Shown: in pieces, positions 1 to 64,000 of the stretch
How the letters are laid out: every line of letters begins with the position of its first letter
Position numbering within the stretch: the stretch's first letter is position 1
From: Reichenbachiella agarivorans
GTDB lineage: Bacteria; Bacteroidota; Bacteroidia; Cytophagales; Cyclobacteriaceae
Direction: 5' to 3'
Assembly: GCF_025502585.1 (NCBI RefSeq)
Contig: NZ_CP106679.1
Coordinates: forward strand, 725,001-789,000
Length of the DNA stretch: 64,000 nt
Translations under genes and position numbers: made by a program
Notes under the pieces: model-generated
The model's input: the letters and a program-made list of their open reading frames with translations, nothing else
Databases searched by the model: none
Told to the model about the DNA's origin: nothing

Positions 1-828
1 CGTGACATGCCCGCGTTCATCAAAGAGATGGGCAAACATCAATTTACAGTGATTACAGGTGTCAACACGCTATTTAATGGCTTGCTCAACCAAGAGAAAT
101 TCAAAAGTCTTGACTTTAGCAAACTCAAGGTAGCCATTGGTGGGGGTATGGCCGTACAAAAACCAGTTGCCGAAAAATGGATGAAGGTTACAGGATCTTG
201 TTTGGCTGAGGGTTACGGACTGACAGAGACCTCACCAGTTTTAACAGTAAACCCACTCAATGGTCATCACAAATTAGGCACCATCGGTGTACCTATGCCT
301 AGTACCGAAATCAAGTTGATGAATGACGATGGCAATGAGGTAGGCTTCAATGAGCCAGGGGAGTTGTACGCAAAGGGACCACAAGTCATGAAGGGATACT
401 GGCAGAAACCTGATGAAACAGCCAATGTAATGGATGGTGAATGGTTCAAAACTGGTGATATTGCCATGCTTGACGAAGATGGGTTTATCAAAATCGTGGA
501 TCGAAAGAAGGAAATGATATTAGTTTCTGGATTCAACGTGTACCCCAATGAAATTGAAGAGACCTTAGCTGCACACCCTAAAATATTAGAGGTGGGAGCA
601 ATCGGTGTACCTAGTAAAAAATCCACAGAATCTGTCAAAGTTTTCATTGTAAAGAAAGATGACTCTCTCACCGAAGAAGAGGTAATGACCTATGCAAGGG
701 AAAATCTAACTGCCTACAAATGCCCCAAACATGTGGAATTTTGCAAGGAGCTACCTAAATCCAATGTAGGTAAAATATTGAGAAGAATCCTCAAAGAGAA
801 TGACGCCAAAGCAAACACCTACGAATAA
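1..828 (+). CDS. fadD: Long-chain fatty acid--CoA ligase, C-terminal part (window starts inside the gene)
   Basis: This is the C-terminal half of an AMP-forming acyl-CoA synthetase, which activates fatty acids to acyl-CoA through an acyl-adenylate. The frame is open from base 1, so the true start lies to the left. Visible family motifs include GYGLTETSP (adenylate binding), [26 protein letters not shown] (the hinge) and the final [10 protein letters not shown] with the catalytic lysine. The tail closely follows the E. coli FadD pattern ([21 protein letters not shown]). The stop at 828 is followed by a short AT-rich spacer and the start of a separate gene. The family assignment is secure; the chain-length preference is not visible. 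Confidence 0.93.
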
Positions 829-900
829 TTAACATTAACAAAACAATCCTTTTGGCATTTTGACCTAATTTAGTGGCCTTAATAACAAAAAAATCAACTT

Positions 901-1839
901 ATGAAAAAATTCATACTAGGCTTTCTATTGTTAAGTCCACTATTTTCTCAAGCACAATCAGACACTACATATTGGACTAAAGGTGGTAACGTTGGCATCA
1001 CCTTTAACCAAGCTACGCTTAAAAACTGGGCAGCTGGCGGAATTAACTCTTACTCTGGAGGTGCCTACTTCGGTCAATTCTTTGACTATAAAAAAGGAGG
1101 AATCATTTGGATTAATACCATTGATTTAGGATTTGGTTTTATCAAAGAAGACGAGGCAGACAGAAAAAAAGCAGATGATAGAATCGTATTGACATCTCAA
1201 TTTGGAAAAAGTATAGGCGAAGGTAAATGGTATTACAGTGCCATGTTAGACTTCAGAACACAGTTTGCTAAAGGCTTTGAGTCGTCAAACCAAGATAACT
1301 ACATCTCTAGGTTTATGTCTCCTGGCTATTTATTGGCAGCAATTGGTGCCGACTATAAACCTAACGACAATTTCAGTGCATCATTTGGCTTGATCTCAGG
1401 TAAAATGACTTTCGTGACAGATCAAGATTTAGCAGACTCAGGTTCTTTTGGAGTAGATGGTGCAGAACTAGACGGCACTGGCGCTATCATAGCTGGTACT
1501 GGGAAAAACATGCGAGCGGAGTTTGGTGCTACCATCAAGGTATCTTATAACAAAGAAATATTCAAAAACACTACCTATGCAACCAACCTTCTTTTGTTTA
1601 CTAACTACATGGAAAACACTGACAAGATCGATGTAAACTGGGAGAACACCTTGACAATGAAGGTCAACGATTTCCTCTCTGCCATGATCTATATCCAAAC
1701 CATCTATGATTATGACATCAAGTTTTATGATATGGATATCAATGGCGATCCTATTTTATCGACAGAAGAAGATAGATGGCAGTTTAAAAGCATTCTTAGT
1801 CTAGGCCTTGCTTACAAATTCGGAGCAACCAGAGGATAA
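901..1839 (+). CDS. DUF3078 family secreted protein
   Basis: This 312-residue protein has a clear signal peptide (MKKFILGFLLLSPLFSQAQS) ending in a typical Bacteroidota AQ/S cleavage region. The mature part is rich in aromatic residues and alternating beta-type segments. Its opening (TYWTKGGNVGITFNQATLKNW) is the hallmark I associate with DUF3078, a Bacteroidota family presumed to form an outer-membrane beta barrel. It ends in a beta-strand-like KFGA segment, as outer-membrane proteins often do. It stands alone and is closed by a strong terminator. No biochemical role is known to me. The family call is by recognition, not search. Confidence 0.8.
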   Translation: MKKFILGFLLLSPLFSQAQSDTTYWTKGGNVGITFNQATLKNWAAGGINSYSGGAYFGQFFDYKKGGIIWINTIDLGFGFIKEDEADRKKADDRIVLTSQFGKSIGEGKWYYSAMLDFRTQFAKGFESSNQDNYISRFMSPGYLLAAIGADYKPNDNFSASFGLISGKMTFVTDQDLADSGSFGVDGAELDGTGAIIAGTGKNMRAEFGATIKVSYNKEIFKNTTYATNLLLFTNYMENTDKIDVNWENTLTMKVNDFLSAMIYIQTIYDYDIKFYDMDINGDPILSTEEDRWQFKSILSLGLAYKFGATRG

Positions 1840-1844
1840 AACAG

Positions 1845-1873
1845 AAAAGACCAGTTGAACTGGTCTTTTTTTT
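1845..1873 (+). terminator. Rho-independent terminator after the DUF3078 gene
   Basis: A 10-bp stem (1845-1854 with 1860-1869, loop TTGAA) runs straight into a T tract. It overlaps the longest possible frame of the next gene, which is why that gene is started at 1891. Confidence 0.9.
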
Positions 1874-1890
1874 ACCTTTTCGCTAACACC

Positions 1891-2769
1891 ATGTCTCTCA
1901 AAAGGAAAGCACTTTTCATCACCAATCCTATTTCGGGAGCAGGTGGAAAAATCAATATCACAGAACTCATACAATCCAACCTCGATTCCAGCAAGTTTGA
2001 TTGGTCAATCTATGAAACAACGGGCCGAGGGGATGCCACACTACGTGCACAGCAAGCTGTCAAAGAATCCTATGATCTAGTGGTTGCTGTTGGGGGTGAT
2101 GGTACAATCAACGAAGTAGCCCAAGGGCTCATCAATACCAACGTCTGCATGTCCATACTCCCGAAAGGGTCAGGCAATGGACTAGCCAATCACCTCAACA
2201 TCTCCACACAGCTCCCTCAGGCTATTTCTCAGCTCAACCATGCCCGTGAGACGTGGATTGATACAGGCTGGTTCAACGAACAACTTTTCCTGAATGTGGC
2301 TGGTATTGGTTTTGATGCCCAAGTAGCCTACGCCTTTGACCACCACAACCAAAGAGGCCTTTTCTCATATATTTTTCTTTCGCTGAGAGAATTTTTCAAT
2401 TTTTCAGCTCCCAACTTCACCATCGAGGCTGACGATCAACGCATCGAAACGAAAGCATTCATTGTGACCATCGCCAATGGCAGTCAGTATGGCAACAATG
2501 CCTTCATCGCTCCAAATGCTAACATTAGTGACGGTTTACTAGACTTGGTTATCATACATCCCTTTAAGCCTTGGCAATTGTTTACCTTTCCAGCAAAACT
2601 TTTTGCTAGAAAACTAAAATCATCCTCCAACTACCAATTCATCAAAGCAAAAAAAATTTGCATCACCAGTACCTCCTCCAATGCACAACTAGACGGAGAA
2701 CCCTACCTCACCAGCATGGTAAGTAAAATTGAAATTAAACCCAACTCGCTAAAGATGCTCGTGCCATAA
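1891..2769 (+). CDS. YegS/diacylglycerol kinase family lipid kinase
   Basis: A 292-residue protein of the DAGK catalytic family, which phosphorylates diacylglycerol or related lipids with ATP at the inner membrane face. It opens with FITNPISGAGG and carries the nucleotide-binding GGDGTINEVAQG motif and LPKGSGNGLANHL, both diagnostic. The C-terminal half (NVAGIGFDAQVAYAF, SDGLLDLVII, LDGEP) matches the second beta-sandwich domain. A longer frame begins at 1855 inside the preceding terminator hairpin, so I start at the ATG at 1891. The true lipid substrate cannot be read from sequence. Confidence 0.9.
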   Translation: MSLKRKALFITNPISGAGGKINITELIQSNLDSSKFDWSIYETTGRGDATLRAQQAVKESYDLVVAVGGDGTINEVAQGLINTNVCMSILPKGSGNGLANHLNISTQLPQAISQLNHARETWIDTGWFNEQLFLNVAGIGFDAQVAYAFDHHNQRGLFSYIFLSLREFFNFSAPNFTIEADDQRIETKAFIVTIANGSQYGNNAFIAPNANISDGLLDLVIIHPFKPWQLFTFPAKLFARKLKSSSNYQFIKAKKICITSTSSNAQLDGEPYLTSMVSKIEIKPNSLKMLVP

Positions 2770-2792
2770 GGCTTCAATCCCACTCAATTGGA

Positions 2793-2800
2793 TATATTTG
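2793..2800 (+). promoter_or_regulatory. Bacteroidota -7 box (TATATTTG)
   Basis: A perfect TAnnTTTG match lies 13 bp before the candidate ATG at 2813. No convincing -33 TTG was found at standard spacing. Confidence 0.5.
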
Positions 2801-2812
2801 TTATAGGTCATT

Positions 2813-3538
2813 TTGATCATGGCCCCTAGTATGAGAATAGAATTCAATGAGATATGGGAATTTATGGAGATGGCTCCTGCACCAAAAAATGCAGAAAAAG
2901 GAGCTGTGTGGAACTATAAGTTGGTCGCCGGCAGCATTCTAATCAACAATCTCTACACCCAAGACATCCTTGATCTCAACAAGGAGGAAAACTATGATAC
3001 CGAACTGCTCCCTTCACTATTTACTTTCAGGGAGATCCTCTGGCAACCCAATGTCTATACGCAGCCTGAGCAATGTATCCCTCAGCTCAACATACTAAAA
3101 AGTTTTTGCGATGAATACATTCAAAGCGTAGAGAAAACAAGAACTACTGAGCCGTATATGGCGCTGCTACAAGGACTGAGTACCTATTGTACAGAGGCGA
3201 TTGAAAAAATAGTTGGTGTACATAGCAGTCAAGAAGTCAAAATTACCGCGATACTTGGCGAGTTGAGAAAAAAAGCATTCCCACTGATCAAATTTTTCAT
3301 CTTCCACCCGATGAACCGCAAAGATTACCAAACTGACGCCCTCAACCGACTCAACTATGCAGTCAAAATCATGCTTACCCAATACCACAACCACTACTAT
3401 GATCTCCAAGACCCGTACTGGAAGGTATCAGTAGGTCGACTATCAAAATCACAGTCTCAAACAGAAAAAATGCATGTTGACTCCTTGAACATATCTGCAG
3501 ATTTACTATCAGATGACGAGGAATTAGAGCAATTTTAG
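2813..3538 (+). CDS. Conserved hypothetical protein, helical
   Basis: I do not recognise a named family. The 241-residue product has no signal peptide or membrane segment and looks mostly helical and soluble, with an acidic tail (LSDDEELEQF). In-frame ATGs at 2813, 2819 and 2831 are all possible starts; a -7 promoter box at 2793-2800 fits any of them. It lies 29 bp before a VTT-type membrane protein gene on the same strand, so the two are probably cotranscribed. The coding assignment is supported by a long frame and the uniform codon usage of its neighbours. Confidence 0.75.
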   Translation: MIMAPSMRIEFNEIWEFMEMAPAPKNAEKGAVWNYKLVAGSILINNLYTQDILDLNKEENYDTELLPSLFTFREILWQPNVYTQPEQCIPQLNILKSFCDEYIQSVEKTRTTEPYMALLQGLSTYCTEAIEKIVGVHSSQEVKITAILGELRKKAFPLIKFFIFHPMNRKDYQTDALNRLNYAVKIMLTQYHNHYYDLQDPYWKVSVGRLSKSQSQTEKMHVDSLNISADLLSDDEELEQF

Positions 3539-3567
3539 AGGCATACAATAACCCAACAGGGAGGGCT

Positions 3568-4143
3568 TTGAAAACCAACGAAAACAAATACAAATTCTTG
3601 CTAGCTAATCTGACCAAAGGCATGCTTTGGTTGGTAACAATCATTGTGCTTTTTCTCATTGGCAAACACTACTTTCAGAATGGTTACCAAGATTTGATGG
3701 ATCAGATGGCCGACCAACCTATTTTGGTCTTCTCTACTTTCACCTTATCCGAAATCCTCTTCGGAATTTTCCCTCCCGAACTATTCATGATATGGTCACT
3801 GCACCAAGGCCAACTTGACATTTACATATTCTACATCACGACATTGACAGCCATATCCTATTTGGCAGGAATTATTGGCTATTTCATTGGGTCAAAACTC
3901 AGTCAATCAATCATTTACTACAAACTGACCCATCAATTTATACAGCCGCTAGAGACCAATGTACAGCGTTTTGGTGGATTCATGATTGTCATAGCTGCAG
4001 TGACTCCAATTCCCTTTTCGGCCATCTGTATGCTGACTGGAGCCGCTCATTATCCATTCGGTAGATTCCTGACTTATGCACTCAGTAGAGTGCTCAGATT
4101 TGGTGTATATGCCTACATCATCTGGCTGGTAGACAAGATTTAA
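3568..4143 (+). CDS. VTT/DedA-like integral membrane protein
   Basis: A 191-residue polytopic protein. Hydrophobic segments are visible near residues 13-30, 45-65, 75-100, 130-155 and 165-188. The stretch from YLAGIIGYFIGSKL to FGGFMIVIAAVTPIPFSAICMLTGAAHYPFGRFL has the G-P/F pattern of the VTT (SNARE-associated, DedA/TVP38-like) fold, proposed to scramble or flip lipids. No ATG fits; the start is TTG at 3568, preceded by a purine-rich GGGAGGG. The adjacent upstream gene is of unknown function, so context adds little. A family-level call is reasonable; the transported lipid is unknown. Confidence 0.75.
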   Translation: MKTNENKYKFLLANLTKGMLWLVTIIVLFLIGKHYFQNGYQDLMDQMADQPILVFSTFTLSEILFGIFPPELFMIWSLHQGQLDIYIFYITTLTAISYLAGIIGYFIGSKLSQSIIYYKLTHQFIQPLETNVQRFGGFMIVIAAVTPIPFSAICMLTGAAHYPFGRFLTYALSRVLRFGVYAYIIWLVDKI

Positions 4144-4187
4144 CAGCTATTTAAATCCCACACATCCTAGTTGTCAATTATTCCAGT

Positions 4188-4195
4188 TAGATTTG
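4188..4195 (+). promoter_or_regulatory. -7 box upstream of typA (TAGATTTG)
   Basis: A perfect TAnnTTTG 25 bp before the typA ATG. A TTG at 4171 is only 14 bp away, shorter than the usual -33/-7 spacing. Confidence 0.55.
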
Positions 4196-4220
4196 CGCCA
4201 AATTTCCAAGAAAAGAAAGA

Positions 4221-5999
4221 ATGACTGATATAAGGAATGTAGCAATTATTGCTCACGTTGACCATGGCAAAACTACATTGGTTGACAAAATCATTTATGC
4301 AGCACAAGCAAATGATGCAAAAAGATCACAGGACAACAATGATTTGATCCTCGATTCAAATGATCTTGAGAAGGAGCGTGGTATCACCATTCTCTCAAAA
4401 AATGTATCTGTACAATACAAAGGAACTAAAATCAACATCATTGATACTCCTGGTCACGCCGATTTCGGAGGTGAAGTAGAAAGAGTATTGAGCATGGCCG
4501 ATGGTGTAATCTTGCTTGTAGATGCATTCGAAGGCGCTATGCCTCAGACACGATTCGTATTGGGCAAGGCACTTGGCCTTGGATTGAAGCCTATCGTAGT
4601 AGTCAACAAAGTGGACAAAGAAAACTGCCGTCCAGATGAAGTACACGAAGAAGTTTTCGACTTGATGTTCAACCTAGAGGCTACAGAAGATCAGTTGGAT
4701 TTCCCTACGCTATACGGTTCTTCTAAAAACGGCTGGATGAGCCATGATTGGAAAAATGAAACTGACAATCTAGAACCACTTTTGGATACGATTCTTGAGA
4801 AAATCCCTGCACCTGAGCAAAAAGAAGGCGTATTGAGATTGAAAATCACCTCATTGGATTTCTCGGCATTTACAGGACGTATCGCCATCGGTAGAATCCA
4901 CCAAGGATCTATCAAAGTAGGACAAAGCCTAGGTTTGACCAAAATTGACGGTACCGTCAAAAGAGTAAGAATCAAAGAATTGCACGTATTCGAAGGGTTG
5001 GGCAAGAGAAGTGTCGAAGAAGTAACCTGTGGAGATATCTGCGCAGTGACTGGTATCGAAAGCTTTGATATCGGCGACACCATCACTGATTTTGACAATC
5101 CAGAACCACTAGAAAGAGTAGGTGTAGATGAACCAACCATGAACATGCTCTTCACTATCAACAACTCACCATTCTTTGGGAAGGAAGGGAAATTTGTCAC
5201 CTCAAGACACTTGAGAGACAGATTGATGAAAGAAATAGAAAAGAATTTGGCATTAAAAGTAGAATCAACAGATAGTGAGGATAAATTCTTGGTTTATGGT
5301 AGAGGCGTACTTCACTTGTCTGTTTTGATAGAAACGATGAGAAGAGAAGGGTATGAACTACAAGTGGGTCAGCCACAGGTAATCTACAAGGAAATTGATG
5401 GCAAGAAACACGAGCCAATCGAACACCTTGTGATCGACGTGCCAGAAGAAGTGTCTGGAAAAGCCATCGAATTGGTGACCAAAAGAAAAGGTGAAATGAC
5501 GATCATGGAACCTAAAGGTGATGTACAGCATTTGGAATTCAACATCCCAGCCAGAGGTTTGATTGGATTGAGAAACCAAGTATTGACAGCTACTGCTGGA
5601 GAAGCTGTGATGACACACAGATTCAGTGGATATGAGCCATACAAAGGCGACATTCCTGAGCGTATGAATGGTTCGTTGGTATCCATGGAAACAGGACCTG
5701 GTACAGCTTATGCTATTGACAAATTGCAAGACAGAGGTATATTCTTCGTCTCTCCAGGTGATGAGTTGTACGTAGGTCAGGTAATCGGTGAGCACTCTCG
5801 TGCCAATGATTTGGCTGTCAACATCCAAAAAGGAAAGCAATTGACTAACATGAGAAAATCTGGTACAGACGCAAGTATGAAAATTGCACCTGCCAAAAAA
5901 TTCTCATTGGAAGAAGCATTGGAATACATCAACAAGGATGAGTATGTAGAGGTGACTCCACTTTCTCTCCGAATGAGAAAAATCAATTTCAAGGCTTAA
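4221..5999 (+). CDS. typA: Translational GTPase TypA/BipA
   Basis: A full-length 592-residue member of the EF-G-like GTPases that binds ribosomes and assists 50S assembly and stress adaptation. GTPase motifs are all present: G1 AHVDHGKTT (residues 11-19), switch I ERGIT (52-56), G3 DTPGH (75-79) and G4 NKVD (129-132). Domain II, an EF-G-like domain and the TypA-specific C-terminal region (ARGLIGLRNQVLTAT, GPGTAYAIDKLQDRG) follow in the expected order. It is monocistronic, with its own -7 box and a terminator just after the stop. Confidence 0.97.
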   Translation: MTDIRNVAIIAHVDHGKTTLVDKIIYAAQANDAKRSQDNNDLILDSNDLEKERGITILSKNVSVQYKGTKINIIDTPGHADFGGEVERVLSMADGVILLVDAFEGAMPQTRFVLGKALGLGLKPIVVVNKVDKENCRPDEVHEEVFDLMFNLEATEDQLDFPTLYGSSKNGWMSHDWKNETDNLEPLLDTILEKIPAPEQKEGVLRLKITSLDFSAFTGRIAIGRIHQGSIKVGQSLGLTKIDGTVKRVRIKELHVFEGLGKRSVEEVTCGDICAVTGIESFDIGDTITDFDNPEPLERVGVDEPTMNMLFTINNSPFFGKEGKFVTSRHLRDRLMKEIEKNLALKVESTDSEDKFLVYGRGVLHLSVLIETMRREGYELQVGQPQVIYKEIDGKKHEPIEHLVIDVPEEVSGKAIELVTKRKGEMTIMEPKGDVQHLEFNIPARGLIGLRNQVLTATAGEAVMTHRFSGYEPYKGDIPERMNGSLVSMETGPGTAYAIDKLQDRGIFFVSPGDELYVGQVIGEHSRANDLAVNIQKGKQLTNMRKSGTDASMKIAPAKKFSLEEALEYINKDEYVEVTPLSLRMRKINFKA

Positions 6000-6025
6000 G
6001 TCTAAAAGATAAGGTCAAAAACAAG

Positions 6026-6058
6026 AAAGGCAACTCCAAAAGGGTTGTCTTTTTTTAT
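6026..6058 (+). terminator. Terminator after typA
   Basis: An 11-bp stem (6026-6036 with 6042-6052, containing two G-T pairs) with a 5-nt loop, followed by a T-rich tract. Confidence 0.88.
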
Positions 6059-6132
6059 TTCATTTGGTCTAGTTTAGGAACTTGTGCCTAAATTCACAAA
6101 ATATAAACTAAACAAATCATAAAAGTCCATTC

Positions 6133-6828
6133 ATGCTTTTATCCAAAAAATCCAACTCATCTCGAAGCAACTTCTATCTCATAGGATTGATCGTTGCATT
6201 GGGAATGCAGGCTTGTAGTCCTGCACTTGTATCATGGACCAATCCAGCATTCAAGCCTCACCAATTCAAAAAAGTCATTGTATTTGGTATGTTTCCTAGA
6301 CTCGATGCACGATTGGGCTTTGAAGAAGAATTGGTAGATGCCTTGCTCGAAATGGGCTATCCTGCTGCGCACGGCATGACGCTGATTCCTCCGAGCTATG
6401 AAATCACGTCTTCCGAGCAAATGGAGCGCATCATCAAAAAAGAGAACTTTGATCTCGTAATCATGGCCAGTGCTGTGGATGAGAAAACCGAAACACAGTA
6501 CCATTCCAACTACACTGCAGGTGGGTATGGCTATGGCCCATATGGAGGTGGCTATGATATGTACAACTACTACAACTACCGATACGGATACGATATGTAC
6601 TATGGTGGCTATGGCTATGGATGGCAAAACTCTGGCTACTATACAGAACAAACCAGCATGCTGATCGAGTGCAAAATCTACGATCTGTCCGAAGAAGCTG
6701 ACCCGAATAATTCAACAATCTACACTGGACAATCATCAGTCATCGAATCATCCAACATGCGAACCTTGGCTCACAGATATGCCAAGATATTATTAAGAGA
6801 CCTCGAAAAACAAAATATATTAAACTAA
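6133..6828 (+). CDS. Lipoprotein with a Gly/Tyr-rich insert, DUF4136-like
   Basis: A 231-residue predicted lipoprotein: an N-terminal hydrophobic segment ends in a lipobox (ALGMQAC), giving an acylated cysteine at about residue 28. The following part (VIVFGMFPRLDARLGFEEELVDALLEMGY) resembles the fold of small DUF4136-type lipoproteins that sense or bind at the outer membrane, but I am not certain of the family. Residues about 128-175 are an extreme low-complexity Gly/Tyr run (repeats of GYGYGP, YNYYNYRYG). The C-terminus returns to a normal alpha/beta pattern. It is followed after 15 bp by a solute-binding protein gene, so both may be in one transcript. Confidence 0.75.
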   Translation: MLLSKKSNSSRSNFYLIGLIVALGMQACSPALVSWTNPAFKPHQFKKVIVFGMFPRLDARLGFEEELVDALLEMGYPAAHGMTLIPPSYEITSSEQMERIIKKENFDLVIMASAVDEKTETQYHSNYTAGGYGYGPYGGGYDMYNYYNYRYGYDMYYGGYGYGWQNSGYYTEQTSMLIECKIYDLSEEADPNNSTIYTGQSSVIESSNMRTLAHRYAKILLRDLEKQNILN

Positions 6829-6843
6829 TCAATCACAATTCCA

Positions 6844-7635
6844 ATGAAGACATTTAAGACATACTTATTGATTGCGGTCGTACTATTAACCTCATGCAAT
6901 CTTTTGGCGCAAGACAGATTAAACAAAATCATAGAAAGCGGCGAGCTTCGTGTAGGCATGACGGGCACACAGCCTCCTTTCTCTATGAAAACCAAAAAAG
7001 GAGAAATCATTGGTTACGACGTAGACTTGGCCAATCTCTTGGCAACATCAATGGAATTGAAACTAAAAATAGTTGAAATGCCGTTTGCGGAGCTAATTCC
7101 AAGTCTGAACGAGGGTAAAATTGACTTGGTCATCTCTGGCATGACGATCACTCCTACTAGAAATGCAAAAAATGCCTTTGCTGGTCCGTATATGATCTCT
7201 GGCAAATCTATTCTCACCAAATCAAAAGTTCTTGCTAATGCAACCAATCCTCAGGACATCAATACCAACATCAAAGTGGTAACTCTACAAGGTTCAACCA
7301 GTCAGCGTTTCGCCGAAAAGCATCTGACCAACGTGAACTTGCTATTGGTGACTGATTACGAAATCGCCATCAACAAAATCATCAACAACGAATCTGATGT
7401 AATGGTGGCCGATTACCCAACATGTGCCTATGCGATGCTCAAATATCCAAACAGTGACTTGGTGGTATTGAACAAACCTATGACTATCGAGCCGATAGGA
7501 ATCGCACTCCCTAGCAACGATGCGCTATTCGTCAATCTCGTAGACAACTATCTGGAGTCATTGATGGCCACAGGTGTATTGGATATGATGGAACAAAAAT
7601 GGTTTGAAAACCCATACTGGTTGCTCCAACTGTAA
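6844..7635 (+). CDS. Family 3 extracellular solute-binding protein (amino-acid-type)
   Basis: A 263-residue periplasmic binding protein of the SBP_bac_3 family. The leader MKTFKTYLLIAVVLLTSC contains a lipobox-like LTSC, so it may be anchored as a lipoprotein. The mature sequence shows the classic pattern LRVGMTGTQPPFS, GYDVDLANLLA and LIPSLNEGKIDLVISGMTITPTR. No ABC permease or ATPase gene is adjacent, so it may act as an orphan sensor or partner with a transporter elsewhere. It ends at a strong terminator. The ligand is probably an amino acid or small dicarboxylate, but this is inferred only from the family. Confidence 0.88.
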   Translation: MKTFKTYLLIAVVLLTSCNLLAQDRLNKIIESGELRVGMTGTQPPFSMKTKKGEIIGYDVDLANLLATSMELKLKIVEMPFAELIPSLNEGKIDLVISGMTITPTRNAKNAFAGPYMISGKSILTKSKVLANATNPQDINTNIKVVTLQGSTSQRFAEKHLTNVNLLLVTDYEIAINKIINNESDVMVADYPTCAYAMLKYPNSDLVVLNKPMTIEPIGIALPSNDALFVNLVDNYLESLMATGVLDMMEQKWFENPYWLLQL

Positions 7636-7660
7636 TCAATACCCATCTTAAAAAATATCT

Positions 7661-7695
7661 AAAGACCTATACTCTACACAGTATAGGTTTTTTTG
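7661..7695 (+). terminator. Terminator after the solute-binding protein gene
   Basis: A stem of up to 12 bp (core ACCTATAC at 7665-7672 with GTATAGGT at 7681-7688) is flanked by A and T tracts, so it may work in both directions. Confidence 0.88.
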
Positions 7696-7746
7696 AGTCC
7701 TTATCTTTACCATTTTTAGATCCCCACGACAAATCCACCCAAACCT

Positions 7747-8739
7747 ATGAAAGTAGCCATATTCAGTACCAAACCTTACGACAAGACTTATCTCGATAAA
7801 AGAAACAAAACCTACAACCACCAGTTGACTTATTACGAGCATTCATTAGACTGGACGATCATAGATTTGATCAAAGGTTTCGATGCAGTTTGTGTGTTCG
7901 TCAATGACCATATCAATGCGGCAATCGTCCAAAGACTATCGGAGAATGGCATCAAAATCATTGCATTACGTTGTGCAGGATTCAACAACGTAGACCTCAA
8001 AGCATGTGCTAAACACCATATAAAAGTAGTCAGAGTACCTGCCTACTCGCCTGAGTCTGTTGCAGAGCATGCGATGGCACTAATCCTTACTTTGAATCGC
8101 AAAACGCACAAAGCCTACAACAGAGTCCGAGAGGGCAACTTCTCACTGGATCACCTGATTGGGTTCAATCTCTACAAGCGAACCGTAGGCGTGATCGGTA
8201 CTGGTAAGATAGGGGCAGCATTCTGTCGGGTTGTTAAAGGTTTTGGCTGTGAAATCGTTGCCTATGACATGTATCCCAATGAAGCACTCAAAGAAATCGG
8301 GGTTCGCTATGTGAGTTTGGACGAAGTGTACACAGCATCAGACATCATATCTCTTCATTGTCCTTTGACTCCAGAAACGCGACATCTCATCAGTGCCACG
8401 TCCTTGTCCAAAATGAAAAAAGACGTCATGATCATCAATACCAGCCGTGGTGCTTTGATCCATACTCAGGACATCATTCAATCCCTGAAAAAAAGCGAGG
8501 TGGGTTATCTAGGACTAGATGTGTATGAGCAAGAGGAACACCTTTTCTTTGAAGACCTCTCTGACACCATCATCGAGGATGACACCCTCATGCGATTGAT
8601 CAGTTTTCCCAATGTACTGATTACTTCACACCAAGCATTTTTGACCGCAGAGGCATTGGACAGCATTGCCGACACAGTTTTGGGCAACCTAACTACTTTC
8701 GAGAGAAATGAAGAACTCGTCAATGAAGTGAAAGCATAG
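7747..8739 (+). CDS. ldhA: D-lactate dehydrogenase (2-hydroxyacid dehydrogenase family)
   Basis: A 330-residue NAD-dependent D-2-hydroxyacid dehydrogenase that interconverts pyruvate and D-lactate during fermentation. It follows the E. coli LdhA pattern closely: LRCAGFNNVDL, the Rossmann motif GVIGTGKIGAAF near residues 150-160, the catalytic arginine in NTSRGALI, the glutamate in GLDVYEQEE and the proton-donor histidine in ITSHQAF. The LFFEDLS segment is typical of true LdhA rather than generic phosphoglycerate dehydrogenases. It sits alone between a terminator and recQ. Confidence in family and reaction is high. Confidence 0.92.
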   Translation: MKVAIFSTKPYDKTYLDKRNKTYNHQLTYYEHSLDWTIIDLIKGFDAVCVFVNDHINAAIVQRLSENGIKIIALRCAGFNNVDLKACAKHHIKVVRVPAYSPESVAEHAMALILTLNRKTHKAYNRVREGNFSLDHLIGFNLYKRTVGVIGTGKIGAAFCRVVKGFGCEIVAYDMYPNEALKEIGVRYVSLDEVYTASDIISLHCPLTPETRHLISATSLSKMKKDVMIINTSRGALIHTQDIIQSLKKSEVGYLGLDVYEQEEHLFFEDLSDTIIEDDTLMRLISFPNVLITSHQAFLTAEALDSIADTVLGNLTTFERNEELVNEVKA

Positions 8740-8796
8740 CCAATCCCTTCGACTCACTTTTTCAGTCGATCCTCTACGATCTACTTTTGAGTTCTT

Positions 8797-8804
8797 TAAC
8801 TTTG
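8797..8804 (+). promoter_or_regulatory. -7 box upstream of recQ (TAACTTTG)
   Basis: A perfect TAnnTTTG 29 bp before the recQ ATG; no -33 element at standard spacing. Confidence 0.45.
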
Positions 8805-8833
8805 GACTTCATTTTTGAATCCCCCAAAGTCCC

Positions 8834-10963
8834 ATGTCCGAACCACTTCTCGCCAATGCCCATACTATCCTCAAAGATGTCTTTGGCTACAGCAGTTTTA
8901 GACCTCTGCAAGAAGATGTCATCACGAGTGCTTTGGACGGAAAAGATTCTTTGGTCATCATGCCAACTGGCGGTGGCAAGTCTATGTGCTTTCAACTCCC
9001 TGCACTGGTGCAGGATGGCGCTTGTTTGGTCATTTCACCATTAATCTCACTGATGCGTGATCAAGTGGAAGCCCTCAAACAAAACGGAGTATCCTCTGCC
9101 TACCTCAATAGTTCACTCACTGCACCAGAGCAAAGAGAAATCGAAGAAAAGTTTCTGTCAGGAGAGATCAAAATCCTCTACGTTTCTCCAGAAAAACTCC
9201 TTACCAGAGACTTTTACAACGTGATCCGGTCTGTGACCCTCAACCTGATTGCAATAGATGAAGCGCATTGTATCTCTCAATGGGGGCACGATTTTCGTCC
9301 AGAATACACGCAACTGGACTTCCTCAAAAAGCAGTTTCCCACAGTTCCGATCATGGCACTGACTGCCACTGCGGACAAAGCCACAAGAACCGATATCCTC
9401 AATCAGCTAGGGATTCTCCATGCCAAAACCTATCTGGCGTCATTTGACAGACCCAACCTGAACTTGACCGTCCGCGCAGCACAGGGCAGGATAGAATCCA
9501 TCATTGGACTGATCAAACAAGCTCCCAACGAATCAGGTATCGTCTATTGCTTGAGCAGAAAGAGCTGTGAAACAGTAGCCGCCAAACTCCAAGCCAATGG
9601 CATTGATGCGGATTTTTACCATGCGGGTATGCCTGCTGATGTGCGCAACAACACCCAAGAAAGATTCATCAGAGACGATCTCAAGGTGGTCTGTGCGACG
9701 ATTGCCTTTGGAATGGGGATCGACAAATCCAACGTACGATGGGTCATCCACTACAACTTGCCCAAAAACCTCGAAAGCTACTACCAAGAAATCGGTCGTG
9801 CTGGTAGAGATGGTTTAGATTCTAAAACTTTGCTGTTCTTCAGTTATGCAGATGTGGTACAGCTCAAGCAGTTTATGGAAGACAGTCCCCAAAAAGCTCT
9901 GCTAGAGGCGAAACTTCAACGGATGCAGCAGTTTGCCGAGGCAACCACCTGTCGCCGGCGTGTCCTCCTCAGCTACTTTGGCGAGCAGATGGAGCGAGAC
10001 TGTGGTAACTGTGACGTGTGCCGCAATCCACCCGAATTTATGGACGGAACCATATTGGCACAAAAAGCACTGTCAGCCTGCGCCCGCACCAGAGAGCAAG
10101 TAGGCATGCGCATGCTCATTGACATCCTGAGAGGATCTCACAGACAGGAAATCGTGCAGTTGGGCTACCACGAGATCAAAACCTATGGAGCCGGCAGAGA
10201 CCACTCCTATTTCGAATGGCAGCATTTCATCGGACAGTTCCTCAACTTGGGGTTGTTTGAGATCGCATTTGACAACCACAACATTCTGCGCATCACAGAA
10301 ACAGGCAAAAAAGCCCTGACTGGCAGCATCCCTGTACAAATCACCAAGCCAGAAAGTGAAATCGAGCGCAAGGAAAGAATGAAGGCACCACAGCCTAGCA
10401 AGACTGCCCTCCGCTCCAACGAACTCTTTGAGCGTCTGCGCAATCTCAGAAAGAAGATCGCACAGGAACTAGAAATCCCAGCTTATGTAGTATTCAACGA
10501 CGCAACGTTGGAAGAAATGGCGGCTAAACATCCTACCACCGAAGAGACACTCATGGAAATATCAGGTGTGGGTCAACAAAAGATAACTCGCTTTGGCGAT
10601 GCATTCTTGACGGAGATTATTGCCTTTGTCAAGGAAAAAGCCACTCAAGGTGAAAAAATCACGGGCGCTACCCACCTGATTACTTTTGACCTGCTCCAAG
10701 AAGGTAACAGCCCAGAGCAAATCGCTGAACAAAGAAAACTCAACATCGTCACCATTTATTCGCACCTCGCCACACTCTACGAACAAGGCAAACCCATCGA
10801 TATCCGATCTTACCTCAGCGAAGAGGAAGAAGTGAAAATCATAGCAGGTATCGAAAAGACAGGTGAAACAGAAAAGTTGAAACCTCTCTTCGATTACTTC
10901 AAAGAAGAAATACCCTATTATAAATTGAGGTTGGCGATGGCGGTATATAAGAAGAGACTTTAG
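8834..10963 (+). CDS. recQ: ATP-dependent DNA helicase RecQ
   Basis: A full-length 709-residue 3'-5' superfamily 2 helicase acting in recombination and fork repair. Walker A is at about 44-50 (PTGGGKS), the DEAH box at 142-145 (IDEAHCISQWGHDFRPEY) and the helicase C motif is QEIGRAGRDG. A zinc-binding RQC region follows, with cysteines in TTCRRR and DCGNCDVCR. The HRDC domain (LFERLRNLRKKIAQELEIPAYVVF) lies near residue 530. The last 100 residues add a helix-turn-helix_40-type tail (FDLLQEGNSPEQIAEQRKL), common in Bacteroidota RecQ. Its stop codon is embedded in the first unit of a 7-bp repeat (10960-10987). Confidence 0.96.
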   Translation: MSEPLLANAHTILKDVFGYSSFRPLQEDVITSALDGKDSLVIMPTGGGKSMCFQLPALVQDGACLVISPLISLMRDQVEALKQNGVSSAYLNSSLTAPEQREIEEKFLSGEIKILYVSPEKLLTRDFYNVIRSVTLNLIAIDEAHCISQWGHDFRPEYTQLDFLKKQFPTVPIMALTATADKATRTDILNQLGILHAKTYLASFDRPNLNLTVRAAQGRIESIIGLIKQAPNESGIVYCLSRKSCETVAAKLQANGIDADFYHAGMPADVRNNTQERFIRDDLKVVCATIAFGMGIDKSNVRWVIHYNLPKNLESYYQEIGRAGRDGLDSKTLLFFSYADVVQLKQFMEDSPQKALLEAKLQRMQQFAEATTCRRRVLLSYFGEQMERDCGNCDVCRNPPEFMDGTILAQKALSACARTREQVGMRMLIDILRGSHRQEIVQLGYHEIKTYGAGRDHSYFEWQHFIGQFLNLGLFEIAFDNHNILRITETGKKALTGSIPVQITKPESEIERKERMKAPQPSKTALRSNELFERLRNLRKKIAQELEIPAYVVFNDATLEEMAAKHPTTEETLMEISGVGQQKITRFGDAFLTEIIAFVKEKATQGEKITGATHLITFDLLQEGNSPEQIAEQRKLNIVTIYSHLATLYEQGKPIDIRSYLSEEEEVKIIAGIEKTGETEKLKPLFDYFKEEIPYYKLRLAMAVYKKRL

Positions 10964-10987
10964 ACACTAGATGTTAGACATTAGACA
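10960..10987. repeat. 7-bp periodic repeat starting at the recQ stop
   Basis: Four in-phase heptamers (TTAGACA, CTAGATG, TTAGACA, TTAGACA) begin in the last codons of recQ and include its TAG stop. Confidence 0.75.
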
Positions 10988-10993
10988 AGTATT

Positions 10994-11068
10994 TGCTTCC
11001 ATGGCTTGTGACACACAAGCCAATCTACTGCGGTTTGACAGTGGTCTGTGTGTCACAGACCATGGGAA
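10994..11068 (+). repeat. Double-hairpin dispersed element, copy 1
   Basis: A 75-bp unit with two perfect hairpins: GGCTTGTG-ACA-CACAAGCC and TGGTCTGTG-TGT-CACAGACCA. The ends TTCCATGG and CCATGGGAA can pair, so the whole can fold as a three-way junction. Copy 2 differs at 6 of 75 positions. Confidence 0.85.
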
Positions 11069-11150
11069 ATTTCTTGTCTCTGGGTTCTTGACTCTAGCCT
11101 TCCTCAGACCATGGAATGAGACACTAGATGTTAGACTTTAGAAAGTTCTC

Positions 11151-11225
11151 TGCTTCCATGGCTTGTGACACACAAGCCAATCTACTGCGGCATGATAGTG
11201 GTCTGTGTGCAACAGACCACGGGAA
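11151..11225 (+). repeat. Double-hairpin dispersed element, copy 2
   Basis: The same 75-bp layout as 10994-11068. The left hairpin is identical; the right one carries GTGTGCAAC in the loop region. Related copies lie at 28811-28930 (inverted) and 30254-30279. Confidence 0.85.
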
Positions 11226-11231
11226 GGGGTG

Positions 11232-11254
11232 TTAGACATTGGTCTAATGTCTAA
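11232..11254. repeat. Inverted heptamer-class hairpin downstream of bshC
   Basis: TTAGACATT (11232-11240) and AATGTCTAA (11246-11254) form a 9-bp stem with a 5-nt loop, within a 7-bp periodic tract read back from the bshC stop. It could act as a weak terminator for the convergent genes. Confidence 0.6.
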
Positions 11255-11268
11255 GCACTAAAATCTAG

Positions 11269-12825
11269 CTACTCCTTCAATACATGCATCTTGAGATCGA
11301 ATGGTTCTAGTGCTCCTATTAGTTCTTGGATGAAATTGGGGTTGTTGATGTAGAAGTTGAGGAAGTTGTCGTGACGCTCTTGGAGTCCTCCGCCTGGGAA
11401 TAGTTTTTCTTTCACTCCCTCTATTTGTTTCAAGGCCACTTCATGTTTCTTTTCTTCGGACTTTTTGAGTCGCTTGCCGATGTTGTCGAGACTCTTGACA
11501 GACTTGGCATGTTCGGCAGAGATGAATCCTACTAGAGAGCCATCGATGACTTCAGCCTTGGCAATCAGTTGATCAAATACCTTTTGCAAGTCCTCTACTT
11601 CGCCGTTGAGGCTCATGCTGTCATCGGCATGTTGAAGGAGATAGGCTTCCTGTAAGTCTCCCGTGGATTTGAACAATTCCGTGTCGGACCAAGCGAACTT
11701 GTCTGCCTTCTTCTGCAAACTTTTGTTGATGTAGAGTGCGAAATTTCTGGGTAAGAGTATAGGGAAAGCTGTCTCATATTTTTCAAACACCTTGCCCAAC
11801 TGCAACCAATAGATCACCTCTGCAGGGCCACCCACATAGGCAAGATTCGGCAAGATCATTTCCTGATAGAGCGGACGCATCACGACGTTGGGACTGAATT
11901 TTTCGGGATTGGAATCAACTAGAGCAAGAATTTCCTCTTCGCTAAATGTAAGGTTAGTGTTGTTGACTTTGTATTGACCGTCTTCTTTGATGATTCTCTC
12001 TCGGAGACCTTCATCGAGGTAGAAGAAATTGATCTCGCGAGGAAATATTTGGGTTTTGTATCCCAAATCTAATAGTTCTTGGTTGGTTTGCTCTACAAGC
12101 TTATTTGCCGTATGGTGAAGCAAATCATCCTTGATCACTGGTGCAAATAGTGCTTTCAATCGGTCGTCATCTGCGTCTAGGACTACCAAGCCTTCTTCGC
12201 CAAATAGGTCATTGACGTAGCAGCGGACGGCATCCGCCAGATTGCCATGATTGCGATAGGCCTGCTCGAACAACTCCACTTTCTCCGGCAACTCGGCCAA
12301 GAGCCCTTCCAAAGATGCGGTGGACAGGCGCCCCACTCCTCCCTGATCCTGACAGGCCCATTGGTACTTTTTACCGAATAGGTTGAAATAAGAAATCTCA
12401 TCAAAATCATGGTCTTCAGAGGCCATCCAATAGACTGGCACAAAGTTGCTGTCAGGATACTTGGCCTTCAGTTCCTTGCAGGCATTGATGACGGTGACAA
12501 TTTTGTAGATGAAATAGAGCGGACCGGTGAAGATGTTGAGTTGGTGCCCTGTAGTAACTGTATAGGTGTTGTCCAATCCTAAGTCTGATAGATTCCCAGC
12601 CAAAGCTGATGCGACTTCATAGCCCTCGTATTGATCCTCCAGTACCTGACAGAGTACCTTGCGGTGGGTCATGCTAAAAGATTTTTTTTTGATCTGCTCT
12701 CCAAACGAATCGATCTCTGGTCTCAAACCATAGAAGGCTGCAAGTTCCTTTTTGTCCGACAAATAATCTATGAAAAACTGAGAGAATGAATGAGTGTCTT
12801 GGAGATTGACCTTAGTGACTTGCAT
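11269..12825 (-). CDS. bshC: Bacillithiol biosynthesis cysteine-adding enzyme BshC
   Basis: A 518-residue protein with the BshC signature: TGHQLNIFTGP at residues 92-102 followed by YFIYKI, then VYWMASEDHDFDEI near 131-143. BshC is thought to attach cysteine to glucosaminyl-malate in the last step of bacillithiol synthesis, the low-molecular-weight thiol of many Firmicutes and Bacteroidota. The C-terminal part is a long coiled-coil-like helix region (LDNIGKRLKKSEEKKHEVAL). The length is within the usual 510-550. It is convergent with recQ. BshA and BshB are not in the window. Confidence 0.94.
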   Translation of the reverse strand: MQVTKVNLQDTHSFSQFFIDYLSDKKELAAFYGLRPEIDSFGEQIKKKSFSMTHRKVLCQVLEDQYEGYEVASALAGNLSDLGLDNTYTVTTGHQLNIFTGPLYFIYKIVTVINACKELKAKYPDSNFVPVYWMASEDHDFDEISYFNLFGKKYQWACQDQGGVGRLSTASLEGLLAELPEKVELFEQAYRNHGNLADAVRCYVNDLFGEEGLVVLDADDDRLKALFAPVIKDDLLHHTANKLVEQTNQELLDLGYKTQIFPREINFFYLDEGLRERIIKEDGQYKVNNTNLTFSEEEILALVDSNPEKFSPNVVMRPLYQEMILPNLAYVGGPAEVIYWLQLGKVFEKYETAFPILLPRNFALYINKSLQKKADKFAWSDTELFKSTGDLQEAYLLQHADDSMSLNGEVEDLQKVFDQLIAKAEVIDGSLVGFISAEHAKSVKSLDNIGKRLKKSEEKKHEVALKQIEGVKEKLFPGGGLQERHDNFLNFYINNPNFIQELIGALEPFDLKMHVLKE

Positions 12826-13081
12826 GTACCTTGATTGAGTTCTAATAAATGATGTTAGCTTGTACGGGACGATCCAAATTTGGATGCTTAAAAATGGACA
12901 AAGAAGCTGACAATACCCTGAAATACAAAAGAAGAAATCTCACCAAAAACAAAATGACTCTTGCAAAATTCATCAATTTTAATAGTTTTATATAACCGTA
13001 TAGCTAAACGCAAATCAGACATATTATCTGGTGTATTCCAACCTGTCTTAGCTGAACATTCAGTTTAAAACATTCGAGTCA

Positions 13082-13855
13082 TTGAAGAATAGCACATTAC
13101 TCACCAATCTTTTCAACAGTTACGGACACTATTTAGCTCCCCGCTCTGCTGGCATCAAAAAGCTCGATTTTGACAAAATCCTAGCTACTGTTTTTTCTCC
13201 TGGCCCTTTCTATCATTATATTTTAGATTCTCCTACATTGACTTTCGAAAGTGCAAGTGAGTCCACGAAACAAATGATGGGTATTTGTATAGTGGATCAG
13301 CCTCTAGAAGTCCTAATTAACCTCATTCATCCTGATGATTTTGGATACATGCTCAAATGTGAAGAATATGTAGCTAACTTTCTAACCACCCAAGTGACAC
13401 CAGATAAAGTGACCCATTACAAAATCAGTTATTGTCTGCGCGAAAAAGTCAAAGATGGCTCATACAGGTTGTTCATGATGCAGAATCTTGCCGTTCAGAC
13501 CACAGATACTGGATCTCTTCTCAAAGTCCTCGGGATACATACCGACATATCTCACATCACCAATACCAACAACTACAAGCTATCACTAACAGGTCTCAAT
13601 GGAGAACCGTCTTATTTGGGGATAGACATCATGAATGAGGCTAATGTCTCTGAGTTCAACTCCAACCCCTTTACAAAGCGTGAAATAGAAGTCATCAAAT
13701 TATTGACTCAAGGCTATACAGCCAAAGAAATGTCTGACATGCTCAACATATCTAAAGAGACAATCATTTCTCACAAAAAGAATGCAATGAGTAAATCAAG
13801 TTCCAAAAATTCCAATCAGCTGATAGCCTACTGTATCAGCAGAGGCTTGATATAA
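13082..13855 (+). CDS. PAS-like sensor with LuxR-type DNA-binding domain
   Basis: A 257-residue regulator. Residues about 30-165 resemble a PAS fold (FYHYILDSPTLTFESAS, IHPDDFGYMLKCEEY, and LGIHTDISHIT in the place of a PAC strand). The C-terminus is a LuxR/GerE helix-turn-helix (FTKREIEVIKLLTQGYTAKEMSDMLNISKETIISHKKNAM). It has no receiver domain or membrane segment, so it probably binds a small ligand in the cytoplasm. The start is taken as TTG at 13082, because the frame upstream is open only to 13052 and has no ATG. The target genes are unknown. Confidence 0.8.
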   Translation: MKNSTLLTNLFNSYGHYLAPRSAGIKKLDFDKILATVFSPGPFYHYILDSPTLTFESASESTKQMMGICIVDQPLEVLINLIHPDDFGYMLKCEEYVANFLTTQVTPDKVTHYKISYCLREKVKDGSYRLFMMQNLAVQTTDTGSLLKVLGIHTDISHITNTNNYKLSLTGLNGEPSYLGIDIMNEANVSEFNSNPFTKREIEVIKLLTQGYTAKEMSDMLNISKETIISHKKNAMSKSSSKNSNQLIAYCISRGLI

Positions 13856-13876
13856 ATTCCTCATAAATGGGGATGT

Positions 13877-13904
13877 TTTGACTTTTGTGAATTTCATAAA
13901 TTTG
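13877..13904 (+). promoter_or_regulatory. Bacteroidota promoter upstream of the 13932 lipoprotein gene
   Basis: TTTG at 13877-13880 and TAAATTTG at 13897-13904 are separated by 16 bp, near the family spacing. Confidence 0.6.
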
Positions 13905-13931
13905 GGATTATGCTGTTCAATCATTTCTATC

Positions 13932-14846
13932 ATGTATAAATTTCTAATTGCTACCTGCCTTGTGTTGCCTCTCGGATTGTTGTCTTCCTGCTTTGACTTC
14001 TTAAAGGAAGATGAAGAAATATTAGAAATATCGCTGGCCTATGACGGGGATTATGCTGGCATTGCTTCTCAATCGGGTATTCAAATAGGCATATGGGAGA
14101 TGTCCATAGCAGATGGATTGGCCTTTGGATACTACTACGATGGAAGTGAGTGGATAGCATTCAATGGGGTAATCTATGCAGATGGAAAACTGAAATTTGG
14201 AATGACTCTGAGCAATGGTGTGCTCGTAGATGTCACACTCGTAATAGACGATAATCTCAATGTAAGTGGCAAATGGTCTGACTCTGATGATGAGAAGGGT
14301 ACCATAGAAGGAAGTGTAGATTACAACTCTGGAAATGGTGGGCAAGGTGGCTCTACTTCCAATGTATGTGTTTTTAGTAGTTCAACAGGGACGGTAGACG
14401 GTGAATTAGGTGATTCAGGAGAAATGACAACAGAATGCACCTATACTTTGGGAGACCTCACAGTAACAAGCCTTACTCTCCGCTATGAACTGGGTATTTT
14501 CTTTGGAGAAGTAACAAGAAAAGCAGTCTTCAAATGGGAAGGACTGGGTTCCATAAGTGGTGTTCTATGGGGAGCAGCAGTCATCAATGAAAACGGTGAG
14601 CACCTGACCTTGGATGGCAATCCACTTTATATGTCTTGGGAAGAGGGGACTTTTGAAGGTCCTGGAGAGGGTTTTGGCTGGGATGTAACAGGCAGTCCAT
14701 CTTGGAGTGACGTATTTCTTCTTTTAGATAAAAGTAAGGGAGAATTCTACCAAGGCGTAGATGCTGAAATGGCTAAAGCTATCTACAAAGCTGACTTTAC
14801 TTTGAGTGATCTAATTATTCTAAATATCAATGGTGAAAAACTTTGA
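13932..14846 (+). CDS. Predicted lipoprotein of unknown function
   Basis: I do not recognise a family. The product from the ATG at 13932 is 304 residues, with a classic lipoprotein leader (VLPLGLLSSC, cysteine near residue 21) followed by an acidic linker. The mature part is beta-rich, glycine-rich and low in basic residues (GSVDYNSGNGGQGGSTSNV), suggesting a surface beta sandwich. A longer frame from 13878 would add 18 residues before the leader and overlap the promoter box, so it was rejected. It is followed by a second small lipoprotein gene whose candidate start at 14879 lies 32 bp after this stop. Confidence 0.7.
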   Translation: MYKFLIATCLVLPLGLLSSCFDFLKEDEEILEISLAYDGDYAGIASQSGIQIGIWEMSIADGLAFGYYYDGSEWIAFNGVIYADGKLKFGMTLSNGVLVDVTLVIDDNLNVSGKWSDSDDEKGTIEGSVDYNSGNGGQGGSTSNVCVFSSSTGTVDGELGDSGEMTTECTYTLGDLTVTSLTLRYELGIFFGEVTRKAVFKWEGLGSISGVLWGAAVINENGEHLTLDGNPLYMSWEEGTFEGPGEGFGWDVTGSPSWSDVFLLLDKSKGEFYQGVDAEMAKAIYKADFTLSDLIILNINGEKL

Positions 14847-14878
14847 TATCATACTGGACAACTGGCGTTGAAAATATC

Positions 14879-15379
14879 ATGAAACATACGACCTACTTAC
14901 TTTTGCTTGCCTTGCTTTTCACCACTTTATGGTCTGGTTGTGAAGATCCAGAGGGTGCCTGCGAAACCAAGATCTCGGTAGGGGGATCCCAATACATCTA
15001 CAGTTGTAGAAACAAAAGTTACGATGAAGGCTGCAACTCAGGATCTGCCTCAGAAGCTGTCTTTCATGAAGGAAAGGATTGTCAATCCTTAGGGTATCAG
15101 TTTCAAGAAACTACCGATGCTTGGTTCTATTCAGAAGACGAGACTCGAAAGCCTGGAGCAAATGGAGCTTTTAAAAGTGACAAAAACACGAGAAGTGGTG
15201 CGGATTGCAATGGTGGATACAACGGCCCAGAATTTGACATCCAAATAGATAGTCAATGTCAAACTGCTTACATCTACACTTGTTCAGGCGCTCAAGAAGG
15301 AGTAGATGCAGCCTGTGCTATATACAAAGCATGGCAAAAGGAGAATTCATCAATACCAAATTGTCCCTACTGCAATTAA
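14879..15379 (+). CDS. Small cysteine-rich lipoprotein, unknown
   Basis: A 166-residue predicted lipoprotein (leader MKHTTYLLLLALLFTTLWSGC). The mature chain has many cysteines (in EGACET, IYSCRN, DEGCNSG, KDCQSLG, ADCNGG, SQCQTAYIYTC, DAACA, PNCPYC), suggesting several disulfides and an extracytoplasmic location. The longer frame at 14843 lacks a proper leader start and overlaps the previous gene, so ATG 14879 is preferred. It ends in a CPYC motif that resembles a thioredoxin-type CxxC, but the fold around it does not look like thioredoxin. Unknown function. Confidence 0.7.
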   Translation: MKHTTYLLLLALLFTTLWSGCEDPEGACETKISVGGSQYIYSCRNKSYDEGCNSGSASEAVFHEGKDCQSLGYQFQETTDAWFYSEDETRKPGANGAFKSDKNTRSGADCNGGYNGPEFDIQIDSQCQTAYIYTCSGAQEGVDAACAIYKAWQKENSSIPNCPYCN

Positions 15380-15413
15380 ATACAACCCCTGAATCAACCT
15401 AGCGAATCCTTAA

Positions 15414-16736
15414 TCACCCCTTCTTAAACAAAGGTCTGCCGTATAGATCAAATGGCTCTGCATCTGTGATCTCCACATCTACGAAATCACCGATTCTGAG
15501 ATAATTGTCCTCTGCCAGGACCAAGACTTCATTGTCCACCTCTGGTGAGTCGTATTGGGTACGTCCGACGAAATACTCTCCGTCCTTGCGATCGATCAGT
15601 GTCTTGAAGGTCTTTCCAATTTTCTTCTCGTTCTTGGAGAGAGAGATGCCTTCTTGAAGTTCCATCAGCATGTCCACACGTTCGTTTTTGACTTCCTCTG
15701 GCACATCATCATTCATCGTGCCTGAGTGGGTGTCTTCCTCATGCGAGTAGGCAAACACACCCAATCGGTCAAACTGACTTCTTTCTACGAACCTCATCAT
15801 CTCCTCAAAATCCTCCTCAGTCTCTCCAGGATGACCCGCGATCAAAGTTGTACGAATAGCTATGTCTGGAATTTTGTTTCGGATTTCGTCCAGCAGTATT
15901 TGTGTTTTTTCTCTGTCGGTACCTCTGCGCATCAGTTTCAGGATCTTGGTCGATCCATGCTGGAGCGGGATGTCTAGGTAGTTACAGATATTAGGCTTGG
16001 CCTTCATCACATCTAGTACATCCATTGGGAATCCCGTCGGGAATGCATAGTGCAACCTCATCCAATCCAACCCTTCCACATCAGAAAGCTTGTCCATCAG
16101 TTCTGCGAGGTTTCTTTTCTTGTAAAGATCCAATCCGTAGTAGGTAGAATCCTGAGCGATGAGTAGTAGTTCTTTTGCACCGTTTCTTACCAAATTCTGT
16201 GCTTCGGATACAAGCTCTTCCATAGGTCTGGAGATGTGTTTTCCTCTCATCAAAGGAATCGCACAAAACGAACAGGGTCTGTCACAACCCTCTGCAATCT
16301 TGAGGTGAGCATAGTGGGTATCAGAAGTCGAAATTCGCTCTCCCAGCAATTCGTGCTTGTAGTCTGCCTTAAACTTCGCCAACAGTTCCTTCAAACTCGT
16401 CGTGCCGAAATAATCATCTACGTCTGGGATTTCCTTGCGCAAATCATCTTTGTATCTGTGAGAAAGACAACCTGTGACGTAGACTTTTTCGATCAAGCCT
16501 TGATTTTTGGCATCCACGAAATTCAAGATTGTATCGATCGATTCTTGTTTGGCATTTTCGATAAAACCACAAGTATTGATGATGACAGTCGTCGCATCGT
16601 TCTTTTTGGACTCATGCACCGCATCGATATCGTTGCCTTTGAGTTGTGTCAATATGACCTCCGAATCCACTATATTTTTAGCGCACCCCAACGTCACAAT
16701 ATTCACTTTTTCCTTTCTTCTGCCTTTTGTCTTCAC
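15414..16736 (-). CDS. rimO: Ribosomal protein S12 methylthiotransferase RimO
   Basis: A full-length 440-residue radical-SAM methylthiotransferase that modifies the conserved aspartate of ribosomal protein S12. The N-terminal UPF0004 domain supplies cluster cysteines C18 (LGCAKNIVDSE), C56 (INTCGF) and C90 (VTGCLS). The radical-SAM cluster is C151-x3-C155-x2-C158 (CDRPCSFCAIP). A TRAM domain closes the protein (FVGRTQYDSPEVDNEV). LGCAKN-VDSE and the HYAHLKIAEGC context separate RimO from the tRNA enzyme MiaB. It is convergent with the upstream lipoprotein genes, which end 34 bp away. Confidence 0.95.
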   Translation of the reverse strand: MKTKGRRKEKVNIVTLGCAKNIVDSEVILTQLKGNDIDAVHESKKNDATTVIINTCGFIENAKQESIDTILNFVDAKNQGLIEKVYVTGCLSHRYKDDLRKEIPDVDDYFGTTSLKELLAKFKADYKHELLGERISTSDTHYAHLKIAEGCDRPCSFCAIPLMRGKHISRPMEELVSEAQNLVRNGAKELLLIAQDSTYYGLDLYKKRNLAELMDKLSDVEGLDWMRLHYAFPTGFPMDVLDVMKAKPNICNYLDIPLQHGSTKILKLMRRGTDREKTQILLDEIRNKIPDIAIRTTLIAGHPGETEEDFEEMMRFVERSQFDRLGVFAYSHEEDTHSGTMNDDVPEEVKNERVDMLMELQEGISLSKNEKKIGKTFKTLIDRKDGEYFVGRTQYDSPEVDNEVLVLAEDNYLRIGDFVDVEITDAEPFDLYGRPLFKKG

Positions 16737-16820
16737 AGTATCTCTTCTTAGATGAGGCGCAAAGGTAGATCATTGGGGATTGATAGTATAAATTTCGCGT
16801 TTTAAAGTTGAGGAAGGGAA

Positions 16821-16848
16821 TTCAAAGTTCGAGATTCAAAATTCGTTC
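16821..16848. repeat. Heptamer-phased tract between rimO and the TPR gene
   Basis: TTCAAAG, TTCGAGA, TTCAAAA, TTCGTTC: four in-phase heptamers sharing TTC at the start. Confidence 0.6.
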
Positions 16849-16879
16849 GTATAGTAGACAACAATCCGCAAAACGGTAT

Positions 16880-16887
16880 TATTTTTG
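16880..16887 (+). promoter_or_regulatory. -7 box (TATTTTTG)
   Basis: A perfect TAnnTTTG 19 bp before the ATG of the TPR protein gene. Confidence 0.45.
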
Positions 16888-16906
16888 AATTGGTCGTTTC
16901 GTACTT

Positions 16907-18067
16907 ATGAAAAAACTTTTATTCATTTTAACCAGCTGCATGCTTCTATCCCTCTCTGGGAAAGCCCAAAAACTTGACAGCATCCCCGTACTACTCACAG
17001 ACCTCAACATGCAGATTGAAACCACCGCAGGGATCAACAGTATGTACAATTTTGATTTCAAGCGAGCTGATGCTCAGTTTCGCTCCATCAGAAACAAATA
17101 CCCTTGGCACCCTCTGCCTTATTTCCTATTGGGACTGAGCCAATGGTGGCGCATCATGCCCAACATCCCAAACGAACAATATGACCATCAATTCTTGATG
17201 TACATGGACTCTGCCATCATGACGGCCGAAAACATCTATGCTAAGGGGAGCAAAATAGAAGGCGCATTTGTGCTATCGGCAGCTTATGCATTCAAAGGGA
17301 GACTCTATGCAGAACGAAAGTCATGGACGAAAGCAGCCTCCGCAGCAAACAACGCCATGAACTACCTCGAAGAGTGTCGTGGCAAAGAAGAGTTCAGTCC
17401 TGAAATTCTTTTTGGGGATGGATTGTACAACTACTACATCGAGTGGATCAGGGAAAATTATCCTATGCTGAAACCCCTCATTATGTTCTTTGACAAAGGG
17501 GACAAAGAGCTAGGTGTACAACAGCTAAAGAATGCTGCCAACAACGCGTTTTATACCCGCACCGAGGCACAATACTTCCTCATGAGAATCTATGCCAACG
17601 ACCTCAATGACAAGGCCAATGCCTTGTTTACCTCAGAGTACCTACACAAGACCTTCCCCAACAATGCCTACTTTGAGCGGTATTATGCCCGCCTCCTCTA
17701 TACCAATCGTCAGTACATCACCTGCGAGATGATCTGCAAAGACGTCATCAACAAAATAGACAGCGCCTATATGGGCTATGAGGCCAACAGCGGTCGCTAC
17801 GCTGCTTTCTTCTTGGGAGAAATATATTCTGCGAGAAGGAAAACCGATGAAGCCGAAAAATATTACAAAAAATGCATCGAATACGGTGATCAAATTGATG
17901 CGCAAGAAATGGGCTACTATATCTACTCCGTCTTGAACCTAGGTGAGATTGCATTGGACAGAGGCAATAAAAAAGAAGCCAAGGTCTATTTCAAAAGAGT
18001 CAAAAAACTAGCCAATCGTGGCGATCGATCCTATAAGACTGCCAGTAATTACCTGAAAGAATTGTAA
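16907..18067 (+). CDS. Secreted tetratricopeptide-repeat protein
   Basis: A 386-residue protein with a signal peptide (MKKLLFILTSCMLLSLSGKAQ) and helical TPR-like repeats, clearest near the C-terminus (AAFFLGEIYSARRKTDEAEKYYKKCIEYG, VLNLGEIALDRGNKKEAKVYFKRV). It probably acts as a periplasmic scaffold. It is a paralog of the protein at 58033-59169: both share an S-P-E-x(4)-GLYNYY/F core followed by P-L-x(2)-FF-x-KG/SG-(D/N)-K-(E/K)-LG-(V/L)-QQL. The leader contains TSC, so lipidation cannot be excluded. The stop is followed by a 7-bp repeat tract. Confidence 0.8.
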   Translation: MKKLLFILTSCMLLSLSGKAQKLDSIPVLLTDLNMQIETTAGINSMYNFDFKRADAQFRSIRNKYPWHPLPYFLLGLSQWWRIMPNIPNEQYDHQFLMYMDSAIMTAENIYAKGSKIEGAFVLSAAYAFKGRLYAERKSWTKAASAANNAMNYLEECRGKEEFSPEILFGDGLYNYYIEWIRENYPMLKPLIMFFDKGDKELGVQQLKNAANNAFYTRTEAQYFLMRIYANDLNDKANALFTSEYLHKTFPNNAYFERYYARLLYTNRQYITCEMICKDVINKIDSAYMGYEANSGRYAAFFLGEIYSARRKTDEAEKYYKKCIEYGDQIDAQEMGYYIYSVLNLGEIALDRGNKKEAKVYFKRVKKLANRGDRSYKTASNYLKEL

Positions 18068-18069
18068 CA

Positions 18070-18097
18070 GTATTGAGATTTGAGTAGTGAGTATTGA
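18070..18097. repeat. Heptamer tract just after the TPR gene stop
   Basis: GTATTGA, GATTTGA, GTAGTGA, GTATTGA: four in-phase heptamers starting 3 bp after the TAA. Confidence 0.7.
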
Positions 18098-18162
18098 GAT
18101 TGTTGGAGTGGTTACAAAGTATAAATCAGGATTGGATCAGTTTAAAAAATAGAAGATGAGCA

Positions 18163-18194
18163 AACCAGTCAACTAGATAACTAACTAAACAACC
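18163..18194. repeat. Octamer tract at the glycosyltransferase stop
   Basis: On the minus strand, AGTTAGTT, ATCTAGTT and GACTGGTT follow each other in phase, the first one containing the TAG stop of the gene ending at 18181. Similar octamers occur at 49973-50012. Confidence 0.5.
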
Positions 18195-19251
18195 TCAAGA
18201 AATTATCCTTGTTGGAGCAGACTGAAAAATCTGCAACCACTTTCTCTCGTCCTCGGATCCCCATTTGCTGACGGAGTGACTCATCCTGAATCAGTACTTT
18301 CAGTTGTTGTTTCCATTCTTCTCGACTTTGACAATGATAGCCTGAGACTCCATGTTCTACAATTTCAGCATTGACTCCAATAGGCGTCACTAACACGGGT
18401 CGTTCCAAAGCCATAAATTGCAGTGCTTTGAAACCACATTTTCCTTTGGCCCATTCATCCATTTCGAGTGGCATTACGCCAATATCAATACGATTCAGAT
18501 CCGCAACTTCACTTTCCTTATCCCAAGGCAAATATTGAAAACCCTGAATCCCAGAGTCAGGACGTTGATCAGCAATAATCAAAAATTCAAAAGGTAACTC
18601 TTGTTGCAACTCATTGACAACCTCTTCTATCAAATCAAGATACTTGAGCGTTGAGTGAGTACCCGTCCAACCTACCGTGACATTGGTTTTAGTAGATGAA
18701 TGATCGGGTAGGTGCAGGTATGCTGTATCGAGTGTCGTTGGATTCACGAAGACATGATCATTGAATTGTCGAGCATAGGTTGCCAAAAACTCGTTGCCTG
18801 CACTCACCTTATAACTCCACTTACATATAGAAGCAACCTTACTAGCCCATTTCATCTTGGCTGCTAGAGAATTCGCTCCAGTTGTGTTTTCCTTCCAGAT
18901 CGCATCGTCAAAATCATAGATCAGCTTCCTACTCAATATTTTGGCCAAGAACCACTCGAAAACGGGAGGCCCAAGAGGAGCTGCTTCTCGATGAACAAAG
19001 ACATAATCGTATTGTATAGCACGCAAGAGCATCCACTTTCGTCTGGCAAAGCCTTTGATTATCCCTACAAACTTCTGCAACGTATGGCCAGGCAGATAAA
19101 GAATCTTCCAAGTCTGCTCATCGATGAAACTCTGGCGATCTACGACAATTCCTTGCTCCTCCAAATAAGCAATGTACTGTTCGAATCGGAATCGCTGAGA
19201 ACCAGCGGTATCCTGTGGATAAGGTGTGAGAAAAAGTACTCGTTTGGGCAT
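18181..19251 (-). CDS. Glycosyltransferase, GT4-like
   Basis: A GT-B-fold glycosyltransferase of about 356 residues. It opens with PKRVLFLTPYPQDTAGSQRFRFEQY, a start seen in family 4-like enzymes of polysaccharide loci. The C-terminal donor-binding half shows TVGWTGTHSTLKYL, DIGVMPLEMDEWAKGKCGFKALQFMALERPVL and GVNAEIVEHGVSGY, including the acidic E that contacts the sugar nucleotide. The ATG at 19251 lies 2 bp beyond the stop of the epimerase gene; an alternative ATG at 19269 would overlap it. Last gene of a three-gene minus-strand operon with the epimerase and aminotransferase. The donor sugar is unknown. Confidence 0.85.
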   Translation of the reverse strand: MPKRVLFLTPYPQDTAGSQRFRFEQYIAYLEEQGIVVDRQSFIDEQTWKILYLPGHTLQKFVGIIKGFARRKWMLLRAIQYDYVFVHREAAPLGPPVFEWFLAKILSRKLIYDFDDAIWKENTTGANSLAAKMKWASKVASICKWSYKVSAGNEFLATYARQFNDHVFVNPTTLDTAYLHLPDHSSTKTNVTVGWTGTHSTLKYLDLIEEVVNELQQELPFEFLIIADQRPDSGIQGFQYLPWDKESEVADLNRIDIGVMPLEMDEWAKGKCGFKALQFMALERPVLVTPIGVNAEIVEHGVSGYHCQSREEWKQQLKVLIQDESLRQQMGIRGREKVVADFSVCSNKDNFLRLFS

Positions 19252-19253
19252 GC

Positions 19254-20249
19254 TTAGTCTAGTTTCCAATTGGAGGGTAAATTCTTATAAATTTCAATCT
19301 CATCAAACTTGTAACTGGCCTTCCTTTCTGCTTTTTTCGCCCACCCTGCCATACGCACAATTCCTTCTTGTAATGATACTGATGAAACGGGTGCAAAATA
19401 CGCTTTGAGTTTGTCATGAGCACAAAAAGCATGGTGCACCTCTTTCCTTTCATCCAAAAAATGAATTGTGGCTTGAGAATCAAAAGCTACCTGAATCATC
19501 TGCGCCAAATCTCGCACGGAGCAAGTATGATCTGAACCAATGTTGAATATCTCACCATATGCGCTAGGATTTTCTACAGACCGAGCGATGACTGGTGCCA
19601 CCTCATCTATGTAACTAAAAGCACGAGTCTGGCTGCCATCACCATAGATCGTCAAGGGCTCACCATTTAGAATTTGATTCATGAAAATCCCTAGAACGTT
19701 TCGATAAGGGTCATTCAGATTTTGATTTTCACCATATACATTGTGAGGTCTGAAAATGATATAATCTTGTCCAAACATCTCCTTTGAAGCTTTCAATTCC
19801 ATTTCAAAGGCATATTTGGCTATCCCGTACGGATCCTCAGGTTGAGGGATCATATCCTCAGTCATCGGTGTCTGTTGTGAACCATATACTGCAATCGATG
19901 ATACGAAGACAAAGCATTTAACTTCATGCTTGATGCATTCATTGAGCAAATTGACACTTCCCGTCAGGTTGTTTTGATAATTGAATCGCTTGATAAAATG
20001 ACTCAATCCCTCCGCAGCATAGGCAGCCAAATGATAGACATAGTCAAATTGATACTTCTCAAACAACTCCGCGAGTAATTGATGATCCAAAATACTCCCT
20101 TTGACAAAATCCACTCCTGTGGGTATGTTTTCTAGCAATCCACCACTGAGATCATCTAAAATCACCACATGGTGCTTCATCGCCCACAGTTGTCGAGCCA
20201 CATGACTCCCAATAAATCCGGCTCCTCCGGTAACTAAAGTTTTATGCAT
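19254..20249 (-). CDS. NAD-dependent nucleotide-sugar epimerase/dehydratase
   Basis: An extended short-chain dehydrogenase of 331 residues from the ATG at 20249; the longer frame starts at a TTG three codons upstream. The Rossmann motif TGGAGFIGSHVARQL is at the N-terminus, the SSIAVYG segment carries the catalytic serine region, and Y-x3-K is in PYGIAKYAFE. It resembles UDP-glucose 4-epimerase/GalE-like enzymes that modify UDP- or dTDP-sugars, with GDGSQTRAFSYIDEVA typical of polysaccharide loci. It lies 54 bp after the aminotransferase gene and abuts the glycosyltransferase gene. Confidence 0.87.
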   Translation of the reverse strand: MHKTLVTGGAGFIGSHVARQLWAMKHHVVILDDLSGGLLENIPTGVDFVKGSILDHQLLAELFEKYQFDYVYHLAAYAAEGLSHFIKRFNYQNNLTGSVNLLNECIKHEVKCFVFVSSIAVYGSQQTPMTEDMIPQPEDPYGIAKYAFEMELKASKEMFGQDYIIFRPHNVYGENQNLNDPYRNVLGIFMNQILNGEPLTIYGDGSQTRAFSYIDEVAPVIARSVENPSAYGEIFNIGSDHTCSVRDLAQMIQVAFDSQATIHFLDERKEVHHAFCAHDKLKAYFAPVSSVSLQEGIVRMAGWAKKAERKASYKFDEIEIYKNLPSNWKLD

Positions 20250-20303
20250 GAATGGCAAAAATACATACTAGATGTCAGATTTGAGAAAGGTATTTGGAAG
20301 CGA

Positions 20304-21428
20304 TCATTGGATGGCAGTCAGCACATTGCCTTCCACAAACTTTTTGATCCTATCACAGACATATTGAACCTCCTCATCGCTCAATTCTGGAAATATAGGC
20401 AGAGACAGCATCTCTTGACTGGCTAGGTAAGCAACTGGAAACTCCTCTTTCGTATATCCCAAGTCACGCAATATCGGCAAAAAAGGAAGAGCCACAGGGT
20501 AGTGCACATCTGTGGAAACACCCTCAGATTGCAGGTACTCACGCAGAGGCTCCCTCCACTTGGATCGGATTACATATTGGTGGTATGTATGATAATTTCC
20601 TCCTATCTCTATGGGCAACAGAATCTCGGCCAATTCTGTGAGTTGCTGGTTGTATTGTGTGGCGATGGCTCTGCGACGCTCATTCCACTGATCGAGGTAT
20701 GGTAGCTTGACCAAAAGCATTGCCGCCTGTAACTCATCCATGCGACTGGTGATTCCCAGCACGCGATGCTCATTGCGGGCTAGGCCTCCTTGATTGGCAA
20801 GCATTCTGCACTGCTGCGCCAAGACAGCATTGCGTGTCACTATCACTCCAGCATCTCCAAAAGCACCAAGGTTCTTGGTGGGATAAAAACTAAAAGTCGC
20901 TGCATCAGACGTAGTACCAGGATATTTCCCACCAATACTTGACAGATGTGCTTGCGCTGCATCCTCTACCAACAAAAGCTGATGATGGTCACATATTGCT
21001 CTCAAAGCAATCATATCTGCCATCTGACCAAACAAATGAACTGGAACAATGGCTTTCGTCCTTGGATTTATTTTTTCTTCCACCTTCTTGACATCTATCA
21101 GGCCTTGCTCATCGACATCTACACAGACCACTTTGGCGCCCAATTGCATCACGACCGAAGCAGTCGACACCCAAGAAACAGCAGGAACAATTACCTCGTC
21201 ACCTGTTTTTACTCCCAGTGCCTTGAGCACGACATACAGCGCATCCGTGCCGTTTCCCAATGCAACACAATGTTCCACTCCCAGTGCCTTTGCCCACTGA
21301 TCTTCAAAACGTGCTACTTTTTCTCCTCGGATGAAAAGCCCAGAGTCCATGACTTGCTGCATGGCAGATTGTAGTTCCCCACGAAGGGATGCACTTTGTC
21401 TTTTGAGATCGAAAAAAGGTATTTTCAT
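20304..21428 (-). CDS. DegT/DnrJ/EryC1-type sugar aminotransferase
   Basis: A 374-residue PLP-dependent aminotransferase that converts a keto-sugar nucleotide to an amino sugar. Motifs include GNGTDALYVVLKALGV, the aspartate of VEDAAQAHLS that binds the PLP nitrogen, and the Schiff-base lysine in SFYPTKNLGAFGDAG. VPVHLFGQMADM and NEHRVLGITSRMDELQAAML are typical of the family. First gene of the minus-strand sugar operon 21428-18181. An unusual double palindrome sits directly before its start (21429-21461). The amino sugar made is not identifiable from sequence. Confidence 0.9.
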   Translation of the reverse strand: MKIPFFDLKRQSASLRGELQSAMQQVMDSGLFIRGEKVARFEDQWAKALGVEHCVALGNGTDALYVVLKALGVKTGDEVIVPAVSWVSTASVVMQLGAKVVCVDVDEQGLIDVKKVEEKINPRTKAIVPVHLFGQMADMIALRAICDHHQLLLVEDAAQAHLSSIGGKYPGTTSDAATFSFYPTKNLGAFGDAGVIVTRNAVLAQQCRMLANQGGLARNEHRVLGITSRMDELQAAMLLVKLPYLDQWNERRRAIATQYNQQLTELAEILLPIEIGGNYHTYHQYVIRSKWREPLREYLQSEGVSTDVHYPVALPFLPILRDLGYTKEEFPVAYLASQEMLSLPIFPELSDEEVQYVCDRIKKFVEGNVLTAIQ

Positions 21429-21461
21429 AACTTTCGGAAAGTTATAAACTTTCCGAAAGTT
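21429..21461. promoter_or_regulatory. Perfect 15-bp inverted repeat between divergent genes
   Basis: AACTTTCGGAAAGTT (21429-21443) and AACTTTCCGAAAGTT (21447-21461) are exact reverse complements separated by ATA. Each arm is itself nearly palindromic. The repeat starts at the base next to the aminotransferase ATG, so it could be a dimeric operator or a leader hairpin for the sugar operon. Confidence 0.75.
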
Positions 21462-21533
21462 TATCGAATTTAGTTGTATCAGGCACTCTCGATTCCATTT
21501 TTAAAGTTGAGATCTAGATTTTATCTTCACCCA

Positions 21534-23738
21534 ATGAAAACCAAGCAGTTTTTAGTACTTCTCATTTTTTGCTGCTGTGTCACACCAGTCTTTTCTCAAT
21601 CCGTCGCTCGTGATTGGAATGAACTCATATTGGAAGCTATCCGCAAAGACAAGGCAAGACCTACTGTCCATGCCAGAAATTTGTTTCACATTTCTGCTGC
21701 CATGTACGACGCCTGGGCCTCCTATGAAACTGGGGTTTCTACCTACTTTCTTGGCAAAGACCATCGAGGATACTACGTACCCTTTGAAGGAGCACAAATC
21801 CCACAAGGCATGAGTAAGAAAGATGCGCAAGAGATTGCCATCAGTTTTGCTGCTCATCGGTTGCTCACTCATCGGTTCAGAGATTCTCCAGGTTTTAGGG
21901 ATTTAAAATTTCGATTTGACACACAGCTTGAACACTCGTTTCAGGATACAGAAAATTACAGCACTGCAAATTACCAAACCGACCCAGTGGAATTGGGTAA
22001 TTACATTGCCGAAGAAATCATTGCCTTTGGCCTCAGCGATGGCTCCAATGAGGCTAATGACTATGCTTGCCGATTTTATCAACCCGTCAATACAGCCATG
22101 TACCCTGATGCCTATGGCAGCAATCACATCACAGATCCTAACCGATGGCAACCCTTGAGTTTTGAAGACTTTGTTGGGCAATCTGGCATCAGCGAGGGAG
22201 CCAGTACCCCCAAATTCGTAGGGGCAGAATGGGGACAAGTCGTTCCATTCTCCTTGACGAAAGACCAACTAACCATCAAACGCAGGAATGGTCATGATTA
22301 TCTCGTTTATTTTGATCCGAGCGAGCCTGCCTATATCCATTTGTCTCCCGAAAAGGAAGAGAAGCAAGACTATCAATGGGGGTTTGGTCTGGTAGCACAA
22401 TGGTCCTCTCATCACGACACTCAGGATGATACCCTTTGGGATATCTCTCCCAATTCGATAGGCAATATCCCCTTTGATGAATTGCCTCGGTCAGTCAAGG
22501 ATTACCCGTCGTTTTATGATTTTGAAAATGGTGGAGACATCAGTCAGGGCTACACGCTCAATCCGATCACAGGATTACCCTACGAACCACAATGGGTACG
22601 ACGATCTGATTACACCCGAGTCTTGGCTGAGTTTTGGGCAGATGGGCCAGATTCTGAAACTCCTCCTGGTCATTGGTTTGTCTTGCTCAACTACATCAAC
22701 GACCACCCAGCATTCGAAAGAAAATACAAAGGACAGGGAGAAAAGATGGATGCACTAGAATGGAATGTCAAATCTTACATGGCACTAGGTGGAGCCATGC
22801 ATGATGCTGCGATAGCTGCATGGGGGATCAAAGGTTACTATGATTACATACGTCCTGTCTCGGCGATTCGCTCCATGGCCGAAAGAGGTCAAAGCAGCGA
22901 CTCATCGCTACCCAACTATCACCCAGCAGGACTTCCATTGATTCCTGGTCAAGTAGAAATCATACAAGCTGATGACCCTATCAATGAGTACCAAAATTTT
23001 GAAAACCAACTCAAAATCAAAGCCTGGAAAATCCCAAATAGATATTATGAAGGTTCGCTGGAATCCAAAAATGTGGACTGGATATTGGCTACACGCTGGC
23101 AACCCTATCAGCGCCCCTCTTTCGTCACTCCCCCCTTTGCAGGTTATGTATCGGGACATTCGACCTTTTCCAGAACTGCAGCAGAGTTGTTCGGTTTACT
23201 CACAGGGAGTGAGTATTTCCCCGGAGGCATGGGAGAATTCCATGCGGAGAAAAACAAGTTTTTGGTTTTCGAAACTGGCCCGAGTGAAGACGTCACCCTG
23301 CAATGGGCAAAATACCAAGATGCATCAGACCAGTGTAGTCTGTCACGAATATGGGGTGGGATACACCCTCCCGTAGATGACATAGCGGGCAGATTGATCG
23401 GGTACCAAATCGGTCACCATGCTTTCGAAACAGTAGAAAAATATTTCAATGGAGAGGTTCAAAATAGCGAACCTAGTAACCTTACCGCACGGTTGCTATA
23501 TGGCCCCAATCCCGTCAGCACCACAACCCCAGAAATAACCATTACTTTCAGACATCCTGACGATCTAGAGAAAACCATTGCCATGTACGATCTTCAAGGC
23601 AATGAAGTCATGAAACAAAAAGAAGGGTACGTCCAAAACGTCACGCTTGATACCCAAGGGTTAAGAAAAGGAGTTTATCTTGTGATGATCAGCACAAAAG
23701 AATATTCAGAAAAAATCAAATTGGTGGTTGCTCCCTAA
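21534..23738 (+). CDS. Secreted vanadium haloperoxidase/PAP2-like enzyme with T9SS sorting domain
   Basis: A 734-residue protein with a signal peptide (MKTKQFLVLLIFCCCVTPVFSQ). The C-terminal catalytic region carries R521 and R527-P528 (TRWQPYQRP), the SGHS motif at 540-543 and R605 with H611 (SRIWGGIHPPVDD). Together these form the vanadate/phosphate-binding site of vanadium haloperoxidases and PAP2 phosphatases. The last 80 residues (GPNPVSTTTPEITITF to GVYLVMIST) form a type A T9SS sorting domain, so the enzyme should be exported to the surface. Halide preference, or acid phosphatase activity, cannot be told. The longer frame from 21474 lacks a leader. Confidence 0.86.
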   Translation: MKTKQFLVLLIFCCCVTPVFSQSVARDWNELILEAIRKDKARPTVHARNLFHISAAMYDAWASYETGVSTYFLGKDHRGYYVPFEGAQIPQGMSKKDAQEIAISFAAHRLLTHRFRDSPGFRDLKFRFDTQLEHSFQDTENYSTANYQTDPVELGNYIAEEIIAFGLSDGSNEANDYACRFYQPVNTAMYPDAYGSNHITDPNRWQPLSFEDFVGQSGISEGASTPKFVGAEWGQVVPFSLTKDQLTIKRRNGHDYLVYFDPSEPAYIHLSPEKEEKQDYQWGFGLVAQWSSHHDTQDDTLWDISPNSIGNIPFDELPRSVKDYPSFYDFENGGDISQGYTLNPITGLPYEPQWVRRSDYTRVLAEFWADGPDSETPPGHWFVLLNYINDHPAFERKYKGQGEKMDALEWNVKSYMALGGAMHDAAIAAWGIKGYYDYIRPVSAIRSMAERGQSSDSSLPNYHPAGLPLIPGQVEIIQADDPINEYQNFENQLKIKAWKIPNRYYEGSLESKNVDWILATRWQPYQRPSFVTPPFAGYVSGHSTFSRTAAELFGLLTGSEYFPGGMGEFHAEKNKFLVFETGPSEDVTLQWAKYQDASDQCSLSRIWGGIHPPVDDIAGRLIGYQIGHHAFETVEKYFNGEVQNSEPSNLTARLLYGPNPVSTTTPEITITFRHPDDLEKTIAMYDLQGNEVMKQKEGYVQNVTLDTQGLRKGVYLVMISTKEYSEKIKLVVAP

Positions 23739-23963
23739 AAACTTGGACACAAAATTCTCTACGACGAGATGCAAACCCTTAACTGTGAGGTGATATTCAT
23801 AAAAATTCCTAGTAGTGAGTTTTTTTCTTTTCCGTATCGTCAGTTAATGAATAAAAAATTGTCCACGTACCTTGAGTAAAATATTCTATCATTCAATACC
23901 GAAAAATCTGCCTTATTGTTATATTTCAAATAATAACAAAACCAACTAATCCAACACAAAGCT
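23739..23963. other. Intergenic spacer without a recognised feature
   Basis: This AT-rich 225 bp contains no supported gene. A TATATTTC near 23920 is one base off a -7 box for the following gene. Confidence 0.6.
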
Positions 23964-24245
23964 ATGATCTATCAAAATGAAATCGTAATGCTCTTGATCT
24001 GTAGCATCGTACTTGCATTTTCTATTGCCTATGGGAGCAAACTCAACCTCTTTCCATATTGGGTCTATATGTACACCAGTTTTTTGTGCCTTTTGGCGGC
24101 ATGTATTTGTACTGTGGTTGAAGGCTTTCTATTCCCTACCTTGTTTGACCTACTCGAACACTTATCCTATGCTGCCAGTTCGCTCTCTGTATTGATATGG
24201 ACATGGAAGATCACCCAACAACCTCTAGTCGAAAAGAGTAAATGA
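23964..24245 (+). CDS. Small three-helix membrane protein
   Basis: A 93-residue protein with three hydrophobic segments (about 7-22, 32-52 and 62-82) and no recognised domain. It carries an acidic residue within a helix region (VVEGFLFP). The ATG of the following histidine kinase gene overlaps its TGA by 4 bp (ATGA), indicating translational coupling. This suggests it is a sensory or accessory subunit of that kinase, which has its own membrane segments. No family name was recognised. Confidence 0.7.
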   Translation: MIYQNEIVMLLICSIVLAFSIAYGSKLNLFPYWVYMYTSFLCLLAACICTVVEGFLFPTLFDLLEHLSYAASSLSVLIWTWKITQQPLVEKSK

Positions 24246-26158
24246 GTATGAAAGAATTGATTGATGGCTTTTCCATAGTCTGCATACTATTTGCCACCAT
24301 CCTTTTGCTTACCCAGCGCAGAAAAGTCAAGGAAGTACAACTGGTTCTTTTCTTTGGTTTGTTGGCTTTTCTACTGTTATATTATCTTTCGTTGTTCTCA
24401 GATTATGAAGAGGTCGAAGATATTTTGGGGGCACTCATTCCAGTGATTTTCGCCTTTGTATTCTACTCCATTATCCAAATCCAAAGCAATGCCCTAATTA
24501 AAGAGAACGAAGAACGTTTGCGTTTAGCGATAGATTCGACCAAAGTAGGGCTATGGGAACTGGACCTTATAAATTTAGAGTTTACTGTGAATGATTCTTG
24601 GTTTGAAATAATAGGTTATAAGGCTAGTGAACTGATTCCTATCAAAATTGAGGTTTGGGAAAAACTTATCCATCCATATGATCAACGAACCTCTCGAGAA
24701 GCTCTTAGAAGGCACACCGAAGGCAAAACACAGGTTTTGGAGGTAGTTCAGCGAATCAAACACAAAAATGGATCATGGGTTTGGGTACAAAACAGAGGGA
24801 AAATTGTCGAGTATGACAAAAATGGTCAAGCAATCCGAATGGCAGGTATTTTGATCGACATGACCACTCAAAAGGAATTAGAATTCAACCTCGAGTCTCA
24901 AATAGAGCAAAATGTAGATCTCAACAAGAATTTCAAGAAACAAGCCTCCAAATTGGCGGATCATGAAGCTAACTACAAAGTGTTATTTGAGTCCTCCAAT
25001 GATGCCATCGTGATCTTCAAAGACAGAAAATTCCACGACAGCAACACCATGGCCTTCAAAATGTTCCAATGCCAGCCAGACTATTTGATCGGCAAAGAAC
25101 CTCATGAGTATAGTCCAGAAATACAACCCGACGGTGTTCCTTCGACTCAAAAGGCACAAGAGATTTTCGCAGAGCTGGAAATGGGCAAATCACAGGTTTT
25201 TGACTGGCAGCATCTGCGTCCTACAGGAGAACCCTTTGACGTATCCGTCAGTATCAACCCGATCGTACTAGATGGTGAACAATACATCCAGTGTGTATTG
25301 CGTGATATCACAGAAAAAAAGAAAATAGCCAAGGAACTGGCCGACTATCGCCACAACCTAGAAGACTTGGTAGAAAAAAGAACTTCTGAACTGAGTACCT
25401 CCAATGCAGAGCTACTGAGCACCATGAAAAACCTCAAAGATGCACAATCTCAGCTGATCCAAAAAGAAAAAATGGCCTCTTTGGGGATTCTGACTGCAGG
25501 AGTCGCACATGAAATCAACAACCCTCTCAATTTCATACTAGGAGGCTATCGCGGATTAGAAAAAGTCCTCATGAATTCTGAAGAATTCAAGAATGACGAT
25601 ACGCTCATGAGATTGCTTGAGAGTATCAAAATCGGTGCTGATAGAGCTGTCAATATCGTCAAAGGCTTGAAACACTTTAGCCGTACCAAAGACACCTTTG
25701 ACGAACCCTGTGAAATTCATGTAATCTTGGAAAACTGCATCCTGTTGCTAAAAAATGAACTAAAAGGAAAAATTGTTATCAAAAAAGAATACTGCGAACA
25801 AGATTTTGAACTGCGGGGTAATTCAGGAAAACTCCACCAGATATTTGTCAACATCCTCCACAATGCTATTCATGCCATGGAAAACGAAGGCGTTTTGATC
25901 ATCAAGACTTCCAAAATAGCTCAGGAACTTTTGATCGAAATTTCAGACAATGGCATTGGGATCAGCAAAGAAAACCTAACAAAAATCACTGTCCCCTTCT
26001 TCACCACCAAAGAACAAGGTAAAGGCACTGGCCTTGGTCTTTCTTTGACTTATAATTTCATTGTCGAACACAAAGGAAAATTGGAGTTTGAATCAGAATT
26101 AGGCAAAGGCACCAAAGTGAGTGTGCTACTACCCTTGGCAACCAGTGCAAAACATTGA
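24242..26158 (+). CDS. Membrane PAS-PAS sensor histidine kinase
   Basis: A 638-residue sensor kinase. The N-terminus has three hydrophobic segments (about 7-23, 31-49, 57-76). Two PAS domains follow (about 85-215, including [14 protein letters not shown] and [13 protein letters not shown], and about 240-365, ending [13 protein letters not shown]), with a coiled coil at 365-410. The phosphoacceptor is H423 in [16 protein letters not shown], a NtrB/HisKA-type H-box. The ATPase domain shows N-box NAIHAMEN, G1 DNGIGIS and G2 [10 protein letters not shown]. No response regulator gene is adjacent, so the partner is elsewhere. The gene is translationally coupled to the small membrane protein upstream. 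Confidence 0.9.
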
Positions 26159-26173
26159 GTAGTTTGTATTGAG
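26153..26173. repeat. Short heptamer tract at the kinase stop
   Basis: CATTGAG, TAGTTTG, TATTGAG in phase; the first contains the TGA stop of the kinase. Confidence 0.4.
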
Positions 26174-26226
26174 ACAAAAAACTTCTCCTCTTGCATGCAT
26201 TATGGCATTTTATAATCGAAAGCAGG

Positions 26227-28710
26227 TTAAAAGGAAAAACGAAATGAGGGCTTGACAATGAAATTGTAACTATCCGGAAGGGTCGTATCATTCAATCTCC
26301 ATACAAAATCAATTCGAGCAATTTTGAATATATTTTCCAGACCAAAACCCACTTCATAATAAGGTTGGGTCAGGCGTGAAGTTTGGCTAGGCAATAAGTA
26401 TTGATCTCCCTTGTTTAGATCAGACAATTGTCCCCAATAACCCTTCGCAAAAACAAAGCTTCGCCATTTGAGTCGATTGACCAAAGGGATACGATCCATG
26501 ATCAATCCATCAAAATGCTGCTGGACGTTGGCAGTGACATAGCGATCCGCCACATACTCCAAATAATGCATCAGGTTGAATGCCATGTCATCATAGAGTA
26601 CCAACTGGTTGCTAAATGGTGTATTCATAAACAAGTAAGGAACCGAACCTTCTGTCAACCCTGCTTCTACAGCATATTTGAAATAGCCCCACTTTCTCGT
26701 CCTCAGGTATTGACTCATCTGTCCTGTCAACTTATGATAGGTCACATCTGCCCCGAACTCCTGCCCAGAATACTGCCATTGCAGCGCTATATCTGGATAG
26801 CGCCTAAAAACCTTCTTGAGATCAGTTCTGGAATAAAAGTCTCCATTGATATCCTTGTTTTGGGAGTTGAATTTCACTGTTAAGTCTATGCCACTGGCAG
26901 TATAATTAGACTGTTCAATCAGCTGCCCTTCGTTTCGCTCCCTAAAACTAACTGTGTCGGTAGGGCTCAACTGGACACGAAAGTAGTTGGCTCGAGCGAT
27001 CAAGCCTGTGCCCAGCACTCGCTCGAAATAGGCATCATATCGCTGCTCGTAAACACGAGACACCGAATTGCCAATCTGCACAAAAGACGTCAATACATGG
27101 TCGATCGGTAAGGCATTGATGCTACGGCCGAGTTGTATGATATCATCTTTGACACCAAGGCCCATTCTCATTTTATTGGCTTTGTCAAGACGCAGGGCAG
27201 TTTGCAGCCCATATTTCCACTTTTCATCTCTGAAACCATAGGCTCCATAGATGGAAGCAGACAGTGGGAAGCTCCAATTTTGGTGGGTTCTAAACCCAAA
27301 TTTGAGACGAGAATCTTCTACATAGTTGTTGCTATAAAAAGTATAAAAGTCACCAATCTCAAATTTGTTCCATGGCACATATCCCGTCGCTATCCCCAAA
27401 GCGATGTTTTTTCGCAATATAAAATCCGGATCGGTTTCGAGCTGATCCACCATCTGTCGGATACCTTCCTCCTTGACATTGAGTGTATCTTGTCTGATAC
27501 CTGCCCAGTAATTTTCGTCATGGTTCATTGCACCATCGGACTCCACGACCACAGCAACTCCTTCATAGATGGGTTTAAACGGCGCATCATTGATCACATA
27601 ATGGCTGAAAGTGGCATTTTTCCTTCCAAAAAAACCTGTCAAATCTGACGAATTTTCAATCACGGTATAGTCCCCCAACACATATGAACTAGTCAACATC
27701 CAGTGCTGACCATCTACGTTTTGATACTGCTGCTCTACCAGATAGCTCCTCACAAAGTTGACATTGGCCATGATATCAAAGCGCAGCGAGATGGACTTGA
27801 CCGCATAACTGGCTGAATCCACCTTCATCTCTCCCACAAAAGCCAGCTCCCGCTTCTGTTTGGGTTGGAAACTCAGCTGATACTCCTTACCGACGGCACT
27901 CATCGAGCTATCCAGATAATACTCATAGTGAAACTTGTAGTTGCTGTTGAGAGGACTCGGAAAGTTCTTGTCCAAGATCACGACAAAATCATCGTAGACG
28001 TTGGGGGTAAAATACAATTCCTCCACAAATTCCAAGATTTTAGGTCCTGGTAGACCCGTGACATTTTTGGCAAGAACCACACTTTTCTGCTTCTTGGGTG
28101 ACTGTCGGTAGTAATGCTCAGACTGCTTCTCTACCAACAGTACAGGCAGGTAGCTGACCCCGTCAGAGGTCGTGTCCGTATTGTCCCAGATGTAATCAAA
28201 GGGCTTGAGGATGATGTTGTTCTTGACCTTTTCGGTCAGATGATTGAGATCAAAACGAATCTTGGCGTATTCCTCACAACTATAATTATCCAATTGGTCT
28301 GGATTATTTTGCTTCTTGCGCCGGACGATCTGATCCATCACTGCATAGGCAGGATTGACACCTGCCTTGACGACCAAATCGTCCATCATGCGTGATTCGG
28401 TCACCAATTGCACCTCTACCTCATCTCCATTCCTTACTTTGATCCGTTGAGTTAAAAAACCCAACGAAGTAATTACCAAAGTATCGGATGGCAAAGTATT
28501 GGCCTTGATATTCAATGAAAACTCACCGTCCATGTTCGTCGATGTACCGACTTGTGTGCCCTTCAAAAACACATGTGCAAATGGCACAGGCTCCAAACTA
28601 CCCGCCTCCACAACCTTTCCCGTCAAGCCCATAGATTGACTCATGACAGGCAGAGCAGACCAGCAGATCAAAAGCACCATGACAATCCTACAATTAACGA
28701 CGAAGTTCAA
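26227..28710 (-). CDS. DUF5686-type outer-membrane protein with carboxypeptidase-like N-terminal domain
   Basis: About 827 residues. After a leader (VMVLLICWSALPVMSQS) comes a CarboxypepD_reg-like beta domain of about 80 residues (GLTGKVVEAGSLEPVPFAHVFLKGTQVGTS), typical of Bacteroidota outer-membrane proteins. The remainder is a long aromatic beta-rich barrel region of the DUF5686 type, ending in a beta-strand with terminal Phe (PSFRFSF). I start at TTG 28710, since it supplies an N-terminal arginine for the signal peptide; ATG 28680 is the alternative. The frame stays open to 28917, but that extension runs through dispersed repeats. Confidence 0.78.
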   Translation of the reverse strand: MNFVVNCRIVMVLLICWSALPVMSQSMGLTGKVVEAGSLEPVPFAHVFLKGTQVGTSTNMDGEFSLNIKANTLPSDTLVITSLGFLTQRIKVRNGDEVEVQLVTESRMMDDLVVKAGVNPAYAVMDQIVRRKKQNNPDQLDNYSCEEYAKIRFDLNHLTEKVKNNIILKPFDYIWDNTDTTSDGVSYLPVLLVEKQSEHYYRQSPKKQKSVVLAKNVTGLPGPKILEFVEELYFTPNVYDDFVVILDKNFPSPLNSNYKFHYEYYLDSSMSAVGKEYQLSFQPKQKRELAFVGEMKVDSASYAVKSISLRFDIMANVNFVRSYLVEQQYQNVDGQHWMLTSSYVLGDYTVIENSSDLTGFFGRKNATFSHYVINDAPFKPIYEGVAVVVESDGAMNHDENYWAGIRQDTLNVKEEGIRQMVDQLETDPDFILRKNIALGIATGYVPWNKFEIGDFYTFYSNNYVEDSRLKFGFRTHQNWSFPLSASIYGAYGFRDEKWKYGLQTALRLDKANKMRMGLGVKDDIIQLGRSINALPIDHVLTSFVQIGNSVSRVYEQRYDAYFERVLGTGLIARANYFRVQLSPTDTVSFRERNEGQLIEQSNYTASGIDLTVKFNSQNKDINGDFYSRTDLKKVFRRYPDIALQWQYSGQEFGADVTYHKLTGQMSQYLRTRKWGYFKYAVEAGLTEGSVPYLFMNTPFSNQLVLYDDMAFNLMHYLEYVADRYVTANVQQHFDGLIMDRIPLVNRLKWRSFVFAKGYWGQLSDLNKGDQYLLPSQTSRLTQPYYEVGFGLENIFKIARIDFVWRLNDTTLPDSYNFIVKPSFRFSF

Positions 28711-28763
28711 GCAGTTTATTGATTTTGAGACGCAACAAATGTAGTAGAAAAAGGAGGAAGAAA

Positions 28764-28798
28764 GAAGTCGGAAGTCTAAGGTCAAAAGTAAGAAGTCT
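28764..28798. repeat. Heptamer-phased tract upstream of the DUF5686 gene
   Basis: GAAGTCG, GAAGTCT, AAGGTCA, AAAGTAA, GAAGTCT in phase. It is followed directly by the dispersed hairpin element. Confidence 0.65.
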
Positions 28799-28810
28799 AA
28801 CCTATGATCA

Positions 28811-28859
28811 CCCATGGTCTGTGTCACACAAACCATCATCATACCACGGAAGATAGACT
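28811..28859 (-). repeat. Partial copy of the dispersed double-hairpin element
   Basis: CCATGGTCTGTG, then CACACAAACCATCAT, match the right half of the 10994-11068 element in inverted orientation. The second hairpin is truncated. Confidence 0.65.
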
Positions 28860-28862
28860 CAA

Positions 28863-28930
28863 CCATGGTCTGTGGCACACAGACCATCATTCCACAGTAG
28901 ATAGGCTTGTGAGTCACAAACCTAGGAAGC
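28863..28930 (-). repeat. Dispersed double-hairpin element, diverged inverted copy
   Basis: Read on the minus strand, this copy has both halves of the 75-bp element: the GGTCTGTG/CACAGACC stem and the AGTAGAT...GGCTTGTG half, ending GGAAGC. The left hairpin has mutated (GGCTTGTG with CACAAACC). Confidence 0.72.
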
Positions 28931-28959
28931 TAGACTCCCATTACTTCATACTCTTTTTC

Positions 28960-28987
28960 TTTCAACTTTATACTTTAAACTTTGACC
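28960..28987. repeat. Heptamer tract in the sulfotransferase promoter
   Basis: TTTCAAC, TTTATAC, TTTAAAC, TTTGACC: four in-phase heptamers; the last supplies the TTTG -33 box. Confidence 0.65.
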
Positions 28988-29013
28988 TCCTCCATTCACA
29001 TCAATTAGTTTTG
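28981..29013 (+). promoter_or_regulatory. Bacteroidota promoter for the polysaccharide locus start
   Basis: TTTG at 28981-28984, 21-bp spacer, TAGTTTTG at 29006-29013, then the ATG at 29030. This is the best-matched promoter in the window. Confidence 0.75.
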
Positions 29014-29029
29014 TCCTAAAACATCTGAA

Positions 29030-30148
29030 ATGCTGATCAAACATCGAGTACAAGACTACTTCAACCTCTTCAAGCATACTGCGCTAGGTGTCAGTTTTCA
29101 TACATGGATCAAAATCTTGATTCATCACAGGTTGGCCGTAGGTTGGCAGTTCATCCCCAAGGCACTGTTCATCACGATGACTTCTCTGGTCAATGCTCCA
29201 TTTCAGTTGGTAGAATATTTCGTTTACCACAAGAAAATAAAATCTACTGCGGTAAAACGCCCCATTTTTATCCTTGGTCACCCACGCAGTGGCACTACCT
29301 ACCTGCACTACCTCATCAGTGCTGACCCCAATTTCGCCTTTTGTACAACTTCCGATGCTTTGATTCCTCATCTGATCTTGACGACAGGCAAGATCACCGC
29401 AAAAATTCTAGACGCTTTCATGCCTGGCACCAGGCCGCAAGACAATGTAAAAGCAGGAGCCAAAATGCCCAAAGAAGAAGAGTTTGCCATGGCCAATATC
29501 AGTACCTCTTCCTTCATGCACGGTTTTTATTTTCCGCAGCATCTACAGCAGGTATTTGACCGTGACGTAGTTTTCGCATCGGGAGACCCAAAAGTCAAAA
29601 CAATCTGGAAAAGAGACTTTCACTACTTTGTCCAAAAGCTGACCTACAAAAACAAAGGGAAACAATTGGTACTCAAGAGTCCCGCCAATACCGCTCGACT
29701 TCAAGAAATCTACGAACTGTATCCAGATGCATTATTCATTCATATCCATCGCGATCCTTATGAAGTCTTCCAGTCCAATGTCGTACTCTATGCCAAAGTA
29801 CTACCTATCCTCAACCTACACAAAACCACCACAGAGGCCATCGAGACTTTCATCATTGACTCTTTTGCCCAACTCTACACCAAGTATCTAGAGGATATCA
29901 AGTTGATTCCGAACGGCCAAATCATCGAAGTAGATTATGCCAGCTTTGTGGCAAATTCAATGACGCAATTAGAGCTCATCTACCAACACCTAGGATTAGG
30001 AGACTTCCAACATGTAAAAGCTGCCTTGCAACAAGAGGTCAAACAATTTGATGGCTATCAGAAGAATAAACATGTCCAATTGCCCGAGGCTATCATCCAG
30101 CAAATCCATGACAAGTGGGGATTTTATATGGAGAGGTACGGGTATTGA
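29030..30148 (+). CDS. Sulfotransferase family protein
   Basis: A 372-residue sulfotransferase-fold protein that would transfer sulfate from PAPS to a hydroxyl. The PAPS 5'-phosphosulfate loop is FILGHPRSGTTYLHYLIS, and the 3'-phosphate-binding segment is HIHRDPYEVFQSNV. The length and the LKSPANTARL motif fit the Sulfotransfer_3 type common in bacteria. First plus-strand gene of the locus, with a strong promoter; its TGA stop lies inside a GTATTGA heptamer. A second sulfotransferase-like gene lies at 45475. The acceptor, glycan or lipid, is unknown. Confidence 0.85.
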   Translation: MLIKHRVQDYFNLFKHTALGVSFHTWIKILIHHRLAVGWQFIPKALFITMTSLVNAPFQLVEYFVYHKKIKSTAVKRPIFILGHPRSGTTYLHYLISADPNFAFCTTSDALIPHLILTTGKITAKILDAFMPGTRPQDNVKAGAKMPKEEEFAMANISTSSFMHGFYFPQHLQQVFDRDVVFASGDPKVKTIWKRDFHYFVQKLTYKNKGKQLVLKSPANTARLQEIYELYPDALFIHIHRDPYEVFQSNVVLYAKVLPILNLHKTTTEAIETFIIDSFAQLYTKYLEDIKLIPNGQIIEVDYASFVANSMTQLELIYQHLGLGDFQHVKAALQQEVKQFDGYQKNKHVQLPEAIIQQIHDKWGFYMERYGY

Positions 30149-30183
30149 TGAAATGGTATTGAGTAGAGGGTATTGAGATATGA
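30142..30183. repeat. Heptamer tract at the sulfotransferase stop
   Basis: Six in-phase heptamers: GTATTGA, TGAAATG, GTATTGA, GTAGAGG, GTATTGA, GATATGA. The first contains the stop codon. Confidence 0.7.
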
Positions 30184-30570
30184 GACACAAATTGGAACGC
30201 TTTTACCTATTTTGGCACATTAGGTGGCTGCTTGTCCATCGATTGTCCCTTCACCATGGGCTGTGACACACAGACCACCAAATAAATGGCGCTAAAGCGA
30301 ATAGAAAAACCTATTGATCACAGTCATTGCTCAACGTGGTGCAACGAGGATGTAGTGACAAGGAATGTTTGCAACGCGAGATTCACAAAGCGCAGCTACC
30401 TTGGTATGATTAAGGAGCTTACTTAGCACCGCCTTTTTGGCCCTTATTGTTTTCCTGTCTCACAATCTATTCAGGCTATTTTGAGCACAGGTCTGTGATT
30501 AATTATTAGCTTTGGTGTTGCAATGAACTTATCGTTTCTCTGATCATCAACAGCCACAACTGACACAAGC
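30149..30570. other. 422-bp intergenic spacer
   Basis: It holds the heptamer tract (to 30183) and a partial dispersed element (30254-30279). The remaining part has no supported gene, promoter box or terminator that I can recognise. Confidence 0.6.
30254..30279 (-). repeat. Fragment of the dispersed double-hairpin element
   Basis: CCATGGGCTGTGACACACAG followed by ACCACC matches one hairpin of the element at 11041-11064, in the orientation of the 28863 copy. Confidence 0.6.
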
Positions 30571-31893
30571 TTGACCGCACAGGACTTTTTCATAACACCC
30601 CTTTACCTCTTCTTCCTGCTGAGTCTGGCATATATCATCAGACCCATGGTCACCAATGCTGTCACTAAACGATACTTTCTCCCAGGTCTTCTGGCCAAGT
30701 TTGTAGGTGCCATTGCCTTGGGATTGATCTATCAACTGTACTATGGAGGTGGTGATACTTTCACCTACCATACCCATGGCAGCCGATGGATTTGGAAGGC
30801 ATTCATGGACGATCCCATGGTCGGATTAGATTTGTTCTTTCAAAAAGCTGGCGACTTCAATGGAGAAACATTCCAGTACAGTTCGCGAATATGGATGTTT
30901 AGAGACAAGGCATCCATGGTGATTATCCGAATCACTGCCCTATTTGACCTCCTTACCTTCAGCACGTATTCAGCCACCGCTCTCTTTTTTGCCTCATTCG
31001 CCTTCAGTGGGCACTGGGCTATATACAGTGTCTTGCAAAAACTATATCCTAGCAAATCCAAACAACTTGCCCTTGCCATTTTATTTATCCCTTCCGTGAT
31101 TTTTTGGGGGTCTGGGATTCTCAAAGACAGTGTAACATTGGCAGCTCTGTGTTGGATGACCTATTCCTTATTTCAAATCACTGTTTTCCACAGATTCAAC
31201 TGGAAGAATCTTTTGATTTTGCTACTCATGGCGTGGATCATCTTTGCCATCAAGATTTATATCTTGCTTTGTTTCTTGGTAGGTGCGTCTCTGTTCATGT
31301 ATATGTATTACATCTCTAAAATAAGGAATAGTCTCGTCAAAGCTATGGTCGCACCTCTACTGCTTACACTGTTCATAGGTGGCGGCTACTTTACAATGAA
31401 TGAACTTTCTGAGGAAAATGAACGCTACTCTCTGGACAAAATAGGAGAAACTGCAATGATAACCGCCTACGACATTCGCTATGGCTGGGGAGCAAGGCAT
31501 GGTGACAACTCTGGCTATACACTGGGCGAACTGGACGGCAGCATTGGCAGTTTGATCAAATTGGCACCACAAGGCATTATCGTCACCTTATTTCGTCCAT
31601 GGCTATGGGAGGTCAAAAATCCACTCATGCTTTTGGCAGCTTTAGAAAGCTTGGGACTGCTCGTGCTTACATTGTATATCATCAAAGAGGTTCGTTGGTT
31701 ATCTATACTGAGGACTTTACGACGACCTATACCACTATTTTGCCTCTGTTTTGCCTTGATGTTTGCCTTTGCTGTAGGTGTTAGCACTTACAATTTTGGC
31801 ACATTGATGCGATACAAAATTCCTGTGATGCCTTTTTATACATTGGTATTGGTGCTAGCACAGCCTTCAAAACAAAAAAAAACGAATAGCTAA
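30571..31893 (+). CDS. Polytopic membrane protein of the polysaccharide locus (polymerase candidate)
   Basis: A 440-residue protein with about ten hydrophobic segments and a central loop (about 275-315, MNELSEENERYSLDKIGE to DNSGYTLGELDGSIGSL) of extracytoplasmic type. Loop motifs GGGDTFTYH and SRIWMFRDKASMVIIR lie after the second helix. I do not recognise a named family with certainty. The topology and position, with flippase and glycosyltransferase genes downstream, fit an O-antigen polymerase (Wzy) or a lipid-linked-sugar transferase. The start is TTG at 30571; no ATG fits. It ends 9 bp before the MBOAT gene, so cotranscription is likely. Confidence 0.7.
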   Translation: MTAQDFFITPLYLFFLLSLAYIIRPMVTNAVTKRYFLPGLLAKFVGAIALGLIYQLYYGGGDTFTYHTHGSRWIWKAFMDDPMVGLDLFFQKAGDFNGETFQYSSRIWMFRDKASMVIIRITALFDLLTFSTYSATALFFASFAFSGHWAIYSVLQKLYPSKSKQLALAILFIPSVIFWGSGILKDSVTLAALCWMTYSLFQITVFHRFNWKNLLILLLMAWIIFAIKIYILLCFLVGASLFMYMYYISKIRNSLVKAMVAPLLLTLFIGGGYFTMNELSEENERYSLDKIGETAMITAYDIRYGWGARHGDNSGYTLGELDGSIGSLIKLAPQGIIVTLFRPWLWEVKNPLMLLAALESLGLLVLTLYIIKEVRWLSILRTLRRPIPLFCLCFALMFAFAVGVSTYNFGTLMRYKIPVMPFYTLVLVLAQPSKQKKTNS

Positions 31894-31902
31894 ACCCATA
31901 GT

Positions 31903-33276
31903 ATGCTTTTCAATTCTGCTCCATTCATTTTTTTTATCATCATAGTCTTTGGACTATTTGTCATCGTCAAACCCTACAGATGGGCGGTTCTATTAATTTC
32001 AAGCTATTTTTTTTATATGTCTTGGAAATGGGAATACGCCATGATCATATTTGTTTCCACCATCATTGATTACTTCTGCGCATTAAAAATCAAAAGTAGC
32101 GCAAGCTCCAAAAACAGAAAATTGTTTCTCGGGTTGAGTCTCTTCACCAATCTTTCGATACTATTCTTCTTCAAATATTTTGAATTTTTCATTCATTCTA
32201 TTTCAGACATCTTTGGAGCACAACAAACTTTTTATGCGACATGGCTCTTGCCAGTTGGTATTTCATTTTACACTTTTCAAACCATGTCTTATACCATTGA
32301 TGTTTATCATGGCGATGCACAAGAAGAAAGGCACTTTGGAAAATTCGCACTCTTTGTCATCTATTTCCCTCAGCTCGTAGCAGGACCAATCGAAAGAGCA
32401 GGGCATCTAATCAATCAACTAAAAAACCGTCTGCAATTCAAGTCCGAAAATCTCCTACCTGCTGCTAGATATTTTATTTTCGGCTTGTTCAAGAAGGTAG
32501 TGATTGCCGACCGAGTGGCCTTGTTAATAGATCCTATTTATAATCATCCATCAGAGCATGGTGGCTATCTATTGATAGCAGCTACTGTACTATTTGCATT
32601 TCAAATATATTGTGACTTCTCTGGCTATACAGATATGGCGATTGGGATCTCAAGGTTATTCAATGTCGAATTGATGAAAAACTTTGATACTCCCTATTTT
32701 GCTACTAGTGTGACAAGATTTTGGCGAAAATGGCACATTTCACTATCCTCTTGGTTCAAAGACTATATATACATTCCACTAGGAGGTAGTAAAGTAGTCA
32801 AATGGAGATGGGCTTATAATATCTTCATCACCTTCGTCATCAGTGGATTGTGGCATGGTGCCAATTGGACTTTTATAGTTTGGGGAGCCTATCATGGCCT
32901 TTGGCTGATTATCGAAAAATGGGGACCAAAACTCGTCCATACACCGGTTATCAGAATTCCTCTTACTTTTCTCATTGTCAACATTGGTTGGATGATTTTC
33001 CGAGCCAACCATATTTCGGATGTAGGACTCATTTTCAATCAGATTGCCTTTCATAGAGAAGACACAGAACAAATCATTGCTGACTTAACAGCCATCAACT
33101 TCAGCAAGTTAAACTTGCTCATTACCATCTATGCAATAGGTATTCTTCTCATCAAAGATTTATTTGATTCAAAAATCAAATCATGGAGAGCAGTGTTTTT
33201 CTATTTGGTCGTTTGTTTTAGTATTATTTGTTTTGGCATGAACGAGTCTCAGGCCTTTATTTACTTTCAGTTTTAA
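31903..33276 (+). CDS. MBOAT family O-acyltransferase (AlgI-like)
   Basis: A 457-residue polytopic enzyme that moves acyl groups, usually acetyl, across the membrane to polysaccharide hydroxyls. Hallmarks are YFPQLVAGPIERAGHL, FCDFSGYTDMAIGIS-like YCDFSGYTDMAIG, RFWRKWHISLSSWFKDYIYIPLGG and SGLWHGANWTFIVWG with the invariant histidine. The AlgI-like N-terminus starts at ATG 31903. Its stop is 3 bp before the SGNH-like gene, as in AlgI-AlgJ/X and PatA/PatB pairs, where the second protein finishes the transfer in the periplasm. Expected role: O-acylation of the surface glycan. Confidence 0.92.
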   Translation: MLFNSAPFIFFIIIVFGLFVIVKPYRWAVLLISSYFFYMSWKWEYAMIIFVSTIIDYFCALKIKSSASSKNRKLFLGLSLFTNLSILFFFKYFEFFIHSISDIFGAQQTFYATWLLPVGISFYTFQTMSYTIDVYHGDAQEERHFGKFALFVIYFPQLVAGPIERAGHLINQLKNRLQFKSENLLPAARYFIFGLFKKVVIADRVALLIDPIYNHPSEHGGYLLIAATVLFAFQIYCDFSGYTDMAIGISRLFNVELMKNFDTPYFATSVTRFWRKWHISLSSWFKDYIYIPLGGSKVVKWRWAYNIFITFVISGLWHGANWTFIVWGAYHGLWLIIEKWGPKLVHTPVIRIPLTFLIVNIGWMIFRANHISDVGLIFNQIAFHREDTEQIIADLTAINFSKLNLLITIYAIGILLIKDLFDSKIKSWRAVFFYLVVCFSIICFGMNESQAFIYFQF

Positions 33277-33279
33277 GGT

Positions 33280-34188
33280 ATGCGAAAAACCTACGTCTTT
33301 GTTTTCGGTTTTCTCATTGTCAATCTACTCTTGTCTCAGGCGTATCTTCATATCATGAAGAGTAGCCAACTGCTCCACAGTGATGAGATCATGAAGAGTC
33401 TCAGTTCTGATATAGATTATCTAGTGATGGGGACGTCCCATAGTTTAGCTGTCCAAACTACCATATTTCCCAATTCATCGAATGTGGCGAGCTATGGAGA
33501 AGGCATTCACAACACTTACTACAAGCTCAACTATATCATCAACGAGCTATCTGTCAAACCATCAAAGGTTATTCTCTCCTGTGACTTAGGCATGTTAAAA
33601 CATTCGGATATCGATCATCAGAACTACCAATTCTACTGGAATAGATATGAAAACCATGCGGAACTTCTTCATTTCGCCGAGCATCCGACAGAATTTATCA
33701 TCAATAGAATTACAGACTATCTATTTCCATATAAAAATGGAGAAATTGAGGTCTTTGATTATTTCTTTGCTAAGAAGACCACAGTCAAAAATGCTGCCCT
33801 ACGAAATCAGAATGAAATAAAAAAACTCTCAGTAGAAGAGAAAAAGGTCTTAGATTCAGCCTGTCAAAATCAGCAAATATCAGAGCTAGGTCAATATTAC
33901 TTTGAACAGATAATTGAACTCTGTAGGTTACATGATATTGAATTAATCTTGATACGCTTTCCAGTCACTCCCCACTACTACTACCAACATTCAACTTGTT
34001 TTGATCCTGAACTGTATTATGACACGCTGACAAAGACTTTTATCAGAAGCGATGATCAGATTAAACTGTATGATTTTCACAATATTTATGATGAATCAGC
34101 CTTTGCAGATCCAGATCATCTCAAGGGCGGTAAAATAAGGGATAATTTAACAAGGCTGATTTTGGATGAACTTGAGAAGAAGAATTGA
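33280..34188 (+). CDS. SGNH-like partner of the MBOAT acyltransferase
   Basis: A 302-residue protein with one N-terminal membrane anchor (FVFGFLIVNLLLSQAYL) and an extracytoplasmic domain. It carries MGTSHS at residues 50-55, a GxSH-like block I with the candidate nucleophile serine, and DPDHL at 277-281, a D-x2-H pair typical of SGNH/AlgX-type acyltransferases. The body is alpha/beta (KVILSCDLGML, ELILIRFPVTP). It begins 3 bp after the MBOAT stop. I infer it accepts the acyl group and places it on the glycan. This call rests on motif and context; overall similarity was not tested. Confidence 0.68.
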   Translation: MRKTYVFVFGFLIVNLLLSQAYLHIMKSSQLLHSDEIMKSLSSDIDYLVMGTSHSLAVQTTIFPNSSNVASYGEGIHNTYYKLNYIINELSVKPSKVILSCDLGMLKHSDIDHQNYQFYWNRYENHAELLHFAEHPTEFIINRITDYLFPYKNGEIEVFDYFFAKKTTVKNAALRNQNEIKKLSVEEKKVLDSACQNQQISELGQYYFEQIIELCRLHDIELILIRFPVTPHYYYQHSTCFDPELYYDTLTKTFIRSDDQIKLYDFHNIYDESAFADPDHLKGGKIRDNLTRLILDELEKKN

Positions 34189-34356
34189 CTTGCAATATAA
34201 TCCTACTGTTAGTCCTGTACGTGATCGTATATTACCAAGCCATGAACTTATATTTGTCATTCATTATTTTAGCATATAGATATCTTCTCTTGCCAATAGG
34301 TACTTGTAATACTTAATTCATGTACAAAATCAATCACACATCTGAAGTAATAAACA
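34189..34356. other. AT-rich spacer between the SGNH-like and flippase genes
   Basis: 168 bp without a supported gene. AT-richness increases here and stays high through the flippase gene. Confidence 0.5.
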
Positions 34357-35772
34357 TTGAGTAGCCTAAAAAAAATAGCTCACGGCGTAATTCGCTCTGG
34401 CCTATACACTTATATAATCTTTGTTCTCCGCTTTTTGGTGACTCTTGTACTTTCTCGGTTTCTTTCTCCCTCAGAATATGCTGTCATCATCGTTTTACAA
34501 ATATTTACTGGAATCATTTTAGTGTTTCAGTATGCGGGGATTCCTAGCATCATTGTCAAACAGCAGAACAATGATGATACCTTTAACAATACTTGGCATA
34601 CCATGAGTTTGTTCATTGGAATTGTTCAATTTGGCATAATAGCATTGATTGCCTTTCCTGCAGCAATGTTCTATTCAGAGATTCCTTTGTTCATACCACT
34701 ATTACTGAGTTCTGTTAATTTCATCATCACTTCGTTAGGACTCGTCCCACAAGCCATTTTAAGAAAAGAACTCAAGTTCGATCAATTAGGTATATACCAA
34801 CTATACTCCTTTATTCCCAGTGCTCTTTTGGCAATTTTAATGGCCTATACAGGCTTTTCATTTTGGTCAATTATTTGTCAAGAGATTCTGCTTAATTTAA
34901 TTATGACATGTATTCTGTTATTCAAGACTCGTGTTAAACTCCTTCCTTTTCGGACGATCAGTATCAGAGAAAATTATAAGAAGCAAAAGAAAACGCTTTC
35001 CAATTTGTTTTCATTTAGCATTATAAATTACTTTTCTAGAAACTCCGACAACATCATTATAGGAAAAATATACTCGCAAATGGAACTTGGGCTTTATAAC
35101 AGGGCATATAGTTTACTATATATGATTATACAGTTAATCCCTGCTATCATAAACAAGGTAGCCTTTCCTAACTTCTCAAAAAGTAATGACATTTATTCGA
35201 TCAGAAGCAACATCCATCGATTACAAGTATTGGTTGTAGCTATTTGTTTCCCACTAAGTATTCCTTTTATACTGTTCGGAAGGGAAGTTGCATTATTTCT
35301 ATGGGGAGCTGAATGGTCAGAAGTTGGGATTTACTTACCCTATTTTGGCGTATTAATGCTTAGTCAAGTACAAACTTTCTTCGTAGTAGAATTCCTAATT
35401 CTATTCAAAATGCAAAAATTAATTACTCCCTTAGGAGTAACAATTGTAATTTTAAATATAGGTTCGGTTATAATTGGTACATTCTTTAGTGTAGAAATAA
35501 TTGCCTTTTTACTTACTTTATCAAATACGTTGATACTATGGCCACTGATCATTTACTTCATCTATTACAAAGTATTTAAATTAAAGCCATTTTCTATCCT
35601 ATTTGATTATTTTACCATGGTGGTTACGTGTGTTTCAATGACTTTTTCGATCCTATTCAACTATGACACACTCCTTTATTCATCATTAATTGGATTAGGC
35701 ACTTCATTGATATTCTCAAACAGAATAAATTTGGTCTCACTTCTACGTTACTTAACAATAACTAACAAATAA
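34357..35772 (+). CDS. Wzx-type polysaccharide flippase
   Basis: A 471-residue membrane protein with about 12-14 hydrophobic segments of the PST/MOP exporter superfamily. The opening GLYTYIIFVLRFLVTLVLSRFLSPSEYAVIIVLQIF and the central SFSIINYFSRNSDNIIIGKIYSQMELGLYNRAYSLLYM are characteristic. It would flip the lipid-linked repeat unit. The start is TTG at 34357. Codons are visibly more AT-rich than those of the rfb genes right after it, as is common for horizontally spread wzx genes. The stop is immediately followed by the rfbF ATG. Confidence 0.88.
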   Translation: MSSLKKIAHGVIRSGLYTYIIFVLRFLVTLVLSRFLSPSEYAVIIVLQIFTGIILVFQYAGIPSIIVKQQNNDDTFNNTWHTMSLFIGIVQFGIIALIAFPAAMFYSEIPLFIPLLLSSVNFIITSLGLVPQAILRKELKFDQLGIYQLYSFIPSALLAILMAYTGFSFWSIICQEILLNLIMTCILLFKTRVKLLPFRTISIRENYKKQKKTLSNLFSFSIINYFSRNSDNIIIGKIYSQMELGLYNRAYSLLYMIIQLIPAIINKVAFPNFSKSNDIYSIRSNIHRLQVLVVAICFPLSIPFILFGREVALFLWGAEWSEVGIYLPYFGVLMLSQVQTFFVVEFLILFKMQKLITPLGVTIVILNIGSVIIGTFFSVEIIAFLLTLSNTLILWPLIIYFIYYKVFKLKPFSILFDYFTMVVTCVSMTFSILFNYDTLLYSSLIGLGTSLIFSNRINLVSLLRYLTITNK

Positions 35773-36549
35773 ATGCAGGTAGTAATCTTCGCAGGCGGTT
35801 TAGGCTCACGTATCTCAGAGGAATCCCACCTCAAACCAAAGCCTATGATTGAGATCGGTGGCAAACCCATTCTCTGGCACATCATGAAAAGTTATGCACA
35901 TTATGGATTCAATGAATTCATCATTTGTCTGGGCTACAAAGGCTATGTGATCAAAGAGTACTTTATGAATTATTTCATTCACAATGCTGACATCACAGTG
36001 GACCTGTCTGACAACAGTACGACCATACACAAAGACCATTCTGAAAATTTTAAAATAACCCTGATAGACACGGGACATGACACCAAAACAGCAGGTAGAC
36101 TCAAGAGAATAGCACCATATATCAAAGAGGATCAATTCATGCTCACTTATGGAGATGGGGTCAGTGATATCAACATTCATGACTTGGTGCAATTTCACCA
36201 AAAGCATGATAAAATCGCAACCGTATCTACGATCCAGCCTGCAGGTAAATTCGGAGTGATCGAGATGGATGAAAACGGCGAAGTACATGGGTTCACAGAA
36301 AAACCTAATAGTGGTGGATCGTGGATCAATGGAGGGTTCTTTGTACTCAACAAAGAAGTATTCAAATACCTCGACGGTGACATGGACGACACCATGTGGG
36401 AAGAAGACCCCATGAAAAACTTGGTAAAAGACCAACAACTGGTTGCGTACAAACACCATGGCTTTTGGAAGTCCATGGATATTCTACGAGACAAGGTAGA
36501 GCTGGAGGCGATGTGGAAAAAAGAACCAAAATGGAAGTCATGGCAATAG
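35773..36549 (+). CDS. rfbF: Glucose-1-phosphate cytidylyltransferase
   Basis: A 258-residue nucleotidyltransferase making CDP-glucose from CTP and glucose-1-phosphate, the entry step to CDP-deoxysugars. The pyrophosphorylase signature is FAGGLGSRISEESHLKPKPM, followed by EIGGKPILWHIMKSYAHYG. YGDGVSDINI and WINGGFFVLNKEVFKYL match RfbF rather than RmlA. Its ATG abuts the flippase stop. The next three genes overlap one after another, which indicates one transcript with rfbG and the modifying enzymes. Confidence is high, because RfbF and RfbG occur together. Confidence 0.93.
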   Translation: MQVVIFAGGLGSRISEESHLKPKPMIEIGGKPILWHIMKSYAHYGFNEFIICLGYKGYVIKEYFMNYFIHNADITVDLSDNSTTIHKDHSENFKITLIDTGHDTKTAGRLKRIAPYIKEDQFMLTYGDGVSDINIHDLVQFHQKHDKIATVSTIQPAGKFGVIEMDENGEVHGFTEKPNSGGSWINGGFFVLNKEVFKYLDGDMDDTMWEEDPMKNLVKDQQLVAYKHHGFWKSMDILRDKVELEAMWKKEPKWKSWQ

Positions 36550-37274
36550 AAGGACAATACAATTCTAGAATAGATAAAGTAGATCGTGCCAAACCAAAAT
36601 TGTCCAACTCACGCTATGTTCATCTAAAATCTCTCAACCGTCTAATAAACCATGTCATTGACAAGTATATAAAGACTGGAACTAAAGTCGTATTAGCCGA
36701 CTTTGGTTGTGGAGAACTCCCATACCACCATATACTCTCGCCCTATTGTCAAGAATACTTGGCCATTGACATCCCTGGCAACCCAAAAGCCAACAGAATA
36801 GTAGACCTTGATACCAACAAGTGCAACATTGACGAAGCTAGCTGCGATATCGTATGGTCCATACAGGTATTAGAACATGTCAGCGATTATAACAAATATC
36901 TGCTGGAGGCTCATCGCATGTTAAAAAACGAAGGACATATCATTGCCTCTACCCATGGTCAGTGGAAGTATCACCCTGACCCAATTGATTATTGGCGATG
37001 GACTTCTGCAGGTCTAAAAAAAACATTTGAAAACAACGGATTTGAAATCGTAGAATTCAAAGGCTCATTGAGCTTCTTGACCACTACCATTCATTTGTGG
37101 CAAGATGCTGTTTTATTATCCTTCCCTTTTGCCAAAGTATGGAAGACGCCATTTTGCATATTCGCACAAATGATCATGGTATGTACCGAACGTTTTTCTA
37201 AGTGGTCTAAAACATTAGACGCGCACAGAAATCTGGATTCTGACGTTTATTTTGTAATCGCTCGTAAAAAATGA
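36540..37274 (+). CDS. Class I SAM-dependent methyltransferase
   Basis: A 244-residue methyltransferase. The SAM-binding motif I is LADFGCGELPYHHIL, and IVWSIQVLEHVSDYNKYLLEAHRMLKNEGHIIAS is motif II/III of Methyltransf_11/25. The PDPIDYWRWTSAGLKKTFENNGFEI segment is typical of enzymes in glycan loci. The true start is at 36540 or 36531 (both ATG), overlapping rfbF by 10 or 19 bp. A longer frame from 36396 lies inside rfbF and was rejected. Its place between rfbF and rfbG suggests C- or O-methylation of the CDP-sugar, but the target is not proven. Confidence 0.82.
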   Translation: MAIEGQYNSRIDKVDRAKPKLSNSRYVHLKSLNRLINHVIDKYIKTGTKVVLADFGCGELPYHHILSPYCQEYLAIDIPGNPKANRIVDLDTNKCNIDEASCDIVWSIQVLEHVSDYNKYLLEAHRMLKNEGHIIASTHGQWKYHPDPIDYWRWTSAGLKKTFENNGFEIVEFKGSLSFLTTTIHLWQDAVLLSFPFAKVWKTPFCIFAQMIMVCTERFSKWSKTLDAHRNLDSDVYFVIARKK

Positions 37275-38338
37275 AATTACTCAACACATTCAAAGGCAAA
37301 AAAATCTTCCTTACAGGACATACAGGTTTCAAAGGCAGTTGGATGCTCGTATTGCTCCACCACCTAGGCGCACAGGTAAAAGGCTATGCACTGGAGGCAG
37401 AGCAAACCAGCCTCTATCGTCAAATTGATGGCGATCTAATGTGTGATTCAGTAATCGCTGATTTGAGGGATGCTGATCGCTTAAATACCGAAATCAAACA
37501 ATTCTCTCCAGATTTTGTGTTTCACTTTGCAGCTCAGCCTTTGGTGATTGATTCGTACAATGACCCCAAATATACTTTTGATGTCAATATCGGAGGAACT
37601 GTCAACGTGCTAGAAGCTTTCAGGAAACTTGACCATCCATGTAGCCTATTGGCCATCACCACAGACAAAGTCTACAAAAACAAGGAATCATCTATTCCCT
37701 ATCAAGAAAGTGACGAGCTGGGAGGTCATGATCCCTATAGTGCCAGCAAAGCAGCCATGGAAATCGTGTTACAATCCTACATCAATAGCTTTGGTCTCAA
37801 TGGTCAAAATCAGAAAACCTCTGTGATTGGCAGAGCTGGCAATGTGATTGGTGGGGGGGATTGGGCCACCAACCGAATTGTTCCAGACATAGCTAGGTCT
37901 CTGCTCAAAAACGAGACCTTGGTTCTCAGAAATCCTCATGCGATTCGACCATGGCAACATGTATTGGATGCATTGATGGGCTACTTATTAGCTATCGCTC
38001 AATCTCACATCAGCGAAAACTACATATACAATTTTGGCCCAGATACAGAGGAAAAAATCAATGTAGAAGACCTTACCAAAATAGCCATGAAAGTCACGGG
38101 AAGAGGAAATTATACCATTGATCAAAATCTAACAGCACTTAAAGAAACGGGGCAGCTATTGCTAGACAGCAACAGAGCCAAAAAAGAACTTGGCTGGCGA
38201 CCCGTTTGGAACGGGCAAGAGGCCATCAGTCAAGCTATGAATTGGTATTTGCGTTATGAGGGTGGTGAAGAACCTCTCCATATTTGTCAAACCAATATCT
38301 CTAACTATTTGGAATCTGCAAAAAACCAATATGTCTAA
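37271..38338 (+). CDS. rfbG: CDP-glucose 4,6-dehydratase
   Basis: A 355-residue SDR enzyme that converts CDP-glucose to CDP-4-keto-6-deoxyglucose. The N-terminal Rossmann motif GHTGFKGSWMLVLLHHLGA is characteristic of RfbG. Other marks are FHFAAQPLVIDSY, the TTDKVYKNKE active-site segment, the PYSASK Y-x3-K motif and NVIGGGDWATNRIVPDIA. The gene overlaps the methyltransferase by 4 bp (ATGA). The product is the branch point for several 6-deoxysugars; RfbH (3-dehydratase) is not present in this cluster. High confidence. Confidence 0.94.
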   Translation: MKLLNTFKGKKIFLTGHTGFKGSWMLVLLHHLGAQVKGYALEAEQTSLYRQIDGDLMCDSVIADLRDADRLNTEIKQFSPDFVFHFAAQPLVIDSYNDPKYTFDVNIGGTVNVLEAFRKLDHPCSLLAITTDKVYKNKESSIPYQESDELGGHDPYSASKAAMEIVLQSYINSFGLNGQNQKTSVIGRAGNVIGGGDWATNRIVPDIARSLLKNETLVLRNPHAIRPWQHVLDALMGYLLAIAQSHISENYIYNFGPDTEEKINVEDLTKIAMKVTGRGNYTIDQNLTALKETGQLLLDSNRAKKELGWRPVWNGQEAISQAMNWYLRYEGGEEPLHICQTNISNYLESAKNQYV

Positions 38339-39212
38339 AATAGCAATCATTGGCTCCTCTTCCTTTCTAGCCAAGTCTTTGGTCAAATGCCTTACAAATC
38401 GTGATCACAAGCTATATGGCCGTCAAGAAGCTTCGTGCTATAGTTTCCCTAGCATCAGTTTCTTATCTGGATTTGACATACAGCAGATTTTATCCAGTGA
38501 AGTCATCTATTATTGTGCGGGTCAAGGTATTCAACCCAAAAACTCAGACGACGTATCTCTGATCTATGAGCTCAATACTTTTGAACCCATTCGTTTGATC
38601 AACGCTCTCATTGGACTCGGTTATACAGGAAAAATAGTGACCTTTGGTTCCTATTTCGAGTTTGGCAATTCTCAGAATAATGTCCCCTTTGATGAAAACC
38701 TATTCATTAATAATACCAATCCAAAACCCAACAACTACTGTATCTCCAAATCTTTGTTGACCACCTTCGTTGACACGCAAATAGCAAACGGTCATCAACA
38801 ACTACTTCATTTTGTACTACCCAACATCTACGGTGCAGGAGAAAACAAACACCGTTTGTTTCCCTACATAGTCGATTGTATAGCCCACCAACAGCACATG
38901 ACATTCAGTGCTGGTACACAGACACGACAGTTTGTACATGTCGATGATGTAGCAGAGATCGTGACCGACAGGCAAATACAATCCCACTCAGGCATTTACC
39001 ATCTTGGTGGGACGACCCAAACACTAAAGGAAGTAATTTCTGAAGCCATCCATGCATTGACACATGGGGCATTTGAGGATTTTGAATTCACAAACATGGA
39101 AAGAAGAGACACTAGCATGCAATACCTCGCTATGGATGACACCAAAGCCCGGACTGATCTGGGTTGGAATCCCAACCGAGAGATTAAAAATGAAATCTTG
39201 AAATACAAATGA
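38331..39212 (+). CDS. NAD-dependent epimerase/reductase of the CDP-sugar path
   Basis: A 293-residue SDR protein from ATG 38331, overlapping rfbG by 8 bp; the frame from 38256 lies inside rfbG. The N-terminus is IAIIGSSSFLAKSLV, a less classical GxxxFxA Rossmann start. The tyrosine-lysine pair is likely in NNYCISKSLL. IYHLGGTTQTLKEVI and FVHVDDVAEIV fit sugar reductases such as RfbJ/RmlD-like enzymes. It probably reduces or epimerises C4 of the CDP-4-keto sugar. The exact product is unknown. Confidence 0.8.
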   Translation: MSKIAIIGSSSFLAKSLVKCLTNRDHKLYGRQEASCYSFPSISFLSGFDIQQILSSEVIYYCAGQGIQPKNSDDVSLIYELNTFEPIRLINALIGLGYTGKIVTFGSYFEFGNSQNNVPFDENLFINNTNPKPNNYCISKSLLTTFVDTQIANGHQQLLHFVLPNIYGAGENKHRLFPYIVDCIAHQQHMTFSAGTQTRQFVHVDDVAEIVTDRQIQSHSGIYHLGGTTQTLKEVISEAIHALTHGAFEDFEFTNMERRDTSMQYLAMDDTKARTDLGWNPNREIKNEILKYK

Positions 39213-39718
39213 AAATTCTGAAAGAATTGCCGGGTGGCATTTTACTGATAGAGTCGCCACGCTTTCAAGACGAAAGAGGTGGATTCATGAAGTTGTTTAA
39301 CCATGACACTCCATTACACAAATACGCGATCGCACAGGTCAATTATGTTCAAAATCGCGAATCGGGAATACTAAGAGGACTCCATTTTCAAAAAGGAGGG
39401 TTTGCAGAATCCAAGTTCTTTAGAGTACTCACTGGTCAAATCAATTTGGTCTACTTGGACGTCAATCCTGAGAGTACAACTTATCAACTTTCTGGTTCAT
39501 ATATTCTAGATCAAGCACAGCTGGGATTATTAATACCTGAAGGGTTTGCTACTGGATATGAGGTACTGACTCCCCATACAGATGTCCTCTATTATTCCAA
39601 CAAGGATTATCATCCAGAAGCAGAAGGTGGTGTCAACTGGCAGCACCCATTGGTTGTCAATCATTGGAAAACCAATATGCCCATCGTATCAGAAAAAGAC
39701 AAAAACTGGCCCCTATGA
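39209..39718 (+). CDS. RmlC-like sugar 3,5-epimerase (CDP-sugar type inferred)
   Basis: A 169-residue cupin of the dTDP-4-dehydrorhamnose 3,5-epimerase family, overlapping the previous gene by 4 bp (ATGA). Catalytic histidine is in LRGLHFQ, and the aspartate is in SEKDKNW near the C-terminus. Unlike typical RmlC (GFAHGF), it has GFATGY, so a conserved histidine is replaced by threonine; the usual WxDP near 148 reads WQHP. This, plus the CDP context (rfbF, rfbG), suggests a 3- or 5-epimerase of a CDP-4-keto-6-deoxysugar rather than a rhamnose enzyme. The substrate is inferred. Confidence 0.78.
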   Translation: MKILKELPGGILLIESPRFQDERGGFMKLFNHDTPLHKYAIAQVNYVQNRESGILRGLHFQKGGFAESKFFRVLTGQINLVYLDVNPESTTYQLSGSYILDQAQLGLLIPEGFATGYEVLTPHTDVLYYSNKDYHPEAEGGVNWQHPLVVNHWKTNMPIVSEKDKNWPL

Positions 39719-40647
39719 ATCGCATAATAGACATCCTCATTCCCACTTACAACCGATGTGAGTTTTTGGCTAAAAACATCCAATTACTTGTCCAACAGAT
39801 ATCAGAAGCCAACCTACAAGACCAAGTAGCCATCTGTGTTTCTGACAATTGCTCTAGTGACCATACACAAGCGACAGTCCAAGAACTCATCCAAGCAAAT
39901 CCCACGATCAGTATCTACTACCATAGACAAAATACCAACATAGGTTTAGAACCCAATGTAGTAGACCTAATGGGACGGGCAGTGAGTCCATACGTGATGT
40001 GGATTGGTGATGATGATTACATAGCTGATGGCTATTTGGCCTACTGTGTAGCACAGATTCAAGAACAAAACATAGGATGCATTATTCCAGGCTTAAAAAA
40101 TTTGAATGCAGATGGCACAGTGGTCGATGCTAGAAATGAATCCTTTGCATCCAAGACATATGAGCCAGGCTATGAGACAATGTGGGCCATTTCTCATTTG
40201 GCTCACCAAATGTCTGGAATACTCTTGACTAGAGATAGTCTTTTAGAAAGCTACCTAGACAAACCAGCCTATCGCAATCCATATTTGTTCATATTTTGGA
40301 CAGCTGACTGCTTGTTTCGTTTGGGCGGTATTTACGCTCCCATATACAAAACGGGCATTACTACTTTCAATGCGAAAGATTGGGGATACAACCAAGTGGG
40401 ACTTTTGGATGAGGTTTTCAAATCATACTACTATTTCGAAAGCAAAGTGAGTCCCATACAACTCAGAGAGCTCCTCCTTCGCTTTTCAAAAATGCACTCG
40501 TATCGTTATAACATCAGAAAGTACGAACCTTTGAAATTGCTAAAGAAGTATAAAATCCTATGCTCCACCCTCCCAATACAGTTGCGGGGGTTTAATTATC
40601 ATTTAGCCTTGCATTTAATCAAAGACTATGCTAAGAGTTGGCTATAA
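39715..40647 (+). CDS. Glycosyltransferase family 2
   Basis: A 310-residue GT-A-fold glycosyltransferase from ATG 39715, overlapping the epimerase by 4 bp; a frame from 39664 is inside the preceding gene. The nucleotide-binding start is IDILIPTYNRCEFLAKNIQ, with the acidic VSDNCSSD and the metal-binding WIGDDDYIADGY pattern. It lacks membrane segments. It probably adds the CDP-derived sugar made by the upstream genes, since the whole cluster is translationally coupled. It is followed by the non-coding repeat island. Confidence 0.86.
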   Translation: MNRIIDILIPTYNRCEFLAKNIQLLVQQISEANLQDQVAICVSDNCSSDHTQATVQELIQANPTISIYYHRQNTNIGLEPNVVDLMGRAVSPYVMWIGDDDYIADGYLAYCVAQIQEQNIGCIIPGLKNLNADGTVVDARNESFASKTYEPGYETMWAISHLAHQMSGILLTRDSLLESYLDKPAYRNPYLFIFWTADCLFRLGGIYAPIYKTGITTFNAKDWGYNQVGLLDEVFKSYYYFESKVSPIQLRELLLRFSKMHSYRYNIRKYEPLKLLKKYKILCSTLPIQLRGFNYHLALHLIKDYAKSWL

Positions 40648-41030
40648 CTGCTACCAATAACATGTGCAAAATAGTTTCAGAACGTCTCCATTCAGCTCCT
40701 GTGGAGTGTAAACTCAGGCTATTAATACACATCAATTACACAAAACATACTTGAAAATTTTCATTTCTCCTCATCCTTTCTTAGTTTAGAAATAGCAGAC
40801 CATTGAGACTAACCCCCTATTAAAACCAACTATACGATGAAATGCCAACCCCAACCCACCCCTCTGACAGACTGCTCGTCTGTACAGTCAAATATCAAAA
40901 ATACAGTATGCCATCTCTCCCTTAGAAAAGGGATAAATGCGACCCCAATATTATTCATTACTGGCTAGCAATCACGCTACACCCTAGGCAAATAGCAAAA
41001 CACTGTAGAGAAACAACACAACACCCGCTA
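40648..41030. other. Intergenic region before the 21-bp repeat array
   Basis: 383 bp without a supported gene. It contains the small hairpin ACAGAC-TGCTC-GTCTGT at 40867-40883. The stop-to-start gap of the locus here is about 640 bp, the longest in the window. Confidence 0.6.
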
Positions 41031-41056
41031 GAAATGGCTCGTCACCGTTGATGAAT
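41031..41056 (-). repeat. Inverted unit flanking the 21-bp repeat array
   Basis: AAATGGCTC (41032-41040) is the exact reverse complement of GAGCCATTT at 41179-41187. In all, about 18 of 26 positions complement the repeat region 41162-41187. A transcript could fold back on the array. Confidence 0.6.
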
Positions 41057-41245
41057 GATTTTTTGGAGGGGAAATATGATTTTCTCGTGGTACTGAGTCA
41101 TTTCCTTAGGGTGCTAAGCCATATGATAGAGGGTGCGAATGATTCCTTTATGGTGACGAACCATTTCTTCATGGTACTGAGCCATTTTATCACCGTCCTC
41201 TGTCATTTCCCCACAGTACTCAATAGTCCTATCATGGGATATGCT
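41057..41245 (+). repeat. Array of about nine imperfect 21-bp tandem repeats
   Basis: Units start at 41057, 41078, 41099, 41120, 41141, 41162, 41183, 41204 and 41225. The best-conserved ones (41099, 41162, 41204) share CATTTC at the 5' end and a GTxCT core. The first and last are degenerate. No unique spacers occur, so it is not a CRISPR. The 21-bp period keeps one frame open (66 codons, 41048-41248; a HFxxVLS heptapeptide pattern). The array ends 43 bp before the gene at 41289. Confidence 0.85.
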
Positions 41246-41288
41246 TAATTAATTATCAAATATATTTTTTCACCTAAAACAATCTAAC

Positions 41289-41942
41289 ATGAACAATCAA
41301 ACAATTGATGCGCAACTGCTACAAGCAGAAGTAGCCATTCACAACGCTACTACCAACGATGCTGTCAAAAGTGCAATGGCGCTATACGGCTATGACACTA
41401 CGAAAGTAGCGGAGAATCAAGCTTTGCTTGATCAAGGAAAAACACTCCACACCAAGCAAAAGAAAGAGTATGGTGAACAGTATTCGGCCACCGATGCACT
41501 TTCCAAATCAATGAAAACAGCAGACAAATGGTACATAAAGCATGTCAAAATTGCGAGGATAGCACTCAAAAACGAGCGTGGGATCTGGCAATCACTCCAA
41601 ATCAATGGAAGACGCAAAAAAAGTCAGTCAGGCTGGGTCAGTCAAGCCACGGTATTTTACCTGAATGCGTTGAGCAACCCTGATGTCCTCACGGCTATGA
41701 ACCAATTCGGGGTGAGCCAAGAGGTACTAGCGAGCACACAATTACTGGTGCAAGATGTCGCCAACAAGCTGTCTATTCAACTCAAAGAAACGGGAGAAGC
41801 CCAAGACGCCACCATCAAAAGGGATGAAGCACTAGACCTACTGATGGATTGGATGAGTGATTTCAAAGCCATTGCCCGCATTGCTCTTGAGGATGATGCA
41901 CAATTGCTGGAGATGCTCGGTATCGTTAAAGCAGCAGCCTAA
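41289..41942 (+). CDS. Helical protein of unknown function next to the repeat array
   Basis: I do not recognise a named family. The 217-residue product is soluble, without leader or membrane helix, and strongly helical. It is in two parts: residues 1-95 (acidic and basic helices, MKTADKWYIKHVKIARIALKNERG) and 95-217 (QINGRRKKSQSGWVSQATVFYLNALSNPDV to DWMSDFKAIARIALEDDAQLLEMLGI). The ARIAL-(K/E)-(N/D) motif occurs twice (about 85 and 200), so the protein may contain an internal repeat of a bundle domain. It stands between two glycosyltransferase genes with its own strong terminator, suggesting an independent unit inserted in the locus. Confidence 0.8.
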   Translation: MNNQTIDAQLLQAEVAIHNATTNDAVKSAMALYGYDTTKVAENQALLDQGKTLHTKQKKEYGEQYSATDALSKSMKTADKWYIKHVKIARIALKNERGIWQSLQINGRRKKSQSGWVSQATVFYLNALSNPDVLTAMNQFGVSQEVLASTQLLVQDVANKLSIQLKETGEAQDATIKRDEALDLLMDWMSDFKAIARIALEDDAQLLEMLGIVKAAA

Positions 41943-41947
41943 TCAAC

Positions 41948-41986
41948 AAGCCCTGACAGGTTTCAAAAACCTGTCAGGGCTTTTTT
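41948..41986 (+). terminator. Strong terminator after the repeat-associated gene
   Basis: A perfect 16-bp stem (41948-41963 with 41967-41982), 3-nt loop CAA, followed by a T run. Confidence 0.95.
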
Positions 41987-42034
41987 GGTCACATGAAAGA
42001 GTTGAGATCTGCATCAATTGTGCTTAATAGGATG

Positions 42035-42244
42035 AAGGGGCGTAGCCCTGATATCTTCGTAGTATTTGTGCGATAATGAGTCTTGAGGGACGTTAGTCCT
42101 GACATCTTAGATGGAAAAGGCTAATGGGGCACACACCGTGCCGAGGCAGACATTTTTTTAGATGTCAGGGCTAGCGCCCCTTTTGTGTAGCAGACTCTTT
42201 TTATCTACGAAGATGCCAGAGCTACGCTCCTTTTCTTGTACTAT
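42035..42244. repeat. Four stem-loop units in nested inverted order
   Basis: Units a (42035-42062) and b (42085-42110) run forward; c (42158-42184) and d (42215-42244) run reverse, so a faces d and b faces c. In common orientation they share a GGGC-GTA-GCCC-T-GA-ATCT core. The stems read GGGC/GCCC in a and c, GGAC/GTCC in b and GAGC/GCTC in d, which keeps pairing by compensatory change. No gene fits in this 331-bp spacer. Confidence 0.82.
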
Positions 42245-42273
42245 CCCCCAGCTTCTCATTATCTTGCCACCTG

Positions 42274-43362
42274 ATGAATCTCATAGACAAAAACATACTA
42301 CTGATCTCCCCCGAACCTTGGGATCATATCTTTGTTTCCAAGCATCACTATGCACGGCACTTGGCGGAGCGGGGCAACCGAGTAGTGTTTGCCAACCCAC
42401 CTCAAGACAAATGGAGTGTCCACTCTACGGGCATTGACAACTTGAAAGTGCTGAATTACCCCAAATTTCTCAAAGGGTTAAGGAAACTGCCTTCTTTTGT
42501 CTCACGAAGACTGATCAAACACAAACTTCAACAAATAGAAAAGCACTGTGGGCTCACGTTTGACATCATCTGGTCCTTTGACAATTCGGTATTCTTCGAC
42601 TTTACCCTGCTAGACACCTACAACATCTCGCACATCGTCGATTTGAATCAGGATTTTGAAACCAAAAAAGCTGCTCAAACAGCCGATATTTGCTTTTATA
42701 CCACCCAACATATCGGAGACCGTCTTTTGCATTTCAACACCAACGCCCATTTCATCAATCATGGCTATAATGCCAAACCCTCATCCAATCCTAAAATCCT
42801 ACCAGGTGAACACTCCACCAAAGTGCTCTATGCAGGGAATCTCAATATGCCGTATTTGGATTGGCAACATATGCAAGATGCTATTCTCAAAAACCCAGAA
42901 GCAGACTTCATCTTTTTGGGGCCACTAGACAAAGAACAAATTAATCAGAACCCAACATGGCAATCCTTGACGGAGTTATTCCATCACGATAGAGTCTTTT
43001 TTTTGGGAAAAGTCCTGGCAGACGAACTTCCCTCATACTATGCTGCAGCAGACATCTTGACCATCTGCTACCAAGACAAACACCACGAAGATCAAGCCAA
43101 CCCTCACAAAATGATGGAGTACCTAGGTACAGGCAAAATGATCGCCGCAACCTACACAGGGACTTTTGCCCAATACAAGTCTCCAATCATTGCCATGTGT
43201 ACACAAAATGCGAGCTTTGCCGAGCAAATCCGCAAATGCATCACCCATATCAAGGAATGGAACGATCAGTCATGGCAACAAAAACGCAAAGCCATCGCCC
43301 AAGACAACAGCTACAATCGGCAAATCGAGCGCATAGAAAACAAAATTAGCAACCATGCCTGA
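42274..43362 (+). CDS. Glycosyltransferase, GT4-like
   Basis: A 362-residue GT-B-type transferase. It opens with KNILLISPEPWDHIFVSKHHYARHLAERGNRVVFANPP, and the C-terminal half shows VLYAGNLNMPYLDW, FLGKVLADELPSYYAAADILTICYQ and NPHKMMEYLGTGKMIAATYTG, the donor-binding pattern with a conserved glutamate in MMEYL. First gene after the repeat island, overlapping the next gene by 8 bp. Acceptor and donor are unknown; the position puts it in glycan assembly. Confidence 0.84.
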   Translation: MNLIDKNILLISPEPWDHIFVSKHHYARHLAERGNRVVFANPPQDKWSVHSTGIDNLKVLNYPKFLKGLRKLPSFVSRRLIKHKLQQIEKHCGLTFDIIWSFDNSVFFDFTLLDTYNISHIVDLNQDFETKKAAQTADICFYTTQHIGDRLLHFNTNAHFINHGYNAKPSSNPKILPGEHSTKVLYAGNLNMPYLDWQHMQDAILKNPEADFIFLGPLDKEQINQNPTWQSLTELFHHDRVFFLGKVLADELPSYYAAADILTICYQDKHHEDQANPHKMMEYLGTGKMIAATYTGTFAQYKSPIIAMCTQNASFAEQIRKCITHIKEWNDQSWQQKRKAIAQDNSYNRQIERIENKISNHA

Positions 43363-44170
43363 ACTCGTGTCCATCATCATGCCTGTCTACAATGCGGAGA
43401 AGTATGTCGCAGAAGCCATCGAGTCAGTATTGGCACAAAGTCATACGAACTGGGAACTGCTCGTGATCAATGACGGCAGTACAGATCGCTCTGCCGAGAT
43501 AATCCAACGCTACGACGACCCCCGCATACACTTTGTAACACAAGCAAACCAAGGTGTCAGTGCCGCTCGCAACGTAGGTCTAAAACTGATGACGGGAGAT
43601 TACTTTTGTTTTTTGGATGGAGATGATAGAATGACGACTGAGGGATTATCTAGCCGCTTAGCCGTTTTCGAAGGTGAGCCTGCGTTGAGTTTCGTTGATG
43701 GTGCTGTGACTTACTTCGATCAGTATGGCATCATCAAAAACAAAGGATATGTTCCTACATTTCATGGATTGGTCTTTGATAGATTGTTGAGACTCGACAA
43801 TTCTTGTTTCTTTGGCAATACATGGATGATAAAAAGAACCGAACTTGTATATCAATTCGACACTGACATGACTCATTCGGAAGATTTGTGGTTTTATATC
43901 CAACTAGCCAAAGGCAAATCTTATCACTGTACAAATCAAGTCATACTTGAATACAGACAATCCAATACATCCGCGATGAAAAATCTCCAAGGACTAGAAA
44001 AGGGCTATCGAGATGTAATCAAGAAAACAAGGATGATGAATTTGGCAAGTGGGTCACAGATTTTCTATCTACGATCAAGAATTTGTAGAATCATGTTCCT
44101 TTCCTACCTTTTTGATGGCAAAAAACTGGCATCAGCACTAGTATGTCCGTTTAGAATATTTACAGCATGA
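43355..44170 (+). CDS. Glycosyltransferase family 2
   Basis: A 271-residue GT-A enzyme: VSIIMPVYNAEKYVAEAIESVLAQSHTNWELLVINDGSTDRSAEI is the textbook family 2 start, and YFCFLDGDDRM supplies the DxD-like metal site. MTHSEDLWFYIQLA carries the catalytic ED motif. It overlaps both neighbours (8 bp upstream, 4 bp downstream), so it belongs to a translationally coupled run of three glycosyltransferase genes. Confidence 0.9.
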   Translation: MPELVSIIMPVYNAEKYVAEAIESVLAQSHTNWELLVINDGSTDRSAEIIQRYDDPRIHFVTQANQGVSAARNVGLKLMTGDYFCFLDGDDRMTTEGLSSRLAVFEGEPALSFVDGAVTYFDQYGIIKNKGYVPTFHGLVFDRLLRLDNSCFFGNTWMIKRTELVYQFDTDMTHSEDLWFYIQLAKGKSYHCTNQVILEYRQSNTSAMKNLQGLEKGYRDVIKKTRMMNLASGSQIFYLRSRICRIMFLSYLFDGKKLASALVCPFRIFTA

Positions 44171-45384
44171 AACAACCTATCCCTATATTGGTATTCATCT
44201 ACAACAGCTACAGGGACCCCTTGTTTCAAAACCTGCTATTGCGCTACATCAAAACCTTGAGCGAAAACGGCTGTTACAGGTTTGACCTAATCACTTTCGA
44301 ACAGCCCGAATATGCACTGACTGCCGAAGAAACACAACAAGAAAAGAAAGAACTAGAGGATTACAACATCTACTGGCACCCTAGGAAATTCCACACGGGA
44401 CGATTTCTACTGATCAAAAAGGCCATTGACGTGATTACTACTTTCTTTCTTGTGTTCAGTATAAAGTTAAAATACAAGACTCAATACATTTTTGCATTTG
44501 CCAATGTGGCAGCAGCCATTTCAGTAATATTCACTCGTTTGCTCAATCTCAAACTGGTGATCTATAGTTATGAACCTCATAGTGATTTCATGGTCGAACT
44601 CGGACTATGGCAAAAGAGTAGTTGGAACTATCTAATCCTCAATAGTTTAGAAAAAATGGCTGCTCGACATGCCAGCGACATCATGACAGGCACTATTCAC
44701 ATGGTCGAAAAATTGAAAGCTGAAGGGATAAAAGCCAAAGTATATCGCGCTCCCACCGCTGTAGATTCTGGGACTTTTTATTTCAAGCCCGAAGCAAGGT
44801 ACGAATTGAGAAAATCCCTAGACGTACATGACAAGACTGTATATATATACCCAGGCAAACTAGGCGGCCTCTATTATGAAAGGGAAATCATCAACCTATT
44901 CGCAGCACTCTATGCTCATGACGACCATGCCTTCTTTTTGATAGCGACAAACTACGATCATGACAAGATTGTCACATGGATGAAAGAAGAAAACATTCCT
45001 CAAAGTGCTTATCATTTGAGACCGTTTATTCCGTCCAGCCAAATGCCCGACTATCTCAGCGCAGCTGATATGGGCATAGTGGCAATCCCACCTACTCCCT
45101 CCCAAAAATTTAGGTCTCCCACAAAAGTCGCCGAATACTTGCTTTGCGGGTTGCCATACATTGTTTGCAAGGGTATCTCAGAAGACGATACAATAGCAAA
45201 AGAACACAAAGTTGGTATAGTTTTAAATCAATATTCTAAAAACAATGCGGTATCTGACATGACAAGAATATCTGCATTGTTACTGGTAGATAAATCCGTG
45301 ATGCAACAAAGGTGTATCAACATTGGGTTGACATATAGATCGTATCAAAATATTATCAATGTACTTTATAATATCTTTGTATGA
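44167..45384 (+). CDS. Glycosyltransferase, GT4 group 1
   Basis: A 405-residue GT-B enzyme. The N-terminal half (RFDLITFEQPEYAL, KLVIYSYEPHSDFMVELGLW) resembles Glyco_transf_4 acceptor domains. The C-terminal half carries YPGKLGGLYYEREIINLFAAL and the donor-site segments DYLSAADMGIVAIPPTPSQKFRSPTKVAEYLLCGLPYIVCKG. Last of three overlapping glycosyltransferase genes (4-bp overlap with the previous one). The DNA of its last 200 bp becomes more AT-rich toward the following sulfotransferase. Confidence 0.85.
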   Translation: MKQPIPILVFIYNSYRDPLFQNLLLRYIKTLSENGCYRFDLITFEQPEYALTAEETQQEKKELEDYNIYWHPRKFHTGRFLLIKKAIDVITTFFLVFSIKLKYKTQYIFAFANVAAAISVIFTRLLNLKLVIYSYEPHSDFMVELGLWQKSSWNYLILNSLEKMAARHASDIMTGTIHMVEKLKAEGIKAKVYRAPTAVDSGTFYFKPEARYELRKSLDVHDKTVYIYPGKLGGLYYEREIINLFAALYAHDDHAFFLIATNYDHDKIVTWMKEENIPQSAYHLRPFIPSSQMPDYLSAADMGIVAIPPTPSQKFRSPTKVAEYLLCGLPYIVCKGISEDDTIAKEHKVGIVLNQYSKNNAVSDMTRISALLLVDKSVMQQRCINIGLTYRSYQNIINVLYNIFV

Positions 45385-45474
45385 TAAAGTACATAACCTA
45401 CATGAAAGCAACCTTCTATAGTTAGAGATATATTGAGCTTGCCTAAAGAATCGTAAATCAAACAAATTCTAAAA

Positions 45475-46419
45475 TTGAATAGAATCGCTAAGAGAATCAA
45501 ACTTGAGATAAAACTCTTACTTCTCAATATTATCAAACACTTCAAGTCTTTTCCTCGTGAAAACTCTATCCTTATTTTCAGTGATCCAAGAGGAGGAAGT
45601 ACATGGTTAGCAGAACTCCTCAATCATATCCCCAATTCTATTATCTATTGGGAACCACTAGCTCCGAATCACAACAAATACATTCGTAAAATAAACTTTG
45701 GATGGAGACAACACATTCCTGAAAATGCAAATTGGCAAAAGGCAAACAATGCATTTGATAAAATATTACAACTAAACCCTCTCAATGAGTGGACTACCAA
45801 GAGATTCAACGTCTCCAACTACGTAGATTGTAAAATACCTATCATTAAATTTTGTAGAGGAAACCATTTGATACATTGGTTGTGCAACCAATATCAGTTC
45901 AAGTACAAACCGATTGTGTTATTGAGGCATCCTTTTGCAGTAGTAGCTTCTCAACTAAAACAAGGGGGATGGGATTATACATTTGATGGCTTCACCATAC
46001 CAAATATGTCTCACAACGATACTTATCTCAAAAACAAAGAGTTTTTAGAATCCTTACAATCAAAAGAAGAGAGCCTAGTCGCAATTTGGTGCATTACCAA
46101 TAGAGAATTACAACTACCCAATAGCAAATGGATCCTCTGCTTTTATGAAGATCTACTATTGAATACCAGCGAAGCAATCGAAGATATTTTAAAAGAATGG
46201 AAAATAGAAATGCCAAAAAACCTATACGGCAATCTACATAAAGCGAGTTTTACGACTGTAGACCTGGCAGAAGACAGTTCTCAGAAACAATTAGCAAAGT
46301 GGCACCATTATTTTAATGATGAAATGCAGTTGAAATTACAACGCGTTTTAAACCACTTTGAGATCAATATTTACTCTAAAGATTCGTTGTATCCCATTAA
46401 CAGATACAAGAATGTATAA
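45475..46419 (+). CDS. Sulfotransferase-like protein
   Basis: A 314-residue P-loop sulfotransferase candidate. The PAPS-binding loop is ILIFSDPRGGSTWLAELLNH, and the 3'-phosphate segment is IVLLRHPFAVVASQLKQGG with the conserved R and S. The C-terminal part (ILCFYEDLLLN) matches the family pattern. The start is a TTG at 45475; no ATG fits. The gene is AT-rich and preceded by a 90-bp gap, so it may be a late addition to the locus. It overlaps the PKD gene by 8 bp. Acceptor not known. Confidence 0.78.
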   Translation: MNRIAKRIKLEIKLLLLNIIKHFKSFPRENSILIFSDPRGGSTWLAELLNHIPNSIIYWEPLAPNHNKYIRKINFGWRQHIPENANWQKANNAFDKILQLNPLNEWTTKRFNVSNYVDCKIPIIKFCRGNHLIHWLCNQYQFKYKPIVLLRHPFAVVASQLKQGGWDYTFDGFTIPNMSHNDTYLKNKEFLESLQSKEESLVAIWCITNRELQLPNSKWILCFYEDLLLNTSEAIEDILKEWKIEMPKNLYGNLHKASFTTVDLAEDSSQKQLAKWHHYFNDEMQLKLQRVLNHFEINIYSKDSLYPINRYKNV

Positions 46420-49400
46420 GTTATTCGCAATTTTTTCTATAATTATTTTAGGGTTGTGTAGCACTAATAGTTACTCACAGTGTCCGATTGCCGATTTCTC
46501 CGTTTCATCAAACATTTGTAAAGAAGAATCCTTTACTCCTACAAACAATTCCATAAATTCAAATAGTTCATATTGGACATTATGTGAAGATCAACTATCA
46601 GCATCCCTTTTAACTCCAGAAGAAGTTTATATCTCATCTAATTTAGCTTTTGTTTATGACTTTGACTTTGTTGACCATAACCGTATTTTGGCAATTAGAA
46701 ACAACGGGGTTCCTTATGTCTTGACACTAGACGATAATTTAGCAACCCTCGAGAACATCACCATACTAGCAGATGGAGAAAGTTTCAGCAATCTTCCTAG
46801 AGATGTTGAGACCATTTGGATGGGTACCGACCTTATTGCTCTATTCACAAACTCCTCGGGCTCAACAAACATTACTAGAGCTATTTGGTCCAATGGAGAC
46901 CTGACTCAAGAACCTGCCTATGATTTAATAACTGGTATGACGACAATTTCACAAACCAATGGACTCGATATCATTCAAGAGGGAAACAACTATTACGCAT
47001 TGGTGGGGAAAAATTCGTCCAACCTATTATCTATACTCAACTTTGGGAATGATATGACCAGCGTACCTTCTGTGAGTAGTTTCAATATTTCAGGAATCTC
47101 CAATATAAATGGAATAAGCCTTCAAAAAGAATGCAATACTTGGGTAGGTCTTGTCACTTCAAGAAGTAGTAATAAGTTAGTCAAACTTACATGGAATAGT
47201 GGACTTGCCAACACCCCCACTGTACAAGAGATAACTGTATCAAGTATTGATTGGAGTGCCCCAACGAAAGTAAAGCTAGTTGTTGATCAAGGATATTATT
47301 ATGCCTTTGTTCAGCTTGACAACAGTGACATTTTCCGTTTTGACTTTGGTTACTCCATGACAGCCTCACCTACCATCTCACAGTTGACAGGACTCTCTTC
47401 AGGAGGGTATGGAATTGATATAACTCAAAATTCTAATAAGCAATGGAGATTATTTAGCATCGACTATTCTAGCGATGAAGGCCTATATGCTGTAGGCTTT
47501 GAAAGCACTTGTGATCGCAACCTACTGACATCTATTGAAGACAGTCCTACTTTTTCGCTTGAGACATCTGGCATCTATGAACTTAAACTAGTTTCGTTTG
47601 ATGAAAATGGAAATTTCAATACTTCCAGTGATTTCATTACGGTATCGAATGATACCGCCCCTACCATCTCTTTCTCCTCATCAGACAATGAATGTATAGG
47701 GCAATCCAATACATTCGCTCCAATAGATGCAGGTGGACTCTCATATGAATGGAGTTTTGACGGTGGGAATACTGTGGGTAGTACTGACTCTAATCCTACA
47801 CATACTTTTTCGCAAGTAGGGGACAGTATCGTCACACTCACCGTTACCGATGGCACTTGCTCCAATTTTGTGCAAGACACCATCAGCATCTACCCTGTCC
47901 CTCCTACGCCAAGTTTTACCCCGAGCGCTGCACCCTACTGTACCAATGCAGAAATCATATACACCAACAGCTCAGACGAGACCGGCTATGAAGGAGCCAC
48001 GCTGAGCTATCTCTGGGACTATGGAGATGGCAACAGCGAGACACAAAAGGATGGCAGCAATGTGTATGTTGCCGATGGTGACTACACCATCGAGCTCACC
48101 ATGTCCATCCCTGGCTGTTCCACTTCGCATACTGATGATATACAGATCATAGCAGGCCCTGCAGCTGATTTTGTGATGGACAAGGATTGCTTTGGAGAGA
48201 CGACGGAGTTCACCAATGTAACCATTGGGACTAACCTCATCAATCCTGCCTGGGATTTCGGAGATGGATTGGGTTCGGCTACAGTCCTCAACCCTAGCTA
48301 TACTTATGGCTCGACAGGGGAATTTGATGTGACACTAGCCATGGAAAACAGCGATGGTTGTCACAGCGAGATCACTCGTACCATCCGAATCAATGGCACT
48401 CCAGAAGTCGCCTTTGTCAATACGCCTGGTTGTCAAGGGCAAGAGGTACAATTCACAGACGAATCCACACCTGGCGATGTACTCAACAACCTACAAAGCT
48501 GGGTATGGGACTTTGATGGATTGGGAGATTCTGGAGCGCAAAATCCAAGTTTTGCCTTTGACGAAATGCGCACCTACCAAGTCTCTCTGACCGTCACCAA
48601 CACGGGCAATTGCAGTAACACAGCCACACAGGCAGTCATCATACGTCCCACACCCCTCGCGGACTTCAACATCGACCTAGGCTGTATCTCCACCGCTACC
48701 GAGTTTGTAGACATGAGCCAGAGCCAAGATGACAACCAAATATCCTCATGGTATTGGGTAATCAATGGTCAAGAGTACTTTACACAGGATGTCTCCAAAA
48801 CCTTCTCTACCGCAGGCACTTACCAGGCAACGCTCTCCGTGACTCCAACCAATCTCTGCGTAGCGGTGGTAGAAAAAGAATTTACGGTTTTCAACAAACC
48901 AATCGCGGCATTTAGTGAGGTCAACAATTGTGACAATGAAACAACCATCTTTACAGACCAAACCCTATCAGAAGGTCCTGCCATCGTATCCAGAGTGTGG
49001 GACTTTGATGGCAAAGGAAGTTCAAATGGTACACAGACCGCATTTGACTTTGGTACAGCAGACGACTATGATGTAAGCCTCCGAGTCACGGACGAATTGG
49101 GATGTATCAGTACTACCAGCCAGACGGTCACCATTCATTCGTCACCCACTGCAGCCTTTGAGGTTTCCAATGAATTTGGAGGAGCTCCCTTGACAGTAGA
49201 TTACATCAACAATTCTAACAACGGACTGACCTATCTTTGGGATTTTGGAATTGCTAATCACACGAGCCAAGAGGAAAACCCCTCCTACACATACACCGAA
49301 ATCGGTGACTATGTCACTCAACTCATTGCCTACAATGAGTTTTGCAGTGACTCTGCCTACATCGACATTTTGGTCGCTGACCCTTTGTTGGACTTGCAAT

Positions 49401-49969
49401 TGACCAAAATAGAAACCAAAGCAACAGGCAACACGGTTCAAATATGGCTCACAGCCTACAATGGCAGCACCTTCAATCTGGATGGCTTTGATATCCAGAT
49501 TGATTTTGAAAGTCAAAATTCTATCTTTGAATCCTACGATGAGCTCTTGCCAAGAGACCGCACAGTGACTTTCCCTTTGAGTTTTCACCTCCCTGCTGAA
49601 GACAACAATGTGGACTACCTCTGTGTTACCCTGCGAGACAGAGAACCCTCGCTGACCGATTTGGATTTGCTCAACAACAAGGGCTGTGTCAACTTTGAAC
49701 AGGATCTCGTCATCCAAAAACCCTACCCCAACCCTGTACCAGCAGGTAACGACCTGCTGTACATCCAAGCCATATTGCCAAGCAAATCACCAGTCCAGCT
49801 CTATATGATCAGTGCCACTGGCAGTATTTTGTACTCGGAGACCTACACTGAGATCAGCAGTGGGCTCAATACATTTGTGATCGATACACATGATACCAAG
49901 GGAGGCATGTATTTCGTCAAAATAGTCTATGGAGGTAAAGAAAAAACCCAAAAGGTGATTAAGTTGTAG
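46412..49969 (+). CDS. Large PKD-repeat surface protein with T9SS sorting domain
   Basis: 1185 residues from ATG 46412 with a signal peptide (LFAIFSIIILGLCSTNSYSQ). Residues about 40-380 form a beta-repeat region that may be a propeller (repeated NxDxxR and FGNDM/FGYSM segments). About seven PKD-like domains follow from residue 412 to 995 (YEWSFDGG, YLWDYGDG, PAWDFGDG, WVWDFDG, WYWVING, RVWDFDG and LWDFG). A linker and a type A T9SS C-terminal domain end the protein (PYPNPVPAGNDLL to GGMYFVKIV). Probably a cell-surface adhesin or fibre. Base composition changes inside the gene near 47.9 kb. Stop codon is followed by an octamer tract. Confidence 0.85.
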   Translation: MYKLFAIFSIIILGLCSTNSYSQCPIADFSVSSNICKEESFTPTNNSINSNSSYWTLCEDQLSASLLTPEEVYISSNLAFVYDFDFVDHNRILAIRNNGVPYVLTLDDNLATLENITILADGESFSNLPRDVETIWMGTDLIALFTNSSGSTNITRAIWSNGDLTQEPAYDLITGMTTISQTNGLDIIQEGNNYYALVGKNSSNLLSILNFGNDMTSVPSVSSFNISGISNINGISLQKECNTWVGLVTSRSSNKLVKLTWNSGLANTPTVQEITVSSIDWSAPTKVKLVVDQGYYYAFVQLDNSDIFRFDFGYSMTASPTISQLTGLSSGGYGIDITQNSNKQWRLFSIDYSSDEGLYAVGFESTCDRNLLTSIEDSPTFSLETSGIYELKLVSFDENGNFNTSSDFITVSNDTAPTISFSSSDNECIGQSNTFAPIDAGGLSYEWSFDGGNTVGSTDSNPTHTFSQVGDSIVTLTVTDGTCSNFVQDTISIYPVPPTPSFTPSAAPYCTNAEIIYTNSSDETGYEGATLSYLWDYGDGNSETQKDGSNVYVADGDYTIELTMSIPGCSTSHTDDIQIIAGPAADFVMDKDCFGETTEFTNVTIGTNLINPAWDFGDGLGSATVLNPSYTYGSTGEFDVTLAMENSDGCHSEITRTIRINGTPEVAFVNTPGCQGQEVQFTDESTPGDVLNNLQSWVWDFDGLGDSGAQNPSFAFDEMRTYQVSLTVTNTGNCSNTATQAVIIRPTPLADFNIDLGCISTATEFVDMSQSQDDNQISSWYWVINGQEYFTQDVSKTFSTAGTYQATLSVTPTNLCVAVVEKEFTVFNKPIAAFSEVNNCDNETTIFTDQTLSEGPAIVSRVWDFDGKGSSNGTQTAFDFGTADDYDVSLRVTDELGCISTTSQTVTIHSSPTAAFEVSNEFGGAPLTVDYINNSNNGLTYLWDFGIANHTSQEENPSYTYTEIGDYVTQLIAYNEFCSDSAYIDILVADPLLDLQLTKIETKATGNTVQIWLTAYNGSTFNLDGFDIQIDFESQNSIFESYDELLPRDRTVTFPLSFHLPAEDNNVDYLCVTLRDREPSLTDLDLLNNKGCVNFEQDLVIQKPYPNPVPAGNDLLYIQAILPSKSPVQLYMISATGSILYSETYTEISSGLNTFVIDTHDTKGGMYFVKIVYGGKEKTQKVIKL

Positions 49970-49972
49970 ATC

Positions 49973-50012
49973 GTTGACTAGTTAGCTGGTTGGCTGGTTT
50001 TCTGGTTAGCTG
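49973..50012. repeat. Octamer tract after the PKD gene
   Basis: GTTGACTA, GTTAGCTG, GTTGGCTG, GTTTTCTG, GTTAGCTG: five in-phase 8-bp units starting 4 bp after the stop codon. Confidence 0.65.
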
Positions 50013-50137
50013 GTAAACCGATTCTTGATAAGTCGCTCTGAGTACCTCTTAGGGTCAATATGCAGCCTCGACCATAAAAAATTTTCTACTGATAAATCAA
50101 ACTATCAGAAGAATCTCGTATATTATATTCCGTTCAT

Positions 50138-50145
50138 TACATTTG
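50138..50145 (+). promoter_or_regulatory. -7 box upstream of the Lrp gene (TACATTTG)
   Basis: A perfect TAnnTTTG 55 bp before the Lrp start. Confidence 0.5.
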
Positions 50146-50200
50146 CATAAAATAATATTCCGACAACCCGACTAAACTTACCCATAGACTGAACAACACC

Positions 50201-50683
50201 ATGAAAGGAAATCTCAAAATTGACAAAATCGACAAAAAAATTCTTGCCATCCTCCAATCCAACGGAAAAATCACCAACGCCAAGCTCTCTGAGGAGATAG
50301 GTCTCTCACCAGCTCCCACACTCGAACGAGTCAAAAAACTAGAGCAATCAGGTGTGATCAAAAGCTACCATGCAGAACTCAACTCCGAGATGCTAGGTTT
50401 AGGAGTCAATACATTCGTACAGGTCACACTCAAGGGACACAACAAACAAAACATTGATTCTTTCCTTTCCAAAATCAATGAAATAGAAGAGGTGGTAGAA
50501 TGTCACCACATCACAGGATCGGGAGATTTCATCCTCAAAGTCATGGCACAAGACATCGCATCTTATCAATTGCTGATGCTCGAAAAAGTCTCTGACATAG
50601 ATACCGTAGATAGCTTGCAGTCTATGGTAATTTTGTCTACTTTCAAGAACAGCAAACAAATTCCATTACCACAGTCTATATAA
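50201..50683 (+). CDS. Lrp/AsnC family transcriptional regulator
   Basis: A 160-residue regulator with the Lrp architecture: helix-turn-helix (KIDKIDKKILAILQSNGKITNAKLSEEIGLSPAPTLERVKKLEQSG) at about 5-55 and a C-terminal RAM ligand-binding domain (VTLKGHNKQNIDSFLSKINEIEEVVECHHITGSGDFILKVMAQD). Small amino acids probably modulate its octamer state. The next gene begins 5 bp after its stop and codes a PRPP-binding enzyme, so it may control that gene among others. High confidence in family, low in ligand. Confidence 0.92.
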   Translation: MKGNLKIDKIDKKILAILQSNGKITNAKLSEEIGLSPAPTLERVKKLEQSGVIKSYHAELNSEMLGLGVNTFVQVTLKGHNKQNIDSFLSKINEIEEVVECHHITGSGDFILKVMAQDIASYQLLMLEKVSDIDTVDSLQSMVILSTFKNSKQIPLPQSI

Positions 50684-50688
50684 ACGCA

Positions 50689-51189
50689 ATGCCACAGGAT
50701 TTAATACTTGATGCCGCTCAGATCGACCAACGCATCATCAGGATAGCCTATCAGATTTATGAAAATCACATGGACGAAAAGCACCTGATATTGGCAGGTG
50801 TCTCTGACAATGGCCATGAGTTTGCCAAACTACTGGAGCAGCAGCTCAAAAGCATCTCTGACCTAGCACTGACAGTAGGCAAAGTGGACATCAACAAAGA
50901 CGCGCCTTTTTCGGCTGAAATCGCCTTGGATTTGGATGACAAGGAGTTGGTGAAAAAATCCGTCATATTGATAGATGATGTTCTCAATTCTGGCAAGACT
51001 GCTGCATTTGCGCTCAAAGCCTTGCTCAAAGTCAATGTCAAAACCATTGATGTAGCAGTGATGGTCAACAGGAGCCACAAGGCGTTTCCCATCTATCCAA
51101 AATACTCAGGCTACGAACTAGCCACCACGATCAACGAGCACGTCACCGTACAGTTCAAAGGAAAAGATAAAGGAGTATATCTATCCTGA
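50689..51189 (+). CDS. Phosphoribosyltransferase-domain protein (PyrR-like)
   Basis: A 166-residue type I phosphoribosyltransferase. The PRPP loop is SVILIDDVLNSGKTAAFALKAL, and the flexible-loop and start motifs (LDAAQIDQRIIRIAYQIYENHMD, LILAGVSDNGHEFAKLL) resemble PyrR uracil phosphoribosyltransferase/regulators. It follows an Lrp gene by 5 bp. No PyrR-type attenuator hairpin was recognised nearby, so a regulatory role in pyrimidine synthesis is uncertain; a nucleobase salvage role is equally possible. The stop is followed by a heptamer tract. Confidence 0.85.
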   Translation: MPQDLILDAAQIDQRIIRIAYQIYENHMDEKHLILAGVSDNGHEFAKLLEQQLKSISDLALTVGKVDINKDAPFSAEIALDLDDKELVKKSVILIDDVLNSGKTAAFALKALLKVNVKTIDVAVMVNRSHKAFPIYPKYSGYELATTINEHVTVQFKGKDKGVYLS

Positions 51190-51284
51190 AAAGAGTTAAG
51201 AAACAAGACCCAAGAATCAAGACTTTTATGCAAGTCTTGATTCTTGGGTCTAGAAATTTAATGTCTAAAATCTAACCATCCAAC
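51190..51284. repeat. Two back-to-back heptamer tracts in a convergent spacer
   Basis: From the upstream stop: AAAAGAG, TTAAGAA, ACAAGAC, CCAAGAA, TCAAGAC. On the minus strand from the M16 stop: GGTTAGA, TTTTAGA, CATTAAA, TTTCTAG, ACCCAAG, AATCAAG. The tracts meet in the hairpin at 51206-51251. Confidence 0.7.
51206..51251. terminator. Bidirectional terminator hairpin, 20-bp perfect stem
   Basis: 51206-51225 is the exact reverse complement of 51232-51251, with the 6-nt loop TTATGC. It lies between the convergent phosphoribosyltransferase and M16 genes. There is no clear T run on either side. Confidence 0.75.
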
Positions 51285-54107
51285 CTACTCCACATTTTCA
51301 GGGTATAGCACTACTTTGATATAAGCATCCGTATTCAGGTATTTTTTAGCAGCTCCCTGTATATCCTTAGCTTCTAGTGCTTCAATGCGCCGATCCAATT
51401 CAGCGATTTTAGACAATTCAAATCCGCTCTTTACATAGGTTTTGATCGCGCCCAACCAAAAACCATTTTCTTTCCAATTGAGTTCCATCTCTCTGCGCTG
51501 AGTCTCCTTCACCTTGTTTAAATCCACCTGACTCACACCATTGATTTTGATATCTTCAATCAAATCAATGGTTGCTCCTACCAAGTCTTCCACATTTTCA
51601 GGCGCACAAGGAAACTGAACCTGCATGCTGTAATGCTCATATGGTGATTTTTGTCCTTGTCCACTTGCCCCTACACCATAGACTCCACCTTTTTCCTCTC
51701 GCAAGATTTCTATCAAGCGAATGTCCATGACCTCAGACAGTGTCTTGACATAGTAACTATCCGCTCGCTTGTATTTCTTCTCGGTATTGAAAGCCATCAC
51801 TACCGAACTCTGTGGTTCGGTACCTTTGTAAATCTTCTCATCGACCATACCAGACGGTGGTCTCAAACCTCTGTCCTTCCAAGTTTGTGCATCTTTTACA
51901 GGCATACCTCCTCCCAAATACTGCTCAATCATTGGGATCAAAGTCTCCTCATCATAGTTGCCCACAAACAGATAAGTATAGTGGCTTGGGCTATCAAATT
52001 GTGATTTAAAAAAGTTGATGGCATCATTGAGCTTCACTTTTTCTAGATCTTCTACCGTAGGAATCCCTCCACCTCGCAGGTCGTTTTGACTCATGATCCG
52101 TGCCAACTGATCTTGAAAATAATAGCTCGGATTAGAAAGTACATTAGACAAAATCGCTTTGTTTCTTTGAATCAAAGATTGAAAAGCCTCTTCGTCTGTT
52201 CTCACACTGGTGAAATAAAGATGAATCAACTGAAACATGGTTTCGATATCCTTGGGAGAGGTGTTGCCATTGAATCCTGATTCCAAATCACTGATATAAG
52301 GTGAAATACCTACGGATTTGCCTGCGAGCGCCTTCTCTAGTTGGGTATAGCTATAATCTCCTATCCCGCTCAACGATACGATGTTGGACGCAAAACTTGC
52401 CGACCAAAAATCCTTGTCCTCAGCTAGCGAGGTTCCTCCCTTGCGGTATGCCGAAAACATAATTTCATCGTTTTTGAATGCCGTAGGTTTCAAATAGACT
52501 TTGGCACCATTGGACAACTCCAATACTTTGACTTCTACCTCCTGGATTTCTGATCGCTTCATTACTGAGCCACCCTCTGGCAATTCCTTGAGCAGATTTG
52601 TATCTATCATTTCTTCTGCCAGTGGCTCCAGCTGTCTCTGTTCCACCTCTGCGACCCAACTTAATATTTCTTCTGTGGTGGGCAATACCAACCCTTCTTG
52701 CTGTGGAGCAGTCATATAGATGACACGATTTTCTTTCTTGATCCACTGCGCAATGATCGCATTGACCTCATCGAGTGTGATTCCGTCAATGTTGTCCTTC
52801 AGAAAATTGTACTCGTATGCAATCCCTGGAACTGGCTCTTCTTCAAGAAAATGTCGAATCAATTCATCTGCAATGCCTCCTGACTTGGATTTGTCTCGTT
52901 CCTTGTAGGCACTTTCATACGACTCCAACATGTTCAACTTGACAGTCTGCAACTCAGACTCGTTGAACCCATGTAGCTCGACTCTACGGATCTCTTCGAG
53001 CAGCGTCATCACACCTGTCATGATGTCGTCTGGTTTAGGTACCGCAAATCCAGAAAATGCAGTCGTCTTTCGAGATACTGGCGACCCAATGTAAGTAGTC
53101 GCATACAGATACGGAGGATTGGCAACCTGCAGCAGATCATTCAACCTTTGATTGATCATTTCCAAAAACAAACTTTGCACATGGCTCTGCCTAAACTGCT
53201 TCTCGGTTTTGAACTCTGTCGCCTCATTTTTATACATGATATTGAAGAGTATATTGGTCGCCTCTGGGTCTGAGGTCACCGCCACCAGTGGCTCTTCATT
53301 GGTTGGAACATCAAATTCTTCCCTCACTCTTTCTTTTGTAGGATTCCGAAAAGCAGAAAAATGAGCCTTGATCCTTTCCTCCATTTTGTCCACATCTATG
53401 TCACCCACTGCGACCACCGCCATCAGATCGGGTCTGTACCAGTCATCATAAAATCTCTTGATAGCTGCCCGATCAAAAGATTCCAAAGTCTCCTTTTTCC
53501 CGATTGGGAGCCGCTCGGCGTATTTAGACCCTTTGAATATCACCGGAAGGTATTCCTCCAGCATACGAGCATTGGCTCCTTGGCCCAACCTCCATTCTTC
53601 AATTACAACCCCTCTTTCCTTGTCAAGTTCAGCCTGATCAAAACTCAAGTTGCCTGCCCAATCTTCCAATATCGTCAAGCCCTTTTCCAAAATTTGTTCG
53701 TCATCCGATGGGATGGGGAGGATATAGACCGTCTCATCAAACGAGGTGTAAGCATTGAGGTGCGCACCAAACTTGACCCCCACAGACTGGAGATAACTCA
53801 CCAGCTCATTCTTATCAAAATGCTTTGAGCCATTGAACGCCATGTGCTCAGTAAAATGCGCCAGTCCCAACTGATCCTGATCTTCCAAAATTGAACCTGC
53901 ATTGACGACCAATCGCAACTCCACACGATCTGCTGGGAGTGCATTTTGTTTGATAAAATAGGTCAGCCCATTGTCCAACTGCCCCGTCCTGACAGTAGAA
54001 TCAAACGGAATTAATTTGTCCTGCTCTACCTGTGCCCAAGAAAAGCTTGTGAAAACTACTGTAAATATCAGGATCAAAACCCCTTGATAAAAAGCGGACT
54101 TATTCAT
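51285..54107 (-). CDS. M16 family zinc metallopeptidase, secreted
   Basis: A 940-residue insulinase/pitrilysin-type protease. A signal peptide (MNKSAFYQGVLILIFTVVFTSFSWAQ) directs it to the periplasm or envelope. The inverted zinc motif is HFTEH at 84-88; the downstream zinc glutamate lies in the RGVVIEEWRLGQG segment at about 170. The C-terminal inactive repeat shows LRGGGIPTVEDLEKVKL, FVGNYD and the REEKGGVYGVGAS substrate-binding segment. Length fits the two-repeat, full-size form. A 70-bp gap separates it from the DUF6134-like gene upstream, so an operon is possible. Confidence 0.92.
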   Translation of the reverse strand: MNKSAFYQGVLILIFTVVFTSFSWAQVEQDKLIPFDSTVRTGQLDNGLTYFIKQNALPADRVELRLVVNAGSILEDQDQLGLAHFTEHMAFNGSKHFDKNELVSYLQSVGVKFGAHLNAYTSFDETVYILPIPSDDEQILEKGLTILEDWAGNLSFDQAELDKERGVVIEEWRLGQGANARMLEEYLPVIFKGSKYAERLPIGKKETLESFDRAAIKRFYDDWYRPDLMAVVAVGDIDVDKMEERIKAHFSAFRNPTKERVREEFDVPTNEEPLVAVTSDPEATNILFNIMYKNEATEFKTEKQFRQSHVQSLFLEMINQRLNDLLQVANPPYLYATTYIGSPVSRKTTAFSGFAVPKPDDIMTGVMTLLEEIRRVELHGFNESELQTVKLNMLESYESAYKERDKSKSGGIADELIRHFLEEEPVPGIAYEYNFLKDNIDGITLDEVNAIIAQWIKKENRVIYMTAPQQEGLVLPTTEEILSWVAEVEQRQLEPLAEEMIDTNLLKELPEGGSVMKRSEIQEVEVKVLELSNGAKVYLKPTAFKNDEIMFSAYRKGGTSLAEDKDFWSASFASNIVSLSGIGDYSYTQLEKALAGKSVGISPYISDLESGFNGNTSPKDIETMFQLIHLYFTSVRTDEEAFQSLIQRNKAILSNVLSNPSYYFQDQLARIMSQNDLRGGGIPTVEDLEKVKLNDAINFFKSQFDSPSHYTYLFVGNYDEETLIPMIEQYLGGGMPVKDAQTWKDRGLRPPSGMVDEKIYKGTEPQSSVVMAFNTEKKYKRADSYYVKTLSEVMDIRLIEILREEKGGVYGVGASGQGQKSPYEHYSMQVQFPCAPENVEDLVGATIDLIEDIKINGVSQVDLNKVKETQRREMELNWKENGFWLGAIKTYVKSGFELSKIAELDRRIEALEAKDIQGAAKKYLNTDAYIKVVLYPENVE

Positions 54108-54177
54108 GTTTTGTATGCTAAAAATTTGATTACTTTTTTATCACTACGCCTCTAGGACATAGTATCTCTACTATTCT

Positions 54178-54777
54178 TTACTCCTTTATTCTGATGTAAA
54201 AAGTGGCATAAGACCTACTCACTTTCACTTCTGTACAAATACCATTTCGATACGTATAGACATTTAATCCATCCTCGGATTCCATTTCATATGTATGATT
54301 ACCCACATCTTCTATTTCGAGATTCGTTGCAAAAACTTGTGAAAACACATATTTCTTACCTATCGGCTCGTTGAAATAAATCTCTGGAATAGAGTACCTA
54401 ATGGCATCAGAATCAAACTCGATGATATCACTGTCTGTTTCGATTCTATAATATCCATCCCTTTTCTGAACATCGGATTGATTTTGTGTAGCTCCATTGA
54501 GTGTACTGAGCGCATTGCCAGATTGTAGTACCCCTCCTACATAAGTTTCCGTCAGGTTGTAATCAACCGTCAACTTGACTACCACTCTAAAATGAGTCAC
54601 ACTTTTGATTTTGTAATCCACCTGATTTCCCGAAACCTTTTTTTCGGCCGTCATAGAGCCAATTACACTTCCTCCCTTCACTATGTCATAGTTGATCACC
54701 TGACTGTACAAATCAGCAGACCACAGCAGACTTAGAAAAACAAGAAAAACTTTGACGATGGTAGGGATAGAATTCAA
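54178..54777 (-). CDS. DUF6134-like secreted protein
   Basis: A 199-residue protein with signal peptide (IVKVFLVFLSLLWSADLYSQ) and a beta-rich mature domain (INYDIVKGGSVIGSMTAEKKVSGNQVDYKIKS). I associate this pattern with DUF6134 proteins, whose role is unknown; the family call is tentative. The start is TTG at 54777, since no ATG precedes the leader. It lies 70 bp upstream of the M16 protease gene in the same direction. An IS element is inserted about 170 bp upstream of its start. Confidence 0.68.
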   Translation of the reverse strand: MNSIPTIVKVFLVFLSLLWSADLYSQVINYDIVKGGSVIGSMTAEKKVSGNQVDYKIKSVTHFRVVVKLTVDYNLTETYVGGVLQSGNALSTLNGATQNQSDVQKRDGYYRIETDSDIIEFDSDAIRYSIPEIYFNEPIGKKYVFSQVFATNLEIEDVGNHTYEMESEDGLNVYTYRNGICTEVKVSRSYATFYIRIKE

Positions 54778-54946
54778 ATAGCTTACAATTTGAGATCAAG
54801 CAGGAATTTACCTGCTTTTCGACCTTGAAGATAAAGCAATTTTGGAGAGATTAAAACTCTGAACACAAGAGATTAATTCTAAATCACCCTGTCCGAATAT
54901 AACGAAACCCATCCAGCCTCTATCCATCCTACCGAACCCACTAGTC

Positions 54947-54950
54947 GCAA
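54947..54950. repeat. Target-site duplication, left copy (GCAA)
   Basis: It matches 56168-56171 on the other side of the IS element, the 4-bp duplication expected for IS407-group insertions. Confidence 0.85.
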
Positions 54951-54972
54951 TGTAAGCTTCCCCAAAAACAGG

Positions 54973-55002
54973 ACAGTTTAAAAATGAATAGATTTAAACT
55001 GT
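54973..55002 (+). promoter_or_regulatory. Hairpin just before orfA of the IS
   Basis: ACAGTTTAAA (54973-54982) pairs with TTTAAACTGT (54993-55002), ending 4 bp before the orfA ATG. In other ISs such hairpins block translation from incoming transcripts; here that role is inferred. Confidence 0.6.
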
Positions 55003-55006
55003 AGAA

Positions 55007-55273
55007 ATGAAGAAGAGTACATTTAGTCCCCAGCAAATCGTTAAGATTCTCAAGGAATTTGAACAAGGTAAATCGGCACAAGAGGTATGCCGCCATCATG
55101 GTATAAGCCAAGGCACGCTATATAATTGGCGCAAGAAGTATGGCGGCATGGAAGCCTCAGACCTGAAGCGTTTGAAGGCTCTGGAGGAGGAGAATGCCAA
55201 ACTAAAGCGTATGTATGCTGAGCTGGCATTGGATCACCAGATGGCCAAAGAGATCATAGAAAAAAAGCTCTAA
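55007..55273 (+). CDS. IS3-family transposase OrfA
   Basis: An 88-residue DNA-binding subunit: helix-turn-helix ([40 protein letters not shown]) and a C-terminal leucine-zipper-like coiled coil ([23 protein letters not shown]). The stop at 55273 follows an A AAA AAG site (55261-55267), where a -1 shift gives the OrfAB fusion transposase. Codon usage matches the host gene context only loosely. Confidence 0.93.
55261..55267 (+). other. Programmed -1 frameshift site (A AAA AAG)
   Basis: A slippery heptamer in the orfA frame. The -1 frame from 55261 is open ([16 protein letters not shown]) and joins OrfB without a stop. Confidence 0.88.
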
Positions 55274-55341
55274 AGCCCTGTGATAAGCGTAGGATTAGTA
55301 AAGAGCTGCCTAAATACGGTATCAACAGGGCGTGCCGTGTA

Positions 55342-56151
55342 ATGGATGTGTCTAGGTCGGTGATGTATTATAAACCCCAAAAGGATGACACCCCGATTGA
55401 AGTGGCTTTGAATGATAAGGCTGCACAATTTCCCAGAGAAGGTTTTTGGAAGGCTTATGGCCGCCTTAGACTAGAGGGCAAGCATTGGAATCATAAAAGG
55501 GTATATAGGGTTTACAAAGCTCTGGGGCTATCCTTAAGGGTCAAGAAGAAGAAACGTCTCCCCGCTAGGTCCAAGCAGCATCTTGAGGCTCCGAATCACC
55601 TTAATCATACATGGTCAATAGACTTTATGCAGGATAGATTGGTAAATGGTCGAAAAATCAGAAGTTTCAACGTAATGGATGATGCAAACAGAGAGGCATT
55701 GCATATAGAAGTAGATTTTTCACTAAAAAGCAGTCGAGTGATCTGGGTACTGAACCACCTGATCAATAGGAGAGGAAAACCAAAGCGCATCAGGATGGAT
55801 AATGGGCCAGAATTCATAGCCTTAATGACCCAAACATGGAGTTATGCGCAAGAAATTGAGTTTTGTTACATCCAACCAGGCAAGCCCACGCAGAATGCTT
55901 ACATCGAAAGGTTCAATGGCTCTCTGCGCCGGGGCGTGTTTGATGCGTTTGTATTTGAGCACATCGACCAGGCCAGAGAAGAAGTAGATAAGTGGATGGA
56001 AGATTACAATAACCATCGCCCGCATGATAGCCTTGGTAGGATTACTCCAAAAATGTTCGGAGAAAACCTTCAGAGAGTCCAAGAGGGTACCCTCTTGGAC
56101 TCTCTGAAGGTTGAAGTATTAGACAATAATTATAAATTACAGCTGTCCTAA
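55342..56151 (+). CDS. IS3-family transposase OrfB
   Basis: Catalytic part of an rve/DDE integrase; the frame is open from the slippery site, so the active protein is OrfAB. DDE residues are visible in [17 protein letters not shown] (first D), [14 protein letters not shown] (second D) and [17 protein letters not shown] (E, spaced about 35). The region before the first ATG at 55342 encodes [20 protein letters not shown]. The last part contains a 44-bp perfect palindrome inside the reading frame. OrfB is complete. Confidence 0.95.
56067..56110. repeat. Perfect 44-bp palindrome in the 3' end of orfB
   Basis: 56067-56088 is the exact reverse complement of 56089-56110, with a GGTACC centre and no loop. 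It encodes part of the OrfB tail ([16 protein letters not shown]) and lies 42 bp before the stop. Confidence 0.9.
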
Positions 56152-56167
56152 AAATGGGAAGCTTACA

Positions 56168-56171
56168 GCAA
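56168..56171. repeat. Target-site duplication, right copy (GCAA)
   Basis: Matches 54947-54950. Confidence 0.85.
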
Positions 56172-56208
56172 CAGTCAGGCAACTCCCCAAATTCCATTAA
56201 GATTGAAA

Positions 56209-56275
56209 ATCTTGAATCTTGAATCTTGAATCTTGAATCTTGAATCTTGAATCTTGAATCTTGAATCTTGAATCT
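56209..56275 (+). repeat. Exact heptamer tandem array, (ATCTTGA) x 9.5
   Basis: Nine identical 7-bp units (ATCTTGA), then ATCT. An imperfect unit (ATTGAAA) precedes it at 56202-56208. It lies between the IS and the rlmN promoter. Confidence 0.95.
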
Positions 56276-56322
56276 AACTATTCTTTTCAAGCGATGATTT
56301 TCTACCCACACTCAAATAACTC

Positions 56323-56330
56323 TATCTTTG
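56323..56330 (+). promoter_or_regulatory. -7 box 4 bp before the rlmN ATG (TATCTTTG)
   Basis: A perfect TAnnTTTG. If used, transcription would start within 1-3 bases of the ATG at 56335, giving a leaderless mRNA. Confidence 0.6.
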
Positions 56331-56334
56331 CGCC

Positions 56335-57381
56335 ATGGATAAGAATGTTGGCATCAGAGACCTAAGAAAAACCCCACAGGAAGATATCGGACTTTTTCTT
56401 CAAGAGATCGGCGAAAAATCGTTCAGAGCCAAACAGATCAAAGAATGGATATGGAAAAAATCTGCCAAATCCATAGATGAGATGACCAACATCTCTCTAA
56501 AAACCCGTGACAAACTCAAAGAGAACTTTGTCATCAATCCAGTCAAAGTCGACAAAGAACAAAAAAGTAGTGATGGCACTGTCAAGTCCGCCATGAAACT
56601 ATACGATGACCATGTCGTAGAAAGTGTGCTCATCCCTGCCGATAGTCGTATGACTGCATGTGTATCCTCTCAGGTCGGTTGCTCTCTGAGTTGCAAATTT
56701 TGTGCGACGGGCTACATGGACAGAGCGAGAAATTTGGATGCCTCTGAAATCTACGATCAAGTCGTAGCTGTCAACAACCAGGCCTTGGAGAATTTCAACC
56801 TACCACTCTCCAATATTGTCTATATGGGCATGGGTGAACCTCTGCTCAACTATGCCAATGTACTAGAATCTATCAAACATATCACCTCGCCAGAAGGCCT
56901 CAATATGAGTCCAAAACGCATCACTGTATCTACCGCAGGGATTGCCAAAATGATCAAAAAACTGGCTGATGATCAAGTGAAATTCAACTTGGCTCTGTCT
57001 CTACATGCTGCCAATGACGTGAAACGAAACAAGATCATGCCGATCAACGAGACCAACACGCTAGAAGCACTTCGGGAGGCTCTGACCTATTTCTACCAAA
57101 AAACAGGCAACAAAATCACCTTTGAGTACATCATTTTTTACGACTTCAATGATTCGCTGCAAGATGCTCAAGAGCTCTATGAGTTTTGGAAAAGAGTTCC
57201 TTCTCGGATCAACATCATCGAATACAATCCCATCGCAGAGGCCAACTATAAAAATGCCGATGAAAACACCCTGGACAAATTCATCGCCTACCTAGAAAAC
57301 AAAGGAGTCAACGTACATGTCAGACGCAGCAGAGGCAAAGACATCGACGCAGCCTGTGGACAACTCGCCAACAAGAGTTGA
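56335..57381 (+). CDS. rlmN: 23S rRNA/tRNA adenine-C2 methyltransferase RlmN
   Basis: A 348-residue radical-SAM enzyme that methylates C2 of A2503 in 23S rRNA and A37 of some tRNAs. The cluster motif is C116-x3-C120-x2-C123 (GCSLSCKFCATGYM). The two catalytic cysteines are at about 109 (TACVSSQ) and 341 (AACGQLAN). GMGEPLLNYANV and the SLHAANDVKRNKIMPIN segments complete the family pattern. It starts at ATG 56335 with a -7 box 4 bp before it. High confidence. Confidence 0.95.
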   Translation: MDKNVGIRDLRKTPQEDIGLFLQEIGEKSFRAKQIKEWIWKKSAKSIDEMTNISLKTRDKLKENFVINPVKVDKEQKSSDGTVKSAMKLYDDHVVESVLIPADSRMTACVSSQVGCSLSCKFCATGYMDRARNLDASEIYDQVVAVNNQALENFNLPLSNIVYMGMGEPLLNYANVLESIKHITSPEGLNMSPKRITVSTAGIAKMIKKLADDQVKFNLALSLHAANDVKRNKIMPINETNTLEALREALTYFYQKTGNKITFEYIIFYDFNDSLQDAQELYEFWKRVPSRINIIEYNPIAEANYKNADENTLDKFIAYLENKGVNVHVRRSRGKDIDAACGQLANKS

Positions 57382-57436
57382 TGAGAAATTACAAATCTGA
57401 AGCTTTAAAACATTCTGCTTTCATATTTTTCACTCA

Positions 57437-58033
57437 TTAACTCGTCAACTCCAGATCGAGCAGTGATATTTTATCTTTTAGTGCTTGGTGTTTTTCTGGC
57501 GTTATGCGACCAGATAGGCTACAGATTTCTGTAAAATCTTGCCCCTTGATTTCCACCCCAAATTCAGTCAAGATACGCATCACCTCCTGCGTTTTTTCAT
57601 AAGGATACACCAGACTGAAATCAGTCTTGATTTCGATGGTGAGGATTTCAGCTTTGGATAGGGCATCCTCTGCAGCAGTTTTGTATGCATGCACCAATCC
57701 GCTCACACCCAATTTGGTTCCCCCAAAGTATCGCACCACTACGACCAGTGTATTGACCAAATCATAAGAGCGAATCTGTCCCAATATCGGATCACCTGCC
57801 GAATGATTGGGTTCTCCGTCATCATTGGCACGGATCAGTTGCTGGTTGCCAGCATTGATAATATGGGCAAAACAGTGATGTCGCGCATCATAATACTGCT
57901 TTTTGAGAATCTCTACTTTTTCTTTGACCTCCTCGATCCTCTCTACGTGATAGGCAAAAGCCAAAAATTTACTCCCCTTTTCTTTGTAGAATCCTTCGGT
58001 TTCTCCCCGTATGACGCGATACGTTTCTGCCAT
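57437..58033 (-). CDS. yigZ: YigZ/IMPACT family protein
   Basis: A 198-residue UPF0029-type protein related to yeast YIH1/human IMPACT. Motifs are EGFYKEKGSKFLAFAY, YDARHHCFAHI, DDGEPNHSAGDPIL and VVVVRYFGGTKLGVSGLVHAYKTAAEDAL. The C-terminal DUF1949-like RNA-binding domain follows (TDFSLVYPYEKTQEVMRIL). Its ATG at 58033 overlaps the TGA of the TPR gene (58035-58033), so the two are translationally coupled. The molecular function is not settled in the family; an RNA- or translation-related role has been suggested. Confidence 0.9.
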   Translation of the reverse strand: MAETYRVIRGETEGFYKEKGSKFLAFAYHVERIEEVKEKVEILKKQYYDARHHCFAHIINAGNQQLIRANDDGEPNHSAGDPILGQIRSYDLVNTLVVVVRYFGGTKLGVSGLVHAYKTAAEDALSKAEILTIEIKTDFSLVYPYEKTQEVMRILTEFGVEIKGQDFTEICSLSGRITPEKHQALKDKISLLDLELTS

Positions 58034-59169
58034 CAATCTATTTTATTCAACCGCTCTTTGGCTTCTTTGGTCACCAAATCACTCTCGTCCAAGTCAATTG
58101 CTTGTTGATAGTACTCGATGGCCTGTTTGATCTCACCTTTCCGCTCCGTCACTCGACCCAAGCCCAAATACGCTAAACTCCTATAATATTCTCCACGTGT
58201 CGGGTCCTGATCTCCAGTGGCCAGCGCTTTCGTATAATAGTATGCAGCTTTGGTGTCCGATTTTAACACATGCTCTTGATATGACCCCATGTACACCTCC
58301 CCACAGGTTCGATAATATGGTTTCTCGTAGGACAAAAATGCTTCGATCATCGGAAGTGCCGTCTTGTATTCGCCTCTCATGACCAAACTCTCCACATGCT
58401 TGGTTTTAAAATAGCTGTTGCGGGGATATTCCTTGCTGATTTTTTGGATGTAATATTCAGCCTTTTTATAATCCGTTTCATATCTGAGGTAGATATAGGC
58501 TGTGTAGAGGTGTGCTTCTGCCTTTACAATTTTGCTTTGATTCACAGCACTGTCCAGTTGCTGCAGGCCCAATTTTTTATTTCCAGATTTAAAAAACCAA
58601 AGCAAGGGAGAATAAGCTGGATGTCTTTCTGGGTATTTCTCTCGAAAATAATTGTAAAGTCCTGCCAAAAAATAAAACTCTGGACTTTCGTCGGTTTTTT
58701 CCATCGTCTCAGTAATGAAATCATAAGTCTTCTTGGCCTCAGTCACAGCTTTTACATAGCTCCCCTCCCTTGCGTAGTATTCTGCCAGTAGTCCATGTGC
58801 CGACATTTCAAAAAACAACCCTTCCAGGTTGTCTGGATCTTCCTTTCTAATCTTTACGGCCAGTTCAATTACCTTCTCCAGTTCGCGCTGATGGGCAGGA
58901 AAACTAGGACTGGTTGTACGAATAGGCTGATCTTGCCATGCTATGTTCATGGCACGCATCATATGGATGACAGGGTGATTGGGTAGTTTCAACGCCATCT
59001 TGTCAATCGCCATGTTTGCCGAGTCTGGGTACTCATTGTACACATAGTAGGCCACCTTTTCGATGGCAGCAAGTGTCTTTGGACTGTCAAAGACTGGCAA
59101 CTTTTGTGCGGTGGCATGATGACTCCACGCCACACAAGCTGTGCAAAAAATAAGAAGGTTTGTTTTCAA
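58033..59169 (-). CDS. Secreted TPR protein, paralog of the 16907 gene
   Basis: About 378 residues from TTG 59169, which gives a normal signal peptide (KTNLLIFCTACVAWSHHATAQ); a GTG at 59202 would add residues before it. TPR-like helix pairs occur at about 290-365 (YYTKALATGDQDPTRGEYYRSLAYLGLGRVTERKGEIKQAIEYYQQAI). It shares the SPEFYFLAGLYNYF/LLWFFKSGNKKLGLQQL core with the product of 16907-18067. It is followed directly by a YigZ gene in overlap. The protein is probably periplasmic; its partners are unknown. Confidence 0.78.
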   Translation of the reverse strand: MKTNLLIFCTACVAWSHHATAQKLPVFDSPKTLAAIEKVAYYVYNEYPDSANMAIDKMALKLPNHPVIHMMRAMNIAWQDQPIRTTSPSFPAHQRELEKVIELAVKIRKEDPDNLEGLFFEMSAHGLLAEYYAREGSYVKAVTEAKKTYDFITETMEKTDESPEFYFLAGLYNYFREKYPERHPAYSPLLWFFKSGNKKLGLQQLDSAVNQSKIVKAEAHLYTAYIYLRYETDYKKAEYYIQKISKEYPRNSYFKTKHVESLVMRGEYKTALPMIEAFLSYEKPYYRTCGEVYMGSYQEHVLKSDTKAAYYYTKALATGDQDPTRGEYYRSLAYLGLGRVTERKGEIKQAIEYYQQAIDLDESDLVTKEAKERLNKID

Positions 59170-59220
59170 GTATTCTTTATTTAAACTTCGGGACACATTC
59201 ACAAATCACGTACCAGCCTA

Positions 59221-59228
59221 TATCTTTG
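59221..59228 (+). promoter_or_regulatory. -7 box (TATCTTTG) for the GNAT-like gene
   Basis: A perfect TAnnTTTG 48 bp before the ATG at 59277, in a divergent spacer. Confidence 0.5.
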
Positions 59229-59276
59229 GTTAACTTTCCAACACAAGGAAAATTGCCGAAGCACTATTTCAAATTT

Positions 59277-60146
59277 ATGATTTTTAGCGAAGAAAGATAT
59301 TTTCAAGCCAATGAAATACAAAACTATAATTCTTTCGTCTGGCAGTCCAATGACACTGATGCCAGCATAAAAATCCCCTTTGCCATCATGGGACAAGAAG
59401 CCATATCAATACCCAAAGCACCCTATGGCGGTTTTGTGATGCAGCATTTACCTAATCAAACTGACACCAAAAGTTTTTTATCCTCTCTGTCTCAATACCT
59501 GACTGAAAAAAATGTAGTGAGCCTCCAAATCAAGCAAAACCCTGATTTCTTTCACACACCCAGTCAAAACAAACTAATCAACAGTCTATTCACCCAAGGG
59601 TTCAGAAAGAACACAGAAATCAACCACCACATTGACCTGTCCAACATCCAGGAAGAAGATATTCACCCCATGCAAAGACGCAGGATCAAAAAATGTCAGA
59701 ATGCAGGGTTTACATACCAAAAAGAATCCCATACTGCATCTGCCGAGATCTACGACTTTTTGAGCCAATGCAGATTACAGCAAGGATTGAGCGTCAATGT
59801 TTCCAAGAGCCATTTCGTTCGACTCCTGAGTCAGCTCGCTGATGTGTACAATATGTACACAGTCAGAGATTCCACACATCGGCTACTGGCTTGCACTGTC
59901 ACCATAACCGTGACACCAGAGGTTACATACAACTACCTACCCGCCTTTGACCGATATTTTGCTACCTACAGTCCCTTAGCCTTCCTGACTGATCTACTCA
60001 TTCGAGATCTTAAAAAAGCTAATGCTCGTTTTTTTGACTTAGGGATCTCATCCATTGATGGGACTCCACAGGACTCCTTGATCCAATTCAAAGAAAGAAT
60101 GGGTGGAATCCGCAGTGAACGAGACACTTACATAATACATGTATAA
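59277..60146 (+). CDS. GNAT/FemAB-like acyltransferase
   Basis: 289 residues from ATG 59277, with no leader or membrane segment. The middle to C-terminal part resembles the GNAT/FemAB fold: HIDLSNIQEEDIHPMQRRRIKKCQNAGFTYQKE, YDFLSQCRLQQGL, HRLLACTVTITVTPEVTYNYLPAFDRYFATYSPLAFLTDLLIRDLKKANARFFDLGISSIDG. Such proteins attach amino acids to peptidoglycan or acylate surface glycans. A longer frame from 59160 overlaps the divergent TPR gene start and was rejected. Family level only; substrate unknown. Confidence 0.75.
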   Translation: MIFSEERYFQANEIQNYNSFVWQSNDTDASIKIPFAIMGQEAISIPKAPYGGFVMQHLPNQTDTKSFLSSLSQYLTEKNVVSLQIKQNPDFFHTPSQNKLINSLFTQGFRKNTEINHHIDLSNIQEEDIHPMQRRRIKKCQNAGFTYQKESHTASAEIYDFLSQCRLQQGLSVNVSKSHFVRLLSQLADVYNMYTVRDSTHRLLACTVTITVTPEVTYNYLPAFDRYFATYSPLAFLTDLLIRDLKKANARFFDLGISSIDGTPQDSLIQFKERMGGIRSERDTYIIHV

Positions 60147-60229
60147 ACCTGCTTTTAAGCATGTAGATCAATTCGCCATGGTCTTGTGACTTTTTTTCTC
60201 TATTTTGCAGGGCTAACAACCATTAGTCT

Positions 60230-60565
60230 GTGAATTTGAAAAAGATAGCTTCCATATTCTGCCTGATACTTGTCACTGGATTGGCACATGCCGATCCTAC
60301 CACTGACAAAGGTGAAAAGACCAAATCGGAGAAAGAAAAGTACAATTCCAATCCAGAAAAATCTCATGATGAGGCAACCCTAAAAGCCAACAATTCAGCA
60401 GCACAAAAGGAAGCTTCTCCTCAATCTGAGACTAAAGCCTCTACCAACGACCCAGATTCGAGCTATTATTCAGTCAACAAGTTCAATTACTTACTTTATT
60501 TCGTCTACAAGATGAAATACCTCAATGACGAAGATCCAGAGTTAAAATTGGGCATGGCGCCTTGA
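60230..60565 (+). CDS. Small secreted charged protein, unknown
   Basis: A 111-residue product starting at GTG 60230, with signal peptide (LKKIASIFCLILVTGLAHA) and a low-complexity, lysine- and glutamate-rich linker (DKGEKTKSEKEKYNSNPEKSHDEATLKANNSAAQKE). The last 35 residues (DSSYYSVNKFNYLLYFVYKMKYLNDEDPELKLGMAP) look like an amphipathic or interaction motif. It converges tail-to-tail with porT (stops 60565 and 60566). No family recognised. Confidence 0.6.
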   Translation: MNLKKIASIFCLILVTGLAHADPTTDKGEKTKSEKEKYNSNPEKSHDEATLKANNSAAQKEASPQSETKASTNDPDSSYYSVNKFNYLLYFVYKMKYLNDEDPELKLGMAP

Positions 60566-61351
60566 TTATCTTTTTCTCTGCTTTTTACCCTTTTTGCTAA
60601 ACGTAGATGGCCCCCCTTCGAAGGTGATGAAGAAGGATAGGGAATGAATGGTGAGATTCCGCAATGGCGCACTATAACTATTCTCTTGATCATCAAGTAC
60701 ATTGAGCAGTCCATAAGAATACCTCAACTCAGGAGAAAACTTAAAAAGTGGTTGATACAAATCCATCCCCACCCCAATGTCGAGAGACAAATTGAAGCCC
60801 TTGGTAAGCAATTTTTCACTCTTATTTTCCTTGTCCTGAGAGCTAACCGCTTTGAATGCGGGGTTCAGTCCAGCTAAAAAATACATTCTGCGATTCATTC
60901 GTCTGATGGATTTATACTTGAGTAGCAGAGGCAATTCCACATACGTCGGATCTTGTAGATCTTCTTTGATTTCTCCGTTAGAATACCTGTAATTGAGCTG
61001 TAGCTGATTGAAGCTAAAGGTAGGACTCAACCGAACATCTAGCAGGTCATTGATATGGTAATCAACTATAAACCCTACCTTGAAACCTATGTTGTTTGGC
61101 GGCACCACTGAGTGCAGAGTATCATAGTTGGGCGTCACAAAATCATCATCATATTCCAAACGATAGTGTGCCGTATGCATACCAATCATGAATCCATAAT
61201 GAAGTCTTTGTTCATCAAAATGAGGCAAATTAAGCGTGCCATCGACTTGTGCGTGACCTTCATGGTACCCCATGAGTAGCAGCAACAAGATTGCCAATGT
61301 TACTTTACTGCAGTATATATAGAGCTGATGCCGAATGTAAGTGGTATGCAT
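60566..61351 (-). CDS. porT: PorT-like outer-membrane protein of the type IX secretion system
   Basis: A 261-residue beta-barrel protein with signal peptide (VTLAILLLLLMGYHEGHAQ). The mature chain alternates aromatic strands (LHYGFMIGMHTAHYRLEY, NIGFKVGFIVDYHINDLLDVRLSPTFSF, YVELPLLLKYKS) of the PorT family. PorT is required for gliding and type IX secretion. The adjacency to ubiE matches the order I recall for flavobacteria. The start at ATG 61351 overlaps ubiE by 52 bp; no other ATG fits the leader. The call rests on strand pattern plus context. Confidence 0.82.
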   Translation of the reverse strand: MHTTYIRHQLYIYCSKVTLAILLLLLMGYHEGHAQVDGTLNLPHFDEQRLHYGFMIGMHTAHYRLEYDDDFVTPNYDTLHSVVPPNNIGFKVGFIVDYHINDLLDVRLSPTFSFNQLQLNYRYSNGEIKEDLQDPTYVELPLLLKYKSIRRMNRRMYFLAGLNPAFKAVSSQDKENKSEKLLTKGFNLSLDIGVGMDLYQPLFKFSPELRYSYGLLNVLDDQENSYSAPLRNLTIHSLSFFITFEGGPSTFSKKGKKQRKR

Positions 61352-62022
61352 TTAGTTTCTTTAAAGCCCAATTTATCAAGTATTGCCAAGAAATCATCTC
61401 CAAACGGAAATTCTTGAACAGACTCAGGTAGGTAAGTGTAGGCAGAACTATCCTTGGAGACCATTTTCCCAATCAAGGGCAAAATAGCATTCGAGTAAAA
61501 ACTATACAACTGCTTCATCGGGAAAGCCGTAGGGTTGGAAAACTCCAATATGACCACTTTGCCTCCATCTTTGAGCACTCGTCTCATGTCTTCAAGTCCC
61601 TTTTCAAGATTCTGAAAGTTCCTCACTCCAAAGGCAACGACTACCGCATCAAATTTATTGTCATCAAAAAGCAACTGCTCTGAATCACCCATTGTCATTT
61701 CTATCTTATGGTCGTATCCGAGACGTTTCATCTTGGCACGTCCCATTTCGAGCATTCCTTCGGAGATGTCGACCCCTATTACCTTATCAGGATTGAGTTT
61801 AAGAGACTCAATCGCCAAGTCTCCAGTGCCAGTGGCTACATCCAGTATCAGTTTGGGTTTATCTGCCTTCAGCAGGCTGATTGCCTTTTTTCTCCAAAGA
61901 ATATCGATTCCCATGCTCAGAAAATGATTCAAGAAATCATAGCGCTTGCTTATGCTATTGAACATTTCTGCCACTTGCTCCTTTTTACTCCCCTCTTTGT
62001 CTTTGTAAGGTAATACTGTCAA
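61300..62022 (-). CDS. ubiE: Demethylmenaquinone methyltransferase UbiE/MenG
   Basis: A 240-residue SAM methyltransferase. YDFLNHFLSMGIDILWRKKAI is the UbiE signature I; ILDVATGTGDLAIESLKLNPDKVIGVDISEGMLEMG holds the SAM motif; signature II is FDAVVVAFGVRNFQNLEKGLEDMRRVLKDGGKVVILEFS. It makes menaquinone from demethylmenaquinone in the respiratory chain of Bacteroidota. Its 3' end overlaps porT by 52 bp. Confidence 0.95.
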   Translation of the reverse strand: MTVLPYKDKEGSKKEQVAEMFNSISKRYDFLNHFLSMGIDILWRKKAISLLKADKPKLILDVATGTGDLAIESLKLNPDKVIGVDISEGMLEMGRAKMKRLGYDHKIEMTMGDSEQLLFDDNKFDAVVVAFGVRNFQNLEKGLEDMRRVLKDGGKVVILEFSNPTAFPMKQLYSFYSNAILPLIGKMVSKDSSAYTYLPESVQEFPFGDDFLAILDKLGFKETKCIPLTFGISSIYTAVK

Positions 62023-62139
62023 CTTCGTATGTGTTTTATGGACTGCAATATTAAGCAGTTAGCCATTTAATACTTCTGAAAAAAAAGGAAATATACTGAC
62101 ATTCCCCACGAGCTGTAGTCATTTGTCCTATGAAGACCC

Positions 62140-62147
62140 TAATTTTG
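62140..62147 (+). promoter_or_regulatory. -7 box 4 bp before the engB ATG (TAATTTTG)
   Basis: A perfect TAnnTTTG. As with rlmN, the start of transcription would fall next to the ATG (62152). Confidence 0.6.
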
Positions 62148-62151
62148 TATT

Positions 62152-62751
62152 ATGAAAATCAAATCAGCAGAGTTTGTCATCAGTAATACTGACCACACCA
62201 AATGCCCCGTCACTACCCAACCTGAGTATGCCTTCATCGGCAGGTCCAATGTGGGCAAATCATCACTGATCAATATGCTCACTGACAAGACCAAACTGGC
62301 TAAAACCTCTGGAAAACCCGGAAAAACCCAACTCATCAACCATTTTCATATCAACGAAGAATGGTATTTGGTGGATTTGCCAGGCTATGGCTGGGCACAG
62401 GTCAGCAAAACGCTCAAAGAAAGCTGGCAACAAATGATCCGACAATACCTGTTGAGAAGAGAAAATCTAATGAATATTTTCGTCCTAATCGATTCAAGAA
62501 TCCCTCCCCAAAAAATCGATTTAGAATTCATCCAATGGGTGGGAGAAAATGGGTTACCAGTATCGATTATTTTTACGAAAGCTGACAAAACAGGCAATAG
62601 AAAAATTTTGTCCAACATCGCAACTTTCAAAAACACACTAAGTCAGACTTGGGAACAATTGCCTCCTTCCTTTGTATCGTCTTCAGCTCAAAAAATCGGT
62701 CAACAAGAGATATTGGACTACATCGATCAAATCAACCGTTCAATAGTTTAG
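62152..62751 (+). CDS. engB: Ribosome biogenesis GTPase EngB/YsxC
   Basis: A 199-residue single-domain GTPase needed for 50S assembly. G1 is GRSNVGKSS (30-38), G3 DLPGYGWAQ and G4 TKADK near 143; [16 protein letters not shown] and [10 protein letters not shown] define EngB. The switch I threonine is in KPGKTQ. Length is normal. A -7 box precedes the ATG by 4 bp, suggesting leaderless transcription. High confidence. Confidence 0.95.
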
Positions 62752-62838
62752 GTCATCGATATTTTATTTTTACCCAAATTTCAGCATCATCCGTTTTGGA
62801 TTTCCTGCAACTTCGTGGTAGAACCTAAAACATTATAT

Positions 62839-62846
62839 TAGTTTTG
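62839..62846 (+). promoter_or_regulatory. -7 box upstream of the DUF5606 gene (TAGTTTTG)
   Basis: A perfect TAnnTTTG 21 bp before the ATG. Confidence 0.5.
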
Positions 62847-62867
62847 TCGCCCATAAACGATTAGCAC

Positions 62868-63299
62868 ATGGATTTTAAAGAGATAGCAACAGTATCAGGC
62901 AAAGGGGGATTATTCACCGTAGTTGCACCTACACGTGGGGGTGTGATTTTGGAGACAATGGATGACCAAAAGAAAAAATTGGTTGTCAACATGAATTCTA
63001 AAGTATCGATCCTCGGAGAAATATCTATCTATACGACTGATGCAGAAGGTTCTTGCCCGCTGGATGTAGTGATGAGAAAAATCCACGCCGAGTTCGATGG
63101 GGATACAGGCTTGACCAGCAGCTCAGACACTGAGGAACTCAAATCATTCCTCAAGCATGTATTGCCAGAGTACGACGAAGAGAGAGTGTATGTCTCAGAT
63201 ATAAAAAAATTGGTGACTTGGTATAACCTGTTGAGTGCTACGCACCCACAAGTGTTCGAAGAAAGCACCGAAGAAAAAGAAGCTGAATCCAAAGATTAA
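62868..63299 (+). CDS. DUF5606 family protein
   Basis: A 143-residue soluble protein. The beginning (MDFKEIATVSGKGGLFTVVAPTRGGVILETMDD) is the pattern I associate with DUF5606, a Bacteroidota-conserved family of unknown role. A second small domain carries LPEYDEERVYVSDIKKLVTWYNLL and an acidic tail (EESTEEKEAESKD). The gene is directly followed, at the next base, by a further small gene, so the two are cotranscribed and probably translated together. Function not known. Confidence 0.8.
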   Translation: MDFKEIATVSGKGGLFTVVAPTRGGVILETMDDQKKKLVVNMNSKVSILGEISIYTTDAEGSCPLDVVMRKIHAEFDGDTGLTSSSDTEELKSFLKHVLPEYDEERVYVSDIKKLVTWYNLLSATHPQVFEESTEEKEAESKD

Positions 63300-63614
63300 T
63301 TGGAAAATCAGGTTCAGAAATGTGTCCCTCTCCTGCTGGCTCATTTTCAACTCCCCGAAAATGAACTCGTCCTGCGAGAACACACATCAGAGGAACTAGA
63401 ACAAAAGCTGTCTAAAATTATAGAATATCTGCTCAATCACGACCTTGATCGACTGATGAGCACCTGCTACAAAATTGATTTGAGTGAGCAGATATTCAAA
63501 GAAATCATCACTACGGCAGCTCCCGAGGAGATTAACCTTTCACTAGCCAGAGAAATCATCAAACGCGAATCTCAAAAGGTAATCACACGAGAGAAATACC
63601 GCGATCTGCTATAA
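63300..63614 (+). CDS. Small conserved hypothetical protein
   Basis: A 104-residue helical protein beginning at TTG 63300, immediately after the DUF5606 stop. It has the pattern [49 protein letters not shown], which I have the impression is widely conserved in Bacteroidota, but I do not know a family name. No leader or membrane helix. The convergent fbp stop overlaps its last 6 bp. It may work with DUF5606. Confidence 0.72.
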
Positions 63615-64000
63615 AAAACTCTGAGCCTTTTGCACCATCGTAGGTGATCCTATGAAAAGTTGAGTCCGTTGGTGCAATTCAAGAGGATCTATCTCCATGA
63701 TGCGTCTCTCTCCATCTGTAGCCATACCGCCAGATTGCTCAGCGATGAAAGCCAATGCATTGCACTCGTACACCAACCTCAACTTGCCATTCAATGCCTG
63801 ATCTGTCCTAGGATAAATGTATATACCTCCCTTGAACATATTGCGATGAAAATCCGACACCAACGAACCTATGTACCTAGCAGAATACCTTTGTTCTTTG
63901 CAATACTCTATGTACTTTCTCACTCCTGGTTCAAAACTGTAATATGAACCTTCATTGATTGAATAAATGTTTCCATCCTGAGGAGATTTGATATCACTAT
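63609..64000 (-). CDS. fbp: Fructose-1,6-bisphosphatase class 1, C-terminal part (5' end outside the window)
   Basis: The minus-strand frame is open from the right edge ([33 protein letters not shown]) and reaches the stop at 63609. The fragment shows [53 protein letters not shown], the sugar-phosphate-binding and dimer segments of class I FBPase. This enzyme removes the 1-phosphate in gluconeogenesis. The active-site metal residues are in the missing N-terminal half. High confidence for the family. Confidence 0.93.

Follow-up and report, generated by a model that had tools for sequence, protein, structure and literature searches.

The locus considered here, in the chromosome of Reichenbachiella agarivorans (a single contig of 4.47 Mb), consists of a row of short imperfect repeats followed by a small gene, and interrupts a polysaccharide block between two genes which we take to be glycosyltransferase-like; it raises the question of whether repeats and gene form one unit and, if so, whether the repeats work as DNA, as RNA or as coding sequence. 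The window, i.e. the whole stretch of DNA analysed, spans 64,000 nucleotides (positions 725,001 to 789,000 of contig NZ_CP106679.1), and coordinates quoted without a locus label refer to it. The features on which the argument rests are the following:

40974..41057, minus strand: left block, about four units of 21 bp in the opposite orientation to the main block (units printed in register, and chain score)
41057..41224, plus strand: main block of eight 21-bp units, consensus roughly CATTTnnTnAnGGTrCTGAGY
41225..41288, plus strand: AT-rich gap from the array to the start codon, presumed promoter site
41289..41942, plus strand: PQLLE-family gene, 217 aa, for an all-helical protein of two similar halves (NF052641 and AlphaFold2)
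41945..41985, plus strand: terminator-like hairpin, a dispersed repeat (consensus terminator scan and genome matches)

The array comprises about 12 units of 21 bp (40974-41224), arranged upstream of the gene as two head-on blocks which keep a common 21-bp phase, its copies being 63-78% alike. The period-21 signal over about 41078-41225 reaches a z of 7.6, against 5.6 for the top resampled control, and the chain score on a 21-bp grid is 221, against 133 +/- 8 (maximum 157) in shuffled upstream regions; on both measures the tandem array claimed upstream of the gene in the preliminary description is real, and longer than had been supposed. The same description had counted a single inverted unit: the inversion stands, the reverse complement of 41179-41187 being present as AAATGGCTC at 41032-41040, whereas the number has to be raised to at least two inverted units, in phase with the rest. 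Of these, the units at 41016-41036 and 41037-41057 are clear, while the two left-most (40974-41015) are degenerate; the first of the eight right-facing units, from 41057, is weak. A tandem-repeat program detected the array in pieces only. Identical repeats with unique spacers, as in a CRISPR, were not found at the locus, the units being contiguous and imperfect. Counted from the last clear unit (41224), the distance to the ATG is 64 bp rather than the 43 bp given earlier. No perfect copy of TAnnTTTG, the -7 promoter element of Bacteroidota, was met on scanning 41225-41288, so that the promoter position at this locus is a presumed one.

The protein encoded downstream matches the NCBIfam model NF052641 (PQLLE_fam) with 251.5 bits, for a cut-off of 80, over positions 1-211 of 211; the entry, as shown, mentions neither a function nor an array. 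As had been anticipated for these 217 residues, the AlphaFold2 model is all helical (pLDDT 97, pTM 0.86), each half combining a pair of short helices with a helix of 56 residues and a short terminal one, and the two ARIAL motifs pointed out beforehand do occur, at equivalent positions of the duplicated halves. The protein has a pI of 6.3 and a net charge of -1. Searches in Pfam and PADLOC gave no family above cut-off and no PADLOC match, and no toxin family or fold was matched in Pfam, PADLOC or the fold searches; likewise, no HTH or other DNA-binding fold was recognised in Pfam, NCBIfam or Foldseek, a result which does not exclude one. Sequence searches of the PDB returned nothing over the cut-off (best E 0.0019 with the single protein, 0.022 with a profile), the weak matches being unrelated helical or coiled segments and glycosidases. 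Fold searches of the model in PDB and BFVD yielded no E below 0.001, and a VIA fold search gave Z values up to 9.3 to assorted long-helix proteins, a range expected for helical bundles. Matches in an Rfam scan of 39000-44000 were all far below gathering scores, plasmid records gave no match, and no replication or partition NTPase gene was recognised by eye among the neighbours in the window. On the plus strand, a terminator scan of 38000-45000 revealed one terminator-like site, at 41948, past the gene. The corresponding hairpin (41945-41985, CCTGACAGGTTT...AAACCTGTCAGG) is a good one, in keeping with the strong terminator described earlier; the adjective private, however, has to be dropped, parts of it matching four other places in the same genome and also three relatives (G002, G004 and G007).

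The association of array and gene can be judged from the PQLLE homologues, of which 113 open frames were collected. Periodicity was scored against a 99% threshold from resampled sequence with all lags from 12 to 63 open; 4 of the 113 rows, with less than 400 bp upstream, were left out of this lag scan, and the comparison over 107 rows also dropped two rows from one fragmentary locus. For the same genes, the open scan found periodic regions in 65/109 upstream sequences, 8/106 downstream and 3/107 far upstream. The best lags of the 65 upstream regions are 42 (35 cases), 41 (11), 21 (8), 43 (5) and 20 (2), the others being 61, 62 and 63, plus one region at 39; 64 of the 65 fall within 9 of the 52 lags scanned. 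A lag of the 21 class precedes 64/107 family members and 6/302 ordinary genes, the latter sampled over 464 kb of the host genome alone (Fisher p 1.6e-38, a nominal value, since homologues are not independent and the 107 span many genomes). A motif-chain test agrees, with 73/108 upstream regions against 14/105 downstream ones. The search for arrays before homologues, suggested with the preliminary description, thus came out in its favour; homologues devoid of a nearby periodic array, named there as the refuting case, form a minority (42/107, some 40%, with none detected at the chosen threshold), and the link otherwise holds. The pairing of array and gene is no accident, and their link is strong but not universal.

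The family itself is sporadically distributed. PQLLE is present in four of the eight genomes of the genus, where copies over the cut-off carry an array in 8 cases out of 9 (the exception is L039); in the bacterial family, 52 of 295 genomes have a match (34 above cut-off), and seven of them hold at least 10 scored copies each, while in the class the match is found in 11 of 395 genomes and above cut-off in 3, the host genome counted. Three loci from other bacterial families, outside these counts (L134, L144 and L135), show a 42-bp register by eye in two cases and none in the third. More distant relatives score 21-39 bits against the PQLLE model, far below its cut-off, and are nevertheless full-length homologues (hhalign 97.6%, E 3.7e-12, 209 columns); the model of one of them has a similar helix order (pLDDT 89, pTM 0.61), with a C-terminal half at nearly identical residue numbers to the PQLLE model. 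Their profile matches in 28/295 genomes of the class, the host genome included, and a C-terminal carboxypeptidase-regulatory-like domain occurs in 2 of the 10 scanned. Of 30 loci, 29 were used, without the window gene; upstream scoring was possible for 26 of them and downstream scoring for 28: periodic arrays precede the gene in 19/26 and follow it in 3/28, none of these three with a lag of the 21 class. Seven of the 26 had been seen earlier, the new ones contributing 12 hits out of 19, among which L248 has a best lag of 14. In the earlier list, made at a looser setting, 11 of 13 loci had an array, and one of the two misses, L137, scored as a hit on a second fetch (L250). In one subfamily (L042 and L043), the array is placed after the gene. 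The layout of gene and array recurs across a class of bacteria.

Comparison of the arrays reveals a constant geometry with changing sequence. Units are laid out head-to-tail, in alternation or in head-on blocks (the latter at the window locus and at L020, the PQLLE copy of G006, in the same genus), on a 21-bp grid, and their orientation relative to the gene varies among loci. Of the 699 unit steps counted in the 44 best arrays, 481 measure exactly 21 bp; this figure is biased, because the chain search admits no step outside 19-24 and gives preference to 21, whereas the open lag scan carries no such bias. A unit resembles the next but one more closely than the adjacent one, both in head-to-tail arrays (0.616 against 0.578; n=20) and in alternating ones (0.547 against 0.470; n=10), so that a higher-order unit of 42 bp exists; steps of 21 and 42 bp correspond to two and four turns of B-DNA. 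The repeats are alike within an array and differ from gene to gene: in the comparison of the 44 best arrays, motif similarity is near background where proteins are less than 50% identical, and attains 0.86 (median, 4 pairs) at more than 80% protein identity. Two loci of different genera, L004 and L054, have a motif similarity of 0.93 at 61% protein identity, with the motif of L006, from a third genus, close to both (0.74-0.75 at 54%); clearly differing motifs are found in some pairs at 62-75% protein identity (such as L049/L053, 0.38 at 73%; L079/L082, 0.24 at 65%). Judged from these comparisons, the repeat sequence is private to each pair of array and gene.

As to the level at which the repeats act, the locus array shows no folding advantage over shuffles (z of -1.3 on the sense and -1.2 on the antisense strand). 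For head-to-tail arrays (n=27), the mean z is -1.0 on the sense strand, where 3 of them lie below -3, and -1.3 on the antisense strand, where 6 do. Alternating arrays (n=14) give means of -3.2 and -3.4, equally on both strands because any inverted repeat does so, and their hairpin arms show no clear sign of pairing by covariation (adjacent units 0.470, third neighbours 0.458). The structured RNA with a binding protein envisaged in the preliminary description is not supported, in view of the lack of a folding signal, the varying orientation of the units and the absence of a terminator between array and gene (plus-strand consensus scan, 38000-45000). The element TAnnTTTG has 18 of its 49 occurrences 20-60 bp before the start codon (600 bp, 108 regions), partly since this stretch is AT-rich; it stands after the array in several alternating-array loci (e.g. 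L066, L081 and L094), but no perfect copy is present at the window locus or, within the close clade, at any other head-to-tail locus. An open frame of 66 aa crosses the locus array, and uninterrupted frames cross 11 of 44 arrays against 3.1 expected from shuffles, which ignore periodicity, itself enough to raise the count; a coding role nevertheless seems unlikely, since many unit steps are not divisible by three (53 out of 271 in the head-to-tail arrays). A step of two and four helical turns, conserved although the sequences are unrelated and the units face either way, agrees with sites lying on one face of double-stranded DNA.

Some loci bear traces of movement. L094 and L095, in one genome, encode proteins 99% identical, and the DNA identity spans array and gene and stops at the stop codon; with the coupling seen in homologues, this recent duplicate, in which both parts were copied, bears out the earlier view that array and gene belong together. 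In L056 and L057, which lie in different genomes of one genus, the array, the gene and about 50 bp beyond are shared, unlike the rest of their 1.5-kb flanks; farther out, common pieces of neighbourhood reappear, displaced by about 3.3 kb. In L104 and L111, neither with a detectable array, the gene and 0.5 kb upstream are common. The slot occupied in the window, upstream of a conserved gene at 42274, was compared in five relatives: in G004 the slot is taken by a PQLLE gene whose array differs, in G007 by a distant helical relative accompanied by its own array, and in G002 (L241:5253-5658, about 5791-5910) by a weak 22-bp array before a gene which is presumably HU-like; in G001 and G003 both gene and array are missing. 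Comparison of two regions gave no clean empty site, the G287 cassette lying in a stretch of about 7 kb that faces 3.4 kb of other sequence in G247. Among 298 open frames within 1.5 kb, no cluster of shared neighbours reached at least three loci save for one gene type, which we take to be RAYT-like (REP-associated tyrosine transposase), downstream at L050, L080 and L091. A two-part mobile cassette of array and gene is the best explanation of these comparisons.

Arrays also occur apart from the gene. In the host genome, at about 1229.8-1230.0 kb (L165:7795-7985), an orphan 21-bp array with the motif of the window array has no PQLLE gene nearby, and about 150 bp past it lies a gene for what we assume to be a YceI-like lipoprotein. 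A search with the window motif gave 31 hits, 3 of them in the window array, against 13 for a reversed control, and of six places fetched one was this orphan; a two-unit pattern scored 14 hits, with 2 for the control, and of the 14 the window array accounts for three and the orphan for two. With the motif of the paralogue, the hits numbered 26 and those of the control 14; five of the 26 fall within the paralogue's own array. The second PQLLE gene of the host genome sits within L166:3362-11929, in a neighbourhood which is possibly a defence island, its neighbours being presumably lookalikes of a KAP-type NTPase, a metallo-beta-lactamase-fold protein, a patatin-like phospholipase and an amidase. 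Elsewhere, an orphan array with the L057 motif is kept in G287 and G235. Three intergenic 21/42-bp arrays of the host genome (L186:17332-17560, L193:7757-8050 and L197:16345-16597) have ordinary neighbours and one common unit, about AGTGAATGGTTAGCGAGTCNT, whose genome-wide pattern hits (up to 3 mismatches) are confined to them. A nearly perfect 42-bp array of two 21-bp halves in the host genome (L188:15016-15300), between genes which we suppose to be transporter-like, contains an open frame of 14-residue repeats, and a second class of arrays in this genome, mostly intergenic and with a 22-bp step, has the palindromic cores AAACACCTGTGTTT, AAACCCGCGCGGGTTT and GGTAACGTTACC (L185:9247, L198:10414, L193:8306 and L194:17140). 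Within the window, 56208-56275 is a perfect 7-bp tandem repeat, AATCTTG, of 9.7 copies, a possible slippage site.

Taken together, the locus may be viewed as a mobile cassette of two parts: a set of DNA sites spaced on a grid of two helical turns and, behind it, the gene encoding a helical protein. We infer that the array acts as double-stranded DNA, with its sites on one helix face in either orientation, and that it would offer a multi-site platform to a sequence-specific factor private to each cassette. The simplest candidate for this factor, still a conjecture, is the encoded PQLLE protein, a rod with an internal duplication; its two halves would correspond to the 42-bp super-unit, and the module might then govern its own expression or build a nucleoprotein structure. 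We favour this account, a mobile cassette with a phased platform on which a dedicated factor, perhaps the PQLLE protein itself, would bind, while giving it somewhat less than an even chance. The 42/107 members in which no array was detected, the orphan arrays (one of them with the window motif), the subfamily with the array behind the gene, the differing motifs of some protein pairs at 62-75% identity and the lack of a recognised DNA-binding fold all speak against it. The pI has a median of 9.0 over 105 members of the family, but 17 of 19 proteins of the close clade fall at 4.7-6.3 and 10 of 11 distant relatives are acidic, which counts against the encoded protein as a DNA binder.

These same acidic proteins, for which no DNA-binding fold was recognised, are the starting point of a different account, unlikely but deserving attention, in which the array is bound by some other factor, a nucleoid protein or a regulator, as an upstream activating or insulating sequence, while the helical protein acts elsewhere. 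Orphan arrays adjoining ordinary genes agree with it, as does the G002 slot with its 22-bp array and presumably HU-like gene; with private repeats and no shared neighbour found within 1.5 kb except the RAYT-like gene in three loci, it would nonetheless require many factors, each encoded outside the cassette. It is rather improbable that the array is a recognition or recombination site for the mobility of the cassette (for instance by a trans-acting transposase), with the gene as cargo: although one duplicate has sharp borders, variable slots are occupied and three loci have presumed RAYT-like genes downstream, the array is one-sided as a rule, the 3' border at the stop codon is free of it, and neither a constant transposase neighbour nor, in the two regions compared, a clean empty site was encountered.

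The remaining readings concern transcription, chance and translation. Type III toxin-antitoxin systems have just such a layout, with a small gene immediately preceded by a repeat array, and alternating arrays, with a few head-to-tail ones, do fold better than shuffles; that the array is transcribed into a repeat RNA which binds the protein is all the same very improbable, in view of the mixed unit orientations, the continuity from array to gene with no terminator, the equal behaviour of both strands, the lack of a folding signal here and in most head-to-tail arrays, and the absence of any toxin match. No more credit can be given to a neutral minisatellite expanding by slippage and lying near the gene by chance, for which imperfect units alike within an array and the other 21- and 22-bp arrays of the genome could be quoted; it is opposed by the counts of 64/107 against 6/302, by the preference for upstream over downstream positions, by a step constant in unrelated sequences across the class and by a motif kept between genera at 61% protein identity. 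Finally, the array might encode a heptad-repeat (7-codon) peptide pairing with the helical protein, as the 66-aa frame and the 11 open frames in 44 arrays (a number inflated by periodicity) would allow; the 53 head-to-tail steps out of phase with codons and the common periods of 41 and 43 bp (16/65) make this scarcely believable.

Returning to the cassette with a phased DNA platform, a bolder extension can be formulated, which we regard as rather doubtful: a class-wide superfamily of mobile, self-recognising pairs, in which each protein would assemble on its own array and ignore those of its paralogues, orphans serving as remote landing sites. If true, many orthogonal nucleoprotein modules would coexist in one chromosome. 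A literature search, for the most part outside subscription papers and preprints, returned no description of this layout of array and gene. The array link is a new addition to the PQLLE family, known so far by a sequence motif only, and the combination of a helix-matched step with a copy-private sequence would be a new kind of pairing between cis-element and protein; the layout opens a superfamily devoid of assigned function to direct testing and supplies a natural collection of sites that may be orthogonal. Should PQLLE proteins be ordinary autoregulators with tandem operators, it would come closer to a known theme.

Among known systems, three invite comparison. Iterons with their initiator and ParR/parC partition sites have direct repeats of about 20 bp beside the gene of the binder; the likeness consists in two-turn repeats directly upstream of one gene and in a site sequence private to each system, whereas the cassette is chromosomal, present in many copies in some genomes, often encodes an acidic protein, and has no Rep or ParR domain or partner NTPase recognised nearby. 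With type III systems (toxIN), it has in common the tandem array directly upstream of a small gene, and differs in the missing intervening terminator, in the lack of an RNA structure signal, in a 21-bp grid used in both orientations and in an all-helical protein. REP/BIME elements with their RAYT transposases are dispersed intergenic repeats, partly in inverted pairs and of sporadic spread, all traits which the cassette shares; its protein, however, is unlike any transposase, and its repeats are tandem, private and phased.
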